From Desulfamplus sp. (lineage in GTDB: Bacteria; Desulfobacterota; Desulfobacteria; Desulfobacterales; Desulfobacteraceae): a stretch of 40,092 nt of DNA. This document shows positions 1 through 40,092 of this stretch, one piece after another (the first letter of the stretch is position 1; each line of letters opens with the position of its first letter). The stretch spans positions 1 to 40,092 of the forward strand of contig JADGBC010000014.1 in assembly GCA_015231705.1 (NCBI GenBank), written 5' to 3'. Below the pieces are notes generated by a model that worked only from the letters and a program-made list of their open reading frames with translations, was not told where the DNA came from and ran no database searches. The translations under genes were made by a program, and so were the position numbers.

Positions 1-127
1 TCATGGAGTGCCACCCCAGGAGCAAAGAGCACTTAAGGATGCCGGGTTCAAGGTTATCAATGCCACGTGCCCCAGAGTTATACGTGTACAGACAATCATA
101 AGAAAACATGCTGCAAAAGGCTTTGTG
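1..127 (+). repeat. Exact 127-bp duplicate of the internal ispH segment 15193..15319; likely contig-edge or assembly-graph overlap
   Basis: Bases 1-127 match 15193-15319 base for base and diverge at 128 (c versus g at 15320). Confidence 0.9.
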
Positions 128-143
128 CTACTGTTATTAATGC

Positions 144-1202
144 TCAGAGGTTTGTGCCAACGTTATCTTTTATGGCACACTTGAAGATGTGGATGGCTGC
201 CATAAGATCAAATACAGCCATGCCGACTGATTTGTATATGACAGTTCTGCCTCTCATATAGTCTGGGTATCTGTAGCTTCCATGCACTTCGCTGGATTGT
301 GATCCATCTTTCGATTTTACCTTTTTTCGTTCAAGAAGAAACTGACCAAGGCTTATTAGCTTTTCTGGCGATATCCAGCCATGCTTAAGAGGATTTATGA
401 GATCTCCTGATTCATGAATGGCATGACTTGTATCCATGAAGATGGCGTCTGCAAGCATAAAGGCAGATTTTGGAATCTCTTGCATATCAGGCGTGTATGA
501 GCCTATTGCCACTATGCATTTGCCATCAAGAAGTGATGGTTCATCAGGCAGTACCGGTTTTGCAGATGATGTCGCCAAAATAACAGTATCGGATTCTTCA
601 AGAAGCTCTTCAACGGTTGCGGCATGTCTGAGTTCTGTCCCCTCAAGTTGAGGTCTGAGTAGTGCTATAAAGTCAGGCACTTTTGAAGCGTCTCTGTTGT
701 ATATATAGATGGTTTTAAGAGGGTGACCTGTTGTCTCAATATGAGCTGTTGCTGCAAAAAGAAGCTGATGGAAGCCCTGTACTCCTGATCCTACAAGCCC
801 TGCTGTATTGGAGCTCAAAGATGCAAAATATCTGGTTCCAAGTCCACCCACAGCACCAGTACGGATTGCTGTCAATGTCTGGCCATCAAGAACGGCAACC
901 GGCACACCAGTTTTGGCATCATTTAGCACAACAATTCCGTTAACAACAGGATTTGCTGTTCCCTGGTTTCCTGGAAACACAGAGACAAGTTTAGTGCTGA
1001 AATACTCCTGGCCAAAGCAGGGCATCAGAAGAAGTGTATTTTTGTCGTGTGAGAGATGTGTTCTTGGAGGCATATTTACTTCTTGGGTCTCAAACAGAGA
1101 CATTGCCTCCTCCATCTGATCCATGAGTTCATTTCTGACCAGACATGACTCAATATCGTTTGCGTTCAAAAAAAGCATAAATTGCCTCCATAAATCAGCC
1201 AT
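144..1202 (-). CDS. Ornithine cyclodeaminase / mu-crystallin family protein
   Basis: 352-aa ORF with FPGNQGTANPVVNGIVVLNDAKTGVPVAVLDGQTLTAIRTGAVGGLGTRYFA and GSGVQGFHQLLF, typical of the OCD/Mu-crystallin family. Confidence 0.85.
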   Translation of the reverse strand: MADLWRQFMLFLNANDIESCLVRNELMDQMEEAMSLFETQEVNMPPRTHLSHDKNTLLLMPCFGQEYFSTKLVSVFPGNQGTANPVVNGIVVLNDAKTGVPVAVLDGQTLTAIRTGAVGGLGTRYFASLSSNTAGLVGSGVQGFHQLLFAATAHIETTGHPLKTIYIYNRDASKVPDFIALLRPQLEGTELRHAATVEELLEESDTVILATSSAKPVLPDEPSLLDGKCIVAIGSYTPDMQEIPKSAFMLADAIFMDTSHAIHESGDLINPLKHGWISPEKLISLGQFLLERKKVKSKDGSQSSEVHGSYRYPDYMRGRTVIYKSVGMAVFDLMAAIHIFKCAIKDNVGTNL

Positions 1203-1337
1203 TCATAAGGTCGTCTGCAGAACTTATTTTTTATCCTGTACAATCTAAGGGAGTAAAGTCCAGTAGTGCCAGTTTCAGGGACTATCTGCGGGAACTATAT
1301 TGAATGTCCAATTTTGATAAATACTGCAATGAGTCCG

Positions 1338-1378
1338 TAAAAACAAAAACCGGCATAAATTGTAGATTTTTATGCCGG
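1338..1378 (-). terminator. Rho-independent terminator downstream of tRNA-Leu
   Basis: Inverted repeat CCGGCATAAA (1350-1359) / TTTATGCCGG (1369-1378); on the minus strand it is followed by TTTTTGTTTTT. Confidence 0.75.
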
Positions 1379-1409
1379 TCAGATATTTTTTTAAGATCAG
1401 TTTTTGTTG

Positions 1410-1496
<87 letters not shown>

Positions 1497-1604
1497 CTGT
1501 CAGAAAACAATCCAGAAAAAGGATTGCTTTGAACTTTTAGGTGGTTTATATATATGCGTTTCAGGGCTTTGTCAAGCCTATTATCTAAAAAAGCAAAGGG
1601 ACTT

Positions 1605-2546
1605 ATGGAACTGATAGAAGATATTGATAAAATAGAGAAACCTTTTAAAAATGCAGTGGTTACAATCGGCAATTTTGATGGTGTGCATAGAGGACATCAG
1701 GCTCTTTTTGCGAAAGTTATGGAAGAGTCAGATGCAATATCAGGAACATCAATTGCCATAACCTTTGAACCTCACCCATTGAGAGCACTTGGAAAAAAAG
1801 CCCCGCCCCTGATAACAAGGAAAGATCAGAAAGTTGAGCTTATTTCAGCAGCCGGTCTTGATAAACTGATATGCATTCCTTTTACCAAAGAGTTTGCAGC
1901 TATCTCTGCTCAGGACTTTATTGACCATCTGCTTATTGATAAAATCGGGATGAAAACTATTGTGGTCGGACCTGATTACTCTTTTGGAAAAAACAGGGAA
2001 GGCTCTATTGATTTTCTTTTCAGTGCGGGTGAAGATAAGGGCTTTAAAGTTATTGTTCCTGACTGGGTTAATGATCCAGAGGCGAATAATGGATCTGAAA
2101 AAGACAGAATCAGCAGCACCATGATCCGGAATCTTGTAATGGACGGACGGGTGGATGAGACGAAACGTTTTCTCGGAAGACACTACCAGATCAGAGGCAA
2201 AGTGGTTAAAGGAAGAGAGCGAGGTGGCAGAAAACTTGGCTTTCCAACTGCAAACATAAAACTTCATGATGAGTTGTGCCCAAAGATGGGTGTCTATGCG
2301 GTGACAGTAGAAACTGTAAAAGGAAATTTCAAAGCAGTAGCCAATATTGGCTACAGTCCAACCTTTGATGATCATCTTTTCACTATTGAAGTTCATATTC
2401 TTGATTTTTCAGCCGATATTTATGGTACAAGAATCAGGGTCAATATGATAAAGCGTCTCAGAGATGAAAAAAAGTTTGCATCTATTGAAGAGTTGTCAAA
2501 CCAGATTCGTTCAGATATTGAAACTGCAAGAACAATATTAAAGTGA
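1605..2546 (+). CDS. ribF: Bifunctional riboflavin kinase/FAD synthetase
   Basis: VVTIGNFDGVHRGHQALF, ITFEPHP, GPDYSFGKNREGS, GRHYQIRGKVVKGRERGGRKLGFPTANI. Start placed at ATG 1605 (MELIEDID) rather than ORF start 1554. Confidence 0.93.
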   Translation: MELIEDIDKIEKPFKNAVVTIGNFDGVHRGHQALFAKVMEESDAISGTSIAITFEPHPLRALGKKAPPLITRKDQKVELISAAGLDKLICIPFTKEFAAISAQDFIDHLLIDKIGMKTIVVGPDYSFGKNREGSIDFLFSAGEDKGFKVIVPDWVNDPEANNGSEKDRISSTMIRNLVMDGRVDETKRFLGRHYQIRGKVVKGRERGGRKLGFPTANIKLHDELCPKMGVYAVTVETVKGNFKAVANIGYSPTFDDHLFTIEVHILDFSADIYGTRIRVNMIKRLRDEKKFASIEELSNQIRSDIETARTILK

Positions 2547-2657
2547 AATTTAATAATATAGGAATTGCTTCTCTCATCACTACTATTAAATAAGCAACTT
2601 ATAAGAAATTGCCCGAAGGGTGTTAATTTTTTAAAAAAACAAAGTATAAAATTCAAT

Positions 2658-3350
2658 ATGACAATATTAAAAATTCTGGAATATCCCGATCCGTTTTTAC
2701 TTCTCAAGGCAAAGCCGGTTCAAAATATAGACAAAGAGACCATACAGCTTATCAAGGATATGGCTGAGACCATGTTTAATGCTCCGGGTGTAGGGCTTGC
2801 AGCACCACAAGTAGGAAGTGACAAGCGAATTATTGTTTATAATCCAAATGCACCCGCGGCAGAGAGATCTTCGGATTCATCAATCCCTTCAGATTCACCA
2901 AACCATTCAGATCAAGATGATCATTCAAAGTTAGATCAAGATGGATCCAGTGGAAAAAATTCCGGCAATAAGAATTTAGACAATGACCATGTAAGTGAGC
3001 TTAAGGAGAGCTCTTCTGCTCAGAGCACGAACAGGAAAAACAACATGGAGGAGTACAGAGCCATCATAAATCCTGAAATCATAGCTGCCTCAGGCTCTCT
3101 GATATCGGAAAATGAAGCTTGTCTCAGTGTTCCTGACTACTCTGCCGATGTAAGACGTTTTAGTAAAGTGACAGTAAGAGGATTGAATATGGATGGTAAA
3201 AGGATTCAATTCGATGCTGAAGATATTACGGCCGTTATTATGCAACATGAGATTGATCACCTTGATGGCGTCCTCTATATTGAGAGAATAAGTATATTAA
3301 AGCGGAACATGTACAAGAAAAGAGTGAAAAAAAGGTTGAAAAACAGTTGA
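2658..3350 (+). CDS. def: Peptide deformylase with a long low-complexity insert
   Basis: Motifs [15 protein letters not shown] and [15 protein letters not shown]. Start ATG 2658 ([12 protein letters not shown]). About 67 Ser/Asp/Asn-rich residues separate motif 1 from the rest. Confidence 0.92.
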
Positions 3351-4417
3351 TTCTAAAAGGCCAAAAAAACGTGAACAGACCATTTAATATAATATTCATG
3401 GGAACTCCTGATTTTTCAGTTCCTGCTCTTAAGGCTCTGTCACAGCACAGATCTCTGGTGCACCATATTCCTGCAGGGGAATATCCATTTGATGATAGTT
3501 TTGGTAAATTTGGAACTCTCCAATCAGGAGAGAGTATAAATGACCGCCAGATCCGATATAATATAAGTCTTGTAATCACTCAGCCTGACAGACCAAAAGG
3601 CCGCGGTAGAAAGATGATGCCACCACCTGTAAAGCAGGCTGCTTTGGAGCTCGGTCTTGAGGTGTTTCAACCCGAAAGCATGAAGGGTCAGAAGATCATA
3701 GACAAACTTGCTGCCCTTAAGCCTGACTTTTTTGTTGTGGTGGCTTTTGGGCATAAACTTAGCAGGGAGATTCTCGATATCCCATCTATTTACCCAATCA
3801 ATATCCATGCATCACTTCTGCCTGACTACAGAGGCTCTTCCCCGATTCAGGCAGCTATTATAAACATGGATAAAATATCTGGCATTACCACCATGATTAT
3901 GGATACAAAATTGGATACCGGAGATATTCTTCTAAAAGCCACAACTCCTATTGCTGCTGATGATACAGGTCAGACACTCCATGACAGGCTGGCTTTGATA
4001 GGTGCAGATCTTATTGTCAAGACTCTTGATGCTGTTGTGGAAAACAAGATAGTGCCACAACCACAGGACAACTCCAAAGCGACCTATGCCCCGATGTTGA
4101 AAAAAGAGGATGGAAGGATTGACTGGTGCAAAGAGCCTGAACAGATATCGGCACATGTAAGAGCCATGACACCGTGGCCAGGGGCATTTACCTTTCTCAA
4201 TGGTAAAAGGATCAAGGTTGTCTCTGTCAGGCCTATGGATCTCAAAACTGACCTTCCCGCAGGAACGTTGCTCTCCTGCGACTGCAACGAGATTCATGTG
4301 TCTGCCGGCAGCAGATCACTTGCTATTCTTGAGCTCCAAGGTGCATCGGGCAAATGTCTGTGTTCCGAGGATTTTCTTCGAGGCAACCGCCTTGATACAG
4401 GAGAGTGTTTTCTTTAA
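3347..4417 (+). CDS. fmt: Methionyl-tRNA formyltransferase with N-terminal-domain insert
   Basis: [67 protein letters not shown]-like [18 protein letters not shown]. Starts overlap def (TTG 3347) or GTG 3371. Confidence 0.92.
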
Positions 4418-4439
4418 GTCACTCCACAAGCCGCTCCAG

Positions 4440-4543
4440 TAAGTGCTTGGACATAATTTTTTCTTCTATCCAACAATGAATTTGGTAGATTTTAGGGTAA
4501 TATTCAAAATTTTAACCGGAAAAAACTTTAGTTCAGGTACTTA
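4440..4543 (+). repeat. MITE-like element copy 1 (about 104 bp, flanked by TA)
   Basis: TA-AGTGCTTGGACATAATTTTTT...CTTTAGTTCAGGTACT-TA. Closely matches the reverse complement of 33131..33233; ends form imperfect TIRs. Confidence 0.7.
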
Positions 4544-4626
4544 ATAAATCATGGTTTGTTTTTACTCAAGATCACGGATATTCAACTCAATTTGCCATGC
4601 CATTCAAACACGGAGATTAAACCATT

Positions 4627-6009
4627 TTGGAACAAAACCCCCGCTACGTCGCTCTTTTGATTCTCATAGAAAACAGCCGGACAAGACGACCTCTTGACGC
4701 AATTCTTGACCAGTTCGCCACACAGCTTGACTCCCTTTCAAAATTAGACAGATCTCTTGCAAACGCCATTATTTACGGCACTTTGAGGTGGCAGAGATAT
4801 CTTGACTGGATAATCAGACCCTTTTCAGACAGAAAAATAGAAAATCTTAAAACAGAAGTTATTTATATACTCCGTATAGCAATGTTTCAGATCGCTTTCA
4901 TGGACAGAATCCCTGTCTCGGCTGCGGTCAACACCGCTGTCAATTCAGCAAAAAAGATTTCTCATCAGGGAGTTGCCGGATTTGTAAATGCGGTACTTAG
5001 AAAAGCATCCGAAGGGTTTAAAGATGTACAGTTTCCTGATGCAGTCAAAGAGCCTGATCTTAACATTTCGGTAACCAGATCCATGCCTCTGTGGGTTGTC
5101 AGAAGATGGATAGACAGGTTTGGTTTTGATAAAACTTTAAAACTGTGTGATACCATTAACAGCGTACCTCCTGTCACCATACGCACAAATACACTGAAGG
5201 CTGAAAGAGATGCCCTGATTGCGGGGCTTGCACCCTGTGTTGACAATATTATTGCAACAATCTATTCCCCGGTCGGAATCTCTTTTACAAAGCTTTCGAT
5301 GCCAATACATGAAAATCAGCAATTTATAGATGGCTGTTTTCAGGCACAGGATGAGGCTGCCCAGCTTGTAAGCATGATGCTTGATCCGCTTCCTGGTCAG
5401 ACAATATTAGATGCCTGTGCAGGTCTTGGAGGAAAGACAGGCCATGTTGCACAGCTTATGAACAACCAAGGGGTAATAATCGCCTGTGACACTGATCCCC
5501 ATAAACTTGCAAGCCTTGGAAAAGAGATGATCCATTTAGGAGTTGATATTGTCAAAACTGTCTGTAAAGATATTCTTAAAGTTGATTCAAATGATTTTTC
5601 TTCTATAAATAAAGATAGTTCAGGTGCTCTTTTTGATCGGGTACTTGTTGATGCCCCATGCTCGGGAATGGGAGTTCTAAGACGAAATCCTGATGGAAAA
5701 TGGAAACGCACCAAAAAAGACCTTGCACGTCTTGGAATGAGACAGGAGAAGATGCTGCTAAGTGTGGCTGATCTGGTAAAGCCTGGCGGCACACTGCTTT
5801 ATGCGGTCTGTTCATGCGAGACAAGGGAAAACGATGAAGTAGTGGAAAATTTTTTAAAGCAAAGAGCTGATTTTACAGTTTCCAAATCTGCAATTGAACA
5901 ACATCCCATGTTGAAAAGTGCATTAACAGAAAAAGGATATTTCAGAACATATCCAGACCATATTGAAATGGATGGCTTTTTTGCTGTAAATATGCAACGC
6001 AAAAATTAA
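4627..6009 (+). CDS. rsmB: 16S rRNA (cytosine(967)-C(5))-methyltransferase
   Basis: NusB-like N-terminus, then FQAQDEAAQLVSMMLDPLPGQTILDACAGLGGKTGHVA, VLVDAPCSGMGVLRRNPDGKW, LLYAVCSCETRENDEVVENFL. TTG start. Confidence 0.92.
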   Translation: MEQNPRYVALLILIENSRTRRPLDAILDQFATQLDSLSKLDRSLANAIIYGTLRWQRYLDWIIRPFSDRKIENLKTEVIYILRIAMFQIAFMDRIPVSAAVNTAVNSAKKISHQGVAGFVNAVLRKASEGFKDVQFPDAVKEPDLNISVTRSMPLWVVRRWIDRFGFDKTLKLCDTINSVPPVTIRTNTLKAERDALIAGLAPCVDNIIATIYSPVGISFTKLSMPIHENQQFIDGCFQAQDEAAQLVSMMLDPLPGQTILDACAGLGGKTGHVAQLMNNQGVIIACDTDPHKLASLGKEMIHLGVDIVKTVCKDILKVDSNDFSSINKDSSGALFDRVLVDAPCSGMGVLRRNPDGKWKRTKKDLARLGMRQEKMLLSVADLVKPGGTLLYAVCSCETRENDEVVENFLKQRADFTVSKSAIEQHPMLKSALTEKGYFRTYPDHIEMDGFFAVNMQRKN

Positions 6010-6057
6010 ATTAAAAATTAGACATGCTTCATTTAACGTTTTTCAATTTTTGAAATC

Positions 6058-6154
6058 TTTTATGTGAAAGTCTCTTAAATTAGCAGTAATCATGGGACTT
6101 TCATTGTTCGTTGTGGCCGAGAGCCAATACCTCGCTCCGGCCGTGCCGGTTATT
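6058..6154 (+). repeat. Palindromic repeat family R1, type 1, copy A (intergenic rsmB-rpe)
   Basis: TTTATGTGAAAGTCTCTT...GACTTTCATTGTTCGTTGTGGCCGAGAGCCAATACCTCGCTCCGGCCGTGCCGGTTAT; aligned by eye with 29010-29106 and 34538-34634. Confidence 0.85.
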
Positions 6155-6290
6155 CCCATTTTTAGGGTATTTTTTCAAAAAAAGTGTAAACTACTTTTTA
6201 GGTGATATGAAGGATGCCAAAAATTACCATGATAAATGACTGACCCGTACAAATCTGAACCAGAGAGTGGGAAAGGAGAGAATAAATAAA

Positions 6291-7001
6291 ATGAGAATCA
6301 TTGCACCATCAATATTATCCGCTGACTTTACAAAACTTGGTCAGGAATTAAAAGATGTTGAAAACGCAGGTGCTGATTGGATACACATTGATGTTATGGA
6401 TGGACACTTTGTCCCCAACATAACTTATGGTCCTATAATTGTGGAAGCATGCAAGAAAGCAACAGATCTTACATTGGATGTTCATCTGATGATTGAAAAG
6501 CCTGATCTTATGATACCTGAGTTTGTAAAGGCAGGGGCGGATTTTATCTCTGTCCATGCTGAGGCGTGTACTCATCTTCACAGAACCATTCAATATATAA
6601 AATCATTCAAGAATTCAAGATACAAAAACGAAAATGAATCTGAAGATAAAATTGGTGATAAGCTAAAAGAGATTAATGTGAAAGCAGGAGTTGCATTGAA
6701 TCCAGCCACTCCTTTAAGTGCCGTTGAATGGGTAATTGAAGATGTTGATTTTGTTTTGATCATGAGTGTTAATCCTGGATTCGGTGGTCAAAAATTCATC
6801 CCTTCAAGCCTTGAGAAGATCAAATTGCTTGCAGCCATGATAAAAGAGAGAAATTCAAAGGCAATCATCCAGGTCGATGGAGGAGTAAGCCCTAAAACCA
6901 TTTCTCAAATTGCAGATGCTGGAGCGACATCCTTTGTGGCAGGATCAGCCATATTCAACTCTTCTGATTACAAAGAGACCATTGATAATCTGAGGGATTA
7001 A
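6291..7001 (+). CDS. rpe: Ribulose-phosphate 3-epimerase with a hydrophilic insert
   Basis: [96 protein letters not shown] 6291. Confidence 0.95.
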
Positions 7002-7072
7002 TCGATAATCTGAGAATAATTTATTGTCAATACCCCCTATCCTAAAGGGATAGCGAGGTCTTGGAGAATTTT

Positions 7073-7276
7073 ATGAAACTTAAAGTTATAATTCATCCGG
7101 CAGAAGAGGGGGGATTCTGGGCAGAAGTGCCTGCAATCCAGGGGTGTGCCACACAAGGTGAGACCATTGAAGAACTTTTGACCAACCTGTACGAGGCGGT
7201 TGAAGCATGTCTCTCTGTAGATTTAGAGCAAATTGAGCTTGCTGAGAACGACAGAGTGCTGGAGATCGCAGTGTGA
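7073..7276 (+). CDS. hicB: HicB-family antitoxin
   Basis: MKLKVIIHPAEEGGFWAEVPAIQGCATQGETIEELLTNLYEAVEACL, the typical HicB partial RNase H-like fold; overlaps hicA. Confidence 0.85.
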   Translation: MKLKVIIHPAEEGGFWAEVPAIQGCATQGETIEELLTNLYEAVEACLSVDLEQIELAENDRVLEIAV

Positions 7277-7479
7277 AATCCATTTCTGGTAAAAAGTTTG
7301 CACGGATTCTTGAGGGGCTGGGCTGGAATTTGGTTAGGATAAACGGCAGTCACCATATTTATATGAAGCAGGGGAGTACCGCACGCATTTCATTGCCAAT
7401 TCATGGCACAGATGATTTGAAAATAGGATTGCTTAGACATTTTATGAAAGTTGCCGGGATTACAGAAAAAGAGCTATAG
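7273..7479 (+). CDS. hicA: HicA-family mRNA interferase toxin
   Basis: SGKKFARILEGLGWNLVRINGSHHIYMKQGSTARISLPIHGTDDLKIGLLRHFMKVAGI; conserved GSHHIY; GTG start overlapping the hicB stop. Confidence 0.88.
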   Translation: MKSISGKKFARILEGLGWNLVRINGSHHIYMKQGSTARISLPIHGTDDLKIGLLRHFMKVAGITEKEL

Positions 7480-7491
7480 AGGAGAAAGGCG

Positions 7492-8454
7492 TTGCATTAT
7501 CTAATACTTGTTGCAACGCCAATGGAGATCAATCCTCTTTTGAGTCGCTCGACAGTGTTATCAGAGAGCATAACTCCTTCAGGTGTAAGAATCATCTCTG
7601 CAAGCCTTGGTAAAAAAGATTTTAAAGTTGTTGTAACAGGCCCTGGAGTTATAAATACAGCTCATGGACTGACTGTTTATCTGGAGCACTATATTGATAA
7701 TAGCAAAGAACATCAAAGCTCTCTGTTAATTATCCAAACAGGCATTGCAGGTTATTTTAAAGACTCGGGTCTTGAAATGGGAGATATTGCTGTGGCAACC
7801 TCTGAAACTTATATCCACACTGGCGTGAACAGGGAAATCTCATCCTTTTCCTCATCTTGTTCAAGCTACCCATATGATCCACTCCCATTTGATCTTGTCC
7901 CTGACTGCCCGATGAGCCGACAGGGACATTTTGAATTTGACTGCAATATGATACAAAAATCATGTTCGATTATAGAAAAAGGATTAACTGACTTATCTTT
8001 TACGGCCACCTCTCTTAATGCTGTTAATCCTTTGACTGCTGTCAACTCCGAGATTGCCACCAACTTCGAGATTGCTGTTAACTCCGAGACTGCCGTCAAC
8101 TCCAAGAGAGTTACTAACTTTAGAGCGGCTACAAACTTCAGCACAGAGATAAATCAGAGTCAAAGTATCTCTTTTAGTCTCATGACAGGCAATTTTATCA
8201 CAGTTTCAGCTATAACATCTACGACTGAACATGCTGACAAGCTTTTCAGGGCATTTGACTATCCGTGCATGGAGTCAATGGAGGGGGCAGCATCAGCCCA
8301 TATAGCAGCACTTTATAACATTCCATTCCTTGAGATCAGGGCAGGTTCAAATCCTGTTGGAATCAGGGATAAAAAACAATGGGATATACCTTTAGCCTGC
8401 CAGAATGCATCTTTTGCTCTGGAGGCACTTCTTGAAAAAGGAGAACTATTTTGA
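7492..8454 (+). CDS. mqnB: Futalosine hydrolase with a tandem-repeat insert
   Basis: LILVATPMEINPLL, VTGPGVINTAHGL, IQTGIAGYFKDSGLEMGDIAVATSE, MESMEGAASAHIAALYNIPFLEIRAGSNPVGIRDKKQWDI. TTG start. Confidence 0.85.
   Translation: MHYLILVATPMEINPLLSRSTVLSESITPSGVRIISASLGKKDFKVVVTGPGVINTAHGLTVYLEHYIDNSKEHQSSLLIIQTGIAGYFKDSGLEMGDIAVATSETYIHTGVNREISSFSSSCSSYPYDPLPFDLVPDCPMSRQGHFEFDCNMIQKSCSIIEKGLTDLSFTATSLNAVNPLTAVNSEIATNFEIAVNSETAVNSKRVTNFRAATNFSTEINQSQSISFSLMTGNFITVSAITSTTEHADKLFRAFDYPCMESMEGAASAHIAALYNIPFLEIRAGSNPVGIRDKKQWDIPLACQNASFALEALLEKGELF
8035..8142 (+). repeat. Six tandem 18-bp (6-aa) degenerate repeats inside mqnB
   Basis: Encodes TAVNSE-IATNFE-IAVNSE-TAVNSK-RVTNFR-AATNFS. Confidence 0.88.
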
Positions 8455-9578
8455 GCATTGAAAAAAATAATGGGTGCAAAAATATCACGGAAGCAAAAGT
8501 ACATGACAAGCTCAATATAGCCCACTATTTCCTGTTTATACTTATAACTGCATCACTTGTTCTGTGCTGGAAGATGATGCAAAGCTACATGGATCCTTTG
8601 ATCATTGCTGTTATTTTGTCTGTCCTGACACATCCTATCTACGAATGGATCAGATTAAAATGCAATAACCGAAAAAATCTTGCGGCATTTATATCATCTG
8701 TTCTTCTGATTATGGTGATTATTATCCCCCTGTTTCTGATTTTCTCTGCGGTAATACGTCAAGGTATTATTTCGGTAAGTGCCATAAACAGGTGGATTGC
8801 CGATGGAAATATTGAGAGAGTTGCCCAGACTCCCATGATATCTCACGCATTGGCTCTTTTGCGTGAGCAGATGGATGGGACTCTGTTTAAAGGAGTTGAT
8901 TTTCAGTCCCTGATGATAACTGTCTCCTCCTATACCGGAGAGTTGCTGATGAATCAGAGCAAGTTTATTATCAGCAATATATCTTCTGTTACTGCAAAAT
9001 TCTTTTTGATGACTTTTATCTTTTTTTTTGTGATTCAGGATCAGAAAAAAATATTTGACTACATCTTCCACTTAAGCCCTCTCTCCTCTACACATGAAAA
9101 AATTTTGATTGAAAAGATAAAGGCTGTTGCAAAATCGGCTCTTTTAGGTACTTTGGTGACGGCAATATCACAGGGTACAGCCGGAGGGATTGCGTTTGCG
9201 ATATGCGGTCTGCCAGGCTTTTTCTGGGGGGCTGTCATGGCCTTTGCATCCCTTATACCTTTTGTGGGGACTTCTCTTATCTGGGGACCTGCCGTTATCT
9301 GGCTGTTTCTTTCAGGTTCATGGCCATATGCTCTTTTTCTTACCATCTGGTCTGTTTTTGTGGTAGGAACCATAGATAATGTTGTCCGCCCTCTTTTTAT
9401 GAAAGGCTCTGCTGGCATGGGGACGCTTCTGATATTCTTTTCAATTATTGGGGGGCTAAATTATTTTGGAATCACCGGACTTCTGTATGGTCCTATGATA
9501 TTTGGATTGACCATTGTTTTGCTTTATATTTATGACCTTGAATTTCATGACTTTTTGAAGCAGCAGGATGAAATGTGA
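8451..9578 (+). CDS. AI-2E family (PerM/UPF0118) transporter
   Basis: Multi-TM protein with PLIIAVILSVLTHPIYEWI, LLGTLVTAISQGTAGGIAFAICGLPGFFWGAVMAFASLIPFVGTSLIW, GTIDNVVRPLFMKG. Confidence 0.85.
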   Translation: MSIEKNNGCKNITEAKVHDKLNIAHYFLFILITASLVLCWKMMQSYMDPLIIAVILSVLTHPIYEWIRLKCNNRKNLAAFISSVLLIMVIIIPLFLIFSAVIRQGIISVSAINRWIADGNIERVAQTPMISHALALLREQMDGTLFKGVDFQSLMITVSSYTGELLMNQSKFIISNISSVTAKFFLMTFIFFFVIQDQKKIFDYIFHLSPLSSTHEKILIEKIKAVAKSALLGTLVTAISQGTAGGIAFAICGLPGFFWGAVMAFASLIPFVGTSLIWGPAVIWLFLSGSWPYALFLTIWSVFVVGTIDNVVRPLFMKGSAGMGTLLIFFSIIGGLNYFGITGLLYGPMIFGLTIVLLYIYDLEFHDFLKQQDEM

Positions 9579-9611
9579 ACCAGAAAAGGTAAAATTGTCA
9601 GGAAAACTTAC

Positions 9612-11924
9612 ATGAAAAGCAAAGAAGATGACAAGCGTGAATCAAAATCAGAGTTGGAATCCCTAAAAGCCGAGCTTGAGGAGTTAAGGGCCAAGTTCAA
9701 GGAACACTCCATCCAGGCAGAGCGTGCAATAAAGGCAAAAGGGGAGTTTCTGGCCAACATGAGTCATGAAATCAGGACTCCGATGAATGGAATCATCGGC
9801 ATGATGCACATTCTGATGGATACCACTTTGACACAGGAGCAGAAAAAATATGCAGGCCTTGTTTTCTCAAGTGCCAATGCTCTTCTGTCCCTGATTAATG
9901 ATATTCTTGACTTTTCAAAGATTGAAGCCGGCAAACTTGAATTTGAAAAGAGAAATTTTGATCTTCAGGTTACCATGGAGGATATAAATGCCATGCCTGC
10001 AATCCAGGCAAAGAACAAGGGGATTGATTTTGCATTTACACTTGCACCCGATGTACCAAGACTCCTCAAAGGGGACCCTGGACGGTTGCGTCAGATAATG
10101 AATAATCTGACTGGAAATGCCATAAAGTTTACCGAAAGTGGCGGAGTTACTATAAGGGTTGATCTTGAGGATGAGACAGACAGTCACGCACGGCTAAAAT
10201 TTTCCATTGATGATACAGGTATAGGTATTTCTCCTGATAAAATTGACAAACTGTTTGAAGCTTTTCAACAGGCCGATGCATCCACAACTCGCCAGTTCGG
10301 AGGTACCGGACTTGGACTCTCCATTTCAAAAATGCTTGTTGAGCTTATGAACGGCTCCATAGGTGTTGAAAGTGATGAACTTATAGGCAGCACATTCTGG
10401 TTTATTATAGAGCTTGAGAAACAGAACCTCGAAGATATTTCCGAGATGGATTTTAATATGACATTTACCGGCAATATTGCGAACCAGCGAGTGCTTATTG
10501 TCGGGGATGACCTTACAGCATGCCACTCTCTTCGGGAAAATCTAATGGCTCTTAATATTAAGACTGACGGGACAGACAGTGTTGATGACGCACTTGAAAA
10601 ACTTGTCACTGCCTGGGTGGAGAGAGATCCTTTTAAGGTTGTTCTTGTTGATATCCAGAGTGGAAGCATAAACCCTGAAACTCTTGGAATAAGGGTGACT
10701 GAAACTCCCTGTCTCCATGGTTTGAAATTGGTTCTTATTACTGCAACCGGTAAAAAAGGTGATGCAAAACATTTTGAGGAGTTGGGGTTTTCAGCATATA
10801 TCAGCAAACCTTTGGATATAGATTTGCTCAATAATTGCTTGAAAGCTGTAATGTGTCTGCAGGAGAGTAGCTCACTTGATGTACGTTATCCTATCATAAC
10901 AAGACATTCCATTGCTGAAAACAAGAAGCATCTGAAAAAAATTCTTGTGGTGGAAGACAACGAAACCAATATGATTGTGGCAAGAGCACTTTTGTCAAAG
11001 CTCGGGTATAATGCTGATGAGGCGTTTAACGGTAAAGAAGGTGTGGACAAAGTCCGGTCAACCCATTATGATATTATTTTTATGGACTGTCAGATGCCTG
11101 TAATGGATGGATTCAGTGCAACAAGGCAGATTCGGGAACTTGAGAAAGCAGGAATACACATCCCCATTGTAGCCATGACTGCCAATGCAATGAAGGGTGA
11201 TAAAGAGAGATGTATTGAGGCGGGAATGGATGACTTTATATCCAAACCTGTTGATCCTCAACAGCTTGCTCAGGTGATAAACAAGTATATATCTTTAAAG
11301 GCGTTAACTGCCAATATCCAGAAGCAACCTGAATCTCAATCTCCAAAGTCTGTTTCTTATGCTTATGGTTTTGATAGAGATGTTGAGTGTGTCGATAACT
11401 TGGTTGAAAGCTACAGTAACCATAAATCAAATGATCGTAAGGCAGCAGAAGAGATTCAAGATGAGATTCAAATAAGAGGTTTGCATCAGGCGGCAGATGG
11501 TTTTAAGGTGCCGGATGATCATCATGATAAAAGTAAAAAAGATGGAAAATCTACGGAAACACCATCACCAGAAATACCAGAATCAGAAACACCAGTTTTT
11601 GACAGATTGGCCATGCTCAAAAGATTTGGAGATGATGAAGAGACCGTATCATTGATTATTGATGCTTTTATTGAAGAGGCCAATGGTATAGTTATGTCTC
11701 TTGAACAGGCTGTAAATAGTGGTGATGAAGAGGAGATCAAAGCACTAAGCCACGCTTTAAAAGGATCGTCTGCAAATGTTCATGCAATGTTACTTAACAT
11801 AAGGGCAATTGAGATGGAGATGACCGTAAAAAGAGGGATCATGAATCGTACACCTTCACTGTTGGAAGAGATAAAAAAAGAGTTAAAATTGTTCACTGAC
11901 CTTTTAACTATTGGTCATGTATGA
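9612..11924 (+). CDS. Soluble hybrid sensor histidine kinase (HisKA-HATPase-REC-REC-HPt)
   Basis: [75 protein letters not shown]...[21 protein letters not shown]. No predicted N-terminal TM or sensor segment. Confidence 0.9.
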
Positions 11925-13108
11925 GGGATTCAATGATTGATATAAACACTATGTCAGTTCTTATCGTTGATGATATGAAGAGCATGAGGCTTTCAATACG
12001 CAATATGTTTAAACAACTGCGTTTAGGCAGCAATATACGTCATGCTGAAAATGGCCGTGAAGCCCTTAAAATACTGGCAGAGGTTCCTGTTGACATGGCG
12101 GTAATAGATTGGAACATGCCCGTAATGAACGGCATTACACTTCTCAGAAATATAAGAAATACCAGAGATATGCGAGATATGCCCGTTATCATGATTACTG
12201 CCGAAGCAGAAAGGGATATCGTGCTTAATGTGGCTGAATCTGATATTGATGCTTATCTTCTCAAGCCTCTTACCATGAAATCTCTGGAGGAGAAGGTTAA
12301 AGCAGTCATTCACTCTGCAAACAATCCAGACAAAACGACCATTCATCTTTATAATGCAAGGGATTATGAGGAGGCAGGAGATATAAAAAGTGCAATTGAA
12401 GAGACACGTCTTGCTCTTCAGGAGAAACCAAAAGCATCCAGAATTTTAAGAAACCTTGGTCTTCTATATGAGAAGGTCAATAATGATAAGATGACAGAAA
12501 AGTGTCTTCAAAAAGCTGTTGCAGTCAATAAAGAGGATGATGTCTCAAGGTACCTGCTGGTCGATTTCTATCTTAAAAAGAATGATCTGGCAAGTGCAGT
12601 CAATTACTATGAGCAGGCCAGAGTTCTGGGTTCACAGATAATTTCCAAGGGTATTGAGATTGGGGAACGCCTTATTGAAAAAGGAATGACATCTGAGGCC
12701 GTGAATATCTTTACCAGACTGATGAAGAGCTCAAAAGATACTCTTTCTGTTAAGGATAATGTAGTTAACATCTGTATTCAGCATGGCGAGTACGGATATG
12801 TCAAACAGTTGCTGGCAGACCTTATTCAGGAAGAGCCGGACCGGGTTGATCTCCAACTTAAGGCGGCTCGTGTTTATACAGAGACTAATGAACCTGACAA
12901 AGCATTAGAATACTATGAAAATGTTAACAGTATTGCTAAAATTGACCGTGATTTGACAACAGAGGAGCTTATTAATGTTAAGCTTATGATTGCACAAGCA
13001 TATATTGAAAAAAATAAGCCGTTTATTGTAGAGCAGTATCTCAATCAGATACTTAAAATTGACCCCAGACATGCGGCAGCACTCGAACTCAGGAGGCAGA
13101 ATGCTTGA
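11921..13108 (+). CDS. CheY-like response regulator with C-terminal TPR repeats
   Basis: [21 protein letters not shown]...[19 protein letters not shown]...LKPL, followed by TPR-like helices; overlaps the kinase gene by 4 nt. Confidence 0.85.
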
Positions 13109-13305
13109 TTCACACCTTTCATTATTCCCTCATCAGTCATAACAATACTTTTTAAAAGAAGATTTCCTGAAAATTAGGGAATGCTATTAGACTTAGTGAA
13201 TTAAGGATGGCTATTTTTCAAGATATTTTTGATTTAATTAAAAGATATCTTCTGACTAAAACATTGTGAATACTTACCAGTAATTATTATAAAAGTAATA
13301 AGTTT

Positions 13306-14064
13306 ATGACAAAAATAATAAGCATAGCAAATCAGAAAGGCGGAGTCGGCAAAACAACCACTGCTGTGAATCTTTCAGCCGCCCTTGCACAAAAAGGCAG
13401 AAAAACATTGATTGTGGATTGCGACCCTCAGGCTAATGCCACAACCGCAATAAGAATAAACAAGTCTTCCCTCGACTACTCTTTGTATCATGGACTCATA
13501 GGTGAGGCAGCTATGGCTGATATCATTCAGCCTACTGCCATTGAGAATCTAATGATTGTCCCCTCAAATGTTGAACTTATAGGCTTTGAAGTGGAAATGA
13601 TGTCAAACAAGGGAAGAGAGGAGATTCTTAAAAAACTTTTAGTCACCATACAGGAGGAGTTTGACTATTTTATTATTGACTGTCCTCCATCTTTAAGTCT
13701 ATTGACTCTGAACGCTCTTACAGCCTCGGATTCAGTATTAGTACCCCTCCAAAGCGAGTTTCTTGCCCTGGAGGGAGTCGGGCAGTTACTCAAAACCATT
13801 AAACTTATCAAGCAGTCATTTAACCCTTCACTTAAAATTGAGGGGATACTTATGACGATGTTTGATAAAAGGACAAATCTTTCGAGGCAGGTTGCTCAGG
13901 ATGCTGAAGGCTATTTCAAGGAGATGATTTTTAAAACCAAAATTCCAAGGAGTATTAAACTTGGAGAAGCTCCAAGTTATGGTATGCCTGTGATTACCTA
14001 TGATCCGTCTTCTATTGCCTCCTTGAGTTATCTATCACTTGCAGAGGAGTTGATTACAAGATGA
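13306..14064 (+). CDS. parA: Chromosome partitioning ATPase ParA/Soj
   Basis: IISIANQKGGVGKTTTAVNLSAALAQKGRKTLIVDCDPQANATT; DYFIIDCPPSLSLLTLNAL. Confidence 0.95.
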   Translation: MTKIISIANQKGGVGKTTTAVNLSAALAQKGRKTLIVDCDPQANATTAIRINKSSLDYSLYHGLIGEAAMADIIQPTAIENLMIVPSNVELIGFEVEMMSNKGREEILKKLLVTIQEEFDYFIIDCPPSLSLLTLNALTASDSVLVPLQSEFLALEGVGQLLKTIKLIKQSFNPSLKIEGILMTMFDKRTNLSRQVAQDAEGYFKEMIFKTKIPRSIKLGEAPSYGMPVITYDPSSIASLSYLSLAEELITR

Positions 14065-14930
14065 GCATGAACAGAAAAACAGGGCTTGGCAGAGGAATAT
14101 CAGCCCTGATTCCAGATTTTGATACTCTGGATGAAAATACAGGCGGTTTTTTCATGTGCAGGACAGATGATATAGTACCCAACCGGTTTCAACCCAGAAC
14201 CTCCTTTTCAGAGGAGGAGCTTGAGAGGCTTACAAATTCTATAATTGAACAAGGAATTCTCCAGCCCCTTCTGGTTAGAAAGCAGAAGCAGGGCGGATAT
14301 GAGCTCATTGCTGGAGAGAGACGGCTTCGTGCTGCAAAACGTGCAAATCTTGACCATGTTCCTGCCATTATAAAAGATCTGACCGATGAGCAGATGCTTG
14401 AAGTATCGATTATTGAAAATGTCCAGAGATCCAATCTGAACCCTCTAGAAGAGGCTGAAGCGTACCACAGACTTATAAATGAATTTCAATATACCCAGGA
14501 GATGGTGGCTCAAAAAATTGGAAAGAATCGATCTACCATTGCAAATTTCCTAAGACTCAGAGGGTTGCCAGAACCGGTCATGCAGAGTCTTTCAAACGAA
14601 GAGATATCAATGGGACATGCACGTGCTATTCTTGGTGCCGGCAGTGAAGAACACCAGATAAAAACTTGGGAGACAGTTGTGTCAAGAGGCCTTTCTGTAA
14701 GGGCAACAGAGCATCTGGTGAAGAAACTTAAATCCCAGGCAGAATCAAAACGTAATACCAGCCATACTCATGATATTGATTACATCAAGAGTGTCTGTTC
14801 TGATCTTACCCGTAAAATCAGCTATCCTGTCTCTATAAAAAAGAGCGGAGATAAGGGTAAGGTTGAGATCTCCTTTAGAGACAGCAAGGAATTTGAACGG
14901 ATTATCGAACTGCTCAACAAGATGCCATGA
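14061..14930 (+). CDS. parB: Chromosome partitioning protein ParB/Spo0J
   Basis: GLGRGISALIPD, ELIAGERRLRAAKRANLDHVPAIIK, EQMLEVSIIENVQRSNLNPLEEAEAYHRLI, QKIGKNRSTIANFLRLRGLP. Confidence 0.95.
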   Translation: MSMNRKTGLGRGISALIPDFDTLDENTGGFFMCRTDDIVPNRFQPRTSFSEEELERLTNSIIEQGILQPLLVRKQKQGGYELIAGERRLRAAKRANLDHVPAIIKDLTDEQMLEVSIIENVQRSNLNPLEEAEAYHRLINEFQYTQEMVAQKIGKNRSTIANFLRLRGLPEPVMQSLSNEEISMGHARAILGAGSEEHQIKTWETVVSRGLSVRATEHLVKKLKSQAESKRNTSHTHDIDYIKSVCSDLTRKISYPVSIKKSGDKGKVEISFRDSKEFERIIELLNKMP

Positions 14931-14977
14931 AAATGGCCCTGCAACTCCTACCTTATTCAATTTCCAGGTAAAACATA

Positions 14978-16906
14978 ATGAAAATTACCATCGCAAAAAC
15001 AGCCGGATTCTGTATGGGGGTACGCCGAGCGGTGGATATGGTATTAGATGCTGCTAACAAGACCTGCGATCCTATCTGTACCTATGGTCCCCTTATTCAC
15101 AATCCACAGGTTCTTCAAATGCTTGAAGAAAAGGGTATTCCTACCATTAACCATATACCTGAGAAAGGAGATGGAACCATTCTTATCCGTGCTCATGGAG
15201 TGCCACCCCAGGAGCAAAGAGCACTTAAGGATGCCGGGTTCAAGGTTATCAATGCCACGTGCCCCAGAGTTATACGTGTACAGACAATCATAAGAAAACA
15301 TGCTGCAAAAGGCTTTGTGGCTATCATAATCGGAGATCAAGATCACCCTGAAGTCAAGGGGCTTATGGGATATGCTAAGATTGAAAATGATGTACAGGAC
15401 ACTAATAACAGTAATGAAAAGAGCAGGATTGACAGTAATGAAGAGGGCAAGTTTGGAAATGGTGGACAGGGGGGAAGGGGATACACTGTTTCAACTATAG
15501 AAGAGCTTGCCGCTCTTCCAGGATTTGACAAAGCAATCATTGTTGCTCAGACTACACAGGATACAGTCTTTTACCATGAAGTAAAAGAGTGGATCTCAGA
15601 CCATTATCCACACTATAAAATATTTGACACCATATGCGACTCAACAGAAAAGAGGCAGGCTGAGACACGTAGAATTGCCAAACAGAGCGATGTGGTTGTG
15701 GTGGTTGGCGGCAAGGATAGTGGTAATACGCGTCGTCTTGCTCAGGTTGCCACAGAAACTGTATCTGACCGACGGGATGGAGCCTCTTTTGCAGTACATA
15801 TTGAGGATGTGTCAGAACTTGATATGGAGAGCCTGGTCTGGGCACGAACCATTGCCATCACAGCAGGAGCCTCAACCCCCAACTGGACTATAAACCATAC
15901 AAGCAGAGCTATTGAGAATGCATTGCAAAAGAGGCAAGACTATCTCAAAGTCCTTGTTCGAAGAGTCCGTAACTTCCTGTTAAGAAGTAATTTTCTCCTT
16001 TCAGCAGGTGCCGGAAGTCTCACCTATGCCTGCTCAACAATCCAGGGAATTGATCACAATCTGATTCATGCTTTTATTTCAATGCTATATGTTCTTTCCA
16101 TGCAGATTCTAAACAACCTCTTTTCCATCAAATCAGATAAATACAATAACCCTGAAAGGGCTGATTTTTATGACTCCAACAAAGTTGTGCTTGCTGTTAG
16201 TGCAACTGTCAGCGGTGCGACAGGTCTTTGTCTCTCATATACAACTGGAATATTGCCATTTATACTGCTTTCTTTTATGAGCCTGCTTGGTCTCCTCTAC
16301 AACCAGAAAATTTTTCCTGACTTTATTCCTCCTATCTATTTATTTAACCGCAAAATTATGAGGATAAAGGATATTCCAGGATCAAAAACCATTCTGATTG
16401 CCGTAGCATGGGGAACTGTTACTTCTTTGCTGCCGGCTCTGTCAACAACTGGACAAAGTGTTGTGCTGGAAAATTCTGGTAACATCACAATGACAGCTTC
16501 CGGAACCTCCTTACTCCAAATATTGCTGGAAACACTTACAGGAATCTCTTTTATCATTCCTTTTATTTTTTCCACTTCTATTGTGTTTGCACGTACAGCC
16601 TTTTTTGCAATTATAGAAATTCAGGGAGACCGCATAACCGGCAAGGAGACCATTCCAATTATTCTGGGAGAAAAGAAGAGCCTTAAACTGATTCGAAATA
16701 TCTTGCTGCTTGCATTTGCAACCCTTTTTGTTTCTGGCTTGTTAGGCCTTCTATCAATATCAGGCATGTTCATTGCCTGTGTCCCGTTATCAATACTTTA
16801 TGTCATAAAATTGCATGAGAAAGGGAAAATTACTTCTGGTATGCATCTTGAATTTATTATTGAGTCCCATTTTCTTTTTGCAGGTTTAATAGCAGCTTTT
16901 TTTTAA
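14978..16906 (+). CDS. ispH: 4-hydroxy-3-methylbut-2-enyl diphosphate reductase (IspH) fused to a C-terminal UbiA-like prenyltransferase domain
   Basis: N-terminus: KTAGFCMGVRRAVD, NATCPRV, DSTEKRQAETR, GASTPNWTI. C-terminus: about 300-aa multi-TM region with KDIPGSKTILIAVAWG and EIQGDRITGKETIPIILG, typical of UbiA-superfamily motif 2. Confidence 0.88.
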   Translation: MKITIAKTAGFCMGVRRAVDMVLDAANKTCDPICTYGPLIHNPQVLQMLEEKGIPTINHIPEKGDGTILIRAHGVPPQEQRALKDAGFKVINATCPRVIRVQTIIRKHAAKGFVAIIIGDQDHPEVKGLMGYAKIENDVQDTNNSNEKSRIDSNEEGKFGNGGQGGRGYTVSTIEELAALPGFDKAIIVAQTTQDTVFYHEVKEWISDHYPHYKIFDTICDSTEKRQAETRRIAKQSDVVVVVGGKDSGNTRRLAQVATETVSDRRDGASFAVHIEDVSELDMESLVWARTIAITAGASTPNWTINHTSRAIENALQKRQDYLKVLVRRVRNFLLRSNFLLSAGAGSLTYACSTIQGIDHNLIHAFISMLYVLSMQILNNLFSIKSDKYNNPERADFYDSNKVVLAVSATVSGATGLCLSYTTGILPFILLSFMSLLGLLYNQKIFPDFIPPIYLFNRKIMRIKDIPGSKTILIAVAWGTVTSLLPALSTTGQSVVLENSGNITMTASGTSLLQILLETLTGISFIIPFIFSTSIVFARTAFFAIIEIQGDRITGKETIPIILGEKKSLKLIRNILLLAFATLFVSGLLGLLSISGMFIACVPLSILYVIKLHEKGKITSGMHLEFIIESHFLFAGLIAAFF

Positions 16907-16962
16907 ATCAGACTGGTATAGCCGTTTTTTGGGGCTGTATATCAGAGTAAGGCACGAAAAAT

Positions 16963-19128
16963 ATGTCAAATATAAACACAATAACAGGCCTTGGTCTCAC
17001 TGTAGGAGAGCTTGCTGTAAAACAGGCATTAATCACTGAATCAGATCTTGAAAAAGCGGTAAGAACATGTGCTGAACTTGAGAATAGCCATGACGCAATA
17101 CCTGAATACCTGATTGCCCAAAACCTTATTTCACAAAATGATTTTGAGAAACTACTGGCATTTGCCAAAGCTATGGAGACACGAAGTAAGGATATTAAGT
17201 TTGGTAATATTGCCATAACAAAGGGGTTTATTACCCAATCCATACTTGAACTTGCTCTGGAAGAGCAGTCCGCTGTTTTTAAAAACCGGAAAAAATATAC
17301 TCTGCTTGGTGATATCCTTGTTGATGCAGGAATGCTTACACCTCAACAGCGCGATCTCATTCTTGTAGAACAGAATCGCTATCCCTCTGGAACCAATTCC
17401 CCCTCTAATCAAAGTGCAATTGGCACATCTGATTCTGAGATTTTTTTGGCTGATGGAGATAACTCAGTTAAAGGTAATACATCAAGCTTTTCACATGATT
17501 CGATGCATAAAAATTTTGCACAATCTGAAGTGTTCCCATCTGGCATAAGATTAATTATTAAAGGTGATGGCAATGCTGCATATCTCTTTAAAACAGAAGG
17601 TTTTAATAAAGAGATCAGCATAGGTCAGATAAAAGAACTTCTTGGCTCCCGTAATATTATCCACGGCATTACTGACAATAACCTTATTCAAAAATTCATT
17701 GACTCTGATATTTTTTATTCTAAACCCTTTAAAATAGCTGAGGGTAATGCTCCTGTACAGGGGCAGAACGCATCTATTCAGTATTTTTTTACAAAAAATC
17801 GCTTAAAGGCAGGAACTATCCGTGAGGATGGTACTATAGATTTTCGTGAGAGGGGAAATATTCCACAGGTTGAAAAGGGGGCTGTTCTGGCTGTAAAGAG
17901 AAATGCAGTTGAGGGTAAGGTTGGTAAAAATATATTTAACGATACTGTAAGGGTTCTGCCTACCCGCGACATAAGGTTGAAACCTGGCAAGGGTACGGCT
18001 CTCTCTTCAGACAGATTAAAGGTTATTGCATCTGTATCTGGCCACCCTAAGCTTGCCTCAGATGGCACTATTTATGTTTATGACACTTTTGTTGTTCAAA
18101 AAGATGTAGATTTTAAAACCGGTAATATCGATTATCACGGAGATGTAACTGTCAGGGGGTGTATTCAGAACGGATTCAAGGTAAGAGCCAACAACGTCCG
18201 TGCTGCAGAGGTTGATGGGGCTACAATCATCGCACAGGGTAATGTGATGATTGAACAAGGGGTCAACGAATCAAATATATCTTCTCAGGGCTCTCTTAGT
18301 GCAAAGTTCATTCAAAATTCTAAAATATCATGCGTTGGTGATGTATCCACGGAAAAGGAAGTTGTTGAATCAAACATTGAGTGCAGTGGCACCTGTAATA
18401 TCAAAGGCGTTATAATATATTCAAGGATATCAGCTAAAATGGGCCTTTACGCCAGACAGATAGGGATGGAAAAGTCCCCCCCAAGCACCATCAGAGTCGG
18501 TGTAGATACTTTTGTTGATAGATCTTTAAAGAGGTTGCAACGAGATATTGCAGCGGCAAAAGAGTCTGAAGCTATGTTCATAGAAAATATAACTAAACTG
18601 CGACAGGAAATTGAGGATGCTGAGGGTAAAATTGTTCGTTTGACCACAATTAAAGAGCGTTATGAAGACGAACGGATGGATCTTTTATCTTCTATATCTT
18701 ATTTGGACACCAGGCAGGATAGTGAAAAAATAAAGAGAATGCAGTCTGAACTGAATATTGTTGCGAAAAATTACACGGAAATCAGCCGCAAATTTGCAAT
18801 GTGCCATGAAAATATCAGGGCAATCAGGCAGGCTATCTCAGATACTGAACAGAAGAAAAAAGAGAATTCGGTTCAGATAGCGGATCTTTTGAAGGAGAAA
18901 GAGACCTTGGTTGAATGGGTGGAGAGAAATCCAGGTGTTCCAATGGTTAAAGTGGAAGGGCAGATTATGGCAGGTACACATGTTTTTGGAAGGTATTCTG
19001 AAGAGACCATTAAATCCAGCGTCAAGGCAGTAGTCATCAAGGAAGATCAGGTAAGCCGTTTTGGCAGAGACAGTTTTGGCAAGGACAGTGAAGCCAATTT
19101 ATGGAAAATATATATTACAAAAATATAG
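16963..19128 (+). CDS. DUF342/FapA-domain protein with an N-terminal GspE-like region
   Basis: KPGKGTALSSDRLKVIASVSGHPKLASDGTIYVYDTFVVQKDVDFKTGNIDYHGDVTVRGCIQNGFKVRA and repeated beta-helix turns followed by coiled coil. Confidence 0.8.
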   Translation: MSNINTITGLGLTVGELAVKQALITESDLEKAVRTCAELENSHDAIPEYLIAQNLISQNDFEKLLAFAKAMETRSKDIKFGNIAITKGFITQSILELALEEQSAVFKNRKKYTLLGDILVDAGMLTPQQRDLILVEQNRYPSGTNSPSNQSAIGTSDSEIFLADGDNSVKGNTSSFSHDSMHKNFAQSEVFPSGIRLIIKGDGNAAYLFKTEGFNKEISIGQIKELLGSRNIIHGITDNNLIQKFIDSDIFYSKPFKIAEGNAPVQGQNASIQYFFTKNRLKAGTIREDGTIDFRERGNIPQVEKGAVLAVKRNAVEGKVGKNIFNDTVRVLPTRDIRLKPGKGTALSSDRLKVIASVSGHPKLASDGTIYVYDTFVVQKDVDFKTGNIDYHGDVTVRGCIQNGFKVRANNVRAAEVDGATIIAQGNVMIEQGVNESNISSQGSLSAKFIQNSKISCVGDVSTEKEVVESNIECSGTCNIKGVIIYSRISAKMGLYARQIGMEKSPPSTIRVGVDTFVDRSLKRLQRDIAAAKESEAMFIENITKLRQEIEDAEGKIVRLTTIKERYEDERMDLLSSISYLDTRQDSEKIKRMQSELNIVAKNYTEISRKFAMCHENIRAIRQAISDTEQKKKENSVQIADLLKEKETLVEWVERNPGVPMVKVEGQIMAGTHVFGRYSEETIKSSVKAVVIKEDQVSRFGRDSFGKDSEANLWKIYITKI

Positions 19129-19250
19129 CATAAACACCTGCTTACATATCCTGAGTCGCTTATTGTCAAGATCGTATGAGCCCAAAAAATTCATGCATTG
19201 TTCTTCACACCACAACCTGAACGCTTGTGGTATAGTCAATGAATTAGCGT

Positions 19251-20792
19251 TTATTGCATACTCAATTTTCTGTGTTTGTACTCAAGTGCTTTTCTGATTA
19301 TGCCATCAGACCAGGCTTTAGTGCAGGAGGCAAGGATATGAGTATAGGTTCCAAAAACATTATCTTTAAAGAATCCATCTTTTTTGGCAATAATTCCTTT
19401 GCCTCTTACCATGGAAAATGCCATATCTTCTCCTTTATAGTCTATATCTATGATATGTGAATATCTGAACTCATGTCCTCGAATAACTTCTCCCACCTCA
19501 AAAAAAGGATTGTTATTGACCACTTTGACTTTAGTATAACCGTGTCCTACAGGTCGTTTTGAAAGTCCGAAAGTAAGTGGAAGAATATTGGTCATGGGAT
19601 AGACCGTTCCATCAAGAGTAAGGCTTGTCCCAAGAAAAATAAGACCACCGCATTCAGCATAGATTGGTAAGCCTTTTTGAGCAAGAGCCTTTAATTCGCT
19701 TTTAAATTTGATGTTATCAGCAAGCTGGGCAGCATGGGTCTCAGGAAAACCACCACCCATGTAAATGGCATCGACCTCGGGAAGATGGTTCTGAGCAAGA
19801 GGGCTGATAAGTTTAAGGATCGCCCCTTTTTCTTCAAGTATCTCAAGATTGTCAGGATAATAGAACTGAAAGGCAGAATCGCGTATAATACCAATTACAG
19901 GTCTGTCATAGTTATGCAAGAGAGGAGCTTGGTAATCAACAGGAATTTGGCAAGCAGCAGAAGTTTGATCAGTACTCTCTTCTGGCAAACAGGATCGAAG
20001 GTCTAACGCATTAGAGTCGGATAGAGGGTCAGAATTATCTGTGGCAGCAGAATCATCTCTGTCTCTTTTAAATAAAAGCTGCTCTTCAGAAAATCTGAGG
20101 CACGCCTGGTACAAGGCATCAAGATCAATGCACGACCTTGCAACCTTTGCAGCAGCTTCAATTGATTGATTTGCGAGAAGGTGTTCCGCAGATGGGATAA
20201 GGCCCATGTGTCTTTCGGGGAAATCGTCGACATCCAGTTTGGGAACCGATCCAAAGACTGGTATGTTACAAAACCGTTGGATATTATCTCTTACCTTGCC
20301 TTCATGGCGTTTTCCAGCCACCTGGTTCAGAATGACACCCATTATGTGGACATGGGGATCAAAATGGATGCATCCCATTAAAAGGGCTGCCATGGTTCTG
20401 GTGCTTTTGGTACAGTCAAGAACCAGCAATACTGGAAGGTTCAACAGTTTTGCTATTTCAGCAGTGCTTGTGTGTCCATCAGTATCAATGCCGTCATAAA
20501 GGCCACGATTCCCCTCTATAAGGGCAATGTCAGCAACAGATGAATTTTTTAGAAAAGATTGTCTGACTTGGGCAGGTGTACAGAGGAAGGTGTCAAGATT
20601 ATAGCAGGGCCGACCGGCTGCCTGTGCAAGCCAGCCGGCGTCAATATAATCTGGCCCTTTTTTAAAAGGAGCAATATTAATATCGAGATCTCGCCATGCA
20701 GCCGCTATACCAAGGGATATAACCGTTTTACCGGTTCCCCCTTTAAGTCCGGCAATTACAAGTCCGGCGATTATTTTATCATTACACTGCAT
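19251..20792 (-). CDS. dsrN: Cobyrinate a,c-diamide synthase-like glutamine amidotransferase, DsrN in dsr context (siroheme amidation)
   Basis: IAGLKGGTGKTVISLGIAAAWRDLDINIAPFKKGPDYIDAGWLAQAAGRPCYNLDTF, AECGGLIFLG, GHEFRYSHI; immediately after dsrD. Confidence 0.85.
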   Translation of the reverse strand: MQCNDKIIAGLVIAGLKGGTGKTVISLGIAAAWRDLDINIAPFKKGPDYIDAGWLAQAAGRPCYNLDTFLCTPAQVRQSFLKNSSVADIALIEGNRGLYDGIDTDGHTSTAEIAKLLNLPVLLVLDCTKSTRTMAALLMGCIHFDPHVHIMGVILNQVAGKRHEGKVRDNIQRFCNIPVFGSVPKLDVDDFPERHMGLIPSAEHLLANQSIEAAAKVARSCIDLDALYQACLRFSEEQLLFKRDRDDSAATDNSDPLSDSNALDLRSCLPEESTDQTSAACQIPVDYQAPLLHNYDRPVIGIIRDSAFQFYYPDNLEILEEKGAILKLISPLAQNHLPEVDAIYMGGGFPETHAAQLADNIKFKSELKALAQKGLPIYAECGGLIFLGTSLTLDGTVYPMTNILPLTFGLSKRPVGHGYTKVKVVNNNPFFEVGEVIRGHEFRYSHIIDIDYKGEDMAFSMVRGKGIIAKKDGFFKDNVFGTYTHILASCTKAWSDGIIRKALEYKHRKLSMQ

Positions 20793-20816
20793 GGAGTTTA
20801 AGGGCTTAATTAAAAT

Positions 20817-21074
20817 TTAAGCTTCACCCTCGGAACCATGCTGTTTTCCACCACCTTTAAGTCCATACATGGTTGTACTTCCGCTTGACCAGTATTCAAG
20901 AACGCCATCTGTGACCATTTTATTGACCACTTTTTTGATATCTCTGAGTTTGTCATCAGGAAAGATATCTTGAAAATCATTAAAGTAGAATTTTGATTTG
21001 TTTTTTGATTTTTTAGTCATAAAATCAACAACAGCCTGGGTTGCGGCTTCTTTGTTGGAGAGAAGTTCACTCAT
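20817..21074 (-). CDS. dsrD: Dissimilatory sulfite reductase-associated protein DsrD
   Basis: 85-aa winged-helix-like protein: AVVDFMTKKSKNKSKFYFNDFQDIFPDDKLRDIKKVVNKMVTDGVLEYWSSGSTTMYGLKG. Confidence 0.93.
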   Translation of the reverse strand: MSELLSNKEAATQAVVDFMTKKSKNKSKFYFNDFQDIFPDDKLRDIKKVVNKMVTDGVLEYWSSGSTTMYGLKGGGKQHGSEGEA

Positions 21075-21166
21075 GGTTATTTCCCCTTTTTATTTTTTAT
21101 ATAAATAGCGTAAACACTCCACATTCCTTCAGGATAGGGGGAGAGTTCACTTATTTAAAGCATAAT

Positions 21167-21206
21167 AGCCGAAGTGCCTTTGTATCTTCTAACAGGCACT
21201 TCGGCT
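21167..21206. promoter_or_regulatory. 13-bp perfect-stem intercistronic hairpin between dsrB and dsrD
   Basis: AGCCGAAGTGCCT (21167-21179) / AGGCACTTCGGCT (21194-21206), 14-nt loop, no following T-tract on the minus strand. Confidence 0.8.
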
Positions 21207-21248
21207 GATATTAATCTCAGTTCATCAGATCCATATCATGGAACAGGA

Positions 21249-22397
21249 TTAGAATTTGAACTGAGTTGACTGACGCCATGACATATATGCCTGCTGACGG
21301 AAGTCATCAATCAAGTGGTGGGTAAACTCAAGCTCACATTTTTCAAAGAACTTTTCCCATCCGATTCTCTCTGCCCAGTCACCAAGACGCTCATATTTGT
21401 TAGCACCGTTAGCATAGGCATTAACGATTTTTGTAATAGCATCTGTCATGGATGGCCATCTTGGCATCTCATTTGGAATAAATGCAACAACAACTTTAGA
21501 GAACTTAGGATCGCTGATTCTGTTGGAAACTTTTCCACCAGCCATCAGAACAATACCGTCACCTTCTGTATCAGCAAGAGGAAGAGATGGACACATGGTG
21601 TAGCAGTTACCGCAGAACATGCAGCGCTCATTTTTGATCTCAACAGATTTTACTTCTGTTCCATTGTCAAGTTTGACTTTGGAAGGTTTGATAGCAGCTG
21701 TTGGGCATGCAGAGATAGCAAGTGGAATCTCGCATAGTTTGTCAAGGTACTCATGGTCAATCATTGGTGGTTTTCTGTGGTAGCCAAGAATAGCGATATC
21801 AGAGCAATGAACAGCACCGCACATGTTCAGGCAGCATGCCATGGAGACACGAAGCTGTGCTGGCATTCTCATTTTCTGAAAATCTTCGAACAGAACATCC
21901 ATTGTGGCTTTTACAGTACCGGATGCATCTGATGCAGGGGTATGACAGTGAATCCAGCCCTGAGTATGAACGATATTGGTGATGCCAGCACCAGTTCCAC
22001 CGATCGGGAACTTAAAACTTCCACCAGCAAACTTACGGCTCTTGAGATCATTCTTCAGAGGCTCTACTTTATCTTTGGAGTCAACCATGAACTCAATGTT
22101 GTTTCTGGTTGTAAAGCGAAGATGACCATCACAGTGTTTATCAGCAATGTCACAGATCTCGTTGATGTGAGTTGTGCTCATAAGACGTGCACCACCAACC
22201 CTTACTGTATAAACTTCATCACCAGACTCTCCAACATGAACCATAACGCCTGGCTCAAGAATTTCGTGGTGTGACCATTTGCCCTTATTTTTTCCAATCA
22301 CTTCGGGATAAAACTCATCATATTTTCTTGGACCGATATCAGTTATTCTATCTTCCATCGGTTTGTCTGGGTTATAACCAGATGATACAAATGCCAT
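21249..22397 (-). CDS. dsrB: Dissimilatory sulfite reductase beta subunit
   Basis: [62 protein letters not shown]; pairs with dsrA. Confidence 0.97.
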
Positions 22398-22413
22398 TGT
22401 GCTTCTCCTTCCC

Positions 22414-23739
22414 TTATCTCAGATGGTGTTTTCTGTATTCGACAACGTCACGTTCCCAGCCACCGGTAACCTCATCCTCTTTCCAGAAGATATACGGGTT
22501 GGTTCTTGGATATGCAACATGCTGGGGCTGAGCCTCGATTCCTGTCACTTCAAGCAACTTCTGGAATCCCTGACGCATTATCAGCTCACCAAGTCTTTCG
22601 CGGTTCTTGCCCTCTTCCATCCACCAATCCCATACATTTTCAATGACTTCTGTAATGGCTTCATAGTCATTCTCAGCATTGACTTCAATAAAAGGAACAA
22701 GCAGTGAACCCATCTGGGCACCATCAACGATTGGAGCTTTAGCACCTACAAGAATGGAGCATCCTCTGTCATCACCAATTCTCAATGCTCTTGGCATGGT
22801 ATTGATGCAATGCATGCAGCGGGTACAGTTGGAGTTGTCAATCTTAAGGGTTTTATTTTCAAACTTCATGCATTTTGTGGGGCACAGTTCAACAACTTCT
22901 TTTTCAATATCAAATGGACCCCAGTCTTTACCTTTATGGGCACCAGCATTGGCAGGGTATGCAGCGTCATTTTCAACATATTTATTTACTGCATCTTGAT
23001 CGATCTTTATTGCATCTCTCCATGTACCTATAAAGGACATGTCAGAACGGGCAATTGAAGCTACGCATCCATTCGGACAGGCATCAAATTTAAATTTGAA
23101 TTTGTAAGGGAATGCGGGACGATGCAGCTCATCCTGATAGTTGTTTGTCAGGAAGTGACACAGTGCATTTGAATCATAGCAGGCATACTGACATCTTGAA
23201 GATCCAAGACAGTCAGCAGGGGTACGCAGGTTAGAGCCTGATCCACCAAGATCCTGATTCATATTGTGTGTAAGTTCATAGAAAATTTCTTCAATCTGGG
23301 GAGTAGTTGTACCCAGAAGAATGATATCTCCTGTTGCACCGTGCATGTTTGTAATACCACTGCCTCTCATATCCCAGATTTTTGTAAGCTGTCTTAGATA
23401 GTCAGTTTTGTAGTATTTACCACAGGGCTGAGCAACACGCATTGTATGGAAATGCTCAACACCAGGGAAGAGTTTTGGCTGATCGCAGTATCTTCCGATT
23501 ACACCACCGCCGTAACCAAAAACACCAACAATGCCACCATGTTTCCAGTGTGTTCTTCCATGTTTAAAAGAAAGCTCAAGAACGCCAAGAAGATCCTCTA
23601 CCGCATCCTGTGGAATTTGGAACTCAACACCTGCTTCATTCTTTGCTCTGACTTCAGCCTGTTGCTTCAGATCAGAAACAAAGCTCGGCCAGGGGCCAGA
23701 TTCCAATTGATCCAGTAAAGGAGTTTCATGTTTTGCCAT
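22414..23739 (-). CDS. dsrA: Dissimilatory sulfite reductase alpha subunit
   Basis: [82 protein letters not shown]. Confidence 0.97.
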
Positions 23740-23993
23740 TTACTTACCTCCGTTAAAAGTTAAATTACATTTTCTCGGTGAAATTTAGTCATGGTCGATA
23801 TGTCCATGGTTAGATTTCATTCAATAGTCATGCTTCACAGTTATCTATCTTAAAGAGATGATCTTGGGTCAGACCATCATTGGTTTTTGAAGTCAATGAT
23901 CGCTTCTCAAACTTTCTGCTGCTTTCCAGAATACACCTTTTTGTCAGGCTATTATAAGTGTTTCTGGAGCATATGTTTTCAATAATCACTGTT

Positions 23994-24022
23994 CCTATAA
24001 GATTTCTATGAAGTATTGTCAA
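23994..24022 (-). promoter_or_regulatory. Candidate sigma70-type promoter upstream of dsrAB
   Basis: Minus strand TTGACA (24022-24017), 17-nt spacer, TATAGG (23999-23994). Confidence 0.45.
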
Positions 24023-24045
24023 TAAAAAAGCATCTTTTCCCAATT

Positions 24046-25401
24046 TTATGAAACGGATGAGATGTGGTTATGAATATCTTTAAACAAAGTCTCTGAATGA
24101 GATCTAAGATTTTTCAGGATAAAAGAAGTCTCAGGGTTATCAGGATGTAATTCTTCTGTCATCACAAGAAAAATAGTGTGTAAATTATCATGGCTGAATT
24201 GCATCAGATAAGATTTGAATGCATCGCTGAAAGATGCCTTGAGCTTCTCAAAAAAAGGCTTTTCAGAGCTTTTTTTTGTTGTTGTTATCTCTTTGTTTTC
24301 AAGTGCTCTGAAGAAGCCATTTAATATAAAAGGTATGGAGTCTGCATCAACCATACAGTAGTCACCAGTTCCGTCAAGTCTGTCTATACGCATTCGTAAT
24401 GTGAGCTTTAAAAAGAATAGAAGGAGTGCCTTGTAGGTATCTTCTATTCTGTAGTAGCCTGAATCGTTACAGTTTTCCTGGTTATAAGCGTTCTTTTCAT
24501 TTTCTCCATAATTTTTGTCTTTTATGTGAAAGTCTTTTGAAATATCTGCACTCATGAGACTTTCATTCTTAGTTGTGCCCATCAAGGCATGGCCGTTATC
24601 ATGACAAGTTTCTGGAGAGACGACAGACTCTACAATAGTATCGTAGCCTCTGGCTGTAATCAGTTTTACATCAAGCCCCTGTTCTGTAGGCTTGGTAATA
24701 AAATCACCTGCCGCATGATGCCAAGGGGAGATATGTTCAAAAGTTTTGATGTTGTAAAAATGTGTCAGGATTTCAGATGCTTTGTCATAAATTTCAAAGT
24801 AGGCAGGGTGTGAGAGGGTTGAAACACTGCCATCGCCATTCCACAGGTGAAGATTGTAGATTTCGGCCTTGTCAGGATTCTTTGTCAGATGGAACTCTTT
24901 GTATCCATCAAACCAGGTTGCAAGAAAAAAAGAGATCTGCATCCCTCTGCATGACATTGTTTTAACCCCAAAGACCCTTGGAAGATAGTGCTTGTCATCC
25001 AGTTCATTGAGGTATTTCATAATACGATATTCATTGTTAATCAGAGCAAGCCCGTAAGGGGAAATAGCGGTGTTAAGAACAAATAAAAGAGGGGAATGGC
25101 CTTTGATTGAGACCTCGACTCTTGCTGGATGGTAAAAGGCACCATGTTTCTCAAGATAGATATCAACTTGATCAAGGGCTTCAATTGGACAATCTTTGTT
25201 CAGGATGAATCGTATTCCCTCTTGTAATACATTATAATTGTTGGCCTGAATGAATTTTTGTGCCCACTCAAAGTATTCATGAATCAGTATGCCCCCAGAA
25301 GCTGTTCCCGAAATAGACAGATGCCACAGTGGTGAATCTTCTGTAAGCAGCTCGGCTAAACCTGAAATATGATATTGAAATATCGGCCTGGAGTTCATCA
25401 T
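24046..25401 (-). CDS. Uncharacterised protein, possibly kinase/phosphotransferase-like, upstream of dsrAB
   Basis: 451-aa ORF; NEYRIMKYLNELDDKHYLPRVFG...FFLATWFDGYKEF and WHHAAGDF are weakly reminiscent of APH/kinase folds; contains an in-frame R1 repeat peptide. Confidence 0.6.
   Translation of the reverse strand: MMNSRPIFQYHISGLAELLTEDSPLWHLSISGTASGGILIHEYFEWAQKFIQANNYNVLQEGIRFILNKDCPIEALDQVDIYLEKHGAFYHPARVEVSIKGHSPLLFVLNTAISPYGLALINNEYRIMKYLNELDDKHYLPRVFGVKTMSCRGMQISFFLATWFDGYKEFHLTKNPDKAEIYNLHLWNGDGSVSTLSHPAYFEIYDKASEILTHFYNIKTFEHISPWHHAAGDFITKPTEQGLDVKLITARGYDTIVESVVSPETCHDNGHALMGTTKNESLMSADISKDFHIKDKNYGENEKNAYNQENCNDSGYYRIEDTYKALLLFFLKLTLRMRIDRLDGTGDYCMVDADSIPFILNGFFRALENKEITTTKKSSEKPFFEKLKASFSDAFKSYLMQFSHDNLHTIFLVMTEELHPDNPETSFILKNLRSHSETLFKDIHNHISSVS
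24519..24600 (+). repeat. Palindromic repeat family R1, type 2, copy D (inside a coding gene)
   Basis: TTTTATGTGAAAGTCTTTTG...GACTTTCATTCTTAGTTGTGCCCATCAAGGCATGGCCGTTATC; minus frame gives [27 protein letters not shown]. Confidence 0.85.
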
Positions 25402-26079
25402 CTATTTTCTGTGGGGAACCAACTCTTGTTTTATCTCATCTGCCACCATGAACCCCAATGATTCAGCCTTGTCGCAATGTTGTATAGCAAGGTCATACTC
25501 CTTCTGTTGAAGGTATGCTACAGCCAGATTGTTGTGGGCAATCGGGAATTCCGGCTGAATTTTGACAGCCTGAAGATTGGCCTGAATTGCCTCATCAACA
25601 AGGCCTTTCATTAAATATGCATTTCCAAGAGTTGTGTATGCCTGAACAAATTTAGCATTGTGGACAATTGCTTTGGTAAGGTTTTTGATGGCAAGATCGA
25701 GTTTTTCAGCATCCTCTTTTTCATCTTTGCCATTAATAAGCTGAAGAAGTACAAAACCAATATTGGCATAACCTTCTGCAAAGCCTGCTCTTGCTTTTGT
25801 TGCATATTTATTGTATCTCAAGCACCCCTCAAGATCGTTTCTCTGGAGGCAGATACCTCCAAGGAGAACATATGCTTCAGCAAGTGACGGACTGCACTCA
25901 ACAGCATCGTGAAGAGCATTCTCTGCTGCGTCATACTCCTGTTTTCCCATAAGGGCTACTGCAAGGTTATAGTGAGTTGTGCCACATTCGATGTTTCCTT
26001 TTAGCTGTGCACGTAATTTTTCAATATATTCATCAGAAGTTCTCGCCTTTGTTCTGTCTAATAGTATCTCTTCTGTCAT
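25402..26079 (-). CDS. TPR-repeat protein
   Basis: Repeated TPR signatures (GTTHYNLAVALMGKQEYDAAENALHDAVECSPSLAEAYVLLGGICLQR; AYTTLGNAYLMKGLVDEAIQANLQAVKIQPEFPIAHNNLAVAYLQQKEYDLAI). Start at MTEEILLDR. Confidence 0.85.
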   Translation of the reverse strand: MTEEILLDRTKARTSDEYIEKLRAQLKGNIECGTTHYNLAVALMGKQEYDAAENALHDAVECSPSLAEAYVLLGGICLQRNDLEGCLRYNKYATKARAGFAEGYANIGFVLLQLINGKDEKEDAEKLDLAIKNLTKAIVHNAKFVQAYTTLGNAYLMKGLVDEAIQANLQAVKIQPEFPIAHNNLAVAYLQQKEYDLAIQHCDKAESLGFMVADEIKQELVPHRK

Positions 26080-26261
26080 TATGTACTGATCCTTAAAAAC
26101 TGTCTCTGTATATATTTGGGGGGAAAAGGGATGATAATCAAATTTAAGATCATCCCGTATGGATAAGAAAATCATTCTATTTTTAACAATCTCTTATGTC
26201 AAGGCAAAAGTAAATCGTGTTAAAGCAATGTTTGGAGCTGTCAATTATATTAGATTTGGAA

Positions 26262-28922
26262 CTATTTTACCAGAAAGGTGACATTAATCCTGGAACTAAC
26301 TTTAGCATTGTTATCAATAAGCTCAGCAGAGACCCTGTGATAACCCCTCTGGATTTTCCATTTAAGGGTATTCTTGGATTTTTTACTTCTAAATTGTGTG
26401 TATCCTTGCTCTGAAAGGTTAGATGTTGAGTTTGCCAACATTGGGTTCTTTAACACTTCTCTGTTCGGATGTTTCAAACTTTTTTTATTTAATCTTTTCA
26501 ACTCGTCTCCGGTTGATTTTTTCAACTCTTTTCTGTCAAAAACCTCTTCTTCGTTGACCATCCATTTTACCTTCTTGCCAGGAGGGACGCCTGTCACTAC
26601 AAACTCCATATACTCAAGCTCATCTGGAATCCTTGGATCCATTGCAACCTCAAGACCATTGACAGGATTTATGAAACCAAATATCTGTGGATATTTTTCA
26701 CGCTCTTGATTTGCGTAACATTGCTTTTTGTAGGGACTTTTCCTCTCTGAAACTATCCTGCTGCTTTCCAGAGAAGAGTCGCCTGACTCATGCTCGTTAA
26801 TGGCACTATCCATCTCACTGCCAGGAATAAACCACTCTGTTTTTTTCACACATTGTCCCTTGTCTGTATGGGAGATGCATATCTCCTTCTGGACTAACTC
26901 GGGACTCATATGTATTGATCGGTTCCCATCAACGCCGTAATAAGTCACTTTCTTATTGTTGAGTTCTGCAAAAATGCTTCTAAGTACAAATATTGGCCCC
27001 CTTGAACCTGTCAGTTCAACAGTTGAAGATCCATTAAGATTACCCATCCAGACTCCAGCGGTATAGCGGCTGTTATATCCCATTGCCCAGGCATCTCTGT
27101 AGTCGCTGGATGTGCCGGTTTTAACTGCGGTCTGAATTGGGAAATTAAGAAGGTCGCCACCTCCGAACTCAAGTTGTCTGGCTCCTGGATCAGAAAGAAT
27201 ATTGCCAATAATAGATGTCACCTCTTTTGAAAAGACACTGTTTGCATATAAGTTGCTGGAAGATGTGTTTTTTTGAGTGGCCATCTCTGGATATAATGGT
27301 TCTTTTTCTGAATATGAATTGACAGGAGTGATACTTGGGTATGATTTGTATGGCCTGCTCTCTTTTTTTTCTTTAAAATCATAAAAAGGTGAGAGGGTAA
27401 TAAATCTGCCCGAATTTGCAAGTACACTATATGCTTGTACCATATCGTAGAGAGATACCTCTCCATTGCCAAGAGCAAGTCCATCTCCATAAAAATCGGG
27501 ATGACGGCTAAGCGTTGTGATACCAAGTAATTTCAGTTTTTCAAGATATGCCTCAACTCCTGTGAACCGAATTGTTTTTATAGCCGGAATGTTAAGAGAG
27601 TTGCCAAGAGCATTTCTAAGGGTAATGGGTCCGTAATGGATATGACTGTAGTTGTGATATGTGTGAACGCCAACCCCTACTGGCTCCTGCAGTGGAGAGT
27701 CATCAATCATGGTTGCAGCACTCCAACCTTTTTCCAGTGCAAGAGCATATAAAAATGGCTTCATTGCAGAGCCTGGCTGACGAAGGGCATTGACTGCATC
27801 AATATATTGAGTTCCGGATCGAGTATTTTTAGTCTTGAATTGAAAAGTCTGATTATCGAAGGTGGAGGTGCTATTTTTTTCCGCGTAATGTCCAAAATTT
27901 GCTCTAAGTTCAGATGTAGAGGTAGATGCTACAGCCCAGGCAAGTATCTCTCCTGTACCATGATCGGTAATCAGCATTGCTCCGTTTGTCACATTGTGAC
28001 TTCTCAAACTCTTCAAGGTAGTTGTGAGGATGCTTTGAGCTTTATTTTGTAATATTCCGTCAAGAGTGGTTATGATATCAGTTTTTCCACGGAAATGGGG
28101 TGACTCTATATTGTTGTAAACATGTCGGATAAAGTGGGGAGCCTCCACATAAAGTGCGGATCGTTTTAAACTGAAAGGTAGATCTCTTATCTGATTCCAG
28201 AAAGTCTCAGTCAAAAGATCTGCTGATATTGCCCGTTGTGCAAGTCTGTCAAGTGGATGGTCTATTTTGCCAGGATGTTTGTAGAGATCATAGGCAGAGG
28301 GTGCCCGAACCAGTGTTGCGATTGCAAGAATCTCTTTTAAACTCAATGTTTCAATGCTGCGGTCAAAATAGAAGCTGGCAGCCTGGACAACGCCGCGTCT
28401 GTTGGATGCATATGGCACCTGATTGAGGTAAAATTCCAGAATATCAGATTTTGAGTTGCTTTTTTCAAGTTTACGGGCTTCAAATCCCTCCAGCCACCTT
28501 GACCAGATTGTTCTTTTTCTTGGGTGTATCATGCGTACAACCTGTTCTGTTATGGTGCTTGCACCTCTAACCGCTCTTCCTGCGATGATATTCTGTATAA
28601 GTGCATGTATTCTTGCTGGCCAATCGATTCCAGAGTGGTTATAAAAGTTGCGATCTTCAGAGAGGATAAATATTTTTTGAATCAACTCGGGTATCTCATG
28701 AAGATGAATAATATTGCTCTGATTCCATTTGGTGACATAGGTAGTATTCAGAGGCACTCTATTTCTGTCAAGAAGCAAAGGATGGGCAGTGTTTTCTTGT
28801 CTAATAACTTGATGACTCAGAGATGATGGCACAGGCAGCATATCTATGTATGTTGCAAACCATAAACTAAGAATGGATATAGGGGTTAATATAACTGGAA
28901 TTATTAGTTTGTATCTGTTCAC
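26262..28922 (-). CDS. pbpC: Penicillin-binding protein 1C (transglycosylase/transpeptidase)
   Basis: SEDRNFYNHSGIDWPARIHALIQNIIAGRAVRGASTITEQVVRM, ALRQPGSAMKPFLYALALEKGWSAATMIDD, TAVKTGTSSDYRDAWAMGYNSRYTAGVWMGN. Confidence 0.92.
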   Translation of the reverse strand: MNRYKLIIPVILTPISILSLWFATYIDMLPVPSSLSHQVIRQENTAHPLLLDRNRVPLNTTYVTKWNQSNIIHLHEIPELIQKIFILSEDRNFYNHSGIDWPARIHALIQNIIAGRAVRGASTITEQVVRMIHPRKRTIWSRWLEGFEARKLEKSNSKSDILEFYLNQVPYASNRRGVVQAASFYFDRSIETLSLKEILAIATLVRAPSAYDLYKHPGKIDHPLDRLAQRAISADLLTETFWNQIRDLPFSLKRSALYVEAPHFIRHVYNNIESPHFRGKTDIITTLDGILQNKAQSILTTTLKSLRSHNVTNGAMLITDHGTGEILAWAVASTSTSELRANFGHYAEKNSTSTFDNQTFQFKTKNTRSGTQYIDAVNALRQPGSAMKPFLYALALEKGWSAATMIDDSPLQEPVGVGVHTYHNYSHIHYGPITLRNALGNSLNIPAIKTIRFTGVEAYLEKLKLLGITTLSRHPDFYGDGLALGNGEVSLYDMVQAYSVLANSGRFITLSPFYDFKEKKESRPYKSYPSITPVNSYSEKEPLYPEMATQKNTSSSNLYANSVFSKEVTSIIGNILSDPGARQLEFGGGDLLNFPIQTAVKTGTSSDYRDAWAMGYNSRYTAGVWMGNLNGSSTVELTGSRGPIFVLRSIFAELNNKKVTYYGVDGNRSIHMSPELVQKEICISHTDKGQCVKKTEWFIPGSEMDSAINEHESGDSSLESSRIVSERKSPYKKQCYANQEREKYPQIFGFINPVNGLEVAMDPRIPDELEYMEFVVTGVPPGKKVKWMVNEEEVFDRKELKKSTGDELKRLNKKSLKHPNREVLKNPMLANSTSNLSEQGYTQFRSKKSKNTLKWKIQRGYHRVSAELIDNNAKVSSRINVTFLVK

Positions 28923-29009
28923 TTATTTCAATCCAGATGTTTATTAGGCGGTTAAGAGTATTCGTCTAAAAAGAGTTTAACATGATGCCAAAATTCAGTA
29001 TCTGTTCTC

Positions 29010-29106
29010 CTTTTATGTGAAAGTCTCTTTAAATAGCCGTGATTATATGACTTTCATTCTTCGTTGTGGCCGAGAGCCAATACCCCGCTCCGGCCGTGAC
29101 GGTTAT
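29010..29106 (+). repeat. Palindromic repeat family R1, type 1, copy B (intergenic pbpC-DUF3786)
   Basis: CTTTTATGTGAAAGTCTCTTT...GACTTTCATTCTTCGTTGTGGCCGAGAGCCAATACCCCGCTCCGGCCGTGACGGTTAT. Confidence 0.87.
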
Positions 29107-29322
29107 ATTGAATATTACATTGTTGTTAGGACTCAGTCTGTTTTGTCTGGTTTTTTGCTTTTATCTGTTGTATTGATAATCACTAATGTAATCAGAGAGC
29201 GGTCGTTTTGCAAGAAAATTATCCTGCCCTATTTTTGCGATACCCTGATTATTTTGTTGCTGTCTTAATTAAGGATGGGCAGTATAAAAAGAACAAAAGC
29301 CAAAATATAAAGGGAGTGGAAC

Positions 29323-29928
29323 ATGGCTGATATAATTGACCCAACATCTTTCAAGGATCTGGCCGACCTGAATCCTGAAGATGTTTGCACACGTGCATTG
29401 TGCGGATATGAAGATGTGAACAGATGCTATACTGTAACTGTATGGGGTGACAAATATGCTGTCTATCCCTATGAGGCAAAGATTGAGCGTATCGGTAATG
29501 GTTCTGATGCGCCTCATGAGTATTTATATGTGTTTATTATAAATTACCTGCTGCAGGCTAAGAAGAGCGACCTTTTCAATGAGTGGATCTCGGAAAAAGA
29601 TATCCCGGGCGGATCTACATTTTTTCGCGGCCCTCATGAAGTTCCTGTAAGTCTTATATCCAGACGATACAGCGGCAATATCTCAGAATTCAAAAGGATA
29701 TGCGAAAAGCTTAACGGTATCTCTCTTAACATGGCAGATGCGGCATATGCTTTTAAGATAACACCCCGCATTCAGGTTGCGGTTCTCTTCTGGGATGGTG
29801 ATGATGAATTCCCTCCAGAATCAAAAATACTATATGATAGATCCATTGTTGGACAACTTGCTCTGGATATAGTATTTGCACTTTCAGTCGGTATCTGCAC
29901 AAGAATAGGAAAAGGCATGGTATCATGA
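29323..29928 (+). CDS. DUF3786-like protein
   Basis: Pattern CYTVTVWGDKYAVYPYEAKIE...IINYLLQAKKSDLFNEWISEKDIPGGSTFFRGPHEVP...FKITPRIQVAVLFWDGDDEFPPESKILYD. Confidence 0.75.
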   Translation: MADIIDPTSFKDLADLNPEDVCTRALCGYEDVNRCYTVTVWGDKYAVYPYEAKIERIGNGSDAPHEYLYVFIINYLLQAKKSDLFNEWISEKDIPGGSTFFRGPHEVPVSLISRRYSGNISEFKRICEKLNGISLNMADAAYAFKITPRIQVAVLFWDGDDEFPPESKILYDRSIVGQLALDIVFALSVGICTRIGKGMVS

Positions 29929-30067
29929 AAAGGCAATTTAGATCTTCTTGGTTTTGGAAGTAGCTGGTTTTCATATTTTGGTGATTGGGTTTCATGTTTT
30001 GGCGATGGCCTGAATCCGTCTATTCTTGCTATGGCAGTTTGACCGTTTAAATCAAAAAGAGTTGGAA

Positions 30068-30697
30068 ATGAGATATCTACTTTTTAGTGACATCCATTGC
30101 GATAGGGCATCTTGTAAATCAATCATCAGAAAAGCAGAAAATGCTGATATTGCAATTGGTGCGGGAGACTACGCTCTGTTCAGAAAAGATCTGAAGATGA
30201 GCATAGATCTTCTATCTGAAATAGAAATTCCCACTGTTCTGGTTCCCGGAAACCATGAAACTTTAAGTGAGCTGACGTATGCCTGCAATGGTTTGGATAA
30301 CTTTCATGTGTTGCATGGTAATTCCGTGGAGATCAATGGTGTGATATTTATGGGCATTGGCTATGCCATACCAATAACTCCCTTTGTGCCATGGTCTGTT
30401 GATCTTTCTGAAGAAGATGCCAGAAAATTTTTATCAAAGCCTGTTTTATCAAAACCTGATAGAGGCTTTGTTTTTATAGCACATTCACCTCCTTTTGGTT
30501 GCCTGGATAGAATTCACGGAAATCAAAATATTGGCAGTAAAACAATAAGAGCCTTTATTGAAAAATCTAACCCCTCTTTTGTTGTGTGCGGCCATATTCA
30601 TGAGATGTGGAACCGGAAAAGCCATATTAAGAGTATTCCGGTAATAAACTGTGGTCCTCAAGGGTATGAATTTAAAAACGTTATTAATTGCAACTAA
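30068..30697 (+). CDS. Calcineurin-like metallophosphoesterase
   Basis: LLFSDIHCDR, GAGDYALFR, LVPGNHET, FIAHSPPFGCLD, FVVCGHIHEMWN. Confidence 0.9.
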   Translation: MRYLLFSDIHCDRASCKSIIRKAENADIAIGAGDYALFRKDLKMSIDLLSEIEIPTVLVPGNHETLSELTYACNGLDNFHVLHGNSVEINGVIFMGIGYAIPITPFVPWSVDLSEEDARKFLSKPVLSKPDRGFVFIAHSPPFGCLDRIHGNQNIGSKTIRAFIEKSNPSFVVCGHIHEMWNRKSHIKSIPVINCGPQGYEFKNVINCN

Positions 30698-30716
30698 ATT
30701 GCTTGTATTCTTTTAC

Positions 30717-30742
30717 CATGAAAATACACTCTGATTTTCATG
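30717..30742. promoter_or_regulatory. 26-bp perfect dyad CATGAAAAT-N8-ATTTTCATG
   Basis: 9-bp perfect arms, 8-nt spacer; same geometry as 31307-31332. Confidence 0.6.
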
Positions 30743-31306
30743 ATTGGGGGGGTACCGGAATCCGGTCATGATCGTTTATTCCTTTTCCCAGGAATTGCAA
30801 TCAATCTACAATTGCAGCGAATCTGCCTATGTTCAGGCTTATTGATTTAAATTTAATGATAATTGCAGCGAAGATACTTATCTTCTTGCATAATATATAA
30901 AAGAGAGTATAGTACCTGCTACTAACTTGTATTAAGTAGTAAGCAAATTCCATTCAGATTTTCCTCGTTAACCTCGTTGTTTTTCTTACATCGTCTGTTT
31001 CCGTTGAAGTGTATGCTGATTACTTAAACTTGAGCAACAGCATGAAACTTTATTCAGGGAACTTATATTACACTTATATGATTCCATTTTATCATAGTGC
31101 CTTTTTCAAGCCTCATCAGTTCGGTTCTGAAAGTCAACTTCCATCAGGGTCACTTTACAAGGCTATCAAATATAAGGTAGTCAAAACAAAATGATTCGGT
31201 TCTTTCCAGAGTGCATGCCGATACCGGAGATGTTTGTCATGAGTAACCTGTCAAGTTGTATAATCATAATTAAACGAACAATGATTGTGTATCAATTACC
31301 CCCAAG

Positions 31307-31332
31307 CGTGAAAACCATGATCTGTTTTCACG
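31307..31332. promoter_or_regulatory. 26-bp perfect dyad CGTGAAAAC-N8-GTTTTCACG
   Basis: 9-bp perfect arms, 8-nt spacer, upstream of the DEAD-box helicase gene. Confidence 0.6.
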
Positions 31333-31368
31333 GTAAAATATTAAAAGGTCTGTTGCTACAAAAAAAAT

Positions 31369-31403
31369 AAAGCCTTGTAATTCCATACGTTTGGAAAGGC
31401 TTT
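31369..31403 (+). promoter_or_regulatory. Stable hairpin upstream of the DEAD-box helicase gene (leader structure or terminator)
   Basis: AAAGCCTT (31369-31376) / AAGGCTTT (31396-31403) with inner TCCA/TGGA pairing. Confidence 0.5.
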
Positions 31404-31506
31404 TGTGCAAACAAAAAAAGAATTACCAGCGGATCATGACGGATCTGCAGATCTGGAAGATATGAAAATATCATGACAGATCACCATGAAATAGATAGGA
31501 GTATTA

Positions 31507-32811
31507 ATGAGTTTTAAAGATTTTCAGCTACACCCCAAGATAAATGCAGGTATTGATGCCTGTGCCTATACAGAACCCACCCCGATCCAGAAAGAGGCTA
31601 TCCCACCGATCCTTGCCGGTCGTGACATTATTGGTCTTGCACAGACAGGTACAGGTAAGACAGCGGCTTTTGTTCTCCCCCTTCTGCAGAGACTGCTTAA
31701 CGGCCCACGTAAAAAAATCAGAGCTCTTATCGTAGCTCCGACAAGAGAGCTTGCCGAGCAGATCCATGACAATATTGAAAAAATGGCACAGAAGACTGCC
31801 CTGAAGAGTGCTGTCATCTATGGCGGTGTTGGTAAACATCCACAGATCAGCAGAATCCGTTCCGGCGTAGAGATTGTAGTTGCCTGCCCCGGTCGTCTGC
31901 TTGATCTTTTTAACGAAAAGGTTATTAATCTAAGTTCGGTTGAGGTGCTGATTCTTGATGAGGCAGACCACATGTTTGATAAGGGGTTTCTTCCTGACAT
32001 CAGAAGGATCATCAGGCAGTTGCCCAGAGATCGTCAATCACTTGTTTTTTCTGCAACCATGCCAAAAGAGATCCGAACTCTGGCAGAAGAGGTACTGCGA
32101 AATCCTGTAACTGTTCAGATCAACCATACCTTGCCAGCCCCTACAATTTCTCATGCTCTGTTTCAGGTTGCAAAAGAACAGAAGACATCTCTACTAAAGA
32201 GCATAATAAAGGAGCGGGAGATGACATCAACTCTTGTTTTTACCCGCACCAAGCACAGGGCAAAGAGCCTTGCCCTGCATCTGCAGAAGGCCGGATATAG
32301 TGCGGCTTCGCTTCAGGGTAATCTTTCCCAGCAGAAGCGTCAGCAGGCACTTGATGGATTTCGAGATGGCACCTTCAAGATCCTTGTTGCCACAGACATT
32401 GCAGCCCGCGGCATTGATGTTCTTGGCATTTCTCATGTCATAAATTATGATGTACCTGACACGGCTGAAACCTATACCCACCGTACCGGTCGTACAGGCA
32501 GAGCAACAAGAAGTGGTCAGGCACTGAGTTTTGCAAGCCAGGAAGATAGCAAGATGATATCTCTTATTGAGCACAATCTTGGAAAAAAAATGCTCAGAGA
32601 GGTACCACCAGTTTTTGCCTATGAAAAAAAAGAGGATGTTTGTAAAGAAAAAGAGACAGCTTTTTCACATCAGATACCTCAAAGAAGGAGGCCTATTGCC
32701 TCACAACAGAGTCCTAAAAAAAGGTTGGTTGCAGATAGTAATACCAGGAAACGTAGTGCTATAGTACGATCCTTATCTTCAGGGAAAAAAATAGACTCTG
32801 TTCAACGATAA
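31507..32811 (+). CDS. DEAD-box ATP-dependent RNA helicase (RhlE-like)
   Basis: MSFKDFQLHPKINAGI, PTPIQKEAIPPILAGRDIIGLAQTGTGKTAAF, APTRELAEQI, LDEADHMFDKGF, FSATMP, ATDIAARGIDVLGISHVINYDVP, HRTGRTGRA. Confidence 0.95.
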   Translation: MSFKDFQLHPKINAGIDACAYTEPTPIQKEAIPPILAGRDIIGLAQTGTGKTAAFVLPLLQRLLNGPRKKIRALIVAPTRELAEQIHDNIEKMAQKTALKSAVIYGGVGKHPQISRIRSGVEIVVACPGRLLDLFNEKVINLSSVEVLILDEADHMFDKGFLPDIRRIIRQLPRDRQSLVFSATMPKEIRTLAEEVLRNPVTVQINHTLPAPTISHALFQVAKEQKTSLLKSIIKEREMTSTLVFTRTKHRAKSLALHLQKAGYSAASLQGNLSQQKRQQALDGFRDGTFKILVATDIAARGIDVLGISHVINYDVPDTAETYTHRTGRTGRATRSGQALSFASQEDSKMISLIEHNLGKKMLREVPPVFAYEKKEDVCKEKETAFSHQIPQRRRPIASQQSPKKRLVADSNTRKRSAIVRSLSSGKKIDSVQR

Positions 32812-32839
32812 TCTGTTTTGTCTGGGTATCCAGACTTCC

Positions 32840-32867
32840 AGACGAGGCATTGAGTAATGCATCGTCT
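32840..32867 (+). promoter_or_regulatory. Hairpin in the leader of the cold-shock protein gene
   Basis: AGACGAGGCATT-GAGT-AATGCATCGTCT, one mismatch in a 12-bp stem; a second hairpin GGCTTC-AAAA-GGAGCC at 32880-32895. Confidence 0.55.
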
Positions 32868-32918
32868 CTATAAAAAAGTGGCTTCAAAAGGAGCCGATTT
32901 GCAAAGGAGTAATACAAG

Positions 32919-33119
32919 ATGGCTGAAGGTACAGTAAAGTGGTTTAATGATTCAAAAGGTTTTGGTTTTATTGAGCAGGATGGTGGAAAGGATGTGTTTG
33001 TACACCATTCAGCAATCCAGTCCCAGGGATTCAAATCTCTTGCAGAAGGTGCAAGGGTTACTTTCAATATTGTTCAGGGCCCCAAAGGACCTGCAGCAGC
33101 AGATGTTGTACAGCACTAA
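32919..33119 (+). CDS. Cold-shock protein (CspA family)
   Basis: [63 protein letters not shown]. Confidence 0.97.
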
Positions 33120-33130
33120 GATCTGATAGC

Positions 33131-33233
33131 TAAGTATCTGAACTAAAGTTTTTGGTTAAAATTTTGAATATCGCCTTAAAATTTACCAAATTCATTGGTG
33201 AATAGAGGAAAAAAAATTATGTCCAAGCACTTA
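33131..33233 (-). repeat. MITE-like element copy 2 (about 103 bp, flanked by TA)
   Basis: Reverse complement reads TA-AGTGCTTGGACATAATTTTTTTTCC...AACTTTAGTTCAGATACT-TA, closely matching 4440..4543. Confidence 0.7.
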
Positions 33234-33261
33234 AAACTATGATCTGGTAGCTAAACTATTA

Positions 33262-33298
33262 AAGACCCTGTATTCTCTTCTGCAGGGTCTTTTTTTTA
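33262..33298 (+). terminator. Rho-independent terminator
   Basis: AAGACCCTG tattctcttctg CAGGGTCTT followed by TTTTTTT. Confidence 0.88.
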
Positions 33299-33314
33299 TT
33301 GATTACAAAAACCA

Positions 33315-34442
33315 TCAAGTTTCTATTTGGATCAGATCCCTTACAGGCTGATGCGGGAAACCTTTGAGAGGACCTATTTCATGCTTATCTCTTGTAAAGG
33401 TGGGCTCACTTTGCATATAGGAATAGACAAGTTTTGCTGTCTGACCAAGAGAAGCCATATGAGTGCGCTCATAACCATGAGATCCATCAATGCCAAAACC
33501 GACTAATGCTGTCCTTGTGTCACTTCCTGATTCAATGGCTGATGCAGAATCAGATCTGTAAAATTTAAACACATCCTTTTTAAAGCTGATCTCGTTTTCT
33601 CGGCAAAGCTGGACAAGTTTTTTATTAAGATGGTAGTCAAATGGGCCAGCCTGATCCATCATTGCAATAGTTACATCATGTTCTGATGAGTTCTGATGTT
33701 CTGAGACCATGGCACAATCAATAACGATCATCTCATTGATATCACTGTAAAGAACCTCGGTTGCACCAACCCCGACCTCTTCAAAAATGGTAAAGAGAAG
33801 ATGGCAATCAACTGGTATGGCAATTTTATTGTCAGTTATATATTTGGCAACAGACAAAAGAATGGCTGCTCCTGCTTTGTTGTCAAGATGGCGTGAGTTG
33901 ATATAACCGTTTGGAACAATTTCTGGATTGGCATCAAACGAGATAAAATCCCCTATGTCAAACCCCTTTGCAATCAGGTCATCTTTTGAAGTGCAGTCTG
34001 AGTCAACCCGCACCTCAACATGATCCCAGTCAACAGGCTGAGTGTCAACCTCCTGACCAAATACATGCCCGGATGCCTTCAGTGGCATTACTGTCCCTCT
34101 GTACTGACTCTCTGAAGTGTAAACAGTAACCCTTGCCCCTTCCGCAAATCTGCTTGACCATGTTCCCACAGGAGATAGTGCCAGTCTGCCGTTGGATTTA
34201 AGGCGGGTCACCATCCCGCCCAGTGTGTCAAGATGAACGCATATTGCACGGTCATGCAGGCTTTGTGTCCCTGGAATAGTGGCCCTGATGGCACCTCTTC
34301 TGGTAACTTCATGGTGTATGCCCATTTTTTCAAGTTCCGCACAGACATAGTGAACAATCTGGTCAGTATAACCGGAAGGACTTGGAATGTTAAGCATTGA
34401 TAGTAGTTGAGAGGATAGATACTGCTCATCAAGTTTAAACAT
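33315..34442 (-). CDS. M42-family peptidase, likely of the osmoprotectant NAGGN system
   Basis: LSMLNIPSPSGYTDQIV, HLDTLGGMVTRLKSNGRLALSPVG, SRHLDNKAGAAILLSVA, TIFEEVGVGATEVL; adjacent to NAGGN genes. Confidence 0.85.
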   Translation of the reverse strand: MFKLDEQYLSSQLLSMLNIPSPSGYTDQIVHYVCAELEKMGIHHEVTRRGAIRATIPGTQSLHDRAICVHLDTLGGMVTRLKSNGRLALSPVGTWSSRFAEGARVTVYTSESQYRGTVMPLKASGHVFGQEVDTQPVDWDHVEVRVDSDCTSKDDLIAKGFDIGDFISFDANPEIVPNGYINSRHLDNKAGAAILLSVAKYITDNKIAIPVDCHLLFTIFEEVGVGATEVLYSDINEMIVIDCAMVSEHQNSSEHDVTIAMMDQAGPFDYHLNKKLVQLCRENEISFKKDVFKFYRSDSASAIESGSDTRTALVGFGIDGSHGYERTHMASLGQTAKLVYSYMQSEPTFTRDKHEIGPLKGFPHQPVRDLIQIET

Positions 34443-34537
34443 GATATGACTCCATTGTTGATTTGTTTTTAATGACGGCAATTAAAAAGCTGCCAATCTG
34501 TCTGCTTCAAATTATAATCCGACACTGCATGTAGTGG

Positions 34538-34634
34538 TTTATGTGAAAGTCTCTTTAATATAAATGTGGTTATGTGACTTTCATTCTTCGTTGTGGCCGA
34601 GAGCCAATATCCCGCTCCGGCCGTGCCGGTTATT
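34538..34634 (+). repeat. Palindromic repeat family R1, type 1, copy C (inside the NAGGN operon)
   Basis: TTTATGTGAAAGTCTCTTT...GACTTTCATTCTTCGTTGTGGCCGAGAGCCAATATCCCGCTCCGGCCGTGCCGGTTAT. Confidence 0.87.
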
Positions 34635-34691
34635 CGGAGAATTTATGAGTTAAAAGTATTGGATCAAACGTAAGTTCTGCAGGAGGCTTGA

Positions 34692-36455
34692 TTATGATAC
34701 AGAAGCAATTGTTTCAGGAAAAAGGAAATCAATAAATTTCTCCGCAGTGGGCTGAGGTTCGTGGTTGGCAAGGCCGGGTCGCTCGTTAGCCTCAATAACT
34801 GCATACTCATCTCCCTCAACATCCTTGACCATAAGATCAAGGCCGGTTACAGGAATATCAAGAGCTGATGCAGCCTTGACGGCAACTGACTTCAAATGTT
34901 CAGACAATCTTTCAGTAACGTCGTGTATGGTTCCACCTGTGTGCAGATTGGCTGTCTTTCTTACGGTCAGGATCTCTTTGTTGGGAAGTGTATCCTCATA
35001 TTCATACCCCTTTGTCCTTATGCACCGCAAAGTTTCATCGTCTATCGGTATGCTACTCTCTCCATCTGTTGCTGCCACTCTTCTTCGATTATATTTTTCA
35101 ATAAGCTCGATAACTGTGTGCTGCCCCGTTCCTGTTATGGATGGAGGTCTGCGGACAGCTCCTGCCACAACCTCCTTGTTTATAACTATTATCCTTAGAT
35201 CCTCTCCTTGAATATACTCTTCAATGGCAACGTTGTCACAAAACTTTTTTGCATTCAACAGAGCATTTTTGAGCTCATCTTCACTTGAAATATCAACACT
35301 TATCCCATCTCCTTGCTCACCTTGAACAGGTTTTACCACAACCCTTTTCATCTTTTTCATGAAATCAACAGACTCTTGATGGTCACGGTGTATGATCTGA
35401 CGAGGAACCGAGATGCCCGCATTTTTTAAAATATTGCTGGTCAGGCGTTTGTTGTCACATTTTGTCATGGCAACTGCTGTAGTCATTTCAGAAAGGGATT
35501 CCCTGCATGAGATTGATTTGCATCCAAGAGTAAGCTTGAAAAGGCCAGCCTCTTGATCCATTATATCAATACAGATTCCCCGTCTTCTTGCTTCATCCAC
35601 AATAATTCTGGCATATGGATTGAGCTTGTGATTTGACTGAGGTGTGGCTGCCACATAGAGATGTTCATTGATGGGGTTTTTCCGTTTGACGCAAAAAGCT
35701 GGAATCCTTTGAAATCCAAGTTTTTCATAAAGGTTTATGGCACTTTGGTTGTCATGCATGACTGATATATCAACAAAAGCTCGGCCTTTTGTGAAATAGT
35801 GCTCCAGAAGGTGACGAACCAGAGCCATCCCGACACCAGGCAGATCATTTTGTGGATCAACAGCAAGTGACCAGAGGCTTGCTCCGTTTTCAGGATCGTC
35901 AAATGATCGAACATGATCCACACCAGTTACAGTGCCTATAATCCGTTTGTCAGAAAGGTTCTTTGCCACAAGATATGTTCTCTCCTTTCCTGCACGATTG
36001 TTCAAAATAAAATCAGGGGCAGCCCCTTTCATATGACAGGCAGAGTAGATTCTGTTTGTCTCTTTTGCCTCTTCAATTGTTGACAGACGGCACACTGAAA
36101 AAGGCTCGGAATCCATTTTTGTGGGTCGGTAGTCATGAGACCACATCCTGAAAGTATGCGAAGGATCAAGAAAAAGCTTATCAGGAGCCAGAGCCACCAC
36201 AACATGAGGGTCAATTATATACATGGCAATGTCCCTGCTGTCATAACCGTGAGAGCACATTGCATCTGCGATCTGGCGGTTTGATTTAAATGTGTGGGCA
36301 AATACAAGCCTGCCCCAGCCCATCTCCACCCAGGTGTTGGGTTTCATGTTTCTGGTTTCAGGTGTATCCATGCGTTCCCAGTTTCTCAATGACTGACCAT
36401 GGTTTCTCAAGGAGTGACCATACTTTTTTCCAATTCGGTATTTTGATCGGTTCAT
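34692..36455 (-). CDS. ngg: N-acetylglutaminylglutamine synthetase (GNAT plus ATP-grasp fusion)
   Basis: N-terminal GNAT (GVGMALVRHLLEHYFTKGRAFVDISVMHDNQSAINLYEKLGFQRI), C-terminal ATP-grasp (VVVKPVQGEQGDGISVDI, GLDLMVKDVEGDEYAVIEANERPGLANHEPQP). Start ATG at 36455. Confidence 0.88.
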   Translation of the reverse strand: MNRSKYRIGKKYGHSLRNHGQSLRNWERMDTPETRNMKPNTWVEMGWGRLVFAHTFKSNRQIADAMCSHGYDSRDIAMYIIDPHVVVALAPDKLFLDPSHTFRMWSHDYRPTKMDSEPFSVCRLSTIEEAKETNRIYSACHMKGAAPDFILNNRAGKERTYLVAKNLSDKRIIGTVTGVDHVRSFDDPENGASLWSLAVDPQNDLPGVGMALVRHLLEHYFTKGRAFVDISVMHDNQSAINLYEKLGFQRIPAFCVKRKNPINEHLYVAATPQSNHKLNPYARIIVDEARRRGICIDIMDQEAGLFKLTLGCKSISCRESLSEMTTAVAMTKCDNKRLTSNILKNAGISVPRQIIHRDHQESVDFMKKMKRVVVKPVQGEQGDGISVDISSEDELKNALLNAKKFCDNVAIEEYIQGEDLRIIVINKEVVAGAVRRPPSITGTGQHTVIELIEKYNRRRVAATDGESSIPIDDETLRCIRTKGYEYEDTLPNKEILTVRKTANLHTGGTIHDVTERLSEHLKSVAVKAASALDIPVTGLDLMVKDVEGDEYAVIEANERPGLANHEPQPTAEKFIDFLFPETIASVS

Positions 36456-36472
36456 AGCGATTATAGTCTCCT

Positions 36473-38245
36473 TTATAGATCGTTTGTCTGCAACCAGTAC
36501 TCCAGCAGAGCTGTTTGCCACAGTTTTGAACCTTTCAGAGGGGTTATGTGATCTTGAGGTGCGTCCAGCAGCATGTCAACATAGCTGTTCTGGATGATGC
36601 CTCGTTGTCTTGCCTTTTCTGACGAGAGAATCTCTCTTACAAAGTCGAGATATTCCCCCTGGATATATTTAAGGGCAGGAACAGGAAAATATCCTTTGGG
36701 ACGGTCAATGACCTCATTTGGAATAATATCTCTTGCAGCCTCTTTGAGGATATGTTTGCCTCCGTGGCAAACTTTATGTTCCGGTGGAATTTTTGCTGAG
36801 AGCTCCACAAATTCATGATCCAGAAAAGGGACTCTTGCCTCAAGGCTCCAGGCCATGGTCATGTTATCAACTCTTTTTACCGGATCATCCACAAGCATGA
36901 CCGTTGTATCCATCCTCAGAGTTTTGTCTATTGCAGAAGCAACACCAGGCTGTTCAAAATGGTCTCTTATAAAATCTGTACTGAAATCCTCTTTTTGATA
37001 TTTTTTCAATAAAATCTCCAAAAGCTCTTCATGGCTTCTATCTGCAAAAACATCTCTGTAATCCTTGACAGGATCACGACTTTCAAGCATGGGCGGATAC
37101 CAGTGATAACCTGCGAAAATCTCATCAGCACCCTGACCGCTTTGAACCACTTTTACATGCTTTGCAACCTCCTTGCTCAGAAGAAAAAAGCCTATGCAGT
37201 CATGGCTTACCATTGGTTCACTCATAGCTCTTATACAATGCTCCATATTGGGCAGAACCTGCTTTGAATCAACCTTTATCTTGCGATGGTCTGTTCCAAA
37301 ATGGCTGGCAATAATGTCTGAGTAGTGAAATTCATCCCCTTTTTCATCCCCGACACTCTCAAATCCAATGGAAAATGTTTTCAGATCCTTTTGTCCCGAA
37401 TTTGCAAGAAGTGCTGTTACCAGACTTGAATCAAGCCCTCCGGAAAGCAGCACTCCTACAGGCACATCAGCAAGAAGGCGACGCTCTACTGCCTGGGTAA
37501 AGCCTTGAATGGCAAGCTGTTTCCAGTCATCAAAAGTGTATTTCTCCTCTTCGGCATCTCGTTGGAATGAAAGGTTCCAGTATGGAATCTGTTTTATATT
37601 ACCATCCATGTCTATTTTCATGCAGAAGGCAGGAGGCAGTTTTTTAATATCTTTAATCATGGTATGGGGAGCAGGTACCACTGAATGGAATGTAAAATAA
37701 TAGTGAATGGCTTCAGGAGACAGGGTACGCTCTATTTTTCCGGTAGCCAGAATGGCAGGTAAAAATGACGCAAAGAGTATTGACTCGGATGTTTTTGCAT
37801 AATAAAGAGGTTTTATTCCGAGTCTGTCCCTTGCGATAAACACAGATCCATCTTTTTTATCATAAACAGCAAAGGCAAACATGCCGTTAAATTTTTCTAC
37901 ACACTTCTCACCCCAGGCGTGATATGCTTTTAAAATTACTTCTGTATCTCCAGTAGATACAAAGGTGTATCCCTTTGTTTGAAGAACTTTTCTCAGTTCT
38001 TTGTAGTTATAGATTGCACCGTTAAAAACAATAGTCAGTCCAAGCTCTCTATCTTCCATTGGTTGGCTTGACTTGTCACTTAAATCAATTATTTTCAGCC
38101 TTCTGTGTCCAAATACAATAGAGTCTTCCTGGTAGAAACCTCCACTGTCAGGGCCTCTTTTCTCCATTTTGTTTGTCATTGTAAGAACTGACTTTTGGGA
38201 AACAGGGTGATTGTCAATGAAAATTTCTCCGCATATACCACACAT
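36473..38245 (-). CDS. asnO: N-acetylglutaminylglutamine amidotransferase (asparagine synthetase-like)
   Basis: MCGICGEIFI class II GATase, RGPDSGGFYQEDSIVFGHRRLKIIDLSDKSSQPM, GVLLSGGLDSSLVTALLA, SLEARVPFLDHEFVEL; adjacent GNAT/ATP-grasp synthetase. Confidence 0.88.
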   Translation of the reverse strand: MCGICGEIFIDNHPVSQKSVLTMTNKMEKRGPDSGGFYQEDSIVFGHRRLKIIDLSDKSSQPMEDRELGLTIVFNGAIYNYKELRKVLQTKGYTFVSTGDTEVILKAYHAWGEKCVEKFNGMFAFAVYDKKDGSVFIARDRLGIKPLYYAKTSESILFASFLPAILATGKIERTLSPEAIHYYFTFHSVVPAPHTMIKDIKKLPPAFCMKIDMDGNIKQIPYWNLSFQRDAEEEKYTFDDWKQLAIQGFTQAVERRLLADVPVGVLLSGGLDSSLVTALLANSGQKDLKTFSIGFESVGDEKGDEFHYSDIIASHFGTDHRKIKVDSKQVLPNMEHCIRAMSEPMVSHDCIGFFLLSKEVAKHVKVVQSGQGADEIFAGYHWYPPMLESRDPVKDYRDVFADRSHEELLEILLKKYQKEDFSTDFIRDHFEQPGVASAIDKTLRMDTTVMLVDDPVKRVDNMTMAWSLEARVPFLDHEFVELSAKIPPEHKVCHGGKHILKEAARDIIPNEVIDRPKGYFPVPALKYIQGEYLDFVREILSSEKARQRGIIQNSYVDMLLDAPQDHITPLKGSKLWQTALLEYWLQTNDL

Positions 38246-38312
38246 AATAAATACCTACTTTTTATTGTAAAATTTTGGTTTAAATGTTGCTCTTATCTCC
38301 TAACCAATTAAA

Positions 38313-38341
38313 ATAATATCGTTTTTGATATTTGATGTCAA
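38313..38341 (-). promoter_or_regulatory. Candidate sigma70-type promoter for the NAGGN operon
   Basis: Minus strand TTGACA (38341-38336), 17-nt spacer, TATTAT (38318-38313), about 70 bp before the asnO start. Confidence 0.55.
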
Positions 38342-38445
38342 GGTGTCATTTATTATTATTTTGCTTTTGTTTTATTTTTAACAGTGGTATGCTCAACAAT
38401 AAGGGGAGGTGTTTCACATAAATAAACAACCGTATGGAGGATATA

Positions 38446-39450
38446 ATGAGAGTTCTTCCAACACTGCATCAATGGCTTGAACACAACTTGAGTACACTTG
38501 ATGCCATTATTTTTGACATTGATGGAGTATTGCAGGTTAAGGGATCTGCAGCCAGAGGAAGCAGACGACTTATCGAAATGCTCAGAAGAAAAAATTTCCC
38601 CTTTTACCTTCTAACTAATGACGGTGATCACTCAACCGAAGAGAAAGCCGATGTATTGAACAACTCCGGGCTTTGTGTGAGTCCGGACGAAATAGTCTCC
38701 TGTGCGGACGGTCTGGCAGGTCTTTTTGGTAGTTTGGAACAGCAATATCCGGATGGCAGCAGCGAAAAAAAAGATGCTTCTGATAACGGCCATGCCCTGA
38801 TGGGCACAACTAACAATGAAAGTCCTATCGTTACGGACACTTCAAGAGACTTTCACATAAACAGATACTCAAAGCAATTTTTGCATAAACTATCCGATAC
38901 TCCATTTTTTATCATGGGCTGCCTTGGTACCCCCTGTTTTGCACAAAAAGCAGGATTGAAGACAACAAGGAATCTTCAGAAAATAGATATATGTCAGGGC
39001 ATCATTGTAGGAGAGAGAAATTACGACTGGGAAAAGACAATTAACGCGGCTGTAAATTTTTTTATAAGATACCCCGAAGCCCCCCTTATAGTCCCCAATC
39101 CTGATGAATATTATCCAGGGCAGAACGGTCAGTTATGTATTGGTGCCGGAGGTGTTGCCGGATTCATGGTACAAATACTCAAATCATATGGCATCACCAT
39201 AGAGCCTCTCTATCTTGGCAAACCCTTCTCTCCCATATTTAAGAAGACCCATGAGTTGCTTGAAAAAAAATACGGAAAAACGATCCCTCTTGATCGCATT
39301 CTCATGGTCGGAGACTATATCAATTCCGATATTAAAGGGGCCAAAGATTTCGGTTGCCGTTCAGCCATAGTTCTTACTGGCGTGACAACCATAGAGATGC
39401 TTCAAAAATCCGAGATTATTCCAGATATGGTGTTTGAAATATTAGGATAA
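38446..39450 (+). CDS. HAD-superfamily IIA-type hydrolase with repeat insertion
   Basis: [74 protein letters not shown]. Confidence 0.85.
38782..38861 (-). repeat. Palindromic repeat family R1, type 2, copy E (inside the HAD gene)
   Basis: Plus frame [27 protein letters not shown]; reverse complement matches copy D at 24519-24600. Confidence 0.87.
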
Positions 39451-39451
39451 C

Positions 39452-39969
39452 ATGACCAATAAAACCAGCAAATATATCGGCAAATATAGAATTGACAGGC
39501 TTCTTGGCAGTGGCACCATGGGCAGAATTTATCGTGTCACCATCCCGATACTTGAAAAGACCGCAGTTTTAAAATTGTTCAACCCCAGCCGTGCCTTGAT
39601 TGAAAAGGTCGGCTTAACATGGCTTAAAGAGCGGTTTATTCATGAGGCGGTGGCGATAGCAAATATCCGTCATCCCAATGTAGTAGGTATCTGGAGTTTT
39701 GAGAAAACAGACCATGAACTGTTTTACCTGATGGAATATTATGGCCGAAATTTAGGAGAGCTCATTGGAGAGTCCTATTGGGCAGACAGGCCGTCCAGAA
39801 AGGTGTCAGTTGAAAAGACATGCCATTACCTGACCCAGATTCTTGAAGGGCTTTGCTGCCTGCATGAGACAGATATCATTCACCGTGATATAAAACCTTT
39901 TAATGTCATGCTTGCAGATACAGGAACGGTCAAGATTGTTGATTTCGGTCTTTCGAAGCGCAGGGGTAT
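39452..39969 (+). pseudogene. Ser/Thr protein kinase, interrupted after the DFG motif by an IS21-like element
   Basis: [52 protein letters not shown]; kinase homology stops and the frame closes at 40018. Confidence 0.7.
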
Positions 39970-40092
39970 TGTGCGACAATTATCTTGGCCGGTGACGACA
40001 ATTATCTTGTCCGGTTGAAAGTGTGGTAAATCGACTGACATTTATAACTCTTTTGATGGAGACATAAATGCCAGGAACCCCGATCAACGATA
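39970..40092 (+). mobile_element. Left end of an IS21-like insertion sequence (truncated by window end)
   Basis: TGTGCGACAATTATCTTGGCCGG with two 22-bp-spaced direct repeats CGACAATTATCTTGgCCGG / CGACAATTATCTTGtCCGG (39974, 39996), then an RBS and ATG encoding MPGTPIND, IstA-like. Confidence 0.6.
40068..40092 (+). CDS. Partial IstA-like transposase N-terminus (MPGTPIND...)
   Basis: ATG preceded by TGGAGA; only eight residues visible. Confidence 0.45.

Follow-up and report, generated by a model that had tools for sequence, protein, structure and literature searches.

The stretch of DNA analysed here (the window, 40,092 nucleotides of the Desulfamplus sp. contig JADGBC010000014.1) contains two genes with a copy of the same short element in their reading frames, as well as three intergenic copies of a related form (Table 1). 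No Pfam family was matched by the 451-aa product of the first host gene, orthologs of which were found in 30 of the 39 genomes searched, while in the HAD-family hydrolase the insert sits between the regions matched by Hydrolase_6 and Hydrolase_like. The element codes for 25 residues in both genes, flanked by (D) and (K) in the first and by (D) and (N) in the second. The initial annotation of this DNA described a pair of shared 27-residue peptides encoded in the same frame and orientation relative to otherwise unrelated host proteins, and this description holds: the blocks lie in the 451-aa and 338-aa ORFs, one host being a HAD hydrolase and the other a protein without a Pfam family, and the DNA match extends over 81 nt with 85% identity. 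Both copies are in phase 1 and on the strand of the host ORF, so that their opposite orientation in the window is the same orientation per gene. The three intergenic copies, which match the two genic ones in the 3' half, were absent from that annotation.

Table 1. Copies of the element and their host genes in the window
Feature	Position	Strand	Remarks
S-subfamily element	24522..24599	(-)	nhmmer match, model 1-78, 84 bits; in frame in dsr-upstream gene
S-subfamily element	38783..38860	(+)	nhmmer match, model 1-78, 80 bits; in frame in HAD hydrolase gene
Lg-subfamily copy, intergenic	6057..6153	(-)	direct repeat D1 and nhmmer
Lg-subfamily copy, intergenic	29010..29106	(-)	direct repeat D1; 98% to Lg consensus
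Lg-subfamily copy, intergenic	34537..34633	(-)	direct repeat D1 and nhmmer
Host gene 1: 451-aa protein	24046..25401	(-)	directly upstream of two NIR_SIR genes (dsrA/dsrB)
Host gene 2: 338-aa HAD-family hydrolase	38434..39450	(+)	Pfam Hydrolase_6 and Hydrolase_like

A search of the whole source genome, as the initial annotation had proposed, placed these copies in a large family. This genome is a Desulfamplus-type Desulfobacterales assembly of 3.6 Mb and 75% completeness; like those of its relatives it is of metagenome type, and the ORF calls are simple. It gave 417 matches (up to two mismatches) to the core motif CACAACNAANAATGAAAGTC, which is common to both subfamilies, against 0 for the reversed motif used as control, and at least 150 matches to the peptide, numbers far beyond chance. 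A 397-kb sample chosen without regard to copies contained 55 of them, which extrapolates to about 500 per genome. The majority of the copies are intergenic, a side of the family not apparent from the two genic copies noted at the outset.

The subfamilies, S with 79 nt and Lg with 94 nt, have the 3' half in common and differ in the first hairpin, which is longer in Lg. The layout of S is ATAACGGCCATGCCCTGATGGGCACAACGAAAAATGAAAGTC-loop-GACTTTCACATAAA; hairpin 1 is TGCCC-TGAT-GGGCA and hairpin 2 is TGAAAGTC...GACTTTCA. Both S and Lg fold, as single-stranded DNA or RNA, into two separate hairpins (z about -3), and the single palindrome of the initial annotation has to be given up. About 90% of the full copies start and end with ATAA; the left flank is T-rich at positions -8 to -5, and the base preceding ATAA (-1) is never C. 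The two ends (ATAACGG... and ...CACATAAA) do not form inverted repeats. A known RNA family was rejected as the identity of the window copies, since none in Rfam matches them and a tRNA is the sole Rfam match in the window.

The comparison of host proteins with their orthologs, made mainly against the closest relative (G003, Desulfamplus sp. MAG nER1bin2), revealed clean empty sites. In six G003 orthologs a residue pair (DK, DS, NK, YK, DS or NR) stands at the point of insertion in place of 27 residues, so that exactly 25 codons are missing, and a seventh pair is reciprocal, with the G003 gene filled and the gene of the source genome empty. The net gain per event is thus 75 nt, or 25 codons and not the approximately 27 first proposed, since the target restores the two outermost codons. 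The insertion sites have the form xAT|AAy. Of the six empty sites in G003, two read ATAA (GCA GAT AAG ACG and ACA TAT AAA GTG) and the rest differ from it by one or two bases; over all seven empty sites ATAA is exact in these two only, although the two species have diverged. Together with about 30 further in-frame genic copies, these seven exact differences support the original proposal of a mobile sequence inserted without loss of frame. The presence of the peptide in all distant orthologs, which was named as the contrary outcome, was not observed: it is absent at the window site from about 28 orthologs of the dsr-upstream protein and from four HAD orthologs. The G003 dsr-upstream gene holds a copy of its own at another site. 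Among the HAD orthologs, those in G001, G010 and G021 have no insert, and that of G003 has a 63-nt shorter stretch ending KDFHDN, which is possibly a decayed remnant. One FtsK copy and one ComEC copy are common to the source genome and G003, and some insertions therefore predate the split of the two species.

Only one of the six frames of S is open. This +2 frame is open in 34 of 37 genic copies and in 27 of 37 others, the remaining frames being nearly always closed. For S, at least 33 copies were counted well within ORFs (in hosts with at least 30 aa on both sides of the insert), and all of these have the same orientation and codon phase, on the strand of the gene and reading xAT AAC ... ATA AAy. 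Some entries of the genic list came from a one-frame peptide query, and a sample not selected by peptide agrees with the list in showing the same single strand and phase. Random insertion has five configurations open to it, since the phase A TAA is a stop. Because the intergenic copies of the unbiased sample keep the same frame open, the openness is a property of the element itself. From the frame and phase bias of the genic copies we infer that the peptide is translated and present in the host proteins.

The same observations bear on whether the insert might instead be removed from the RNA or skipped by the ribosome, in a self-splicing-like manner or by translational bypass, with the coincidence of frame as a secondary matter. 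Such a process would be in line with hairpins that are stable in RNA and with copies in essential genes, e.g. DXS, LigA and FtsK. It would, however, tolerate any phase and either strand, yet the genic S copies all share one of each; the frame kept open in intergenic copies and the lack of an Rfam match also speak against it, and we regard it as very improbable.

The two subfamilies differ in their occurrence in genes. In the unbiased sample and the window taken together, real genes contain about 8 of 30 S copies versus 1 of 30 for Lg (Fisher p 0.026). The commonest length of Lg and a stop codon in its loop close the frame, and Lg is found nearly exclusively between genes. Its only genic copy in the same material is a variant shorter by one base, the loss of which opens the frame, in a 274-aa ORF that was read, from its sequence and not from a Pfam scan, as a putative NUDIX-type hydrolase. 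Few copies are genic although ORFs of at least 100 aa span 87% of the 397-kb sample, and insertions into genes are hence mostly selected against. In a congener with 264 core matches (G001), no long ORF was seen to run in the element's own sense through the 24 copies of other subfamilies that were inspected.

Hosts placed by Pfam include DXS, MutL, urocanase, proline racemase, a PTS enzyme I-like protein (PtsI), ComEC (two sites), adenylate cyclase, diguanylate cyclase, histidine kinases, a DEAD-box helicase, a UDG-superfamily protein, FtsK, a RecJ-like protein and an MFS transporter, among others, and LigA carries the insert near its N-terminus. The insert of urocanase splits a Rossmann-like domain and that of DXS falls within the linker joining the first and second domains; in both proteins the alignment to a solved structure breaks at the insert. 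In comEC (L088 16102-16206 of contig C66, and L274) a full copy directly adjoins a truncated one of 27 nt, where G003 has one copy; a second comEC site resembles in-frame decayed remnants (SKEFHIK / SKDFNIK). For the host genes in L131, L162, L172 and L179, orthologs within the genus often have other low-complexity in-frame expansions at or near the element sites, e.g. SGQASAS and NHNNN tracts, as if linkers in general were expanded.

Relative to the consensus, substitutions at the three codon positions (1, 2, 3) amount to 0.076, 0.163 and 0.182 in genic copies and to 0.058, 0.125 and 0.140 in non-genic copies, and position 3 exceeds the mean of positions 1 and 2 about 1.5-fold for genic and non-genic S alike. 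As the pattern is equal within and outside genes, selection on the peptide was rejected; besides the absence of stops, nothing in the sequences suggests such selection, and the peptide resembles a passenger that is tolerated, not a function under selection. The equal pattern also weighs against an old functional unit as the source of the block: an ancient motif or domain that proteins have exchanged and that selection has kept, for instance as a binding tag or a linker. About 30 proteins carrying the peptide and two sites (in FtsK and ComEC) shared with G003 would fit an old motif, but most copies are intergenic, orthologs lack the block cleanly, and the FtsK copy differs between the species by 7 nonsynonymous and 5 synonymous codons. 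We regard an exchanged motif as very improbable. Instead, the pair in the window very probably represents small non-autonomous mobile DNA, present in more than 400 copies, whose in-frame S copies are translated as a neutral peptide.

The numbers of core matches in eight genomes of the genus (417, 264, 121, 77, 27, 3, 2 and 0) vary widely, and this variation indicates mobility. A left hairpin followed by GAAAG...CTTTCATATAA, with a variable inner part, was also found in other Desulfobacterales including Desulfotignum, and the changes in hairpin stems of other species keep the pairing (TGTCC/GGACA, TGACC/GGTCA). In G002, tandem copies share one ATAA. Loci L288-L307 of G001 have other left hairpins, of the TGGCAG...CTGCCA and the TTTGCTGACGCAT type, and are often in tandem. 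Carriage on phage, plasmid or viral contigs was rejected, as no copies were found in the collections of such sequences.

Each insertion would take an ATAA-like target and end up with ATAA on both sides, through either duplication of the target or single-strand transposition on its 3' side. The one open frame of S is that entered when ATAA spans two codons as xAT AAy; an insertion of any other phase or on the opposite strand would meet stops and be lost, while one of good phase in a flexible linker would survive and be translated as a neutral peptide. With its frame closed, Lg would stay almost wholly between genes. The mobilising enzyme presumably acts in trans, and a single-strand (HUH/Y1-like) transposase would be its likeliest kind.

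A more specific form of the mobilising step, compatible with small non-autonomous DNA entering genes in this way, is that the family derives, in miniature form, from IS200/IS605- or RAYT-type elements: the two subterminal hairpins would direct a Y1 HUH transposase to cut at ATAA, and a single-stranded circle would be inserted 3' of ATAA. Asymmetric ends without inverted repeats, two hairpins, a fixed tetranucleotide at both ends and tandem copies sharing one ATAA are all consistent with this, and 33 of 39 genomes have Y1 genes, so these are common in the order. Against it, a search of the source genome and 39 relatives for a Y1 transposase neighbouring the element did not yield a mobilising enzyme. 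No intact Y1 gene occurs in the 75%-complete source genome (G000) or in G003, none of the 21 inspected Y1 loci is flanked by intact element-like ends, no copies lie near 20 Y1 loci of relatives, and GTAG or CGTC tags are lacking. A Y1 transposase as a neighbour of the element was rejected, as the element ends are absent at the Y1 loci inspected, and we consider this derivation possible, somewhat short of an even chance. The source genome holds a single degenerate Y1 fragment, on contig C7, with a degraded Lg copy beside it. At this locus (L198, 746-1530) the degraded Lg copy is followed by an omega-RNA-like sequence and a C-terminal remnant of IscB (NF040563, match below the cut-off); the Y1 fragment with its IscB-like remnant is probably a separate insertion next to the Lg copy.

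Palindromic elements inserted in frame are known from Rickettsia and Wolbachia (PMC2229807, PMC3767692), the genera of their first description; some free-living bacteria joined the list later. These RPEs and their Wolbachia equivalents are likewise small multi-copy repeats, both intergenic and in frame in unrelated conserved genes, and have no known transposase (PMC2229807, PMC3767692). The analogy to RPEs drawn in the initial annotation stands with regard to the in-frame mode with empty orthologous sites, seen here in seven pairs and with 33 hosts, and fails with regard to the features of RPEs proper: these are 100-150 bp long palindromes with terminal inverted repeats, of intracellular alphaproteobacteria, whereas the Desulfamplus family, 79 or 94 nt with two independent hairpins, adds 75 nt with ATAA on both sides in a Desulfobacterales host. 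Intragenic GTAG/CGTC REPs occur in several free-living bacteria, e.g. Opitutus terrae and Thauera, and also in R. conorii; the GTAG type is linked to RAYTs, and the CGTC elements are without a dedicated transposase (PMC3733652). They too are hairpin repeats, often paired, sometimes located in ORFs where they code for 20-30 aa, and also found in replication and repair genes (PMC3733652). The Desulfamplus family, in contrast, has a fixed 25-codon increment and one phase, the consensus of S and Lg has no GTAG/CGTC tag beside hairpin 1 or 2, and no RAYT (Y1) gene is linked to copies in the source genome or at the 20 Y1 loci of relatives. The Correia/NEMIS elements of Neisseria, in which an open-frame form is fused in genes and a stop-containing form is almost only intergenic, parallel the contrast of S and Lg (PMC2229807), but they have terminal inverted repeats with TA ends and an unrelated sequence.

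REPINs and IS200/IS605-derived miniature elements are similar in that they are asymmetric, carry a hairpin close to either end and use a fixed short target, and differ in that no transposase was found for the Desulfamplus elements. Hairpins are present here, as is ATAA at both ends, where duplication of ATAA and one retained target look the same in sequence. Of the features of DDE-type MITEs, terminal inverted repeats are missing, and ATAA is repeated in direct orientation only. The family works like RPEs, intragenic REPs and Correia elements, and it is set apart by the features tested on its sequence, with neither terminal inverted repeats nor a GTAG/CGTC tag. The open-access literature searched contains no report of these repeats in Desulfobacterales, and we rate them as a new family of a known kind of element, for which the evidence is unusually clean.

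A sulfate reducer here harbours a high-copy and partly recent in-frame family, of which one subfamily is coding-competent and the other, in the same genome, mostly non-coding. The empty sites, the 75-nt increment, the contrast of S and Lg and the range from 0 to 417 copies allow the ability to settle in genes and the neutrality of the peptide to be asked about directly. As the hosts include DXS, MutL, LigA, PtsI and FtsK, annotation and structure work on the genus will meet these inserts. Tentatively, and as less likely than not, we suggest that there may be an order-wide, two-hairpin, ATAA-targeting class in Desulfobacterales with its own mobilising enzyme, of which one lineage evolved a frame-neutral version able to enter genes. 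If so, this lineage, with its 75-nt gain and one open frame, would constitute a natural before/after experiment on selfish DNA entering genes.

Two other repeats were observed in the window. Positions 1-127, at the contig end, are identical to the interior positions 15193-15319, and the length of this 127-nt repeat suggests an assembly-graph k-mer overlap rather than biology. Positions 4457-4522 and 33149-33214 belong to a second, unrelated AT-rich repeat family (66 nt, 86%, inverted), which has 4 copies in the sequence examined from the source genome.
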